This document shows, one piece after another, positions 1-39,079 of a stretch of 39,079 nucleotides of DNA. The first letter of the stretch is position 1; each line of letters opens with the position of its first letter. Origin of the DNA: SAR202 cluster bacterium Casp-Chloro-G3 (lineage in GTDB: Bacteria; Chloroflexota; Dehalococcoidia; Lucifugimonadales; UBA3495); assembly GCA_002816715.1 (NCBI GenBank), contig MUCJ01000001.1, forward strand, positions 1 through 39,079. Reading direction: 5' to 3'. Below the pieces are notes generated by a model. That model made no database searches and was not told the DNA's origin. It saw only the letters and a program-made list of their open reading frames with translations. Both the position numbers and the translations under genes were made by a program.

Positions 1-10
1 GGGAGACGTC

Positions 11-50
11 CCCCTCTCCTCAGTCCTCTCCCACCAGTGGAGAGGATGCC
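11..50 (+). repeat. Family A repeat overlapping the lipB C-terminus
   Basis: CCCCTCTCCTCAGTCCTCTC, then CCACCAGTGGAGAGGATGCC: the right-hand hairpin of the family A repeat, possibly continuing left beyond the window. The last codons and the stop of lipB lie inside it. Confidence 0.85.
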
Positions 51-736
51 ACTAAGCAAGTCTTAGCTGCCTTCACCATTGTAAATCCCATACCTTCACC
101 AAAGTGGTAGGCGACGCTGTAGCGCACCGCCGCCGGGTCTATCACGTCGCCGGAAATTTGCTGCCCGGAAATTTGCTCCATCATCGATGTGACCTGCTGG
201 TCGGCGATGCCGCAGGGGACGATGTGGTCGAAGTAGGACAGGTCGGGGTTCACGTTGATGGCGAAGCCGTGATGGGCCACCCCCCGGCTGATCTTCACGC
301 CGATGGCGGCGATCTTGCGTTCGCCGACCCACACGCCGGTCAGCCCTTCGACCAGTCCGGCAGCTATGCCAAAGCTGGCCAGCGACCGGATAATGATCTG
401 TTCCAGCGTCCGCACGTACTTGAGCGGGCCGCCCCAGTCGCGCAGGTTAACCACCGGGTAAGCGACCAGTTGACCGGGGCCGTGGTAGGTAATCTGGCCG
501 CCCCGGTCGGTCTCCACCAGGTCAACGCCTTGCTGGGCTAGCTGGGTCGGGGTCAGCAGCAGGTGTTCATCTTTGCTCAGGCGTCCCTTGGTGTACACAT
601 GAGGGTGCTCCAGCAGCAGCAAAGTGTTGGGCTGTTTGCCATCGTGTACCTCCTGGGCCAACCCGACCTGCAAGCCCCAGGCTCGGCGGTAGTCGATTGT
701 CCCCAATTCGACAATGCGGCAGTTAGGCGGTGGCAT
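20..736 (-). CDS. lipB: Octanoyltransferase LipB
   Basis: Transfers octanoyl from octanoyl-ACP to the lipoyl-domain lysine of 2-oxoacid dehydrogenase E2 and related proteins, the first step of lipoate synthesis, in the cytoplasm. The family signature RGGQITYHGPGQ is at about residues 78-89. The catalytic pair is present: Lys about 148 in AAIGVK and Cys about 175 in PCGI. The 238-residue length is normal. The frame is open to a TTG at 769, but the ATG at 736 is preferred because it falls just after the E2 stop codon (744-746); no clear Shine-Dalgarno motif is seen at either. It is the last gene of the 2-oxoacid dehydrogenase operon and modifies its neighbour. The last nine or so residues (ASSPLVGED) and the stop lie inside an interspersed repeat. 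LipA is not in the window. Confidence 0.95.
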   Translation of the reverse strand: MPPPNCRIVELGTIDYRRAWGLQVGLAQEVHDGKQPNTLLLLEHPHVYTKGRLSKDEHLLLTPTQLAQQGVDLVETDRGGQITYHGPGQLVAYPVVNLRDWGGPLKYVRTLEQIIIRSLASFGIAAGLVEGLTGVWVGERKIAAIGVKISRGVAHHGFAINVNPDLSYFDHIVPCGIADQQVTSMMEQISGQQISGDVIDPAAVRYSVAYHFGEGMGFTMVKAAKTCLVASSPLVGED

Positions 737-743
737 CAGCGTC

Positions 744-2087
744 TTAGTAGATGGGCGTGTCGGCGTCAATGGCCTGAATGCGACGCTTCACCGACTGCAA
801 AAACGCGCTGGACTCGGCCCCGTCGTTGATGCGGTGGTCGAAGGACATGCAGAGGTTCATCATTGACCTGATGGCGATGGCGTCGTTGATTACCACCGGC
901 CGCTTCTGGATGGCCTCGGTGGTCAGGATGGCCGCCTGCGGGTAGTTGATGATGGGCTGCGACACCATAGAACCCAGCACGCCCGTGTTGTTCAGAGTGA
1001 AGGTGCCGCCCTGCACGTCGGCCAGGGTCAGCTTCTTTTCGCGGGCGCGGCCGGTCAGGTCGCCCAAGGCATGGGCCAGCCCGGCGATGCTGAGACGGTC
1101 GGCGTCGTGAATTACCGGCACGATCAGGCCATCTGGCCCGGCTACAGCGATGCCTATGTTAACGCGCTTTTTCAGGATGATTTTGTCGCCGCCCCAGGTA
1201 GCATTGAGACTGGGGTTTTCCCGCAGGGCTTCTACCACCATCTTGATGACAAAGGGCAGGTAGGTCAGATCGACGCCCTCCCGTTCTCGGAAGGCATCTC
1301 GCAGACCATTTCTTACTGATACCAGGTTGGTGACATCAGTCTCAACGGTGCTCCAGGCATGGGGTATCTGCGTCACGCTGCGAACCATCGCTTCGGCAAT
1401 CATTCGGCGCACCGGGGTCAGCGAGATGTGCTGCTCGTCGGCATCTTCATTCAAATGGGGTGCCGACGGCTGAGTTGCTGGTCGCGAAGCCACAACTTGA
1501 GGGGCAACTGCGGGAGCGAGGGTCTGAACTGGGCCAGATTCAAGAAACTTCAGCACGTCGTCGCGGGTGATGCGGCCACCCATGCCGGTGCTTGGCACCT
1601 GGGATAGGTCAATGTTGTGTTCCTGGGCCAGCCGCCGCACCGCTGGCGACAAACGGGCCGGTTCGGCGACCGCCGGTGTCGGCGCAGATGGCACTGGCAT
1701 GTCTGGCGCTGATTCTACTCCGCCCCCAGTTGGGCCGCCCTGCTTTACGTCTTTGTCCAAGTAGCCGGTGGTGCTGACTTTGGCGGGAGCAGTGGTGGTC
1801 GGTGCCGGTGACGATATTGGAGCTACTGAGGCTGGCGTTTCCAAAACGTCGCTAGATTCGATCTCAGCGATGGGCGCGCCCATCGGGATGGTCTCGCCCT
1901 CTTGGGCCAGAATTCGCAGCAGCTTACCGGAGACCGGCGAAGGCATCTCCATAGTCACTTTGTCGGTGACCACCTCCACCAGCGGGTCGTACCGCTCAAT
2001 CTGGTCGCCAGGCTGCTTCAACCACTTGCCAATGGTCCCTTCGACCACCGATTCGCCGACCTGGGGAAGCTCAATTATCAGAGCCAA
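744..2087 (-). CDS. bkdB: 2-oxoacid dehydrogenase E2 (lipoyl acyltransferase), probably branched-chain type
   Basis: Dihydrolipoamide acyltransferase core of a 2-oxoacid dehydrogenase complex. It passes the acyl group from E1 through its lipoyl arm to CoA. An N-terminal lipoyl domain (residues 1-80) has the lipoylation site TDKVTM, Lys43. A Pro/Ala/Thr-rich linker follows, then a peripheral subunit-binding domain at about 145-182 (RLSPAVRRLA to LKFLE), a second linker, and the catalytic domain ending with the acyltransferase motif DHRINDG at about 417-423. Length (447 aa) is typical. The start is TTG at 2087, placed directly before the conserved ALIIELPQVGES; a GGGCGG stretch upstream could serve as ribosome-binding site. 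It lies 29 nt after E1 beta and slightly before lipB. Branched-chain specificity is inferred from the E1 subunits. No E3 gene is in the window. Confidence 0.93.
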   Translation of the reverse strand: MALIIELPQVGESVVEGTIGKWLKQPGDQIERYDPLVEVVTDKVTMEMPSPVSGKLLRILAQEGETIPMGAPIAEIESSDVLETPASVAPISSPAPTTTAPAKVSTTGYLDKDVKQGGPTGGGVESAPDMPVPSAPTPAVAEPARLSPAVRRLAQEHNIDLSQVPSTGMGGRITRDDVLKFLESGPVQTLAPAVAPQVVASRPATQPSAPHLNEDADEQHISLTPVRRMIAEAMVRSVTQIPHAWSTVETDVTNLVSVRNGLRDAFREREGVDLTYLPFVIKMVVEALRENPSLNATWGGDKIILKKRVNIGIAVAGPDGLIVPVIHDADRLSIAGLAHALGDLTGRAREKKLTLADVQGGTFTLNNTGVLGSMVSQPIINYPQAAILTTEAIQKRPVVINDAIAIRSMMNLCMSFDHRINDGAESSAFLQSVKRRIQAIDADTPIY

Positions 2088-2116
2088 GTTCTACCGCCCT
2101 ATATGATGTTTCAAAA

Positions 2117-3100
2117 TCAATACGCCGCCAGCTTCCGCAACGCCTCGGCAATTTTCTCGGTGTTGGGCAGATAAGCGTCTTCCAGAGTCTGGGCAAAGGG
2201 CATGGTGGGTATGTCCGGGCCGCATAGGCGCGTGACCGGCCCGTCCAGGTACTCAAAGGCTTCATCTGCCGCCACCGCCGCCACCTCCGCGCCCACACCG
2301 CCGGTCAGGTTGTCCTCGTGCACCACCATCAACTTGCCGGTCTTCTTTACCGATTCCAGGATAGTCGCTTTGTCCAGGGGTCGCAGACTACGCAGGTCAA
2401 CCACTTCGACATCAATGCCCTCTGCCGAAACCACTTCCGCCGCTTCCAGGCAGTAGTGAAGCATTAGTCCGTAGCTGACCAGGGTCAGGGTGGAACCGGC
2501 GCGCTTCACGTCGGCTATGCCAATGGGCAGCAGGTACTCTGCTTCCGGCACTTCGCCCCGCACCATTCGGTAGGTCTTCTTGTGTTCCAGAAAGATCACC
2601 GGATTGTTGTCGCGGATGGCCGACTTCAGCAGCCCCTTGGCGTCGTAGGGCGTGGCTGGCGCGACTACTTTCAGGCCGGGGGTGTGGAAGAATAAAGCCT
2701 CCACGTTCTGCGAGTGGAATAACCCGCCGCGAATCCCTCCGCCGTAGGGGATGCGCACGACCATGGGGACGGGCAGGTTGCCGTCAGTGCCGTAGCAGAC
2801 CCGTGCCGCTTCGCCAACGAGTTGATTCACGCTGGGCCAGAGGAAGTCGGAAAATTGGACTTCTGGAATGGGGCGCAGGCCCCGGAAAGCCGCGCCCAGG
2901 GCGATGCCCATGATGGACGCTTCGGCCAGCGGAGTGTTGATTACCCGGGACTCACCAAACTCTTCAATGAATCCCTGAGTGGAAAGAAAGACGCCGCCGC
3001 GTTTGCCCACGTCCTCTCCCATCACGAAGACTTTATCATCGCGACGCATCTCTTCCCGCATTGCCTCGCGGACTGCCTCAATTACGGTCTGAACGGCCAT
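2117..3100 (-). CDS. bkdAB: 2-oxoacid dehydrogenase E1 beta, branched-chain type
   Basis: Beta subunit of the thiamine-diphosphate-dependent E1 component, which decarboxylates a 2-oxoacid and reductively acylates E2. The transketolase pyrimidine-binding domain occupies about residues 1-180, with the conserved MGEDVG, INTPLAEASI and PEVQFSDF segments; the C-terminal transketolase domain covers about 200-325. HSQNVEALF, VAPATPYDAKGLLKSAIR and VIFLEHKKTYR resemble Bacillus BkdAB more than the pyruvate enzyme, so branched-chain 2-oxoacids are the likely substrates; pyruvate or acetoin cannot be excluded. Starts at ATG 3100 with AAGGAAA close upstream. Length 327 aa is normal. A double-hairpin repeat fills most of the gap to E1 alpha. 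Confidence 0.93.
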   Translation of the reverse strand: MAVQTVIEAVREAMREEMRRDDKVFVMGEDVGKRGGVFLSTQGFIEEFGESRVINTPLAEASIMGIALGAAFRGLRPIPEVQFSDFLWPSVNQLVGEAARVCYGTDGNLPVPMVVRIPYGGGIRGGLFHSQNVEALFFHTPGLKVVAPATPYDAKGLLKSAIRDNNPVIFLEHKKTYRMVRGEVPEAEYLLPIGIADVKRAGSTLTLVSYGLMLHYCLEAAEVVSAEGIDVEVVDLRSLRPLDKATILESVKKTGKLMVVHEDNLTGGVGAEVAAVAADEAFEYLDGPVTRLCGPDIPTMPFAQTLEDAYLPNTEKIAEALRKLAAY

Positions 3101-3159
3101 ATTTCCTTAAATACCTGGTTACTTAACTCTACGGTTGGTTAACAATGCTTGATAGTAGG

Positions 3160-3241
3160 CCCCTTCTCCCTTGATGGGAGAAGGCTGGGATGAGGGTGAT
3201 ACCCCTCTCCTCATTCCTCTCCCACCAGGGGAGAGGATGCC
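3160..3241 (+). repeat. Full family A double-hairpin repeat between the E1 genes
   Basis: Complete copy: CCTTCTCCCTTGATGGGAGAAGG, CTGGGATGAGGGTGATACC, and CCTCTCCCACCAGGGGAGAGG. Occupies most of the 195-nt gap between E1 alpha and E1 beta and could form hairpins in their shared transcript. Confidence 0.92.
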
Positions 3242-3295
3242 TTTCACTACATTGTCGTATATTCTCGTGCTTAAAGCTCGCAATAGAAAGACCAT

Positions 3296-4339
3296 TCAAT
3301 CAACGAACAAATTATCGAGCAGGGTTGACGGGTCGGGAAGCGCGGCGGCGTCAGCGGCGTCGGTGGCCTCATTGATGGCGCGCTTCGCCTCGGCGTCAAT
3401 CTCCTCGACCTGTTCCTGAGTGAGAAAACCCTGTTCAATCATGTAGGCGGTCATGGTGATTACCGGGTCGCGCTGGCGCAGGTTTTCCACCTCTTCCGCC
3501 GGGCGGTAGCGGCGGTCATCGTCGTCGGTGGTATGGGGCATGAACCGCTCCACCTTCATCTCCAAAAGCACCGGGCCTTCCGCCCGAGCGTGAATAATGG
3601 CTTCTCGGGTGGCTTCATAAACGGAGACCAGATCCATGCCATCCACCACCACTCCGGGAAAGCCGTATCCCTCGGCGCGGCTGGCGACATCAGCGATAGC
3701 CATCTGACTGCTCTGGGGCACCGATATGGCATAACCGTTATTCTCGCAGACGAACACCACCGGCACCTTGTGCACTCCGGCGAAGTTCATCGCCTCATGG
3801 GTTTCGCCCTGGCTGGAGGCCCCGTCGCCGAAAAAGACCAGCACGACGGTTTTTTCGCCCATCATCCGACAGCCCAGCGCATAGCCTACCGCCTGGGTCA
3901 GCCCGGCGGCGACCACATTGGAAATCTGAATAATGTTGTGCTTCAGGTCGGCACCCTGTAGGGGGAACTGGCGGGCGTTGCTGTACGGTTCGCCAGCCTT
4001 GCCCATGAAGGACTTCATAACCTCGGTGGGGGTCAGGCCCGCGGCCATTTTGATGCCCAAGTCACGGTAGTAAGGGAACAGGAAGCAATCGCCGTCTTTC
4101 CGCGCCGCCAGCAGACTGCCCAGTTGGGCGGCTTCATGGCCTTGGGCTGAGGCCGAAATCGGCACCTTGCCCTGGCGGTTCAGCATCCAGATGCGCTCGT
4201 CCATGGTGCGTACCATCACCATTTTACTGTAGTACTCGACCAGGTCTTGCGAGGTTAGGCCCTGGGGCAGGCCGTCAGCCTGGGCTGAGCCTTTGGCGCT
4301 ATTTTTTCTAGGACGTTTGGGGGCTCTGGCTTGCGTCAT
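3296..4339 (-). CDS. bkdAA: 2-oxoacid dehydrogenase E1 alpha, branched-chain type
   Basis: Alpha subunit of E1; binds thiamine diphosphate and pairs with E1 beta. The ThDP/Mg motif starts at GDGASSQGETHEAMN (about residues 170-184) and ends with ENNGYAIS (about 199-206). The phosphorylation-loop-like segment HTTDDDDRRYR resembles branched-chain E1 alpha (Bacillus BkdAA type) rather than pyruvate E1. The N-terminal 20 residues are basic and low complexity. Length 347 aa is usual. Start is ATG 4339. A strong intrinsic-terminator-like hairpin ends about 22 nt upstream of this ATG, and a promoter-like sequence lies about 150 nt upstream, so expression may be controlled by attenuation (inference). 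Confidence 0.93.
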   Translation of the reverse strand: MTQARAPKRPRKNSAKGSAQADGLPQGLTSQDLVEYYSKMVMVRTMDERIWMLNRQGKVPISASAQGHEAAQLGSLLAARKDGDCFLFPYYRDLGIKMAAGLTPTEVMKSFMGKAGEPYSNARQFPLQGADLKHNIIQISNVVAAGLTQAVGYALGCRMMGEKTVVLVFFGDGASSQGETHEAMNFAGVHKVPVVFVCENNGYAISVPQSSQMAIADVASRAEGYGFPGVVVDGMDLVSVYEATREAIIHARAEGPVLLEMKVERFMPHTTDDDDRRYRPAEEVENLRQRDPVITMTAYMIEQGFLTQEQVEEIDAEAKRAINEATDAADAAALPDPSTLLDNLFVD

Positions 4340-4360
4340 TGTTTACCCCGTTGGCCATGG

Positions 4361-4400
4361 CCGAAAAATAAACCGGGGGCATTCAAAGATGCCCCCCGGT
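4361..4400 (-). terminator. Intrinsic terminator or attenuator upstream of E1 alpha
   Basis: On the minus strand, arms at 4389-4400 and 4372-4382 form a GC-rich stem of about 11 bp with a 6-nt loop, followed by TTTATTTTTC. It either ends the SRPBCC transcript or, because it sits about 22 nt before the E1 alpha ATG, acts as an attenuator in the leader of the dehydrogenase operon. Confidence 0.75.
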
Positions 4401-4487
4401 CGGGTTGCAGTGTACGATTCAATGCTGCGAATTATCTCAGTGAGAAACATTGGTGTTGCCACACTAACACTCCCTTGAATTGGGTCA

Positions 4488-4517
4488 ATTATATAATGTC
4501 AGCGGGTGCCGCCGCAA
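4488..4517 (-). promoter_or_regulatory. Candidate sigma70-type promoter for the dehydrogenase operon
   Basis: Reading the minus strand, TTGCGG is followed after 18 nt by a perfect TATAAT (4493-4488). Transcription would start near 4480 and give a leader of about 140 nt that contains the hairpin at 4361-4400. Based on motif match only. Confidence 0.4.
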
Positions 4518-4614
4518 ACCGAAATTGGCATCTATTTCCGCGATTTGGCTTAACCTTTCAGTTCGACCGCTTCCAGCAGCAGCAGTATAGCGTTTTCGGC
4601 TGGAATAGCTTTGG

Positions 4615-5091
4615 CTACACCCCGCCCTGAGCAGCTTCAACGACAGCCTTAATCCGCTGGAGGGTCTGGCGCACATTTTTTTCCAACTCGGCTTGGCGGG
4701 CCGTCCCTCCCCCAAACAGAAATCGGGTGATGCCAGGGAAAAGCCACAGGACTTCAAAAGATTCGCTTAGTTGGGTGCCACCTTCAACGGCGTTCAGGTG
4801 GTAACGCCAGCGGGTCTGTACGCCCAAGATAGGTTGAACCACCTCAAAGGCGAAGACTCGGTCCGCCTCGACTTCAGTAACCCGGCAGGAAGTCGACCAC
4901 TTGAAAGCACCCCGGCGGTTGGAACCGCGAAACCACGCGCCAAGGGCCGGGCCATCGGCGCCCTTGATCCACCGGCAGCGGTAGCACTCAGGGCTCCACT
5001 CTCCCATGCGGGTTACATCGCTGAGAGTTTGATAGACTTCGCGGGCGGGGGCGTGAATCAGGACATTTGCGGTTCCGGAGAGCTTGGCCAA
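4615..5091 (-). CDS. SRPBCC/polyketide-cyclase-like START-fold protein
   Basis: A 158-residue protein of the SRPBCC (START/Bet v1-like) superfamily, which forms a hydrophobic ligand-binding pocket. The N-terminal pattern ANVLIHAPAREVYQTLSDVTRMGEWSPE is typical: a strand, then a helix with the conserved W-SPE. Later strands (RVFAFEVV, RWRYHLNAVEGGTQLSESFE) and a long C-terminal helix fit the fold. The ligand is not predictable. The start is the TTG at 5091, chosen because the domain begins there. Transcribed toward E1 alpha but separated from it by a terminator-like hairpin, so probably monocistronic. Confidence 0.8.
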   Translation of the reverse strand: MAKLSGTANVLIHAPAREVYQTLSDVTRMGEWSPECYRCRWIKGADGPALGAWFRGSNRRGAFKWSTSCRVTEVEADRVFAFEVVQPILGVQTRWRYHLNAVEGGTQLSESFEVLWLFPGITRFLFGGGTARQAELEKNVRQTLQRIKAVVEAAQGGV

Positions 5092-5486
5092 GACGCTAAC
5101 CTATACTGGCAATTACTGAAAATATAAAATGATCTGGGACTGGATATGCGCTGGCAGATTCGGTTGCCATTACACGCCTCATTCTTTGTACGTTTTGCAC
5201 CTATTCAATATTGTGACCAAGCGCCCCAGGAGTGTCAACGCTAGGGCAGTTTGTTCTGACAAAGAACTTACCCAGCTAACCCCGGCAAACGCCAGAATTA
5301 ATCTACCGGCACGCCACCGCAGTCCAGCATTGTCCAGTTCCTGCTGGGGACTCCCTTCTGCTACCGGCATCCACGAGAGATTGGCTCATGATGGCTATTG
5401 ACACCCCGGAGCAGTTGTGATAATTTTCACTAGGCTCAATTCGGGCCAGGGTTTTTAGAAGAAAATCGGGTGGCGGCGATAATATA
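5092..5486. other. Intergenic region between divergent genes
   Basis: About 395 bases between the start of the SRPBCC gene (minus) and the small membrane-protein gene (plus). It must carry both outward promoters. A TATAAT (5483-5488) overlaps the first possible ATG of the plus gene but has no convincing -35 partner. The small open frames here have no recognisable protein features. No RNA gene or repeat was recognised. Confidence 0.5.
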
Positions 5487-5789
5487 ATGCCTCTGACAGA
5501 ACCCAATATGTTAACCAGCGTCGACTGGATTAATATCCATAATTGGTTAACTTTATTTTGGATTTTCTTTCCCTTGATGATCATCTTCGCCTTTTCCATG
5601 ATGATCGCCCACGCAGTCATCCCTTCGGGTGTCATGACCGGCCACTTCCCGCCGGCACTGAGTATGCTGCGCATTCCTTTAACCATTATTGGACTGATCG
5701 CTTTTGGCGTGGCGGTGGTTCTCCTGGTCATGGTGGCAATGATGACTCCCGGGATGATAGATAATATTTGGGGTCGTTTCTACGTCTGA
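5487..5789 (+). CDS. Small two-helix membrane protein upstream of Alternative Complex III
   Basis: A 100-residue protein with two strongly hydrophobic segments (about 18-44 and 61-86) joined by a short loop (IPSGVMTGHFPPALSML). No cofactor motif is visible and I do not recognise the family. It is the first gene before actA, on the same strand, 83 nt upstream, so an accessory or assembly role for the complex is a reasonable guess. The start is uncertain: ATG 5487 lacks a good Shine-Dalgarno motif, and the ATG at 5508 (MLTSVDW) would remove seven residues. Confidence 0.7.
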   Translation: MPLTEPNMLTSVDWINIHNWLTLFWIFFPLMIIFAFSMMIAHAVIPSGVMTGHFPPALSMLRIPLTIIGLIAFGVAVVLLVMVAMMTPGMIDNIWGRFYV

Positions 5790-5872
5790 ATCATTGGTAT
5801 TGGCGGGAAGCCGCCGTTCCCAGCGAAAATTGTGACTCGTCTCTAAAGTTAAGGAAATAGGTACAGCGGCAC

Positions 5873-6535
5873 ATGAGGCCCAGCGCAAATATGTTACCCC
5901 TAGTCCTGGTTGGACTGATTGTAACGGCCATCGTCGGATTCATCATCGTCGTATTGGCTATTTCCTGGTTTTCCAATCCGCCCTTTGGCCTGGGCAATGC
6001 TCCGCCCCAGCCCATCGCGTTTCCCCATACGGTTCACGCCGGTTCTGTTGATCAGGGTGGCGTGGGCATCCAGTGCGAGTTCTGCCACCGCAACGTGACC
6101 AAAGGCGAAGCAGCGACCGTGCCGGCGGTGGAAAACTGTCTCTTCTGTCATAAGCAAATAAATGCCGAAAATCAAGCCGAAGATACCCCCGTGAACCTGG
6201 CCGAAATTCAGCGGGTGGTAGACCGCTTCAACGACAACAATCCCATCGACTGGGAGCGGGTTCACCGATTGCCCGACCACGTGCGCTTCGTTCACGAGGC
6301 CCACATTCGCTTCTTGACGCAAGGTGAATCACGGACAGAGATCCTGCCCATTGGTGACGAACAGCCAATGCAGCTTCCCCTGACGGTGGGTGAATCTTGC
6401 TCGGTGTGTCACGGTAACGTGGCCGGTATGACTGAAGTCCAGCCGCAGGCCGGACAATCCCTGAAGATGGGCACTTGTGTCGACTGCCACAAGACCAACA
6501 ACGCACCCACCGACTGCACCATCTGCCACAAGTGA
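5873..6535 (+). CDS. actA: Alternative Complex III subunit ActA, pentaheme cytochrome c
   Basis: Multiheme cytochrome c subunit of Alternative Complex III, the quinol:electron-acceptor oxidoreductase that replaces the bc1 complex. One N-terminal transmembrane anchor (about residues 8-32) is followed by a periplasmic domain with five CXXCH heme motifs at residues 68-72 (CEFCH), 88-92 (CLFCH), 175-179 (CSVCH), 201-205 (CVDCH) and 214-218 (CTICH). Five hemes is the known ActA number. Extra histidines (FPHTVH, VHEAH) can serve as distal ligands. First of the act genes, followed after 45 nt by actB. An alternative start is Met7. The hemes need the Ccm machinery encoded downstream. Confidence 0.95.
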   Translation: MRPSANMLPLVLVGLIVTAIVGFIIVVLAISWFSNPPFGLGNAPPQPIAFPHTVHAGSVDQGGVGIQCEFCHRNVTKGEAATVPAVENCLFCHKQINAENQAEDTPVNLAEIQRVVDRFNDNNPIDWERVHRLPDHVRFVHEAHIRFLTQGESRTEILPIGDEQPMQLPLTVGESCSVCHGNVAGMTEVQPQAGQSLKMGTCVDCHKTNNAPTDCTICHK

Positions 6536-6541
6536 CAGAGT

Positions 6542-6571
6542 GACACCAGGTAAAGGGACACTAGGTAAAGG
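6542..6571 (+). repeat. 15-bp imperfect tandem duplication in front of actB
   Basis: Two adjacent 15-bp units, GACACCAGGTAAAGG and GACACTAGGTAAAGG, differ at one base. Each carries an AAAGG that could pair with the ribosome; the second lies about 9 nt before the actB ATG. Confidence 0.8.
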
Positions 6572-6580
6572 CATCAACGT

Positions 6581-8893
6581 ATGAAATTTACACGGCGCAA
6601 CTTCCTGGCCTGGGCGGGCATCTCCGCGGTGGGAGCCGTTGGCTGTGATGTTTTCGGTAGCGAGGGCCAGGAGCTGAGGCTCCAGAGTCCGGTAATGCAA
6701 CCGGAAGACCTGGTCAAGGGCCGCGATAACTGGTACGCCACTTTGTGCCGCCAGTGTCCTACCAGTGAGGGCGTGCTGGTACGAGTCATGGAGGGCCGGG
6801 CCAAGAAAGTCCAGGGCAACCCCATGTATCCAGTGAACTGGGGCAAGCAGAGCGCCCGTTGTGACGCCGGTTTGCAAGCCCTGTATCATCCGGAACGTCT
6901 GGCTGGCCCAATGCGGCGCACCGGGGCGCGCGGCTCCGGCGAGTTTGCGCCCACCACTTGGCAGCAAGGTCTGGATACGCTGAGCGCTCAGTTGGGCGAG
7001 CGGGGCAATGGCCTGTTACTAGTCACCGAGCCCATCCGAGCCCATCAGGCGTTGATTTCCAGCCGGTTTGCCAACGCTTTTGGCGGCCGTCACCTGGGGT
7101 TTGAGGCCTTGGATCAGACCACCTACCGGGCGGCGGTGAAGGATGTCTACGGACAAGACCTGCTTCCCGACTTTGATTTAGCCCACGCCAATTTTCTGCT
7201 GTCCTTTGGGGCCGATTTCCTGTCGACCTGGGTCTCGCCAACCCGATGGTCGGTGGGCTACGGCGATTTTAGGCAGGGCGAAGGCCGTACCCAGCGGGGC
7301 ACCCATGTCCAGGTTGAGCCGCGTTTTTCGATGACCGCCGCCAGCGCCGACAAGTGGGTTCCCATCAAGCCGGGCATTGAGGGTTATTTGGCCCTGAGCC
7401 TGGCCCACGTCATTATTTCTGAGAATCTGCAAGCTGTCAGCACCGATGTTAACGCTTTGACCGGCGGTCAGGGCGCGGCAGCACTGGCTAACTTCAGCCC
7501 CGACCAGGTTGGCCCCATGCTGGAGCTTCCGGCGGCGATGCTCAAGGGTCATTCTCCGGCGGATTGGATTCGCGAACTGGCCCGGGATTTTGCGGGACAC
7601 ACTCCCGCCCTGGCCATTGGCGGCGACAGCGCGGCGGCTCACAGCAACGGTCTGTTCAACCTGGAAGCCATTTATGCCTTGAACTATCTGGTGGGCAGCG
7701 TCGGCGAGGTCGGCGGAGTCCGGTTCAATCCGGGCAGCCCGATTGCTGATTTACCCGCCGCTTCTACTGTCGGGACTATGGCCGACTGGACTAGTGTCGC
7801 CGGTGACATCAGAGAGGGACGGACTCGTCTGCTGATGGTACACTCCGCCGACCCAGTCTACGGCCTGCCAGCGTCGGTGGGCTTTGGCGATGCCCTGAAT
7901 CGTGACGACCTATTCATCGTCAGCTTCTCGCCTTTCATGAACGAGACTACGGCGATGGCTGACCTGATTCTGCCCGACCGAATCTATCTGGAAGACTGGG
8001 GCAGCGATATTCCCGAACCCGCGCCAGGCTATCAAGTCTTAGGAATACAGCAGCCGGTGGTCAACCCGCTCAGCGACCTTGACCCCCGCAGTTTCGTTGA
8101 TGTCCTTCTCAGTACCGCCCAGGAGTTGGATCGCGACGGTGACCTCCCTTGGGGCAGTTTGCAGCAAGCCCTGCGGGAAACCTCCGACGCTCTGTTCGCC
8201 CTGAATCGGGGATCGGTTGAGGCCACTTCAGCGGGCGAATTCTGGAACAGCCTGCTGCGTCAAGGCGGTTGGTGGGACGAGCGAGAGACCGGACCATCTG
8301 CCAGCGCGCCCAACGGTCTTTATAATCAAATCGCAAACCGAGCCGCTCAACCCATCTTTTCGGGAGAGGGAATGTATCTGATGCCCTTCTCCCACAATAC
8401 CCTGCTGGACGGTCGAAACACGCATCTGCCCTGGGCGCAGGCGGCTCCCGACCCGATAACGACCATTACCTGGCAGAGCTGGGTTGAGATAAATCAACGG
8501 CAGATGGAAGAAATGGGTTTTCGGGAAGGCGACATCGTTCAGGTGCGGTCGTCACAGGGGAGCATCACCGCTCCGGTGTATCCCAACCCGGCCATGCGTC
8601 CAGATGTTGTCGGTGTGCCGCTGGGCCAAGGTCGCCGCCACGGGCCGGAGTACGCCATTGTCGGTGATGACCGGGAAAGTTCCAATGTGCTCAGCATACT
8701 GGCATCAAGCCAGGTTGAAGGCACCGGGGCGTTGGCATGGGCCAGCAACCGGGTGCAGGTCTCTAGCACTGGTGAGAGCATCCGGATAGTCAAGTTTGAA
8801 GGTGAGTTCACCAGTAGAGAGATTGGCAACCAGATCGACAACAACCCGAGCGAGGAAATTATCAAGACCACCTCCCCGGGAGCCAGTCACTAG
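6581..8893 (+). CDS. actB1: Alternative Complex III ActB, molybdopterin-oxidoreductase-like part
   Basis: Molybdopterin-oxidoreductase-fold half of ActB. In the characterised complex this domain carries no molybdenum and has a structural role; the same is inferred here. The N-terminus has a twin-arginine-like signal (FTRRNFLAWAG), so export through Tat is likely, with a possible lipidation cysteine (AVGAVGC). The N-terminal cluster region reads CRQCPTSEG and later ARCDAG, which gives three of the four cysteines needed for the usual [4Fe-4S] site. Length is 770 aa. In many bacteria ActB is one fused protein of about 1000 residues; here the iron-sulfur half is a separate gene 88 nt downstream. 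Confidence 0.92.
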   Translation: MKFTRRNFLAWAGISAVGAVGCDVFGSEGQELRLQSPVMQPEDLVKGRDNWYATLCRQCPTSEGVLVRVMEGRAKKVQGNPMYPVNWGKQSARCDAGLQALYHPERLAGPMRRTGARGSGEFAPTTWQQGLDTLSAQLGERGNGLLLVTEPIRAHQALISSRFANAFGGRHLGFEALDQTTYRAAVKDVYGQDLLPDFDLAHANFLLSFGADFLSTWVSPTRWSVGYGDFRQGEGRTQRGTHVQVEPRFSMTAASADKWVPIKPGIEGYLALSLAHVIISENLQAVSTDVNALTGGQGAAALANFSPDQVGPMLELPAAMLKGHSPADWIRELARDFAGHTPALAIGGDSAAAHSNGLFNLEAIYALNYLVGSVGEVGGVRFNPGSPIADLPAASTVGTMADWTSVAGDIREGRTRLLMVHSADPVYGLPASVGFGDALNRDDLFIVSFSPFMNETTAMADLILPDRIYLEDWGSDIPEPAPGYQVLGIQQPVVNPLSDLDPRSFVDVLLSTAQELDRDGDLPWGSLQQALRETSDALFALNRGSVEATSAGEFWNSLLRQGGWWDERETGPSASAPNGLYNQIANRAAQPIFSGEGMYLMPFSHNTLLDGRNTHLPWAQAAPDPITTITWQSWVEINQRQMEEMGFREGDIVQVRSSQGSITAPVYPNPAMRPDVVGVPLGQGRRHGPEYAIVGDDRESSNVLSILASSQVEGTGALAWASNRVQVSSTGESIRIVKFEGEFTSREIGNQIDNNPSEEIIKTTSPGASH

Positions 8894-8952
8894 TTTGGTC
8901 GAACCACAGTATTAATGGGGATTAACTTTGGGTAGAAGCGGAGATTACTCGC

Positions 8953-8976
8953 TAACTACGGGCGTAACTACGGGGT
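8953..8976 (+). repeat. 12-bp tandem duplication between the actB halves
   Basis: TAACTACGGGCG is followed directly by TAACTACGGGGT, immediately before the start of the iron-sulfur gene. Confidence 0.7.
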
Positions 8977-8981
8977 AAGAA

Positions 8982-9773
8982 ATGGTAACTAATCGCATCG
9001 ATCACAAATGGGGCATGGTGGTGGACCTGGACAAATGCACCGGGTGCCAGGCCTGCGTGGTCGCCTGCCAGGCGGAGAACAACCTTCCCATCAACACCAA
9101 GGACTTCTTCTTGCAGAAGCGGGCCTACGAGTGGATCCGCATTGAGCGTTACTGGGAAGGCGAGTATCCTAACGTCAAAGCCCGCTTCATACCGGTGCTG
9201 TGTCAGCATTGCGAGAACGCCCCTTGTGAGCCGGTGTGTCCGGTGTATGCTACCTACCGCAACGACGACGGCCTGAACGTGCAGATTTACAATCGCTGCG
9301 TCGGCACCCGTTACTGCATTAACAACTGCCCGTACCAGGTGCGATTCTTCAATTTCTGGCAGCCCAATTGGCCGGAGCGGCTGAAGAACCAGCTAAACCC
9401 GGATGTGACTATCCGCACCCGGGGCATCACCGAAAAATGTACCTTCTGCGTTCAGCGCCTTCGTCGCGCTGAGTTGCAGGTGGAGAGAGTTTCTGGAGAG
9501 CGCCTTAACGACGAGAAACTGAAGGCGGGCAACTACGCGCCGGCCTGCACCCAGGCTTGTCCCACCAACGCGCTAATGTTTGGCGATCAGAACGATGCGG
9601 AGAGTAAGATCCGGCCCTACTTTGACGATGTTAATACCTTTGACATCCACCATGAAGAAGAGCGGACTACACGCGGATACCGGTTGTTGGAAGAAATCAA
9701 CACCCGGCCCAGTATTATCTATCTGAAGAAAGTAGACCAGTACCCTCTGAATGAGGACGAAGACCATGTCTAG
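8982..9773 (+). CDS. actB2: Alternative Complex III ActB, iron-sulfur part (NrfC-like ferredoxin)
   Basis: Extracytoplasmic four-cluster ferredoxin that wires the membrane quinol site to ActA. Cysteine groups in order: CTGCQACVVAC (about residues 19-29), CQHCENAPCEPVC, CVGTRYCINNCPY, then CTFC and CTQACP. These give 15 ligands: enough for three [4Fe-4S] clusters and one [3Fe-4S] cluster. A threonine replaces one cysteine in CVGTRYC, which is how ActB builds its [3Fe-4S] centre. Length 263 aa. There is no signal peptide, so it probably crosses the membrane with the Tat-signal-bearing partner encoded just upstream (inference). Its stop overlaps the start of the next gene. Confidence 0.93.
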   Translation: MVTNRIDHKWGMVVDLDKCTGCQACVVACQAENNLPINTKDFFLQKRAYEWIRIERYWEGEYPNVKARFIPVLCQHCENAPCEPVCPVYATYRNDDGLNVQIYNRCVGTRYCINNCPYQVRFFNFWQPNWPERLKNQLNPDVTIRTRGITEKCTFCVQRLRRAELQVERVSGERLNDEKLKAGNYAPACTQACPTNALMFGDQNDAESKIRPYFDDVNTFDIHHEEERTTRGYRLLEEINTRPSIIYLKKVDQYPLNEDEDHV

Positions 9774-11205
9774 TCATTCGTCGAGTCACTCTGAGTCACA
9801 GTATCCGGCCGACATGTGGGTGCTCCCGAACGCTCAGCGAATGAGCTGGGACGTGGGGGGGAAGACCCGGTCCATTCCTTCGCTTTACAAGCTGGTTCTA
9901 ATTGCCACCGGAGTCCTGGCTGTGTTGGGCGTAGTCGGCTTTTTCATGCGGCTATCCGCCGATGGGTTCTCGGCTAATGGCCACGGGCCGTGGGGATACT
10001 ATGCGTCGGCGTTCGCCTACGTTTTCCTGATCACCGGCGCGGCTCCCCTGGTGTCGGTGGCCTTCCGTATCACCAAGAGCCACTGGCGGCGCTCCATATC
10101 CCGCATCGCTGAATTGTTCGCCGTTGTGGGCGTGCTCAACGTGATCCTGTACATCCCATTGATCTTCATTCTGCCCTCGATCAACAACCCCAACTTTGGG
10201 GCGGGAGTGCATGGTGAGTTGGTAATTCGACGCACTATCTGGATGGAGGTGCCCTTCGGTGCGCCCCATCTCTGGAACTTCCTGGGTCTGCTGGCACTAG
10301 CGGTGACCAGCCTGGCAATTCTCTGGATGTCTGCCACGCCGGATATGGCAGAAGCGCGCAGTTCAGCCACTGGATTGCGGAAGCTCAAGTACAACCTGCT
10401 CTCCGGTCACTGGTACGGCACCGGGCGGCAATGGAACCGCCAGAAGGCCAACCTGGCCATCCTGGGCGCGCTGTACTTTATGACCCTCATTTTCGTTCAG
10501 TTTTTGATCGTTAGCGACTACGCCATGAGCCTGATCGCAGGGTGGAAAGACTCGATTTTGCCGCCGCTGTACACGGTTACTGGCTTCCAGTCGGCGCTGA
10601 GCTTGATTTTGATTATCGCCTTCGTCATGCGCCGCTGGGGAGGGTACCGGGAGTACATTGGAATCTCCCCGTTTTGGGCGGCCAGCAAAATACAGTTGGG
10701 TCTAACCCTGTTGTGGACCTACCATCTGTTCGCCTTCTTCATCACCTTCTGGTACGGGCGTCTGGAAGTTGAGCAGAACCTGCTTAGGTATTTGCTGTTT
10801 GAATCTTACGGGCCTATATTCTGGGCTAACCTGTTATTTATTTTCTTCATTCCATTCTTCATACTGATGTGGAACCCGATACGCAAGAGCGACTGGGGGC
10901 CAGCCCTGGCGGGAGTGTCGATATTGGTGGGCAGTCTGTTGTTCCATATTCGTATGTTCGTTGGGGCGTTTAATGCCGGAGATATTTACGACCTGGGACT
11001 CAGCAGCGTGCCGCCGGCGGTTTTCCCCGACATATGGGATGTTTTCATGGTGATAGGCATAATTGGCCTGGCGGCGTTCCTGTATCTGGTAGCGGCCAAA
11101 GTAATCCCGATTCTCTCAATTTGGGAGGTAAAGGAAGGGGCTTTGTACCAGAGCAAGCGCCGGTTGTTCCACGGTGAATATATGGTGCTGGCTAAGCCTG
11201 AGTAA
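9766..11205 (+). CDS. NrfD/PsrC-family membrane subunit of Alternative Complex III (first of two)
   Basis: Polytopic membrane protein of the NrfD/PsrC type with about ten hydrophobic helices, 479 aa from the preferred start. Such subunits hold the quinol site or its structural twin in Alternative Complex III, where two paralogues (ActC and ActF) occur. This copy differs more from canonical ActC than the next gene does, so it may take the ActF place (inference). The N-terminus is a hydrophilic Ser/His-rich stretch. I chose ATG 9766 over ATG 9751 because GAGGA lies 8 nt before it and it overlaps the previous stop by 8 nt, a typical coupling arrangement. Confidence 0.85.
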   Translation: MSSHSSSHSESQYPADMWVLPNAQRMSWDVGGKTRSIPSLYKLVLIATGVLAVLGVVGFFMRLSADGFSANGHGPWGYYASAFAYVFLITGAAPLVSVAFRITKSHWRRSISRIAELFAVVGVLNVILYIPLIFILPSINNPNFGAGVHGELVIRRTIWMEVPFGAPHLWNFLGLLALAVTSLAILWMSATPDMAEARSSATGLRKLKYNLLSGHWYGTGRQWNRQKANLAILGALYFMTLIFVQFLIVSDYAMSLIAGWKDSILPPLYTVTGFQSALSLILIIAFVMRRWGGYREYIGISPFWAASKIQLGLTLLWTYHLFAFFITFWYGRLEVEQNLLRYLLFESYGPIFWANLLFIFFIPFFILMWNPIRKSDWGPALAGVSILVGSLLFHIRMFVGAFNAGDIYDLGLSSVPPAVFPDIWDVFMVIGIIGLAAFLYLVAAKVIPILSIWEVKEGALYQSKRRLFHGEYMVLAKPE

Positions 11206-11218
11206 ATAACTGGCCCAG

Positions 11219-11276
11219 CCCGTCCTGAGCCTGCCAAAGTAGCTCGGAGCATGCCCTGAGTTCGGCGAAGGGACAG
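11219..11276 (+). repeat. Interspersed repeat, family B, inside the act operon
   Basis: Contains two related halves: GTCCTGAGCCTGCCAAAG, then CCCTGAGTTCGGCGAAGGGA. This is the widespread 'gtcctgagc...cgaaggac' type of intergenic palindrome, in degenerate form. It occupies much of the 146-nt gap between the two NrfD-type genes. Confidence 0.75.
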
Positions 11277-11351
11277 ACTGCTGGGAAAATAGACCCAGGA
11301 ATAGGCCCAATAATCGTATCAAGGTGAAAGGCGTAAACATGGGAGCCGGTC

Positions 11352-12728
11352 ATGCAGGAAGGTAGACCACTTAGCCCTACAGAAATAAACCGGGATCTGC
11401 TTCGGTCGATCCTGGATACACCCAGGTGGTTTTGGCCGGTGGTGGGTATTCTAGCGACGATTGTCCTCGCCGCTGCCATCACCATTGGTATTATGATCAA
11501 TTCTGGCCTGGGTATAACCGGACTGAACCGGCCCGTGGTTTGGGGCTTTTTCATTACCAATTTCGTGTTCTGGATTGGTATCAGCCACGCCGGTGTGATG
11601 CTCTCGGCCATATTGCGGTTGGCCAAAGCCGAGTGGCGCCGACCGGCCACCCGCGCCGCCGAAGTGCTGACCATCTTCTCGCTGATTACGGCCTTGAGCA
11701 TGCCCATCATCCATACCGGTAGGCCCTGGCGCGCCATCTATTGGTTTTTCCCTTACGACTTTGCTCGGGGTATCTGGCCTAACGTCCGCACTCCCCTGGT
11801 CTGGGATCCCAGCGCAATCTTCACCTACCTGACCTCCAGCACCCTGTTTGTGCTGATCGCTTTGATTCCCGACTTTGCGGTGCTGCGGGACCACACCACC
11901 GGATTAACCCACCGAATATACTCCTTGCTGGCTATGGGCTGGGAAGGGAACCCCCGACAATGGAAGATGCAAATTCTTTCAGGGGTATTGCTGTCGGCGT
12001 TGATTTTGCCGGTTTTCGTTTCGGTACACAGCATCGTGTCTTGGGACTTCGGTATGGCGGTGGCGGCCAAGACCTGGCACTCCAGCATCTTTGCTCCTTA
12101 CTTCGTGGTGGGTGCGGTACACTCCGGCGTTTCCGCGGTGGTCTTTGTATTGATTATCCTGCGCTACATCTACGGCTGGCAGGCATACATCCGCCACGAG
12201 CATGTTGACGCCTTGGGCCGTCTGCTGATTGTAGTTGCCACCGGATGGTTCTACTTCTTCGTGATGGAAGTTATCTTCGGCATCTACGGCAGAGAGGCCG
12301 ACGAGATTGCGGTGAGAGAACTCCAGTTCTTTATCTGGCCCATCAGCGGCTGGACGCTGGTATTCGTAATCACTACCTACTTCATCCCAGTGGCCTTGTG
12401 GCTGACCAAAGCCGCTCGGCGTAATCTGTGGATCATGTCACTGGCTTGTATATCGGTGAACATCGGCATGTGGCTGGAGCGGTACATTATCATTGTGCCC
12501 GGCCTGATGAATCGCGGCGTGTTCACCTTCACCTGGAACGACTATGTGCCCCGATTCCCCGAGATGATCATCATCGCCGCGACCTTTGCCTTCGTGTCGA
12601 TGTTGCTGTTGTTGTTCAGTCGAGTCTTTCCCCTGGTGCCGTTATACGACATAAAGGAAGGAGAATTCTTGAGGACTGAGGTAAAGATAGGTAGAAGGGT
12701 AGTCCCCGCCACGTTCCGAGAAGATTAG
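11352..12728 (+). CDS. actC: Alternative Complex III subunit ActC (NrfD family)
   Basis: Integral membrane quinol-oxidising subunit of Alternative Complex III. About ten transmembrane helices; segments such as NFVFWIGISHAGVMLSAIL, followed by RLAKAEWRRPATRAAE, and IHTGRPWRAIYWFFPYD are characteristic of ActC/PsrC proteins. In the family these helices hold the quinol site, and a proton channel has been proposed. Length 458 aa is usual. It is more similar to canonical ActC than the preceding paralogue. The C-terminal tail (EGEFLRTEVKIGRR) is hydrophilic. Followed by actD after 68 nt. Confidence 0.92.
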   Translation: MQEGRPLSPTEINRDLLRSILDTPRWFWPVVGILATIVLAAAITIGIMINSGLGITGLNRPVVWGFFITNFVFWIGISHAGVMLSAILRLAKAEWRRPATRAAEVLTIFSLITALSMPIIHTGRPWRAIYWFFPYDFARGIWPNVRTPLVWDPSAIFTYLTSSTLFVLIALIPDFAVLRDHTTGLTHRIYSLLAMGWEGNPRQWKMQILSGVLLSALILPVFVSVHSIVSWDFGMAVAAKTWHSSIFAPYFVVGAVHSGVSAVVFVLIILRYIYGWQAYIRHEHVDALGRLLIVVATGWFYFFVMEVIFGIYGREADEIAVRELQFFIWPISGWTLVFVITTYFIPVALWLTKAARRNLWIMSLACISVNIGMWLERYIIIVPGLMNRGVFTFTWNDYVPRFPEMIIIAATFAFVSMLLLLFSRVFPLVPLYDIKEGEFLRTEVKIGRRVVPATFRED

Positions 12729-12738
12729 TTGGTAAAAT

Positions 12739-12771
12739 CAGTTCGTCCTGAGCAAATTGCCGGGGGAACAA
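12739..12771 (+). repeat. Degenerate family B-like repeat between actC and actD
   Basis: GTTCGTCCTGAGC followed by GGGGGAAC resembles a shortened copy of the family B palindrome in the previous intergenic gap. Confidence 0.4.
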
Positions 12772-12796
12772 GCGTCACTAACAAAGAGGTAATCAT

Positions 12797-13306
12797 ATGG
12801 CTAAACGTCCGATTCTAGGGTTATTCAACGACGCTAACGCCGCCGCCGATGCGGGCGACGGTCTTAAATCAGCGGGCGTTTCCGAAAAAGACTACGATTT
12901 TCTGACCGACGCCCCCTACCCAGAAGGAGCCTTTGGGGAGCGGGAAGAGAAGCACCGGTTGTACATCTACCCCTTCGTCGGCGCGGTGCTGGGTCTCACG
13001 TCGGCCCTGCTGCTGACCACAATGTCCCAGATGGCTTATCCGCTGGTCACCGGCGGCAAGCCCATCATATCGCTGCCGCCGATGGCGGTGATCAGCTACG
13101 AGGGCACCATGCTGGGGGCCATCCTTTTCACGGTGTTGGGCATAATTTTTGAGTCCAGACTGCCGAACCTGAAAAAAGGCCTCTACGACACCCGAATTAC
13201 CGAGGGCTATATTGGCGTACTGGTTAACGCTGAGGAAACCCAGCATGATCGGGTCGCTGATGTTCTGAACCAGGCGGGCGCGGTGGACGTTAAACGGCAG
13301 AGCTAG
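12797..13306 (+). CDS. actD: Alternative Complex III subunit ActD (DUF3341 family)
   Basis: Small membrane subunit of Alternative Complex III, 169 aa. The N-terminal cytoplasmic part (KRPILGLFNDANAAADAGDGL) resembles the ferredoxin-like start of ActD proteins and is followed by YDFLTDAPYPEGAFG, another family hallmark. Two transmembrane helices lie at about 55-77 and 100-122. The C-terminal tail (GYIGVLVNAEETQHDRV) is soluble. In known complexes ActD contacts ActC at the membrane. ATG 12797 has GAGG at a good distance. Confidence 0.9.
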   Translation: MAKRPILGLFNDANAAADAGDGLKSAGVSEKDYDFLTDAPYPEGAFGEREEKHRLYIYPFVGAVLGLTSALLLTTMSQMAYPLVTGGKPIISLPPMAVISYEGTMLGAILFTVLGIIFESRLPNLKKGLYDTRITEGYIGVLVNAEETQHDRVADVLNQAGAVDVKRQS

Positions 13307-13357
13307 ACGGCATCCACCAGTTCTAAGAATCAACTAGTAAATGGGGCGGTGTATCAC

Positions 13358-13385
13358 CGTCATTCCGGCGAGGGCCGGAACCCAG
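13358..13385 (+). repeat. Short palindromic repeat between actD and actE
   Basis: GTCATTCCGGCGAGGGCCGGAACCCAG contains the inverted pair TTCCGGC/GCCGGAA. It looks like the common 'cattccggcgaa(a)gccggaatcc' intergenic repeat of environmental genomes and differs from the other repeat families here. Confidence 0.7.
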
Positions 13386-13416
13386 AGGGTAAACCAATCG
13401 GACCCGGGAAACATCA

Positions 13417-13968
13417 ATGACTAAAATGCTGGAAAATGTGAAAAAATTAAGTCTTGGCAGTCGCCGCCGTCCGGCGAAGACACTCCTGATGGGAGTGGGC
13501 TTGTTAATTGGTCTGCTGGCGGTGATTGGTTGCGCCCAGGGTTCATACCCGCTGGATATCTTCTACGAAATGCACTACCAGAAGTCTTTCAAGGCCCATG
13601 AGCCGCCTCGCTTGAGCGTGCCGCAATCGGCGGTGGGCTGGTTCCCTGCGCCCAAAGCCACCTCCTTTACCGATGACGGTCAGCATCTGTTCCAGGTTAA
13701 CTGCTCCATGTGCCACGGCCAGAACGGCCAGGGCGACGGACCGGTGTTGCAGCGGATGATGAACGTGTACGGCTACACCCCAGTGGTTACGCCCGACTTG
13801 ACTTCCGATCCGGTCAAAGCAATGGGATCGTTGGGCGTGGAAGGCTTTATGACCAGCGGGTTGGTTGTGATGCCCAGCTTCTCCAAACTGATGACTGATG
13901 AAGAGATGCGGCTCACCGCTGAGTACATAGTCAACTGCCTCCAGGGAGTTAATCCCCAGGCTTGTTAG
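13417..13968 (+). CDS. actE: Alternative Complex III subunit ActE, monoheme cytochrome c lipoprotein
   Basis: Monoheme c-type cytochrome subunit, 183 aa. A basic N-terminus and a hydrophobic helix (about 22-38) end in a lipobox AVIGC with Cys39 as the likely lipidated residue. The YPLDIFYEMHYQKS and EPPRLSVPQSAVG segments are typical of ActE. The heme motif CSMCH is at residues 96-100; Met in VVMPSFS (about residue 149) is the likely distal ligand. It would pass electrons from the complex to a terminal oxidase or a soluble carrier; no oxidase genes are in the window. Last of the act genes and directly followed by cytochrome c maturation genes. Confidence 0.93.
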   Translation: MTKMLENVKKLSLGSRRRPAKTLLMGVGLLIGLLAVIGCAQGSYPLDIFYEMHYQKSFKAHEPPRLSVPQSAVGWFPAPKATSFTDDGQHLFQVNCSMCHGQNGQGDGPVLQRMMNVYGYTPVVTPDLTSDPVKAMGSLGVEGFMTSGLVVMPSFSKLMTDEEMRLTAEYIVNCLQGVNPQAC

Positions 13969-14044
13969 TAAGCCTGCTGTTAAAGTCGCCGCGTCTTGCC
14001 ATTTGCCTTTTGAACGGGGGACAATACCAGAGTGTTGATATTCG

Positions 14045-14086
14045 ACAGTGATCCGCTCGTGCTGAGCCAGTCGAACCACGAATGTT
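14045..14086 (+). repeat. Family B repeat between actE and ccmH
   Basis: Contains TGATCCGCTCGTGCTGAGCC, followed by AGTCGAACCACGAA, a degenerate form of the same palindrome found in the trxB-purA gap and between the NrfD genes. Confidence 0.6.
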
Positions 14087-14149
14087 GCGCAGATGCTAAT
14101 AGTCGTGCGCAGTTCCAGAGGAATTAATGCCCCATATGGGGTGCATCTG

Positions 14150-14785
14150 ATGGGTATACCCTCCCCGGTCAAAGGCTTTGCCCTGCTCCTTCTGGCGCTA
14201 TTTCTGTCATACGCCACCGTGGGAGTGCTGCACGCTCAGACACCCGACCCCAATATGCCACCGGAACCGCCCGCAGTAGCCTACGACGAAGCGGAAGCCT
14301 ACGCTATTGACGGGATGATCATGTGCCCGGTGTGTCCGGCGGAGACCATTGGCCAGGCCCAGGTTCCCATTGCGCGGCAGATGCGGGTGTTGGTGCGAGA
14401 GAAGCTGGCGGAGGGAGCCACCCAAGAGGAAATCTTGGCCTTCTTTGCCGAACGCTACGGACAGGACATTCTGGCGTCTCCGCCCAAGTCCGGGCTTAAC
14501 CTGGTGGCCTGGATTGTTCCATTTGTCGGTGTGGCTGCTGCTCTGGCGGCGGGCCTGCTGGCGCTGCGGTCCATGTCAGCTCGCAACGCAGGTCAGAATG
14601 GAGGCCAAGTCTCATCAGCGCCTCAAGTTGCTGACTCCGACGATGAGTTGGACCCTTACCTGGCAATGGTTGACCAGGAATTGGCCTTACGCCAGAATTT
14701 GCCATTGACCGAGCGCGGCAATTCTGATGGGGATACATCTGAAATTGCTGTTGGCAACGTAGATACCCAACGGGAGGGTAATTAA
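14150..14785 (+). CDS. ccmH: Cytochrome c maturation protein CcmH/CycL-like
   Basis: Membrane-anchored thiol-reductase partner in cytochrome c maturation. It keeps apocytochrome CXXCH thiols reduced for heme ligation by CcmF. An N-terminal signal/anchor (about residues 8-28) leads to the redox motif CPVC (about 61-64), written MCPVCPAETIGQ rather than the usual LRCxVCQ. The family helix bundle follows (QVPIARQMRVLVREKL, AFFAERYGQDIL), then a second transmembrane helix (VAWIVPFVGVAAALAAGLLAL) and an acidic tail. I chose ATG 14150 because GGGGTG lies about 6 nt before it and a signal peptide follows at once; the frame is open from ATG 14093. 211 aa. Confidence 0.9.
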   Translation: MGIPSPVKGFALLLLALFLSYATVGVLHAQTPDPNMPPEPPAVAYDEAEAYAIDGMIMCPVCPAETIGQAQVPIARQMRVLVREKLAEGATQEEILAFFAERYGQDILASPPKSGLNLVAWIVPFVGVAAALAAGLLALRSMSARNAGQNGGQVSSAPQVADSDDELDPYLAMVDQELALRQNLPLTERGNSDGDTSEIAVGNVDTQREGN

Positions 14786-14792
14786 TACACTG

Positions 14793-16793
14793 ATGGCTGA
14801 CCTGGGAGCAATTTCACTTTGGATCGCACTGGCGCTGTCGGCCTATGCCATGTTTGGCTCGGTCGTGGGCAAGCTGAGAGGCGTGTCGGCGCTGGTGGAA
14901 AGCTCGCGGAAGGCTACCTACCTCCTGGCGCTGGTGATGCTGGTGTCCACCCTCAGCCTGGTGACCGCGTTCATCAGCCGAGACTTCGAGATTGCCTACG
15001 TAGCGGCCCACAGCAGCCGGGCCATGCCCGACATCTTCACCTGGGTCGCATTCTACGCGGGCAACGAAGGCTCTCTGCTCTACATCGCCTTTGTCCTATC
15101 GGCCATGTCTGCCATCGCCATCTGGCTGGCCCCGGCCAAACTGCGCCAGAGCTTGCCCTACACCGTCGCCACGCTAATGTTTGTCCAGACCTTCTTCATC
15201 GCGGTGATGGCGTTGATGGCCAACCCCTTCGAGAAACTGCCCTTCATCCCCCCGGACGGTGAGGGAATTAACCCCCTGTTGACTCACTTTGGTATGTTCT
15301 TCCACCCACCGGCGCTGATGGCCGGCCTGATCGGCATCACAATACCCTTCGCCTTCGCGCTGGGTTCGATGTTGGGCAAACAGACCAAGGACGAATGGGT
15401 CGATGTTGGGCGGGTCTGGGGCATCATCACCTGGGCGCTGCTGGCCAGCGGTCTGCTGTTGGGCTCCTGGTGGGCCTACACCATCCTGGGTTGGGGCGGG
15501 TTCTGGTTCTGGGACCCGGTGGAGAACGCCGCCTTCATGCCCTGGCTGGGCCTGACTGCCTTCATTCACTCTATCATGGTGCAGAAACGGCGAGGCATGT
15601 TCCGCATGTGGAACATTGTACTGATTAACATCGCCTTCTCCCTGGCCCTGTACGGAATGTTTATGAATCGCGGCGGGCCGGTTCCTTCGGTACACTCCTT
15701 TGGCGCGTCCTCCCTGGGCTGGATTTTCCTCTTGTTCCTGGCGGTGGGGACTATCATTCCCTTTGCCATCTTCTTCTGGCGTTTCAACCTGCTGAAGAGT
15801 GCCCAGAACCTGGACTCGATGCTGTCGCGCGAGGCAGCTTTCCTGATCAACAACCTGCTGCTGCTGGGAGTCGCCTTCGTGACTCTCTGGGGCACGGTGT
15901 ACCCGCTGATCGCCAAGGCCGTGGGTTCCGGTCAGGAAATCACCGTGGCCCGACCCTTCTACGATCAGGTCAACGGGCCGCTAATGTTGGCCCTGGTCTT
16001 CCTGATGGGAGTGGGGCCGCTGCTGCCCTGGCGGCGCGCCAACTTTGCCTCGCTACGACGGTCGTTGTTGCTACCTGTTGCCTTTGCGGTTGGGACAGTG
16101 GCTCTCTTGTTGATATTGGGAATGCGTCAGCCCTACGCCCTGCTGGGATTTGGCCTCGGCGCGATAGTTGCCGCCGGGATTTTCATCGAGTGGTGGCGAG
16201 GCACTCGCTCGCGGCACCGCTCGTCGGGCGAAAGTTATCCGATAGCGTTTATGCGCCTGATTGCGGCCAACCGGCCTCGCTACGGCGGGTACATCGTCCA
16301 TCTGGCGGTGGTAATGGTGGCCTTGGGAGTGTTAGGTTCGTCCTTCTTTAACACTCAGCGCGACGTGGTTCTGGCGGAGGGAGAGAGCGCCGAGCTTGGG
16401 GATTACCGTATGGAGTACATCGGCACCCGGGCGATTCCTTTCTCCGACCGCACCGAGTTTCTTTCCACGGTAAAGGTGTACCGGGAAGGTGAGCATCTGG
16501 ACACGATGATCGCCACGCGCACCTTCTATCCCTCCTTCAATATGGCCTCGACACGGGCGGCGATTCGGTCAACGCCGGTGGAGGACTTCTTCGTCGTGCC
16601 CAGCGAGAATCTGCCCGACGGTTCGGTGGGATTTCGCATCCTGGTCAACCCGATGATCTGGTGGATGTGGGTGGCTGGGCCAGTGCTGGTGCTGGGCACC
16701 GTGATTGCGCTCTGGCCTCAGCCGGCCCGTGAAACCTCGCGAGCACCGGCCCCAGTCCGGGTTCCCGCTGCCTCTAGACCCAGCCCGGCCTAG
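14793..16793 (+). CDS. ccmF: Heme lyase subunit CcmF
   Basis: Large polytopic protein that ligates heme to apocytochromes c on the outer face of the membrane. The tryptophan-rich WWD signature WGGFWFWDPVENAAFMPWL (about residues 233-251) is intact. Conserved histidines occur in AHSSRAMP, LTHFGMFFHPP and VHSFGAS. About 15 hydrophobic helices are seen. A periplasmic domain (about 530-620) is followed by the last helix near NPMIWWMWVAG. The C-terminal end is Pro/Ala-rich. Length 666 aa matches the family. It starts 8 nt after ccmH and is followed after 7 nt by the next gene. CcmA, B, C and E are not in the window. Confidence 0.95.
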   Translation: MADLGAISLWIALALSAYAMFGSVVGKLRGVSALVESSRKATYLLALVMLVSTLSLVTAFISRDFEIAYVAAHSSRAMPDIFTWVAFYAGNEGSLLYIAFVLSAMSAIAIWLAPAKLRQSLPYTVATLMFVQTFFIAVMALMANPFEKLPFIPPDGEGINPLLTHFGMFFHPPALMAGLIGITIPFAFALGSMLGKQTKDEWVDVGRVWGIITWALLASGLLLGSWWAYTILGWGGFWFWDPVENAAFMPWLGLTAFIHSIMVQKRRGMFRMWNIVLINIAFSLALYGMFMNRGGPVPSVHSFGASSLGWIFLLFLAVGTIIPFAIFFWRFNLLKSAQNLDSMLSREAAFLINNLLLLGVAFVTLWGTVYPLIAKAVGSGQEITVARPFYDQVNGPLMLALVFLMGVGPLLPWRRANFASLRRSLLLPVAFAVGTVALLLILGMRQPYALLGFGLGAIVAAGIFIEWWRGTRSRHRSSGESYPIAFMRLIAANRPRYGGYIVHLAVVMVALGVLGSSFFNTQRDVVLAEGESAELGDYRMEYIGTRAIPFSDRTEFLSTVKVYREGEHLDTMIATRTFYPSFNMASTRAAIRSTPVEDFFVVPSENLPDGSVGFRILVNPMIWWMWVAGPVLVLGTVIALWPQPARETSRAPAPVRVPAASRPSPA

Positions 16794-16800
16794 CTCTGCG

Positions 16801-17280
16801 ATGGCTATTTTCATTGGCGCACTTCTGGCCCTGCTGAGCATTGGTGTAGTGCTGTACCCTTTTTTGAAACCCGGCTCGGTCTTGAATCAGACGAGGACAT
16901 TCCCGGACCAAGACCCGGAAGGGCTGGACGAGGGGCCAGCCCTGGAGACTATTTACGAGGCGATCCAAACGCTGCAATTGGAGCACCAGTTGGGCAATGT
17001 TCCCCTGGGACTGTACCGGGAGCAGCTTGGCGCTTATCGAACGCAAGCCGCGCTGGCTCTCCGTCAGCAGGCAGAGTTGCCAGGTCAGGACGCCGACCGG
17101 GTCTTGGAGCAGGAAATAATGCTGGCGCGCGCGTCGCTGGCTCTCTCCACGTTGGATAGTTCAAATGAAAATACCGTTTCTTGTCCCAACTGCGGAGCGA
17201 CTTTCGGAGTTGGGTTGACCCATTGTCCGGAGTGCAGCGTCGAATTGGGTTCCATCAACCGGGAGAATTCTAGCCAATGA
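16801..17280 (+). CDS. Membrane-anchored zinc-ribbon protein in the ccm operon
   Basis: A 159-residue protein: an N-terminal transmembrane helix (about 2-22), a helical region (about 45-120; ALETIYEAIQTLQLEHQLG, then LYREQLGAYRTQAALALRQQ) and a C-terminal zinc ribbon (CPNCGATFGVGLTHCPEC). The helical part recalls the short CcmI/CycH-type membrane proteins that handle apocytochromes, but this is inference and the zinc ribbon is not part of classical CcmI. It starts 7 nt after the ccmF stop; the longer frame from 16705 overlaps ccmF and is rejected. Its stop overlaps the next ATG (ATGA). Confidence 0.82.
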   Translation: MAIFIGALLALLSIGVVLYPFLKPGSVLNQTRTFPDQDPEGLDEGPALETIYEAIQTLQLEHQLGNVPLGLYREQLGAYRTQAALALRQQAELPGQDADRVLEQEIMLARASLALSTLDSSNENTVSCPNCGATFGVGLTHCPECSVELGSINRENSSQ

Positions 17281-18521
17281 CGCGCTGGTTCCTCTTGGCG
17301 GCGTTCGTGGTGGCTGGAGCGGCTTTTGCCATTGGATGGCCGCAGTCGCACCAGATATACGGACAGGAGAGCATCACGGTTCAGGGGACGGTGCTGAACG
17401 GGACGGCGGGTGAGACTATTGCCCCCGGACTGCTGGTGTCTCTGCACGCCTTTGGATCTGATGTTGGGTCGGTTACCACGGTAGAAACCACCACCGATGA
17501 CTTGGGCGGGTTCCAATTTGACGACGTCGTTCTCAGCAGCGACATTGGCTACGCTTTAACTATGGACTACAGCGGCATGCGTTACAGTATGCTGCTTGGA
17601 GAGGAAGACCTGGCCACTACCGTTGAATTTCTGGTGTATGAGTCGACCCAGGACGTGGCGGTGATTTCGGTGGAGCACCACGCGCTGGTGATAACCAACG
17701 TCAACCAGGTGGAGCAGCAAATTGAGGCGGTGGAGTTTATCAGCCTGTCCAACACCAGCGACCGCACCCTGGTGCCCGACCTGTCCAACGTTGGTCAGGG
17801 GCAGTTCAGCTTCATGCGCTTTTCTCTTCCTCCCCGCGCGGCCAACTTTGATATTCAGTCTGACCTGGTGGGCGGCGAAGTTATCCCGGTGGGCACCGGC
17901 TTTGGGCTGACCTCACCGGTGACTCCCGGCGGGCATAGTCTCAGCTTCAGCTTCACCTTTCCCTACCAGGGCAACGCCTTCTCTTATCAGCAGAACTTGC
18001 TGCAGGGCGCAGATGTTTATCAGGTGCTGGTACCGGAGCGGCTGGGTCAGCTAGAGGTAGGCAGCCTGGAATCGATGCCAGCCATCAACGTGGAAGGCTC
18101 GCTGTACCGGGCCTGGCAGGGACAGGACTTCGCCCCGGCGCAAGGTCTGGCGGTGGAGTTGACCAATCTGCCGCAACCGAGTCTGGCGGCGCGTCTGGGG
18201 CGGTCAGTCACCGGCGCCGAATTCTGGATTATCGCCATACCTATCATGTTGGGTGTGGTCCTGTTGGCGGCGTTGCTGTACGGCGGATTCCGGATACGCC
18301 GACCAACCACCGTCAGCGGGCTAGCGGTACAGGGGCTATCCAACGACAACTCGGCGCATCGGGAATTGTTGGTGCGGGAAGTGGCCATATTGGACGAAAA
18401 GTTCCAGCAGGGCCAGGTGCCCGATGCGGAATACCAGGCCGAACGCGTACAGTTGAAAGACCGTATCCTGGCGGTTGCCCCGGTGAGTGGCGGGCCAGAT
18501 TCGGACTCGGACAATGAATAA
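17277..18521 (+). CDS. Signal-peptide, membrane-anchored extracytoplasmic protein of the ccm operon
   Basis: A 414-residue protein with an N-terminal signal peptide (about 1-30). A beta-rich extracellular region follows, whose first part (ITVQGTVLNGTAGE, then APGLLVSLHAF and TTDDLGGFQFDDV) looks like a carboxypeptidase-regulatory/Cna-B type beta sandwich. One transmembrane helix (about 319-340, WIIAIPIMLGVVLLAALLYG) precedes a cytoplasmic tail with a coiled region (LLVREVAILDEKFQQGQ). The tail resembles the ends of CcmH/CcmI-type proteins. Function unknown; its place between the zinc-ribbon gene and the thioredoxin gene, with overlaps on both sides, points to a role in cytochrome c maturation. 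Confidence 0.8.
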   Translation: MTRWFLLAAFVVAGAAFAIGWPQSHQIYGQESITVQGTVLNGTAGETIAPGLLVSLHAFGSDVGSVTTVETTTDDLGGFQFDDVVLSSDIGYALTMDYSGMRYSMLLGEEDLATTVEFLVYESTQDVAVISVEHHALVITNVNQVEQQIEAVEFISLSNTSDRTLVPDLSNVGQGQFSFMRFSLPPRAANFDIQSDLVGGEVIPVGTGFGLTSPVTPGGHSLSFSFTFPYQGNAFSYQQNLLQGADVYQVLVPERLGQLEVGSLESMPAINVEGSLYRAWQGQDFAPAQGLAVELTNLPQPSLAARLGRSVTGAEFWIIAIPIMLGVVLLAALLYGGFRIRRPTTVSGLAVQGLSNDNSAHRELLVREVAILDEKFQQGQVPDAEYQAERVQLKDRILAVAPVSGGPDSDSDNE

Positions 18522-19122
18522 GCTGTTGAGCAAACGCGGTTGGCTGTTGGCGGGCACCATGCTGCCGGTGGTGGGTCTGCTGGGGCTACTGGCCTGGGCG
18601 TCCCTGGGCAGCGGCGGTCGTGGTGGCGTCGGGGTCAACCAGGATTTTGGGCAGGTGGATGTCGAGGCTAACGTGGCCGCGCCGTTCGCCCTGGAATTGA
18701 TGGATGGCGAGATGCTGGAACTGGCCGACCTTCAGGGCAAGGTGGTTATGGTCGATTTTTGGGCGTCCTGGTGTACTCCCTGCCGTCAGGAAGCGCCGGT
18801 CTTGAAGCAGGTGTACCTGGAGTACGCTGACCTGCCGGTGGAGTTTGTCGGCGTGGATATATGGGACCGGCGGGCAGACGCCGAGCAGTATGTAAAGGAC
18901 TTTGAAGTGCCCTATCCCAATGGAGTAGATGAAAGCGGCGCGATAGCCATTGACTACGGAGTGCGGGGTATTCCGGAGAAGTTTTTTATCGGCAAAGACG
19001 GGCTGGTGCGCCGGAAGTTTGTCGGGCCAATGCAGGCCGATGCCCTCCGCGCCGCTCTGGATGAGCTACTATCAGATGAGCTACTATCAAGCGCAGCGTC
19101 TAAGGCGGTCACGGCACCGTAA
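18514..19122 (+). CDS. ccmG: TlpA/ResA/CcmG-type membrane thioredoxin
   Basis: Membrane-tethered thiol:disulfide oxidoreductase of the TlpA/ResA/CcmG group, which delivers reducing power to apocytochromes or to CcmH. One N-terminal helix (about 9-30), then a thioredoxin fold with WASWCTPC (Cys87 and Cys90) and the cis-proline loop GVRGIPEKFFI. 202 aa. The start is ATG 18514, which overlaps the previous stop; the upstream GTG at 18487 is less likely. Near the C-terminus a perfect 15-bp tandem duplication (19060-19089) doubles the residues DELLS. Last gene of the ccm group. Confidence 0.92.
   Translation: MNKLLSKRGWLLAGTMLPVVGLLGLLAWASLGSGGRGGVGVNQDFGQVDVEANVAAPFALELMDGEMLELADLQGKVVMVDFWASWCTPCRQEAPVLKQVYLEYADLPVEFVGVDIWDRRADAEQYVKDFEVPYPNGVDESGAIAIDYGVRGIPEKFFIGKDGLVRRKFVGPMQADALRAALDELLSDELLSSAASKAVTAP
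19060..19089 (+). repeat. Perfect in-frame 15-bp tandem duplication in the thioredoxin gene
   Basis: GATGAGCTACTATCA occurs twice back to back. It encodes DELLS twice in the C-terminal helix, beyond the thioredoxin core. Confidence 0.9.
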
Positions 19123-19169
19123 TACCGTGTCAACACTGGATTAACAACCATCATTATGGACCGGCTAGA

Positions 19170-19250
19170 CCCCTTATCCCTCGAAGGGAGAAAGTTGGGA
19201 TGAGGGTGATATCCTCACCTCAATCCTCTCCCACAAGGGGAGAGGAGGCC
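19170..19250 (+). repeat. Interspersed double-hairpin repeat, family A
   Basis: Left hairpin TTATCCCTCGAAGGGAGAA, spacer TGGGATGAGGGTGATATCC, right hairpin CCTCTCCCACAAGGGGAGAGG. Lies between the ccm group and the ROK kinase gene. Confidence 0.9.
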
Positions 19251-19296
19251 GCCAGCAAGACTTTCGCATTTTCATCTTCGGCAATAGGGGGCAGCG

Positions 19297-20301
19297 ATGG
19301 CTCGAATTCCAGAAGTAGTAGTGGCGATGGACTGGGGCGGTACCTGGGCCAGAGCCTCAGTTGCCGACAAGAGTGGCGAGTTATTGTGGAACACCCGACT
19401 GGCCAATGTCGTCGGCGGTAACCAGGAGCAGTTGCTGGAGGACGCCGAAAGCGTATTGCGTCGGGCCATTGACTGGTGCGGTGACCGGCAGATCGGCGGA
19501 ATCGGGGTGGCCGCCGCCGGGCCCATCGACATTGAGACGGGCACGTTCTACGCCCTGCCGAATCTGGCAGTATTGGACGGCGTATCGCTGAAAGAAATGT
19601 GGGAAGCGAAGCTGGGGTATCCTGTTTTTATTGGCAACGACGCCAACCTGGCCGCTCTGGGCGAGCTAAAGTACGGAGCGGGGTTAGACACTCTGAAGCT
19701 GGGACGCCAAACCCGCACTCTAGTGTACGTGACGGTCAGCACCGGCATTGGCGGTGGCGTAATGGATCGGGGGCAGATGCTGTTGGGCGCTAATGGTATG
19801 GCGGGTGAAGTTGGTCACATGACCATCGATTCCAGTGACAGCGCGCCCCGGTGTCAGTGCGGCAATACCGGCTGTCTGGAATCTCTGGCATCGGGCACAT
19901 CTATTGCCCGGGCGGCCCGATCCAAACTCAGCGACGCCAGTTTCTTGCCCTCATTGTTGGCGGGTCATGACATTGAGTCCATCACCGCTGAGACTGTGTT
20001 TGCGGCGGCGGCCCAGGGCGACCATTTGGCGCAGAGTGTTCTGGATGGTGCTGTCCGGGCTTTGTCGGTGGGCTTAACTAACCTGCTGCACCTGTTCAAC
20101 CCAGACATTATCGTGCTGGGCGGCGGCGTGACCAAGGGGTTGACCGAAGCAGGGTTGTTGGAGCGTATTAACCAAGGAATTCTGCAGCGAGCGATGAGCG
20201 AGCGGCACAAGGATTTCAGCCTGGTATCCAGCAAGCTTGGTGACTCGGTGGGCATGGTCGGAGCGGCCAGCTTGGTGTGGCAGGAGCTGGGGCTGGCGTA
20301 G
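19297..20301 (+). CDS. ROK-family sugar kinase (glucokinase-like)
   Basis: ROK (repressor, ORF, kinase) family ATP-dependent sugar kinase, probably acting on glucose or a related hexose. The N-terminal phosphate loop is MDWGGTWARA (about 11-20). The central motif GNDANLAALGE contains the catalytic Asp. GIGGGVMDRGQML and GEVGHM follow; the zinc-binding ROK signature CQCGNTGCLESLASG is at about 186-200. The C-terminal ATP-site segment IIVLGGGV is present. There is no DNA-binding domain at the N-terminus, so it is a kinase and not a ROK repressor. 334 aa. Stands alone after a family A repeat, with a G-rich ribosome-binding site. Confidence 0.9.
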   Translation: MARIPEVVVAMDWGGTWARASVADKSGELLWNTRLANVVGGNQEQLLEDAESVLRRAIDWCGDRQIGGIGVAAAGPIDIETGTFYALPNLAVLDGVSLKEMWEAKLGYPVFIGNDANLAALGELKYGAGLDTLKLGRQTRTLVYVTVSTGIGGGVMDRGQMLLGANGMAGEVGHMTIDSSDSAPRCQCGNTGCLESLASGTSIARAARSKLSDASFLPSLLAGHDIESITAETVFAAAAQGDHLAQSVLDGAVRALSVGLTNLLHLFNPDIIVLGGGVTKGLTEAGLLERINQGILQRAMSERHKDFSLVSSKLGDSVGMVGAASLVWQELGLA

Positions 20302-20320
20302 TACCCATGGACACTTACCG

Positions 20321-20379
20321 TAGTAACCTGAGTTCGGGAGTAACCTGAGTAGTAGCCTGAGTAGTAGCCTGAGTTCAGG
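20321..20379 (+). repeat. Short tandem array of a 'gtagtaacctga(g)' unit
   Basis: About four degenerate copies of a 10-20 bp unit built on GTARYCTGAGT, including two near-identical adjacent 12-bp units (GTAGTAGCCTGA). It lies in the 271-nt gap after the ROK kinase gene. Confidence 0.7.
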
Positions 20380-20497
20380 AAAGCTATTAGCACGAAGTTT
20401 GAAGCTGAAGTTGCTGGTCAGGCAATTTCAGCGAAGGCTTTCTCGGCGGGTGGCAATAAGCGATCAAGCCACCGAACAGGTTAAGTAAACTCACGGC

Positions 20498-20560
20498 GGA
20501 TGCCTCTCCTGATATTAGTCATACCAGAAAGAATAGCTATTCTTTATCTAAGAGGCATCC
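20498..20560. other. Nested inverted repeat between convergent genes
   Basis: Outer arms GGATGCCTCT (20498-20507) and AGAGGCATCC (20551-20560) are perfect complements. Inside lies a perfect 18-bp palindrome AAAGAATAGCTATTCTTT (20528-20545). The site lies between the converging ROK kinase and trxB genes. It may act as a two-way terminator or be a remnant of a small inverted-repeat element. Confidence 0.65.
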
Positions 20561-20572
20561 CTTATCCCCAAC

Positions 20573-21523
20573 TCAGGTTATTACTGTTTTACCGCTTTGC
20601 CGCCGCTGATTCTTGATGTACTGGAATGCGGCTATCGCCGCCGTTGCTCCATCACCCGCCGCTGAGACGAGTTGAGATGCCGAGTTTTGCCGGATGTCGC
20701 CCACCGCATAAAGGCCCGGCGATGAAGTTTCCATGGACAGATTCACCTGGATATGTCCAGAATTATCAGTTTTGGCCACGTCCTTCACCAGGGCAGAGTT
20801 GGGTTCCAAGCCTACGTAGACAAACATCCCGGTCAGACCGATTGTTTCCTCAAAGTTGGTAATATGGTTGCGAATGTGAACTCCGGAGACGGTATCTTCG
20901 CCGATAATCTCCTGAACCATCGCGTTCCAAACGATCTCGATTTTAGGATTGCGTACCAGACGGTCTTGCAATACCTTCTGCGCCCGAAATTCGTCCCGAC
21001 GATGGAATAGCATTACTTTGCCGGCATATTCGGTGAGAGTTAAGGCTTCGTCCGCTGCTGAGTCGCCACCCCCTACCACGCCGACCGTCTCTCCCATAAA
21101 CATGGGGCCGTCGCAGGTAGCGCAGTGGGAAACGCCGCGACCGTTAAACTCATCCTCTCCGGGAATGCCCATTTTACGCAGGCTGGACCCGGCCGCCACA
21201 ATTACCGCTTTGGCCCGGTAGTCTCCAGCATCGCTGTGTACCACTTTGTAGTCGCCGTCTTTTGACACATTGCTGGCCTCGGCCATGATGAACTCCACTC
21301 CGGCGTTCATCGCCTGTTCCTGTGCCGCTGGGCCTAATTCGGCGCCAGCAATGCCCTCTGGGAATCCCGGGAAATTTTCAATCTTTTCTAGATTGATGAT
21401 TTGAGCGCCGCCCATCATCTGTTCAATTATGCCGGTGTGCAGTCCGTAGCGGGCGGCGTACATCCCGGCGGTGAGTCCGGCTAAACCGCCGCCGACAATC
21501 AACACGTCATATTCGTTAGCCAA
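20573..21523 (-). CDS. trxB: Thioredoxin-disulfide reductase
   Basis: NADPH-dependent flavoprotein that reduces thioredoxin in the cytoplasm. The FAD-binding motif GGGLAGLTAG (about 11-20), the redox-active CATC (Cys134 and Cys137), the NADPH-binding GGGDSAADEA and the C-terminal FAD motif YAVGDIR are all present. 316 aa is the normal length. The start is TTG at 21523: AAGGAGGT sits 5 nt upstream, and the next residues are the conserved NEYDVLIVGGG. Divergent from purA. It could feed electrons to the TlpA-type protein through a membrane relay, but no relay gene is seen here. Confidence 0.95.
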   Translation of the reverse strand: MANEYDVLIVGGGLAGLTAGMYAARYGLHTGIIEQMMGGAQIINLEKIENFPGFPEGIAGAELGPAAQEQAMNAGVEFIMAEASNVSKDGDYKVVHSDAGDYRAKAVIVAAGSSLRKMGIPGEDEFNGRGVSHCATCDGPMFMGETVGVVGGGDSAADEALTLTEYAGKVMLFHRRDEFRAQKVLQDRLVRNPKIEIVWNAMVQEIIGEDTVSGVHIRNHITNFEETIGLTGMFVYVGLEPNSALVKDVAKTDNSGHIQVNLSMETSSPGLYAVGDIRQNSASQLVSAAGDGATAAIAAFQYIKNQRRQSGKTVIT

Positions 21524-21691
21524 GGCCGACCTCCTTAGTCGTAGGGAGTTTTTAAATTATTATTGAAACTTATTAGAGGAAACTTTAAGCGTCGGAATAA
21601 CTGAGTGTCAACTATCGTTGAGCAGTGCAGCTATTTGGAGAAGCTATTTATATCTGGAAGATTTCCCAAGAAACAGTTGCTCCATTGTTTT

Positions 21692-21801
21692 GTGGTTCGA
21701 CAAGCTCACCATGAGCGGGCCCAAAGGCTCACCATGAGCGGGCCCAAACGCTCACGACGAACGGGTTAAATCCGTTCGGCCTGAGCCTGCAAGGGCTCGA
21801 C
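21692..21801 (+). repeat. Family B repeat cluster with a 24-bp tandem expansion
   Basis: The core GCTCACCATGAGCGGGCCC occurs at 21704 and again at 21728 (24-bp period). A third, degenerate copy GCTCACGACGAACGGG begins at 21750. It is followed by the reverse-oriented TCCGTTCGGCCTGAGCCTG, so the whole forms a large imperfect palindrome with GGTTCGACAAGCTC at its left end. Confidence 0.8.
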
Positions 21802-21893
21802 TAAATCAAGATTGAATTCAGAACTGATGCTTGAAATGGGATCAACTGAAGCTGCTGCGTTCCAATGTATAGAGCTTTTTGATATACTGCCCC

Positions 21894-21922
21894 TTGGTTT
21901 GGCCTACGGGCCATTGCATAAT
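21894..21922 (+). promoter_or_regulatory. Candidate purA promoter
   Basis: TTGGTT (21894-21899), a 17-nt spacer and CATAAT (21917-21922). This would start transcription about 23 nt before the purA ATG. Motif match only. Confidence 0.45.
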
Positions 21923-21951
21923 TGTTTTGTATTGCGATTTCAGGGGGAAAT

Positions 21952-23238
21952 ATGCCGGCTTACGCCGTAATTGGTGGTCAATGGGGCGATGAAGGCAAAG
22001 GTAAGATAATTGATTATCTTGCCGGTAGCGTGAACGCAGTGGTTCGATATGCCGGTGGCAATAATGCCGGGCATACTGTGGTAAACGATAAGGGCACCTT
22101 TCAGTTGCATTTGATCCCATCAGGAATTTGCTGGCCCGGCGTCTATGGCATTATCGGTAATGGCGTGGTGGTCAATCCTGACGTGATGATGGGCGAACTG
22201 GATATGCTCAGCTCGCGGGATATTGATATCAGCCGGGTATCTATCAGTGAGCGCGCTCACGTAATAATGCCCTACCATATTGTCCAGGATCGCCTGGAGG
22301 AGGAAGCCAGAGGTTCTTCGGCTATCGGGACTACCGGGCAGGGAGTCGGCCCAGCCTACGTTGATAAGGTTGGCCGTATGGGCATAAGGGTTGGCGACTT
22401 GCTGGACGGCGAGGATTTGGCGCCGAAGGTGGAACGCGCGTTGGCCTTCAAGAACGCTTTGTTCACCAAGATATATTGCGGCGAATGTCTATCGCTGGAT
22501 CAGGTCATGAGCAAGTGCCGCGACTGGGCTGAAATGTTGCGACCCTATGTTCAACCCACTGAGCAGATTGTTCAGGATTTGCTTGACCAGGGTAAGAGCC
22601 TGCTGCTGGAAGGCGCTCAGGGTACTTTACTGGATATCGATCATGGTTCTTATCCCTACGTCACTTCTTCGTCGCCTTCAATTGGCGGGGCCTGCACTGG
22701 TCTGGGTCTTAATCCGCAGGCCATTGCTGGAGTCCTGGGGGTTTTCAAAGCTTATTCGACTCGTGTAGGCTCTGGGCCAATGCCATCGGAATTACTGGGG
22801 CAGGGCGCTGAGGATTTGCGGGAGAAGGCCCACGAGTACGGTACGACCACCGGCAGGGCGCGGCGAATAGGATGGTTTGACGCAGTGGCGGGACGCTACA
22901 GTGTGTTGGTTAATGGTTTCACCGGCTTGGTACTCACCCGCCTGGACATATTGGACGGGTTTCCGTCGGTGAAAATTTGTGTGGGTTATCAGGTAGACGG
23001 AAAGGACATAGACCGATTCCCGTCCAACACCAATTTGTTGGAAGAGTGTCAGCCGGTATATGAGGAGATGCCCGGGTGGGACGAGCCTACCGCCAGCGCG
23101 ACCAGCAGGTCTCAATTGCCCAAGAATGCCGTCGCTTATATCAAACGAATTGAAGAATTGATGCGCTGTCGGGCGCAGATAATCTCGACCGGGCCGAGGC
23201 GGGAAGAGACTATCCTGCTCGAACCGGTGATAGTGTAA
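21952..23238 (+). CDS. purA: Adenylosuccinate synthetase
   Basis: Catalyses IMP + Asp + GTP to adenylosuccinate, the first committed step of AMP synthesis. The N-terminal GTP/IMP loop GGQWGDEGKGK (about 8-18) and the catalytic segment GGNNAGHT (about 35-42) are intact. IGTTGQGVGPAYVDK and TTTGRARRIGWFD are family signatures. 428 aa. The start is ATG 21952, preceded by GGGGG about 5 nt upstream; the frame is open ten codons further but without a ribosome-binding site. A small conserved-looking gene follows 37 nt downstream. Confidence 0.96.
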   Translation: MPAYAVIGGQWGDEGKGKIIDYLAGSVNAVVRYAGGNNAGHTVVNDKGTFQLHLIPSGICWPGVYGIIGNGVVVNPDVMMGELDMLSSRDIDISRVSISERAHVIMPYHIVQDRLEEEARGSSAIGTTGQGVGPAYVDKVGRMGIRVGDLLDGEDLAPKVERALAFKNALFTKIYCGECLSLDQVMSKCRDWAEMLRPYVQPTEQIVQDLLDQGKSLLLEGAQGTLLDIDHGSYPYVTSSSPSIGGACTGLGLNPQAIAGVLGVFKAYSTRVGSGPMPSELLGQGAEDLREKAHEYGTTTGRARRIGWFDAVAGRYSVLVNGFTGLVLTRLDILDGFPSVKICVGYQVDGKDIDRFPSNTNLLEECQPVYEEMPGWDEPTASATSRSQLPKNAVAYIKRIEELMRCRAQIISTGPRREETILLEPVIV

Positions 23239-23275
23239 TTGGCCTTAACCGGGTTAGGAGGCATTAGCTAACGCT

Positions 23276-23497
23276 ATGCAACAACAGATTTCCAAGTTTG
23301 GTATCTACCTCAACTCTAAAGAGAATCAGGTAGTCCGCATTAACTCGCCCTACTGGATTCCCGAAGAGCCAGATTGGGTGTTCTTGACGCCAGAGGTGAA
23401 CGCCACCCTGCTCCAGATTCGAGATATGGCCAAGGGAAAGGGAATTTCCGGAGCGACAGACTCAATAGTCTGGGGAACTATACCGTCCAGAGACTAA
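23276..23497 (+). CDS. Small protein of unknown function downstream of purA
   Basis: 73 residues, mixed alpha/beta composition, no signal peptide or membrane segment. It contains a tryptophan- and proline-rich centre (SPYWIPEEPDWVFLTPE) and an even spread of charged residues, as expected for a real protein. A good TAGGAGG occurs upstream, though 15 nt from the ATG. Family not recognised. Probably co-transcribed with purA and followed by a strong inverted repeat. Confidence 0.65.
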   Translation: MQQQISKFGIYLNSKENQVVRINSPYWIPEEPDWVFLTPEVNATLLQIRDMAKGKGISGATDSIVWGTIPSRD

Positions 23498-23525
23498 GAG
23501 GGCGTTGAATACTGATGCTATGTTG

Positions 23526-23563
23526 ACCAGGTAGGGGCGCTCGGCTGTGTGCCCCTACCTGGT
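23526..23563 (+). terminator. Perfect 13-bp inverted repeat after the purA unit
   Basis: ACCAGGTAGGGGC (23526-23538) pairs with GCCCCTACCTGGT (23551-23563) across a 12-nt loop. There is no T-run after it, so it may be a repeat-derived stem or a transcript-stabilising hairpin rather than a classical intrinsic terminator. It lies between converging genes. Confidence 0.55.
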
Positions 23564-23580
23564 TTCGGCTTATCGCGGGT

Positions 23581-23778
23581 CTAGCCGTGAGGGGATGGGC
23601 AATTCCTGGCTAAGTGGTTAATCAGCAAGCCAGTTCTTTTGCTGTATTCCTCGGCTTCTGATTGGTCCAAGTTTTCCAACCGTTGGTTCAGTTGGCTGGA
23701 CCAGAGGGAGGCCCTTTCCTGGGCTTCGGATAGCTGTTGGTGGGCGATGAGGGCGTACTGAATCTTGGTCTTGTTCAT
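23581..23778 (-). CDS. Small hydrophilic helical protein, unknown function
   Basis: 65 residues, predicted almost entirely helical and rich in Gln, Glu, Leu and Ser (YALIAHQQLSEAQERASLW, then NQRLENLDQSEAEEYSKR). No membrane segment. ATG 23778 has GGAG about 9 nt upstream. Family not recognised; could be a small adaptor or regulator. Supported only by its composition and ribosome-binding site. Confidence 0.5.
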   Translation of the reverse strand: MNKTKIQYALIAHQQLSEAQERASLWSSQLNQRLENLDQSEAEEYSKRTGLLINHLARNCPSPHG

Positions 23779-24017
23779 GAATGCAGCTCCAGGTTAGCTT
23801 TGAAGCAAATGATTCAAGCTAGGAAATCTTACAAAAGTAATTCTCAGTAAATTTTCCCGCCTGAACTTATAACAATTCCAATTATAGATGTGGTATTGGG
23901 TAGACAATCAACCCCTTTGAGGGTTTGTTTTTCTTCAGTTTGGCGAAGTGGGTTACGCAATCAAGCGATTATGCTATGTCGCGATTGTGGATTATAGATG
24001 GGATCGAGTGGGGGAGG

Positions 24018-24638
24018 TTAGCCTGTGACGCGATTCTTGAAGAAACCCTGCACCAGTTCTTTTAGCCGCGTCCAGTGGTCATCCAGGGAGTCTTTTTCCG
24101 CGTCGGATAGCTGGTGGTAGGTCTTGCCGAACTGGGGAAAATGCCAGACCGAAAACACCCAGAATCCGGGTTCGCTGAGCTTGCCGGGGGATTCGGTAGC
24201 GATTACTCCGGTGCTGCCTTCTAACACCCAGGATTCCAGGACTGTGCCTTGGTCAGCGATGGCTACCGCTTCAATCCAGGACGCTTCCCGATCGGCACCC
24301 TGGTAGGGGTGCATTATTTCCAGCAACCGTCTCAGGCGTTCATTGTCGTCGGCTGCTGGGCCAGCAAAGCGGTGGGTGAAGCGGCTCTCCCAGTTGTCAC
24401 CCAATGCCGGTATAACCAGGCCACCATCCGAAGCGATAACCAGCATTGAGCTGGCCCTAGACCATTCTTCGGCCTTTTGCTGGGCGATCTCCAGGTGGGT
24501 AGCACCTGATTCGTCGGGGACTGAATCCAGGCCCAGTTCTTGAGGGCTGACGGCGGTCAGGGGCAGTCCCTCCAACAGCCAGCGCAGTGTCTCTTGTTTG
24601 GCTGGATTGCCGGTGGCCAGGAGTATTCGGTTGGTCAT
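24018..24638 (-). CDS. Ham1/RdgB-like nucleoside-triphosphate pyrophosphatase
   Basis: Resembles the Ham1/RdgB (ITPase) family, which removes non-canonical purine nucleotides such as ITP and XTP. The N-terminal LLATGNPAKQETLRWLL matches the family phosphate-binding start, and VIASDGGLVIPAL corresponds to the conserved SD-G-L active-site region. The middle part is less typical: the canonical SARYAG is replaced by THRFAGPAADD, and the C-terminal SHR motif is not evident. 206 aa. It may have drifted in substrate. Lies 10 nt after the deiodinase-like gene and probably shares its transcript. Confidence 0.8.
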   Translation of the reverse strand: MTNRILLATGNPAKQETLRWLLEGLPLTAVSPQELGLDSVPDESGATHLEIAQQKAEEWSRASSMLVIASDGGLVIPALGDNWESRFTHRFAGPAADDNERLRRLLEIMHPYQGADREASWIEAVAIADQGTVLESWVLEGSTGVIATESPGKLSEPGFWVFSVWHFPQFGKTYHQLSDAEKDSLDDHWTRLKELVQGFFKNRVTG

Positions 24639-24648
24639 TGGTTAGTGA

Positions 24649-25383
24649 TTAAACCTGGGCTTTAACGCAGGCTTGGATGGCGTTTTCCCATTCGTCCAGG
24701 TCGAAGAAGTGAGGCCCAGCGCCACCCTGGTAGGCGACCTGGCCGTCGGTGCCAATGAGATAGAGGCGTTCCGGGGCCGCACCGTAGGCTTCGTCGATGG
24801 AATTGTCCATTTCTTCGATCAGGATGGGAATGTCGATGTGTAGGTCCAAGCTACAGGTCTGGGCCACTTCCTCCCGTTCTTGGTAGTTCTGGTGCTGTCG
24901 GAAAAGAACACTCTCGGCGATGTTGCTGTCAGTTTGCCAGCCGTCGGTGGGGTGGGCTTCCTGCACGTAGACCACGAAAAACTCGACCTGGCTGGAGTAA
25001 GTGCGGCAAATTTCCTCCATGCGTCCAACCTGGGCGCGGAAGGGAGGTCAAGTATAACTGCCGAAGACCAGGGCTACCGGACTCTTGCCCCGGAAGCTGG
25101 ATAGCCGCACCCGTTCTTCTGACCCCATTCGTTTCAGGTTGAAGTCGGGAGGAGTCTCCCCAATTTTTGGCCCCATTTCGTCTCGGGACACGACAATTTC
25201 CAGGGCTGCTCGGAGTTCGCCGGTTAGTTCGTCACCGCAGGTCTCCAGCACCTGGCGGGCCGGAATCCTCTGGCTGGAAGTCGCTTTCATTTGAGTCTTT
25301 ATTTCCGTGAGCACCTTACGGAAATTTTGTCGGTCCTCCTGGCTAAGACCCGCTAGTATGCGGTCGCGTTGCGCCTTTTGCAT
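24649..25383 (-). CDS. Deiodinase-like selenoprotein with in-frame TGA (Sec112)
   Basis: Two adjacent frames in the same register are separated only by a TGA at 25050-25048. Read through, they give a 244-residue protein that follows the iodothyronine deiodinase pattern closely: GETPPDFNLKRM and a thioredoxin-like strand, then VALVFGSYT-Sec-PPFR, YVQEAHPTDGW, and YGAAPERLYLIGTDGQVAYQGGAGP. In the animal enzymes the same position reads FGSCT-Sec-PSF and is the active site. The fold is a thioredoxin/peroxiredoxin relative. The start is ATG 25383 with GGGAGAG upstream. The bacterial substrate is unknown; dehalogenation or peroxide reduction are possibilities. Excluding a nonsense mutation needs the genome's selA/B/C/D genes, which are outside the window. 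Confidence 0.85.
25014..25050 (-). promoter_or_regulatory. SECIS-like hairpin directly after the TGA codon
   Basis: Immediately 3' of the TGA the minus strand can fold as CCTCC/GGAGG, an internal loop, GCG/CGC, a 1x1 mismatch, then CCA/TGG closing a GGT apical loop. The loop guanines are 18-19 nt after the TGA, within the usual 16-37 nt range of bacterial SECIS elements, and a G opens the loop as expected for SelB recognition. Confidence 0.75.
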
Positions 25384-25464
25384 ATCGCTCTCCCTGCTGT
25401 ATCTGCGAACGACCAATTTAGACTTATGGTACACCATGTCTGATGTTGAAGTCGCTGTCTGGTG

Positions 25465-26628
25465 TCAGTTTTCCGGAGGGAACAGCATTGGAATCATGCC
25501 AGCATAGGCGGCGTCGTTGGCCATGCCCATGACCAGCCCGGCCCTGGCGTCCCTGAAGTATCGCTCAAAAGGCAGGCGACCGGCGAACGCGGTTCCCCCA
25601 AAGATGGTCATCAAGTCTTGGGTCACTCTCACGCCAGCCTCGGAGCAGAGTACTTTGGCCTGAATGTAAGGCAATTGGGAAGTAGATCTATTTTGGTCGA
25701 AGGCGGAAGCGGCGGCGTGAAGCAGGGCGCGGGCGGCCTCAATTTGGGCGCCCATCTCCGCCATGCGGCGTTGATTGATTGGTATATCGATGCGTCGAGA
25801 GCCGCTAGGATAGCGTTTGGCTACTTCTAAGCAGGCAATTTCATAAGCGCCTGAGGCGATGCCCAGGTAGGCCGCGCCGTAGGTTAGGGTGACTACTGGC
25901 CGATTAAAGCTGTTGGTCTGGCTCTGGACGGTGTGTTCTTCACCCATCAGGTTTTCTTCGGGAACCAGTCCGTTGAACCTGATGGGGCAGCTATTGTTGC
26001 CTCTCATTCCCAGGCCGTGCCAGGGCTCGACAATCTCCCACTCAATCTTGTCTCGTTCCACGAATAATAGGCTGGGCTGACTTTGGGGAGTGTCGGCACC
26101 GATGCGGCACCGGAACTGGTAGTGGCTGGCTTTTCCTGCCGACGTGACGTAGGACTTGCGGACGTTGTTGATCTGGTAGTTGCCCGCTAGCTTTTCTACG
26201 TGCGATACGTTTTGGGTGGCGTTCCAGTTGTCTCCTTCGCCCTGGGATTCGCCCCCGGCTACGGTGGTAAATACTTCTCCCCGGGCCATTGGCTCAACAA
26301 AGTGTTTAACCTGGTAGGGAGTGGGTATGCGGCAGATAATCTCGGCGGCTTCCAGGTGCATTTTGTAGCACATGGCGGTGGAGGGGCACTTTTTGGATAA
26401 CTCTTCGACAATCAGGCAGGTGGTGAGCATATCCTCACCCAGGCCGCCGTGTTCTTTGGAGACTCGAAGACCGAAGAGACCCTCTTTTTTCAGGGTGTCC
26501 AGAGATTCTTGAGGATATTGGCCGGTCTGGTCGGTTTGCTCGGCGCGGGGGGCCAGCTCCCGTTGGGCGATTTCGGCGGCCCGGTCTTGCCAGTCTTGCT
26601 GACTCCTGGTTAGTGGGAGGTAGTTCAT
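25465..26628 (-). CDS. Acyl-CoA dehydrogenase-fold flavoprotein lacking the usual catalytic Glu
   Basis: 387-residue protein of the acyl-CoA dehydrogenase superfamily: N-terminal helical domain (LFGLRVSKEHGGLGED about 50-65), middle beta domain (TVAGGESQGEGDNW and later strands), and C-terminal helical domain with the FAD-contact region MTIFGGTAFAGRLPFERYFRDARAG. In standard enzymes the end reads RDA...YEGT with a catalytic Glu; here it reads RDARAGLVMGMAND, with Gly at that place. No Glu is visible at the alternative helix-G position either. It may be an oxygenase-like or otherwise altered member. ATG 26628 with GGGAGAA upstream is preferred; the upstream extension is repeat-derived. Confidence 0.85.
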   Translation of the reverse strand: MNYLPLTRSQQDWQDRAAEIAQRELAPRAEQTDQTGQYPQESLDTLKKEGLFGLRVSKEHGGLGEDMLTTCLIVEELSKKCPSTAMCYKMHLEAAEIICRIPTPYQVKHFVEPMARGEVFTTVAGGESQGEGDNWNATQNVSHVEKLAGNYQINNVRKSYVTSAGKASHYQFRCRIGADTPQSQPSLLFVERDKIEWEIVEPWHGLGMRGNNSCPIRFNGLVPEENLMGEEHTVQSQTNSFNRPVVTLTYGAAYLGIASGAYEIACLEVAKRYPSGSRRIDIPINQRRMAEMGAQIEAARALLHAAASAFDQNRSTSQLPYIQAKVLCSEAGVRVTQDLMTIFGGTAFAGRLPFERYFRDARAGLVMGMANDAAYAGMIPMLFPPEN

Positions 26629-26693
26629 GACTAGTTCTCCCGGTGTGGGGGTGGGTTGCGCTGGTGCCGGGCTAATCTGGTTTGTTTGATAGC

Positions 26694-26771
26694 TTCCTCT
26701 CCCCTTGCAGGAGAGAACTGAGGTGAGGGGTATCACCCTCATCCCAGCCCTCTCCCCTCAAGGGAGAAGGA
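26694..26771 (-). repeat. Interspersed double-hairpin repeat, family A (inverted copy)
   Basis: Runs opposite to the other copies: CCTCTCCCCTTGCAGGAGAG, then GAGGGGTATCACCCTCATCC, then CTCTCCCCTCAAGGGAGAAGG. Lies between the acyl-CoA dehydrogenase homologue and the cupin gene. Confidence 0.9.
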
Positions 26772-26824
26772 GTTTAGCCCGTTCATTACGACGACCGTAT
26801 TAGGTGGTGGGCTTTATTCCAGGT

Positions 26825-27409
26825 CTAGCAGTTGTCGTATTTTTGAGTGACGAAGGGCATTACCTGGCCGGTCTCCAGATTGTAGCGGACTCGATCCAGC
26901 CCCCGAAGGTCGTGGCCGTAACAGTGAATCTCGACGGTGGGACGGTCGGTGAAGTTGTCCATCTGGTGAATCTCATCGACTTCGGGTATCAGCAGCGTTA
27001 CTTCACCCGGCTTGACCACCGCGTCCCGGTCTTTCTCCAGTTTTGCGTAGCCTTCTTTGGAGCGGTCATCAACCCGGCGGAAGCGGGTCTCGGTGAGAGC
27101 GTTGTCCATAACGCCGATCATGCCCCAGGTGCGGTGATCGTGGGGAGAGGCGTGGTCGCCGGGGCCCCAAACAACGGCGGTGACTTGCAGGCCGCTGTCC
27201 CCCTGGTGTAGGAGGTAAGAGCCGTGATTGGCCCGGGGGCCTTTGCCGGTGGGCACACGAAATTGTGCCGGTATGGCGTCGGGGTTGTTAACCAGTCGGG
27301 AAATCAAGGAGGAGCCTTTGTCGAATATCTGTTCCTGGGTGGGCAGGTCTCTGAGCAGGGATTCCATCTCAGATATGAACTCGTCCAGAGAATACTTTAT
27401 TGCGGCCAT
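26825..27409 (-). CDS. Cysteine-dioxygenase-like cupin
   Basis: 194-residue cupin that resembles cysteine dioxygenase and 3-mercaptopropionate dioxygenase, iron enzymes that oxidise a thiol to a sulfinate. The iron-binding HxH is in SPHDHRTWGM (about 89-98) and the third His lies in EIHQMDN or EIHCYGHDL. The eukaryotic crosslinking Cys after HxH is absent, as in most bacterial members. Substrate not predictable; thiol compounds are most likely. ATG 27409 has AAAGGAG at good spacing. Neighbouring genes are transcribed in the same direction but separated by a repeat. Confidence 0.8.
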   Translation of the reverse strand: MAAIKYSLDEFISEMESLLRDLPTQEQIFDKGSSLISRLVNNPDAIPAQFRVPTGKGPRANHGSYLLHQGDSGLQVTAVVWGPGDHASPHDHRTWGMIGVMDNALTETRFRRVDDRSKEGYAKLEKDRDAVVKPGEVTLLIPEVDEIHQMDNFTDRPTVEIHCYGHDLRGLDRVRYNLETGQVMPFVTQKYDNC

Positions 27410-27728
27410 TTTCTTGCTCCTTTCGTGAGGTTGGGTCGGTTGAGGATGTTGGCGGGCGCGTTGCCGGTTGGCACAAGTTTGGGCACTATTGAGGATAACC
27501 CATTATGATTTGGTCGATTGTTGAAGTCAAGGCGATTGATTGGAGAGGAAATAGATATAGTTCATCTAGTTTGGGCGTAGCCGGGCGAATTGTGAGGTTG
27601 AAATGTTTCATTCGGTCAGCCTATCTGCGATGATAAATACATAGGGCTTGAAGCTATTTTACTTCTGTCTTATTTATTGAAAATATCCTACTTCTGAGTG
27701 CAGGGTTTTAACTTCTGGAGACCAGCTT
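27410..27728. other. Intergenic region between divergent genes
   Basis: 319 bases between the cupin gene (minus) and a small plus-strand gene. The right half is AT-rich. A weak promoter-like pair, TTGAAG (27648-27653) and TATTTA (27671-27676) 17 nt apart, faces the plus-strand gene. No RNA gene or repeat was recognised. Confidence 0.4.
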
Positions 27729-27992
27729 ATGAAAAATGAGCAGCTTGTTTGGCAAATACGCAAGAAAATAGAGCGTCTTACCCAGCGTTCTGTTGATCTG
27801 GTAATAGACGAGTCGGAATCCGCTAATTTTCGGGTGGACCTTGCCGGGGAAATCCCCCAGGTGATTTTAGGCTCTGACATTTTTGAATATGCGGGTTTTG
27901 CCCGGATGTGCGTGGAATATGTAGTGGAGTCAATCCGTCAGCAACGTCTAATAGCGGAGTTGGAGTTTCACGTGCTGCTGGCCAGGAATTAG
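27729..27992 (+). CDS. Small cytoplasmic protein of unknown function
   Basis: 87 residues, helix-strand-helix pattern: a basic N-terminal helix (VWQIRKKIERLTQ), two short strands (VDLVIDES, FRVDLAG) and a C-terminal helix (MCVEYVVESIRQQRLIAE). No membrane segment or cofactor motif. GGAG lies about 10 nt before the ATG, and a classic terminator follows 20 nt after the stop, so it is a stand-alone transcription unit. Family not recognised. Confidence 0.7.
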   Translation: MKNEQLVWQIRKKIERLTQRSVDLVIDESESANFRVDLAGEIPQVILGSDIFEYAGFARMCVEYVVESIRQQRLIAELEFHVLLARN

Positions 27993-28012
27993 ACTGTGGG
28001 ATTAGATTACTG

Positions 28013-28047
28013 AATGGCCCCTCTCAAGTGAGAGGGGCCATTGTTTT
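28013..28047 (+). terminator. Intrinsic terminator
   Basis: A near-perfect stem of about 13 bp (AATGGCCCCTCTCA pairing with TGAGAGGGGCCATT, tight loop) followed by GTTTTG on the plus strand. It ends the small plus-strand gene; the opposite-strand gene stops just beyond it. Confidence 0.9.
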
Positions 28048-28054
28048 GCAAAAC

Positions 28055-29008
28055 TTATTCGGCGTCGGGGTGGGTGGTGATGAATTTGCCGGACTTGACC
28101 GGGTCGATGTGGGGAGCGCGTATTTCAACACCGGCCTGTTCCTCTTGCAGCAACACGGTGACGCTGCTGTCCCGGTCTTGCCAGCCCCGGTTCATCGCCT
28201 GTAGAGTGATCTGCTCGGCCAGGGTGGTCATGGGCATGGGGACGTTGTATTCTTTGGCCAATTCAGTGGCTAGAGAAATGTCCTTATAGGCCAGGTTCAG
28301 CGCAAAGCTGGCTGGCTCAAAGGTGCCCCGGAACATGGTGCGCACCAGACCCTCGTGGAGAATACGCATCCGGCCCAGTGACCCTCGGCGCATACATTCC
28401 CAGACGGCTTCCGGCTCGACTCCGGCTTTGACGCCCAGGGTCAGTCCTTCGGCGATGGCTTGTCGGACGCTGTGGCCGATCATGTTGTGCACCAGTTTGC
28501 AGATGGAGCCAGCGCCGATAGCACCGGCGTAGAATACCTTGTCCCCGAAGGCATCCAGGATGGGTTTGACCTTCTCGAAGATTTCCCGGTCTCCGCCGAC
28601 CATCACGGCCAGGTTGCCGCTATCGGCACCGCTCTTGCCGCCGCTGACCGGGGCGTCCAGAACATAGCAGCCTTTCTGGCGGAACTTGGGTTCAAGTTCC
28701 CTAATCAGAGTGGGCCGGCTGGACGATAGGTCAATATAGATGCTGCCGGGCCGGATGCCTTCCAGCACTCCTTCGTCACCCAGGACTACCGACTCGACTT
28801 CTTTTGGGCCGGGCAGCGATGAAAAGGTTACGTCGCTGAGTTCGGCCACTTGAGCCGGAGAATTTGCCAGGCGAGCGCCGCCTTCCAGCAAGGGTTTGGT
28901 GACTTCTTCACGAAGGTCAAATACTACCATGGGGTAACCGGCGCGCTGGATGTTGGCCGACATTCCGCCGCCCATGTTGCCCAGACCGATGAATCCTACC
29001 GTTTCCAT
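28055..29008 (-). CDS. 3-hydroxyisobutyrate dehydrogenase-family reductase
   Basis: NAD(P)-dependent beta-hydroxyacid dehydrogenase (HIBADH, tartronate semialdehyde reductase and relatives). The Rossmann motif VGFIGLGNMGGGM is at residues 3-15; DAPVSGGKSGADSG is the substrate-binding signature; GSICKLVHNMIGH holds the catalytic Lys; the C-terminal helical domain carries YKDISLATELAKE. 317 aa, slightly longer than usual. ATG 29008 with AAAGGAG just upstream is chosen over the longer frame. With the branched-chain dehydrogenase at the other end of the window it could serve valine breakdown, but the exact hydroxyacid is not predictable. Confidence 0.9.
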   Translation of the reverse strand: METVGFIGLGNMGGGMSANIQRAGYPMVVFDLREEVTKPLLEGGARLANSPAQVAELSDVTFSSLPGPKEVESVVLGDEGVLEGIRPGSIYIDLSSSRPTLIRELEPKFRQKGCYVLDAPVSGGKSGADSGNLAVMVGGDREIFEKVKPILDAFGDKVFYAGAIGAGSICKLVHNMIGHSVRQAIAEGLTLGVKAGVEPEAVWECMRRGSLGRMRILHEGLVRTMFRGTFEPASFALNLAYKDISLATELAKEYNVPMPMTTLAEQITLQAMNRGWQDRDSSVTVLLQEEQAGVEIRAPHIDPVKSGKFITTHPDAE

Positions 29009-29052
29009 GTTGGCTCCTTTAATGCTTGCAGGTGCTGTATATTTTCCTTTCA

Positions 29053-29141
29053 CTTGATCGGAGAAGACTAAAGTGAGGGTGATTTGTCAGATTGGGGGTA
29101 CCTTCCCCATCATCCTAACCTTCTCCCACCAGGGGAGAAGG
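29053..29141 (+). repeat. Diverged family A double-hairpin repeat
   Basis: Contains GATCGGAGAAGACTAAAGTG, the AGTGAGGGTGAT spacer, an altered centre, and CCTTCTCCCACCAGGGGAGAAGG as right hairpin. Confidence 0.75.
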
Positions 29142-29176
29142 GATTTTACGCTGTCTTTAGACAAATTTGGGGCTCT

Positions 29177-30208
29177 TTAAGTTCCCACCACCCGGACCCG
29201 GTGATTATTGCTGTCGGCGATGTAAAGAGTTCCGTCGCTGGCGATGGCACAGCCGTGGGGACGGGCCAGCCCGGCATTGGTGGCAAGGTCTCCATCGCCG
29301 TCACCGCCCAAATGCCCACCGGCAATGGTGGTAACAATTCCGGTGGCGGCATCGATTTTGCGGATGGCGTGGTTCTCGGTGTCTACCACGATGATGTTGT
29401 CCTGGGCGTCGCAGCGGATGGCCTTGGGAGCGCCCCATTCAGCCGCGATTGCCGGGCCGCCGTCGCCGGAATATCCCCGCTCGCCGATACCGGCCAGGGT
29501 AGACATCACGCCGTTGACATCGACTTTACGCACGCCGTTGCCTTCACGCTCGGCGATGTAGGTGTTGCCTTTGCTATCCATGCAGACCGCTCTGGCACCG
29601 AAGATACTGGCTTGCGCGGCGGGCAGCCCGTCGCCAGTCCTAACTTTTTCACCGGTGCCAGCGAAGGTGGTGATGCTGCCGGTGGTCAGGTCAAGACGGC
29701 GAATCCGCTGGTCCAGAATGTCGGCGATTAGCAGTCCGCCCTTGCTGTCCAGGAAGCAGTCGTTGGGTTCTCTGAGCTGGGCCTGGTTGCCGGGGCCGCC
29801 GTCGCCAGAGTAGCCGGGTTGGCCGGTGCCCGCCACTGTGGTGATAATGCCGGTGGCGGCGTTAATTTTGCGGACAACGGCGTTGAGACGGTCAACAATG
29901 TAGATGTCGCCGTTCTGGTCTACGGTCAGTGAGTAGGGTTCATTGAATCGGGCTTGGCTGGCCGGGCCGCCGTCGCCGGAGTAACCTGCTTCTCCGGTAC
30001 CAGCTACGGTGGTTATGATTCCAGTGGCCCGGTCGATTCTCCGGACAACGTGATTCTTGGCCTCGCAGATGAACAGGTTGTCCTGCCGATTGAAGGCGCA
30101 CATGAAGGGTTCCCGCAGGGTCGCTTGAATCGCCGGGCCGCCGTCACCGGAATAACCGTCTACTCCGGTGCCGACTACGGTCTGAATCTTGCCTTTTTCG
30201 AAGGGCAT
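29177..30208 (-). CDS. NHL-repeat beta-propeller protein
   Basis: 343 residues made of about six NHL-type repeats, each about 55 residues, with the recurring pattern VAGTGxxGYSGDGGPAxxA, then LxxP, a D-xG-x-(I/L)YIxD strand and N-x-x-(I/V)R(K/R)I. The chain ends with ADSNNHRVRVV, as expected when the last blade closes a six-bladed propeller. No signal peptide is visible, so a cytoplasmic location is suggested, although relatives are often exported. Likely a binding scaffold or a lactonase-like protein; no catalytic motif was recognised. ATG 30208 has AGGAGA upstream. The repeats are also visible in the DNA as recurring GYSGDGGP-coding blocks. Confidence 0.85.
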   Translation of the reverse strand: MPFEKGKIQTVVGTGVDGYSGDGGPAIQATLREPFMCAFNRQDNLFICEAKNHVVRRIDRATGIITTVAGTGEAGYSGDGGPASQARFNEPYSLTVDQNGDIYIVDRLNAVVRKINAATGIITTVAGTGQPGYSGDGGPGNQAQLREPNDCFLDSKGGLLIADILDQRIRRLDLTTGSITTFAGTGEKVRTGDGLPAAQASIFGARAVCMDSKGNTYIAEREGNGVRKVDVNGVMSTLAGIGERGYSGDGGPAIAAEWGAPKAIRCDAQDNIIVVDTENHAIRKIDAATGIVTTIAGGHLGGDGDGDLATNAGLARPHGCAIASDGTLYIADSNNHRVRVVGT

Positions 30209-30309
30209 TGTTGTCTCCTGTGTTGGTATTACTGGGTCAACCGATTCTTAGGACTCTTCCCACGGTATTTTTGGCGAGGCCTGAAAGTGGCCCCTTGTCC
30301 TTTCAATGG

Positions 30310-30372
30310 CTAAGGTTGGGATGAGGGTGATACCCCTCACCTCAATCCTCTCCCCTTGTGGGAGAGGATGCC
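30310..30372 (+). repeat. Partial family A repeat
   Basis: Lacks most of the left hairpin; retains TTGGGATGAGGGTGATACCC and the right hairpin CCTCTCCCCTTGTGGGAGAGG. Lies between the NHL gene and the deacetylase-like gene. Confidence 0.85.
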
Positions 30373-30383
30373 ATTCAATAAAC

Positions 30384-31253
30384 CTAGCTGGTCGTAGCTG
30401 ATTTATACCAGTCCAAAATCTCGCTGCCGGTCATAAAAATGACATCGTCAAACTGACGGATGTATTCCCAAATCTGGTTGTAATACTTGATGCGGTAGGG
30501 CACGCCGGTAATGTAGGGGTGGGTTGATACGGCCATGATGCGCGCGCTTTCGGCCCCTTCTTCGTAGAGGGTGTCGAACTGATCTTTGGCTCGCTCGAAT
30601 ATCTCCGGAGCGCGGTGGTGCTGTACCAGGTAGATGGGAATGTCGTTCAATTCGACGGTGTAGGGTATGGAGGTGAGGCTGCCACTTTTCACCTTCATCG
30701 GGTAGGGCTGGTCGTCGTTGCACCAATCGCAGACGTACTCAATTCCCTCTTCGGCCAGAATGTCGGGCGTGTCGAAGGTCTCGGCCAAGCCAGGGCCCAT
30801 CCAGCCTCGGGGCGCGGTGCCGGTGAACTCCTTGATGGTGTCGATGGTGCGCCGAATGGTCGCCCGCTCGTTGGGTTCTTTGTTGAGCACTCGCTGAATG
30901 AAACCGTGTCCCATCATCTCCCAGCCAGAGTCCAGGCTTTCCTGCACCAACTGGGGATAGCTGAGGCAGACCGATGCGTTGAGGCTCACCGTCGCGCGGA
31001 TGTGGTGGTTGTCCAGCACCCGTTTCATCCGCCAGAAACCGGCGCGCAGGCCGTAGTCGAACCAGGCATAGTTGGGAATGTCGGGAATGACGGTAACGCC
31101 CTGGGGGGTGGGCAGCACGGTACGGGCCATTGGCTCGTTGATGTCCCATTCCTCCACGTTGATGATGGGCCAAACGGCTATGCGCGCGTTGTTGGGCAAC
31201 TTTAGGGGTGCTCGGTGGAACAGCGGTGAATATTCCGCTCTTGGATTAGGCAT
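30384..31253 (-). CDS. Polysaccharide deacetylase-family protein (PuuE-like)
   Basis: 289-residue NodB-fold (carbohydrate esterase 4-like) protein. RIAVWPIINVEEWD, DYGLRAGFWRMKRVLDNHHIRAT, LNASVC, SGWEMMGHGFIQRVL and GWMGPGLAETFDTPDILAEEGIEYVCDW match the cytoplasmic subgroup that includes PuuE-type allantoinases. MGHG gives the metal-site His; the first motif Asp pair of true deacetylases is not clear, so the reaction (C-N hydrolysis or deacetylation) is open. No signal peptide. ATG 31253 lies directly before the family-like start. Neighbours are unrelated catabolic genes separated by repeats. Confidence 0.85.
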   Translation of the reverse strand: MPNPRAEYSPLFHRAPLKLPNNARIAVWPIINVEEWDINEPMARTVLPTPQGVTVIPDIPNYAWFDYGLRAGFWRMKRVLDNHHIRATVSLNASVCLSYPQLVQESLDSGWEMMGHGFIQRVLNKEPNERATIRRTIDTIKEFTGTAPRGWMGPGLAETFDTPDILAEEGIEYVCDWCNDDQPYPMKVKSGSLTSIPYTVELNDIPIYLVQHHRAPEIFERAKDQFDTLYEEGAESARIMAVSTHPYITGVPYRIKYYNQIWEYIRQFDDVIFMTGSEILDWYKSATTS

Positions 31254-31332
31254 TATTTCTCCGTAGTCGATAGCTGCGGTGGGGTTTGGCCTAGTACCGC
31301 GTCAATCATGGATATACAGTCAATGATGCGAT

Positions 31333-31415
31333 ACCCTCTTCTCCTTGGATGGGAGAAGGCTGGGATGAGGGTGATACCCCTCTCCTCAATCCTCTCCCAC
31401 AAGGGGAGAGGACGC
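31333..31415 (+). repeat. Full family A double-hairpin repeat
   Basis: Complete copy: CTTCTCCTTGGATGGGAGAAG, GCTGGGATGAGGGTGATACC, and CCTCTCCCACAAGGGGAGAGG. Almost identical to the copy at 3160-3241. Confidence 0.92.
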
Positions 31416-31443
31416 CACCAGTCGAAAAATCTCTGAAACGATA

Positions 31444-31863
31444 CTACAATCCCAGGGCATTTACGCCCAAGCGGGACAGGTCTTCGTCTTCCTGAGCGGC
31501 GAGGCCGCTGACTCCGATGCCTCCCAGAACCGCTTTGGTCTCGGGATCAATGATTGCCACCGCTCCCTGGGCGGATACCAGCGTGGGGTTGCCCATGTCG
31601 CTGACGCTGCGCCCCTGGCTCTTTAATCGCTCCGCGTATACAGCCGAGTCCACGCCGGACAATGCCGCCGTGTAGGCTTTGCGGATGGCGAAGGTCTGGG
31701 GATTGGGTCGGCAATTGTCCATTCGGGCGTAGCTGAGCAGATTGCCAGCGTCGTCAACAATGGCAATGGCTACGGGGCGGTCGGGTTCCTGGGTGGCCTT
31801 GGCGATCATGGCCTGCATGGCTTTTTGAGTCTGTTCCAGGCTGAGCATTGGCTTGTTATACAT
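31444..31863 (-). CDS. GlcG/HbpS-family protein
   Basis: 139-residue protein of the GlcG/HbpS family. Typical features: helix LSLEQTQKAMQAMIAKA, strand AIAIVDDAGNLLSYARMD, AIRKAYTAALSG, and the end pattern AIIDPETKAVLGGIGVSGL followed by EDEDL. Known members bind heme or cobalamin-like ligands, or occur with glycolate oxidase genes; no such partner is nearby. ATG 31863 is preceded by GGAGAT. It is the last minus-strand gene before the phage module; a two-way terminator lies upstream of it. Confidence 0.9.
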   Translation of the reverse strand: MYNKPMLSLEQTQKAMQAMIAKATQEPDRPVAIAIVDDAGNLLSYARMDNCRPNPQTFAIRKAYTAALSGVDSAVYAERLKSQGRSVSDMGNPTLVSAQGAVAIIDPETKAVLGGIGVSGLAAQEDEDLSRLGVNALGL

Positions 31864-32040
31864 TAAATCATCTCCGGTGCTGAATCTGGCTAATTCTAAC
31901 CCGGCAGCTAGTGGGTGACAAGCAATGTTTGGATATGCTCAGGCTCTGCTGTCATTTCTGGATTGACAGGCGTGATGACGCTTCTCTAATCTCAATATCA
32001 ACAAGTTAATATTTTGGGTGGCTTGGCCACTGGTTTAAGC

Positions 32041-32077
32041 AAAAAGGACAGACCTTTTGAGGGCCTGTCCTTTTTTT
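32041..32077 (+). terminator. Two-way intrinsic terminator in front of the virion module
   Basis: AAAAAGGACAG (32041-32051) pairs with CTGTCCTTTTT (32065-32075); a T-run (32071-32077) follows on the plus strand, and on the minus strand the stem also ends in CTTTTT. It insulates the capsid genes from plus-strand readthrough. The protease gene starts 29 nt downstream. Confidence 0.88.
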
Positions 32078-32105
32078 GTTGGTTGAGCTGCTGGTAGAGG
32101 ATTGG

Positions 32106-32852
32106 ATGTCTTTAGACGTTAAAGAAAGTTCACGGGAAGGTTCAGGTCAAAGCTTATGGGAAAGGGAGCATTTTCTGGAATCGCTGGACGCCTACAAACG
32201 GGGCTTGAGTGATGCTCCATTGCTTAGAAAATGGGCGGGAAAAGAGGTCAAGGGTGATGGTGATTCCGCCAAGGAGATGACCTTTGTTATTTCTACCGAT
32301 GAAGTTGACCGGCATGGCGACGTAATTGTCGCTGATGGGTGGCGGTTGGAGTCGTATCAGCGAAATCCGGTTTTTCTGTGGGCCCACGACTATATGCGGC
32401 CGGTCATTGGCAAGGCGGTGGTGGTGTGGCAGGAGTTGCACGGTCTGCTGGCCCGGATGGAGTTTGCACCCACAGAATTTGCTCAGGAGGTGGCATCGCT
32501 TTACCGGGGCAACTATCAGCGGGGAGTGTCGGTGGGTTTCAAGCCCATTCAATACGAAGAGCGTCGGCACGACAAGACTGGGGCATTCCAGGGGATTCGG
32601 TTCTTGGAGCAGGAACTTTTGGAAGTGAGCGCGGTGCCAGTGCCCGCCAATCGGAGCGCGTTGCGCCGATCAGTGGATGAAGCGCATCTTGATGCCGCTT
32701 TGCCTGAATTGGAGGCCCGGATCGATGATCTGAACAAGCTGGTGGGTGAACTTTCGGAGATGCTCAGCGGGTTGCGCGTTGGCCGAAGTCAAGCGGAAGG
32801 CGCTGGAGAGATTGCTGAGATGCTGTCGGCCTTGCGAGGCGCCAGATGGTAA
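32106..32852 (+). CDS. HK97-type prohead protease
   Basis: Serine protease of the HK97 prohead (U35/S78) family that trims the capsid protein scaffold domain during head maturation. FVISTDEVDRHGDVIVADGW followed by the catalytic His in LWAHDYMRPVIGKA (His94) and the catalytic Ser in QRGVSVGFKP (Ser142) match the family; LEVSAVPVPAN is the conserved end of the core. The C-terminal 45 residues look like a coiled coil (LEARIDDLNKLVGELSEML). 248 aa from ATG 32106, which has GAGG upstream; the longer frame starts inside the terminator and is rejected. Normally this gene follows terminase and portal, which are missing here. Confidence 0.92.
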   Translation: MSLDVKESSREGSGQSLWEREHFLESLDAYKRGLSDAPLLRKWAGKEVKGDGDSAKEMTFVISTDEVDRHGDVIVADGWRLESYQRNPVFLWAHDYMRPVIGKAVVVWQELHGLLARMEFAPTEFAQEVASLYRGNYQRGVSVGFKPIQYEERRHDKTGAFQGIRFLEQELLEVSAVPVPANRSALRRSVDEAHLDAALPELEARIDDLNKLVGELSEMLSGLRVGRSQAEGAGEIAEMLSALRGARW

Positions 32853-32964
32853 GAGAAGTCCCGGTGCGCGCCAGAGACCCGTCAGTTGGTTCTGAACTGG
32901 TTGAGTGGGGAATCGTTAAACGCTTAGCGAAGTTATTGGGAAAAAGGTTAATCAGGAGAGGAAT

Positions 32965-34299
32965 ATGACGCTAGGAACCCAGGACATAGAGCTAATCAAG
33001 CGGGAAGTGGCGGGTATTCGCGACTTTTATCAGTCGCGAATGGACTCGGAAATTCCTCCGCTGAAGGATGAAGTCGGTCGTATCGCGGCCCAGTTGGGTC
33101 GGGTTCAAGAGATGTGGCGGGACGGGGAGCGTCGGGGGATTCTGGAAAAGTTTGGGGGTGCCGACCGTCCCCGGGTTCCTTTTGGGAAATATAAAGGTCT
33201 GGACCTGTTGGACCTGGCCTATATTCGCAGCGTGTTGGGCGCGCAACTCCGGGAGCCTTCCGGGTTGAACCCCCGAATGCTGGAGGACTGGCAGTCAAAC
33301 CTGAAAGCGGCAATGGACAGCACCACGGTTGGCGCCGGCGATGAGTTGGTGCCGACTCAGGAAGCGGCGGCTCTGTGGCTGGACGTTAACCTGGAAACCC
33401 TGATCGCGCCTTTGTTTTCTCGGGTGGATATGCCGAGCAATCCCTTTGAGATTCCGCTGCAATTGGGCGACGTCAACTGGTATCCGGGTACGGAAAACCT
33501 GGCCACCACCAACACGGCTTTGGCAACGGCCCGGCAGACGCTGACCGCTTACGAGTTGGTGGCCGAGGTTCCCTGGTCGCTGACTCTGGATGAGGACTCG
33601 GTTATTGCGATGGCTGGTGAGGTGCGCAGTTCTCTGGTGCGCAATGCGGTGGAGGTCATTGACAATGTTCTCCTGAATGGGGACACCACCACCCTCAACA
33701 ACATCAACGCTGATGGGACGACAATTTCCTCCGGCGATGCGGGCAAGGCCCAGTGGCTGCTGGGGTTTGATGGGTTGCTGCACCTGCCGCTGGTGGACAA
33801 CGTCAGTCAGGCCAACAACCACAATGCTGCGGTCTCGGATGACATGTTTAATGAGGTGCGGAGCAAGCTGGGCAAGCACGGTGTGAGACCCTCGGAACTG
33901 GCCTACGTGATGGACGTGAACACCTACATCCGCTCGTTGGGCATCAGCAATTTCCGCACTCTGGACAAGCTGGGGCCGAACGCAACGCTGCTGCGGGGTC
34001 AATTGGGCGCGGTGGAAGGTATCCCGGTTATCGTGTCGGAGCAGATGGCTCTGGCCGACGCCGACGGCAAGGTCACCGACGCGGGCAATCTGGTCAATAC
34101 TGGCCGCCTGTTGATGGTCAACCGCTCCCAGTGGCGGGTTGGCTTCCGCCGAGAATTACTGATCGAGACGACCAGAGACATCCAGAAGCGGCAGCACATT
34201 ATGGTGATTTCTATGCGGCTGGCCTTTATGGAACGGACAGGCAATCGTAGTACCGCGACGCATACTGCCTTGCAGTACAACATCACCGGCGTGGCTTAA
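32965..34299 (+). CDS. HK97-fold major capsid protein
   Basis: 444-residue major capsid protein. The N-terminal region (about 1-60) is charged and coiled-coil-like (IELIKREVAGIRDFYQSRM, then PPLKDEVGRIAAQLGRV), as in the scaffold (delta) domain that the prohead protease removes. The body shows the HK97 pattern: TVGAGDELVPTQEAAALW, SRVDMPSNPFEIPLQLG, LTAYELVAEVPWSLTLDEDSV, an insertion with a domain of alternating loops, AYVMDVNTYIRSL, GAVEGIPVIVSEQM and QWRVGFRRELLIETTRDI. The reading frame is intact, with AGGAGAGG before the ATG. It suggests the head could still be made. Confidence 0.93.
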   Translation: MTLGTQDIELIKREVAGIRDFYQSRMDSEIPPLKDEVGRIAAQLGRVQEMWRDGERRGILEKFGGADRPRVPFGKYKGLDLLDLAYIRSVLGAQLREPSGLNPRMLEDWQSNLKAAMDSTTVGAGDELVPTQEAAALWLDVNLETLIAPLFSRVDMPSNPFEIPLQLGDVNWYPGTENLATTNTALATARQTLTAYELVAEVPWSLTLDEDSVIAMAGEVRSSLVRNAVEVIDNVLLNGDTTTLNNINADGTTISSGDAGKAQWLLGFDGLLHLPLVDNVSQANNHNAAVSDDMFNEVRSKLGKHGVRPSELAYVMDVNTYIRSLGISNFRTLDKLGPNATLLRGQLGAVEGIPVIVSEQMALADADGKVTDAGNLVNTGRLLMVNRSQWRVGFRRELLIETTRDIQKRQHIMVISMRLAFMERTGNRSTATHTALQYNITGVA

Positions 34300-34320
34300 G
34301 GGGCCGGTATTAGGGCTGGC

Positions 34321-34352
34321 CATCTCAGTCCTCTCCCATTAAGGGAGAAGGT
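34321..34352 (+). repeat. Half copy of the family A repeat inside the virion module
   Basis: CAGTCCTCTCCCATTAAGGGAGAAGG forms one hairpin of the family A repeat. Lies between the capsid gene and the next virion gene. Confidence 0.75.
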
Positions 34353-34461
34353 ACAGTGGCCCGGCCCTGCCTAGAACTTTCGCGTAGCAATCTCTCGTAT
34401 GGAGATGGGCCGGGGGTGAGGGATTCGGCAATATTTCTGATATTGGATACCAGGAGGAAAC

Positions 34462-34761
34462 ATGGCTAATTCGGAAGGGCCGGTATTACTGTCCGGCGGT
34501 AAGACAGTGGCGGTGGCGGGAACTGCTGAGGCAATCGTAAGCGCCTCACGGCGGGTTAAATCGGTGGTCATTATTGCCAAAAGCGGCAACACCAACCGGG
34601 TCTATGTGGGTGGTGCGGATGTTAACTCCGCAACCAATGGCGGTCTGAGCGCCGGGCAGTCGGTAACTATTGAGTCGGTGGAATGGTTGGACCTCGCCGA
34701 TATCTATCTGAATGTGGGGTTCAACGGCGAAGGCGTGGATTTCTACGCGGTGAAAGCATGA
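34462..34761 (+). CDS. Small virion protein, possibly capsid decoration
   Basis: 99 residues, beta-rich (VLLSGGKTVAVAGTAEAIV, VKSVVIIAKSGNTNRVYVGG, LSAGQSVTIESVEWLDLADIY). No signal peptide or cysteine. The position directly after the major capsid gene and the compact beta composition fit a decoration or cement protein, by analogy with other HK97-type phages; the family is not recognised. AGGAGGAAAC precedes the ATG. Its stop overlaps the next start (ATGA). Confidence 0.75.
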   Translation: MANSEGPVLLSGGKTVAVAGTAEAIVSASRRVKSVVIIAKSGNTNRVYVGGADVNSATNGGLSAGQSVTIESVEWLDLADIYLNVGFNGEGVDFYAVKA

Positions 34762-34943
34762 CCACCTATGTGTCGTGTCCAAATTGCCGGGTCAAGTATC
34801 CATTGGAGAAGCTGTACGTGGACGCCCACGATCAACCAGCTCCGAGTAAATCTTACACCGTGGTCTGCGCCGTGTGCAGTCAGCAGTTTGACGTCAGCTT
34901 TCGCAAGCGGCGGTTTCTGCCAATGCGGGCGGTGGTCAAGTAA
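34758..34943 (+). CDS. Small zinc-ribbon protein in the virion module
   Basis: 61 residues with two CXXC pairs: CPNC (about 7-10) and CAVC (about 37-40), a classical zinc-ribbon arrangement, followed by a basic tail (SFRKRRFLPMRAVVK). ATG 34758 overlaps the previous stop, so the longer frame starting inside the upstream gene is rejected. Function unknown; zinc ribbons in phage structural clusters are sometimes virion-stabilising or DNA-contacting proteins, but that is a guess here. Confidence 0.72.
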   Translation: MTTYVSCPNCRVKYPLEKLYVDAHDQPAPSKSYTVVCAVCSQQFDVSFRKRRFLPMRAVVK

Positions 34944-34949
34944 TCGCGT

Positions 34950-35813
34950 ATGAGCATAGATTTTAGAAGTGCTGGTCATTCCGGTGACGAGTCTAATCAT
35001 TACTACCGTCAGGCGACTGCACCCACCGTTGCCGACCCGCTGCAGGCGGGCGATCTGTGGTCGGATACCACTGCCAATCTGCTGAAGCGGTGCACATCGG
35101 TTTCTCCGATTACTTTTGTATCGGTGGATGGAGGCAGTTCGGCACACAGCCTGTTTTCCAGCACGCATGGCGATGTTGATGAGCTGGATACTCCCGTAAA
35201 TGATGAGGTTTTGACCTTTGACACTGTCAGCGGGAAGTGGCGGGCGGAGTTGGCCGGGGGGCATGGCAGCCATCCGACCAACCACGCCGACCTGGGCAGC
35301 ATAACCGCGAATCAACACCATAACGAAGATCATGCCGCCCGGCACTCCGACGGTGGAGCAGACGAAGTGACGGCCCAGAACCTGGGATCAGCATCGGCGG
35401 TGGATGGTCAGGTGTTGAAGGCCGACGGCGCTGGTGGATTGGCCTTTGAAGATGACAAAGTAGTTATCAACTTCGTCATAGATGGCGGCGGCTCGGCCAT
35501 CACCACTGGCGTTAAGGGTTTCATTGAGATTCCCTTTGCCATGACCATTGAAGGGTGGACTATTCTGGCCGATGTCTCTGGCTCGGTAGTGCTGGATGTC
35601 TGGAAGGACGCCTACGCCAACTTCCCGCCCACCTTGGCCGACACTATCGCGGGAACGGAGAAGCCTACTCTGGTCAGCGTCCAGAAGAATCAAGACTTGG
35701 CTTTGACTACCTGGACTACCGCCGTTGCAGCTGGCGACATTATTGCTTTCAACGTTGACTCGGCGACCACGGTAACTCACGTGACGGTAGCTATCCGGGG
35801 GAAGAAGACCTGA
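34950..35813 (+). CDS. Fibre-like virion protein
   Basis: 287 residues. The N-terminal part (DPLQAGDLWSDTTANLLKRC) looks like a wedge or connector segment of phage fibres. A His/Asp-rich repeat-like stretch (HPTNHADLGSITANQHHNED, then HAARHSDGGADEV) is typical of trimeric phage fibre shafts. The C-terminal part (about 170-287) is a beta sandwich (GFIEIPFAMTIEGWTILADV, VVLDVWKDAYANFPPT, AGDIIAFNVDSATTVTHVTV) of a kind found at fibre tips. Likely a head or tail fibre. The next gene starts within its stop codon (TGATG). Confidence 0.78.
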   Translation: MSIDFRSAGHSGDESNHYYRQATAPTVADPLQAGDLWSDTTANLLKRCTSVSPITFVSVDGGSSAHSLFSSTHGDVDELDTPVNDEVLTFDTVSGKWRAELAGGHGSHPTNHADLGSITANQHHNEDHAARHSDGGADEVTAQNLGSASAVDGQVLKADGAGGLAFEDDKVVINFVIDGGGSAITTGVKGFIEIPFAMTIEGWTILADVSGSVVLDVWKDAYANFPPTLADTIAGTEKPTLVSVQKNQDLALTTWTTAVAAGDIIAFNVDSATTVTHVTVAIRGKKT

Positions 35814-37039
35814 TGTTGAACACCCTCCTAAAACTCAGCCCAAATGTCAGGTTGGGGATTCCGAACAATCCTCTGCCCACCCATGCCTTGTTTGAGGATT
35901 TATCTACCAATCAGATAGTTCTAGGGGCATACGAGTGGGATGCTGAACTGGGCCAGTGGCGGCCGCCCCTTACTGCCTCTGGGCTTACTTCCTTTGGCGC
36001 TGACCCCCTTGCCAAGGTATCACTAGACAACCGTAACCTGCTGGCCGATATAAGCGACAATTCCCGGGGGAATCTGCCGGACAGCAACTTAGCGGTCATC
36101 CTGGTGCACCACATCATGGGGAGTCTTGCCGACCCGACCGGTCTAACTAGAACGAAACCGCTGCAAATGACTCGTCGTAACGGCATCGGGGTGCATTTTG
36201 GCTCCTTTGGGCGGCTGCAACTGGGCCAATTTGAGATTAACCAGGCTCACCCCAACTTTCAGGGGATGCTGGATATAGGCATTGCTGACTATCGTCGTAT
36301 GGTTGCCGAAGGAGTTCCGCAGGCCCAACTGAGGAAAGTCGTCGGGTTCAGGATGCTGGCTATTTATGGCCGTATGTCGGATGAGTACCGAGATGCATTG
36401 GTTCCGTCAGAGCGTCGAAGCGCAGACCCCAAAGACGACTACATCCGACCAGCAACACCAGTAACCGACGACTTCAACCGGATAGACAATACAGTGCTTG
36501 GCTCTCCGTGGACTGAGGTTGCTGGTGATATCGACATTGTTACTAATCGTGCAAAAGCAGTCTCCAGCTCAGGAGTTGCCCGATACGGCACCGCACTGTC
36601 CGGAGCAGATATGTACGCACAAGCCAACAGCTTCAACTCTGTAGACTCAGCAGACAGAGGTTGCGGGGGCGCAGTTCGTTACGAATCTGGTGCCGATACT
36701 TGCTATTACCACAGAGGTCATCGGGCATCCGGTTCGATAGTTACTCATGAGCTAGTGGAGCGCACCGCTGCCACTGATGTGGCTCATAGTTCCACCGGTA
36801 GTTATACCGATGCCGACGGTGGCGTTCACCGAATAGAGATCAGCGGTTCAGATATCGAATTGTTCTACAACGGGGCTAGCCGTCATACTGCCTCTGATGC
36901 CTCGATCACCGGCAATCTCTACAGCGGAATTGGCGGGAGACATACCGGAATCAACCGCTTACAGTGGGACAATTTTGAGGCCGATATTCTGGCGGCGGGT
37001 GGGGGAATTGCTTTTAGCCAGGCGGTAATTATCGGGTGA
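35813..37039 (+). CDS. Fibre/adhesin-like virion protein with C-terminal lectin-like domain
   Basis: 408 residues. The N-terminal half has no family I recognise (MLNTLLKLSPNVRLGIPNNP, VLVHHIMGSLADPTG not sufficient; LQMTRRNGIGVHFGSFGRLQ). The C-terminal half (about 220-395) starts with DDFNRIDNTVLGSPWTEVAG and ends with GIGGRHTGINRLQWDNFEAD, a pattern of concanavalin/LamG-like jelly rolls that bind sugars. It may act in host-surface recognition. Overlaps the previous stop by one base, so the two fibre-like genes are translationally coupled. Confidence 0.75.
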   Translation: MLNTLLKLSPNVRLGIPNNPLPTHALFEDLSTNQIVLGAYEWDAELGQWRPPLTASGLTSFGADPLAKVSLDNRNLLADISDNSRGNLPDSNLAVILVHHIMGSLADPTGLTRTKPLQMTRRNGIGVHFGSFGRLQLGQFEINQAHPNFQGMLDIGIADYRRMVAEGVPQAQLRKVVGFRMLAIYGRMSDEYRDALVPSERRSADPKDDYIRPATPVTDDFNRIDNTVLGSPWTEVAGDIDIVTNRAKAVSSSGVARYGTALSGADMYAQANSFNSVDSADRGCGGAVRYESGADTCYYHRGHRASGSIVTHELVERTAATDVAHSSTGSYTDADGGVHRIEISGSDIELFYNGASRHTASDASITGNLYSGIGGRHTGINRLQWDNFEADILAAGGGIAFSQAVIIG

Positions 37040-37079
37040 TGATTGACCCCGGCGAAAACTTGAGGATTTGGGAGTCTAA

Positions 37080-37904
37080 ATGACAAATGCCTATGCCGAT
37101 TTGACCACGTTGAAATCTGCTGGAGTCTTGAACATCACCGGCAGCAGTTTTGATGCCAGGTTGCTGGCTCTGTTGGGGGACGTATCCCGGTGGATCGACA
37201 ACTACTGTAATCGCCATTTTTATGTTCTGGAGACCACCAGGGTCTTTGATGGCGGCGGGCAGGAGCTGCAAGTGCCCGACCTGATCAGCGTTACCACGCT
37301 GAAAACCGATGACGACCACGACCGGGTATTTGAGACGACCTGGTCTGGCAGCGATTATCTGTTGTATCCGCTCAATGCTCAGCCACAGCAGCCCTGGGGC
37401 CGTCCCTACAGCCGTGTGTTGGTGGATGCCGGAGCCGGCACGAAAGCTGCCTTTCATGCCGGTAAGTCCACGGTTGAAATTGCGGGCAAGTGGGGCTTTC
37501 GTGAAGTGGTGGAATGGAGCGGGGCTAATATTAACGAGATTTCGGGTTTTGGGCCTTCCGACACAATTCTGACGTCGACCGATGGCAGCAAATTTGCCGC
37601 TGGGCAAACAGTGCAAGTTGAGAGCGAGCAACTATTCGTGTCCGCTGTCACTGGTAATGATCTGATAGTGGAGCGGGGCGCTAATGGAACGGCGGCGGTC
37701 TCCCACCCGGACGGGTCTGCTATCTCAGTCTATCGTTATCCCGGCTTGGTAGTAGAGGCCTGTCTGCTGCTGACCTCGCGATTCTGGTCTCGCCGTAGTG
37801 GTGAGCTAGCCTCTGGCGGCCGCAGTTTTGGTGAAGACGTGGACCCGGATGTGCGCCGGCTGTTGTCCCCTTATCGACGGCTGTCGATTGGCGTGGGGGT
37901 TTAA
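37080..37904 (+). CDS. Head-tail adaptor (HK97 gp6-like)
   Basis: 274 residues. The N-terminal part (MTNAYADLTTLKSAGVLN, SSFDARLLALLGDVSRWIDN, then YCNRHFY) is the helical bundle pattern of phage head-tail adaptors that sit under the portal. A middle beta region (TTRVFDGGGQELQVPDLISV, YSRVLVDAGAG) and a C-terminal helical part (VVEACLLLTSRFWSRRSGEL) follow. Longer than the minimal gp6 proteins, so it contains an extra domain of unclear role. GGGAG precedes the ATG. Confidence 0.82.
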   Translation: MTNAYADLTTLKSAGVLNITGSSFDARLLALLGDVSRWIDNYCNRHFYVLETTRVFDGGGQELQVPDLISVTTLKTDDDHDRVFETTWSGSDYLLYPLNAQPQQPWGRPYSRVLVDAGAGTKAAFHAGKSTVEIAGKWGFREVVEWSGANINEISGFGPSDTILTSTDGSKFAAGQTVQVESEQLFVSAVTGNDLIVERGANGTAAVSHPDGSAISVYRYPGLVVEACLLLTSRFWSRRSGELASGGRSFGEDVDPDVRRLLSPYRRLSIGVGV

Positions 37905-37924
37905 TTCTGCTAAGGAGTTAGTCA

Positions 37925-38335
37925 ATGACATTATCGGCGGTACGTGATGGCCTGGTGGCGCGGCTGAATACCATCAGCGGCCTGCGAGTTTATGAGGTTG
38001 ATCCTGAAGGCGCGCTGCAATTCCCGGCGGCGTTGGTGGAACAGGGAGACCCGTTCATCAAGTATGACCGAATTATGGGCGCGGCGGATGTCTCTTATTC
38101 CTTTGAGGTCTTGTTATTGCTGGCCTCAGTCCAGGGAGAGCAGGCTTGGGCGAGTTTGGAGCCTTACCTGAATGCAACCGGCGGGTCTTCGGTCAAGGCG
38201 GCGGTGGATGGCAATCTGGGTGGTAACGCCGACTGGGCCAGGGTGGTTCGGGTGGAAAAGGCCGGTAGGGTGACTTACAACCGCCGCTTTTACTGGGGCG
38301 CCACTCTACAGGTTGAGGTCTACGAAAGCGGTTAG
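37925..38335 (+). CDS. Probable tail completion/terminator protein
   Basis: 136 residues, with MTLSAVRDGLVARLNTISGL at the N-terminus followed by a strand-rich core (FPAALVEQGDPFIKYDRIMG, VSYSFEVLLLLAS) and ARVVRVEKAGRVTYNRRFYW at the end. The pattern fits small tail-terminator proteins that cap the tail tube and join it to the head. Placed between the adaptor and tail-tube genes, as in siphophage-type modules. AAGGAG precedes the ATG. Confidence 0.75.
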   Translation: MTLSAVRDGLVARLNTISGLRVYEVDPEGALQFPAALVEQGDPFIKYDRIMGAADVSYSFEVLLLLASVQGEQAWASLEPYLNATGGSSVKAAVDGNLGGNADWARVVRVEKAGRVTYNRRFYWGATLQVEVYESG

Positions 38336-38362
38336 TACTTACAGGCGCGGTTTGCAGTGCTT

Positions 38363-38445
38363 ACCCTCACTACAGCCCTCTGCCAAAGAGAGAGGGATAT
38401 TGTTCCTTCTCCCTTGGGGGAGAAGGTTAGGATGAGGCTGAGACC
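38363..38445 (+). repeat. Family A repeat inside the virion module (rearranged copy)
   Basis: Contains a degenerate hairpin CCCTCTGCCAAAGAGAGAGGG and an intact CCTTCTCCCTTGGGGGAGAAGG followed by TTAGGATGAGGCTGA. Fills most of the gap between the tail completion and tail tube genes. Confidence 0.85.
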
Positions 38446-38495
38446 ACTATCCACAAGTGCGGCTGTAGTTTTAGGAGATTCAAGGAGGGGGAAAT

Positions 38496-38924
38496 TTGGC
38501 TAAATACCCGGTGGTTGGCAGCAGCTACATTGAAGTGGATGACTCAGGAGGAACACCTCGCGTCCTGTCTCCTTACGTTGATGAAATTGAGCCTTTGGGT
38601 GAGGAAGTCTCTTTCCTTGACGTGACCGGACTCAACGACACGGCCCGACGGATAATTTCCGGCGTGCAGGTGGGTCAAGAATTTCTTTTGCGCGGCGTCT
38701 TTGATGATACGGCGAGCTCAGGGCCGGATGTTGTCTTGTCTGGTATCGTCGGCCAGATTGGCACCATCAGCTACGGCCCGGCGGGCAGTGGTTCTGGGCG
38801 GAGGAAGGTGACCGGAGAGTTCCTTTGCCTGGAGTATCGGGTCATCAGCAAAGTGGGTAATCAGGTGCGGTTTGAGGCGCGGTTCAAGCAGGATGATGTT
38901 GTCGCGCTGACTAGCTGGGCTTAG
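38496..38924 (+). CDS. Probable tail tube protein
   Basis: 142 residues, mostly beta strands (SYIEVDDSGGTPRVLSPYVD, EEVSFLDVTGLNDTARRIIS, GQEFLLRGVFDD, VRFEARFKQDDVVAL). EVSFLDVTGLND and the following strands resemble siphophage major tail tube proteins, in which a small beta barrel stacks into the tail. The start is TTG 38496 with GGAGGGGG just before it. The reading frame is intact. A repeat copy follows immediately after the stop. Confidence 0.75.
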   Translation: MAKYPVVGSSYIEVDDSGGTPRVLSPYVDEIEPLGEEVSFLDVTGLNDTARRIISGVQVGQEFLLRGVFDDTASSGPDVVLSGIVGQIGTISYGPAGSGSGRRKVTGEFLCLEYRVISKVGNQVRFEARFKQDDVVALTSWA

Positions 38925-38929
38925 TAACA

Positions 38930-38959
38930 ACCCCTTCTCCCACATGGGGAGAGGATGCC
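38930..38959 (+). repeat. Half copy of the family A repeat inside the virion module
   Basis: One hairpin: CCCCTTCTCCCACATGGGGAGAGGATGCCC. Starts 6 nt after the tail tube gene stop. Confidence 0.8.
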
Positions 38960-39055
38960 CTTCGTTAAGACTGTCGTGTAATGAGCCATTAACCAGGGGA
39001 GGGAAATCTAAGCACCCCGCTCTGAACCCGCCCCTATCTGGAAGAAAGGTGAAGT

Positions 39056-39079
39056 ATGACTAATCCGCATTGGCGGGTC
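39056..39079 (+). CDS. Start of a further gene, cut by the window end
   Basis: ATG 39056 is preceded by AAAGGTGAAG at proper spacing and opens MTNPHWRV before the window ends. Its place after the tail tube gene suggests another tail gene, such as a tail assembly chaperone. The eight visible codons do not allow identification. Confidence 0.45.

Follow-up and report, generated by a model that had tools for sequence, protein, structure and literature searches.

Deiodinase-Like Selenoproteins in Bacteria

Deiodinase-like selenoproteins have been known in bacteria since 2005, when four selenocysteine (Sec)-containing and six Cys-containing members were reported from the Sargasso Sea, together with a bacterial SECIS element, and a redox function was suggested for them (PMC1088965). 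The family is listed again in the 2008 ocean survey (Global Ocean Sampling, GOS; PMC2398784), and a 2026 review lists a prokaryotic deiodinase-like selenoprotein with the motif UxxC, without function (PMC13188914). The gene described here is located in a window of 39,079 nucleotides (i.e., the whole stretch of DNA analysed) from a SAR202 cluster bacterium. It is a further member of this family, and an earlier note on the same DNA had overrated its novelty.

As for the Sargasso Sea and GOS proteins, we find here a PF00837 domain, a predicted catalytic Sec, Cys homologues, and a bacterial SECIS-like element right after the UGA. The difference is that the family can here be assigned to SAR202/Dehalococcoidia, with whole-genome evidence; among the open-licence literature, we found no paper placing it in SAR202 or assaying its activity. 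Unlike the UxxC example of the review, the window copy reads U-P-P-F and has no second Cys in the motif, like Dio2 and Dio3. With the animal enzymes Dio1-3 (4tr3, 9h48), it shares the thioredoxin/peroxiredoxin fold, the motifs FGSxT-U-PPF and AHxxDGW, and the active-site Tyr, Glu, and His. On the contrary, its distal Cys lies at +65 from the Sec position instead of +69 to +76, and its SECIS-like hairpin is inside the coding region, whereas the element of animal deiodinases is found in the 3′ UTR.

Two other groups can be compared with this protein. A second subfamily of the same order, with the motif FGSIT-U-PPC, shares the Sec position, the PF00837 match, and a hairpin-like sequence past the TGA, but differs by its lower PF00837 scores (around 40–65 bits), its UxxC motif, and a loop without DGW. 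It is represented by loci L122–L128 and L131–L133 (U-G-P-C in L133), with several copies in genomes G093 and G114. The peroxiredoxins (PF00578) belong to the same fold class and have the same N-terminal PDFxL...LSxFRGK...V module; however, their match to our protein (33 bits) is much weaker than that of PF00837, and the deiodinase omega-loop insertion is present here.

Organization of the Locus and Family Assignment

The features of the locus are as follows:

24649–25383, minus strand: deiodinase-like selenoprotein gene (predicted), 244 residues with Sec112; ATG at 25383-25381, TAA at 24651-24649
25048–25050, minus strand: in-frame TGA, predicted Sec codon (GSYT-U-PPFR), residue 112; codon conserved in relatives
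25021–25037, minus strand: SECIS-like hairpin with a stem of 6 bp and a loop of 5 bases (AGGUU), beginning 10 bases past the TGA; one C.A mismatch
25384–25400, minus strand: upstream region with a Shine-Dalgarno-like GGGAG a few bases 5′ of the ATG, read directly in the sequence
24018–24638, minus strand: HAM1/RdgB-like NTP pyrophosphatase (PF01725, 64.6 bits), beginning about 10 bases past the selenoprotein stop
25465–26742, minus strand: acyl-CoA dehydrogenase (PF02771/PF00441), upstream neighbour; adjacency not kept in relatives
26825–27409: gene of the cysteine-dioxygenase type, lying some 1.4 kb upstream of the ATG of the selenoprotein gene
20573–21523: thioredoxin-reductase gene (343.3 bits, just below the 343.45 cut-off), some 3 kb away from the selenoprotein gene

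Two open reading frames lie here in the same register, the TGA at 25050-25048 being their sole interruption. The earlier note had proposed that this TGA falls at residue 112, on the Sec position of deiodinases, and both the reading frames and the alignment with the animal enzymes bear this out. Indeed, a phmmer search against the PDB retrieved the mouse enzymes Dio3 (E 6e-25) and Dio2 (E 9e-22), and residue 112 aligns with their active-site position, at which the Sec is mutated to Cys in the PDB sequences. The catalytic motif FGSxT-(U/C)-PPF is found as GSYT-U-PPFR, with residue 112 at the Sec/Cys position, and the omega-loop AHxxDGW as AHPTDGW (residues 143–149). The claim that the family resemblance extends to both sides of the TGA is also upheld: the joined 244-residue protein matches PF00837 (T4_deiodinase) with 116.5 bits (cut-off 27) across the TGA, and the half downstream of it, alone, still reaches 84 bits. 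A match to AhpC-TSA (PF00578) also passes its cut-off. When the own genome was searched, the same locus was recovered with one TGA inside, and none of the seven other long TGA-joined frame pairs of the window matched a Pfam family.

The AlphaFold2 model, built from an alignment of 29 rows, has a mean pLDDT of 82.6 and falls below 50 only at residues 148–160. Compared with the PDB by Foldseek, it has Dio2 and Dio3 (9h48, 4tr3) as its top two matches. The locus is best explained as one intact gene, predicted to encode a selenoenzyme with a thioredoxin/peroxiredoxin fold that belongs to the deiodinase family.

The genes surrounding the selenoprotein gene vary between lineages. HAM1 is also found downstream in some relatives, with a Pfam "cyclase" gene in between, and in these relatives the gene is preceded by four-domain rhodanese and sulfite-oxidase-type genes and, in some of them, by cysteine-dioxygenase-type genes. 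In one group of relatives, clusters of cysteine-dioxygenase-type, four-domain rhodanese, and sulfite-oxidase-type genes with the selenoprotein gene were noted at L094 (1988-4282), L097 (4671-5900), and L107 (1980-5900). The neighbourhood comparison revealed no partner gene common to all relatives. The thioredoxin reductase of the window is a possible source of reductant, its linkage to the gene not being evidenced in relatives.

Conservation of the TGA Codon and Exchange with Cysteine

We compared the window locus with 29 loci from related genomes, and the TGA is present at the same codon (GSYT-U-PP) in all 30. A set of 28 Chloroflexota loci (Dehalococcoidia/SAR202), which overlaps with these 30, carries it too. 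More broadly, PF00837 passes its cut-off in 60 of the 247 related genomes, and nearly all the strongest matches contain exactly one internal TGA. In more distant homologues, i.e., those of Opitutia and of one Planctomycetia genome, TGC is found at the position of codon 112. One of the Opitutia Cys homologues (L115 5578-6516) has an EF-hand-like N-terminal part (DTDKDG...DANGDG) before its deiodinase domain, and resembles the EF-hand/deiodinase-domain fusion reported in PMC9402790.

Downstream of the TGA, the residues E142-A143-H144, D147-G148, Y208, and G223-P224 are invariant in the aligned homologues. Unrelated residues at position 112 together with decay of the downstream half, which the earlier note had named as evidence against its reading, do not occur: relatives have only Sec or Cys at this position, and the half after the TGA shows strong conservation. 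This is, from the aligned codons, the classical Sec/Cys exchange. Because the TGA is conserved and exchanged with Cys in this way, decay and sequencing error are both ruled out. An error at the TGA would be conceivable in a draft genome that is 67% complete and consists of 60 contigs, but the same TGA is found in independent assemblies from many projects, which refutes this explanation and leaves it a negligible probability. Together with the hairpin and the selB described below, this makes it almost certain that the TGA is decoded as selenocysteine, and we consider it highly probable that the gene encodes a selenoprotein of the deiodinase family, decoded with Sec.

A Conserved Hairpin Downstream of the TGA

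The earlier note had also proposed a SECIS-like hairpin just after the TGA. This proposal is valid for the family, where the sequence GCGCTC-AGGTT-GAGCGC or a variant of it is found 10 bases past the TGA. Among 31 distinct TGA sequences, the stem forms on average 5.42 of 6 Watson-Crick pairs, vs. 3.10 ± 0.16 expected (maximum 3.55) when codons are swapped for synonymous ones (300 draws), and the mean folding energy is −9.2 vs. −5.1 kcal/mol in this synonymous-codon null. In the 30 aligned rows, 93% of the stem cells are paired. Moreover, nine cells are changed on both sides of the stem, vs. 2.6 ± 1.3 in shuffles, and none of the 500 shuffles reaches nine. The pairing signal is lost when the stem partner is slid by 1–3 columns. 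The hairpin is kept beyond the protein-coding requirement. It is absent from the six Cys homologues, which form 1.83 pairs vs. 1.94 expected. The conserved loop begins with A-G (columns 20-21 of the hairpin alignment), its G being conserved; these features fit the bacterial SECIS, which has a small apical loop with a G (PMC1088965).

For the window itself, the proposal is not sustained to the same degree. Its own hairpin is weaker than that of the family, with the C.A mismatch in the stem, and its single-sequence folding is not significantly better than that of shuffled sequences (z −1.28 to +0.53), so that the signal is seen only by family comparison.

Selenium Machinery and Other TGA-Containing Genes

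The own genome (G000; 1.36 Mb) contains a full-length selB (355.6 bits, cut-off 242). Of the four genes that the earlier note had suggested searching for, this is the one recovered. In this 67%-complete assembly, we found no selC (the RF01852 matches being tRNA-Arg, His, Leu, Ser, and Lys), no selA (the sole match being partial and weak), and no clear selD, the two best matches lying below the selD cut-off. One of these two is ThiL, and the other fits SelD no better than HypE/ThiL. Among the 247 related genomes, selB passes its cut-off in 208, selC (tRNA-Sec) in 207, and selA in 199. Since most relatives thus carry selA, selB, and selC, the three genes for which these counts were made, we put the missing selA, selC, and clear selD down to the incompleteness of the assembly. 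The absence of selB and selC from a complete genome, which had been named in advance as evidence against selenocysteine, is not what is observed: selB is present, the assembly is incomplete, and selC is found in most relatives.

In the same genome, three further genes of the peroxiredoxin/thioredoxin family are interrupted in frame by a TGA that falls on the active-site position:

G000:C3:21415-21795 (L143): FTGG-U-TDQ gene
G000:C33:4718-5170 (L144): HFA-U-LPCRE gene
G000:C15:4478-4831 (L146): WTYC-U-INC gene

Together, they form a small selenoproteome; a SelW-type search of the own genome retrieved nothing.

These observations bear on two other ways to explain the TGA. It could be a nonsense mutation of a former Cys codon, the downstream half then being a relic, and the lack of selA and selC in the assembly would agree with such a dead gene. 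However, the presence of selB and of three other TGA-containing redox genes speaks against it, and the conservation of both the identical TGA in all the loci compared and the invariant downstream residues refutes it, so that we give it practically no credit. The TGA could also stand for an ordinary residue, e.g., Trp or Gly, in a different genetic code, and any code in which TGA is read would indeed leave the frame open. Against this, two of the nine clear window genes checked terminate in TGA, the residue of distant relatives at this position is Cys rather than Trp or Gly, the hairpin is confined to the TGA genes, and selB is present; recoding is thus extremely improbable. Selenocysteine decoding would proceed by SelB and the Sec-tRNA reading the UGA, aided by the hairpin located just downstream.

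Active Site and Proposed Activity

From the fold and the position of the Sec, the protein is very likely a selenolate redox enzyme. In the proposed cycle, the Sec112 selenolate would attack an oxidised or halogenated substrate, which may be a peroxide, an organic halide, or an oxidant of the sulfenyl/persulfide type. The selenenyl intermediate would then be resolved by Cys177, which is invariant in the aligned homologues and is the distal Cys at +65, and/or by an external thiol, for instance from the thioredoxin system, regenerating the selenolate.

The earlier note had left the function open between peroxide chemistry and reductive dehalogenation, and we keep both, with unequal weight. In a true reductive dehalogenase, also a selenoprotein, Sec112 would act by the mechanism of deiodinases on halogenated aromatics, from which it would strip iodide or bromide. 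Several characters are in agreement with this activity, such as the deiodinase motif around the Sec, the closest solved folds being Dio2 and Dio3, and the retained active-site network, i.e., Tyr139, Glu142, His144, His164, and the omega-loop AHPTDGW (for the roles of these residues, see PMC7506546). On the other hand, an Arg or Lys near the GG-x-GP turn is the proposed clamp of the thyroxine carboxylate; in Dio3 it is Arg275, and its Ala mutant has low activity (PMC7506546); the equivalent here is Ala222 (GGAGP), and this Ala is nearly invariant in the bacterial family. Similarly, the proximal Cys of Dio1, which bonds with the Sec and is required for glutathione-dependent reduction (PMC9141512), and which Dio3 also has, is replaced by Tyr110. 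Moreover, neither in the window nor in relatives was a gene of iodine or halogen metabolism recognised beside the selenoprotein gene. We therefore regard dehalogenation of halogenated aromatics as unlikely.

Because the Arg clamp is replaced by Ala and the proximal Cys by Tyr, a peroxiredoxin-like reductase is favoured over a true deiodinase: the enzyme would probably, though by no means surely, reduce a peroxide or a thiol-type oxidant. The choice between peroxidase and dehalogenase is made on these two substitutions and on the common fold, with the AhpC-TSA match also counted.

Significance

For twenty years, deiodinase-like selenoproteins of bacteria have been catalogued without a function, and standard annotation would break the window gene in two at its TGA. 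This gene is a well-defined target for expression and assay, because it is of the animal type and is found in an identifiable lineage, with a whole-genome context, a conserved hairpin, and Cys counterparts. It is a rather improbable prospect that SAR202-type bacteria use this animal-type (U-P-P-F) selenoenzyme to dehalogenate environmental iodinated or brominated organics; if they do, the deiodinase reaction would also occur in bacteria, outside thyroid-hormone metabolism. The activity of the window protein would bear on the origin of the thyroid-hormone deiodinases.
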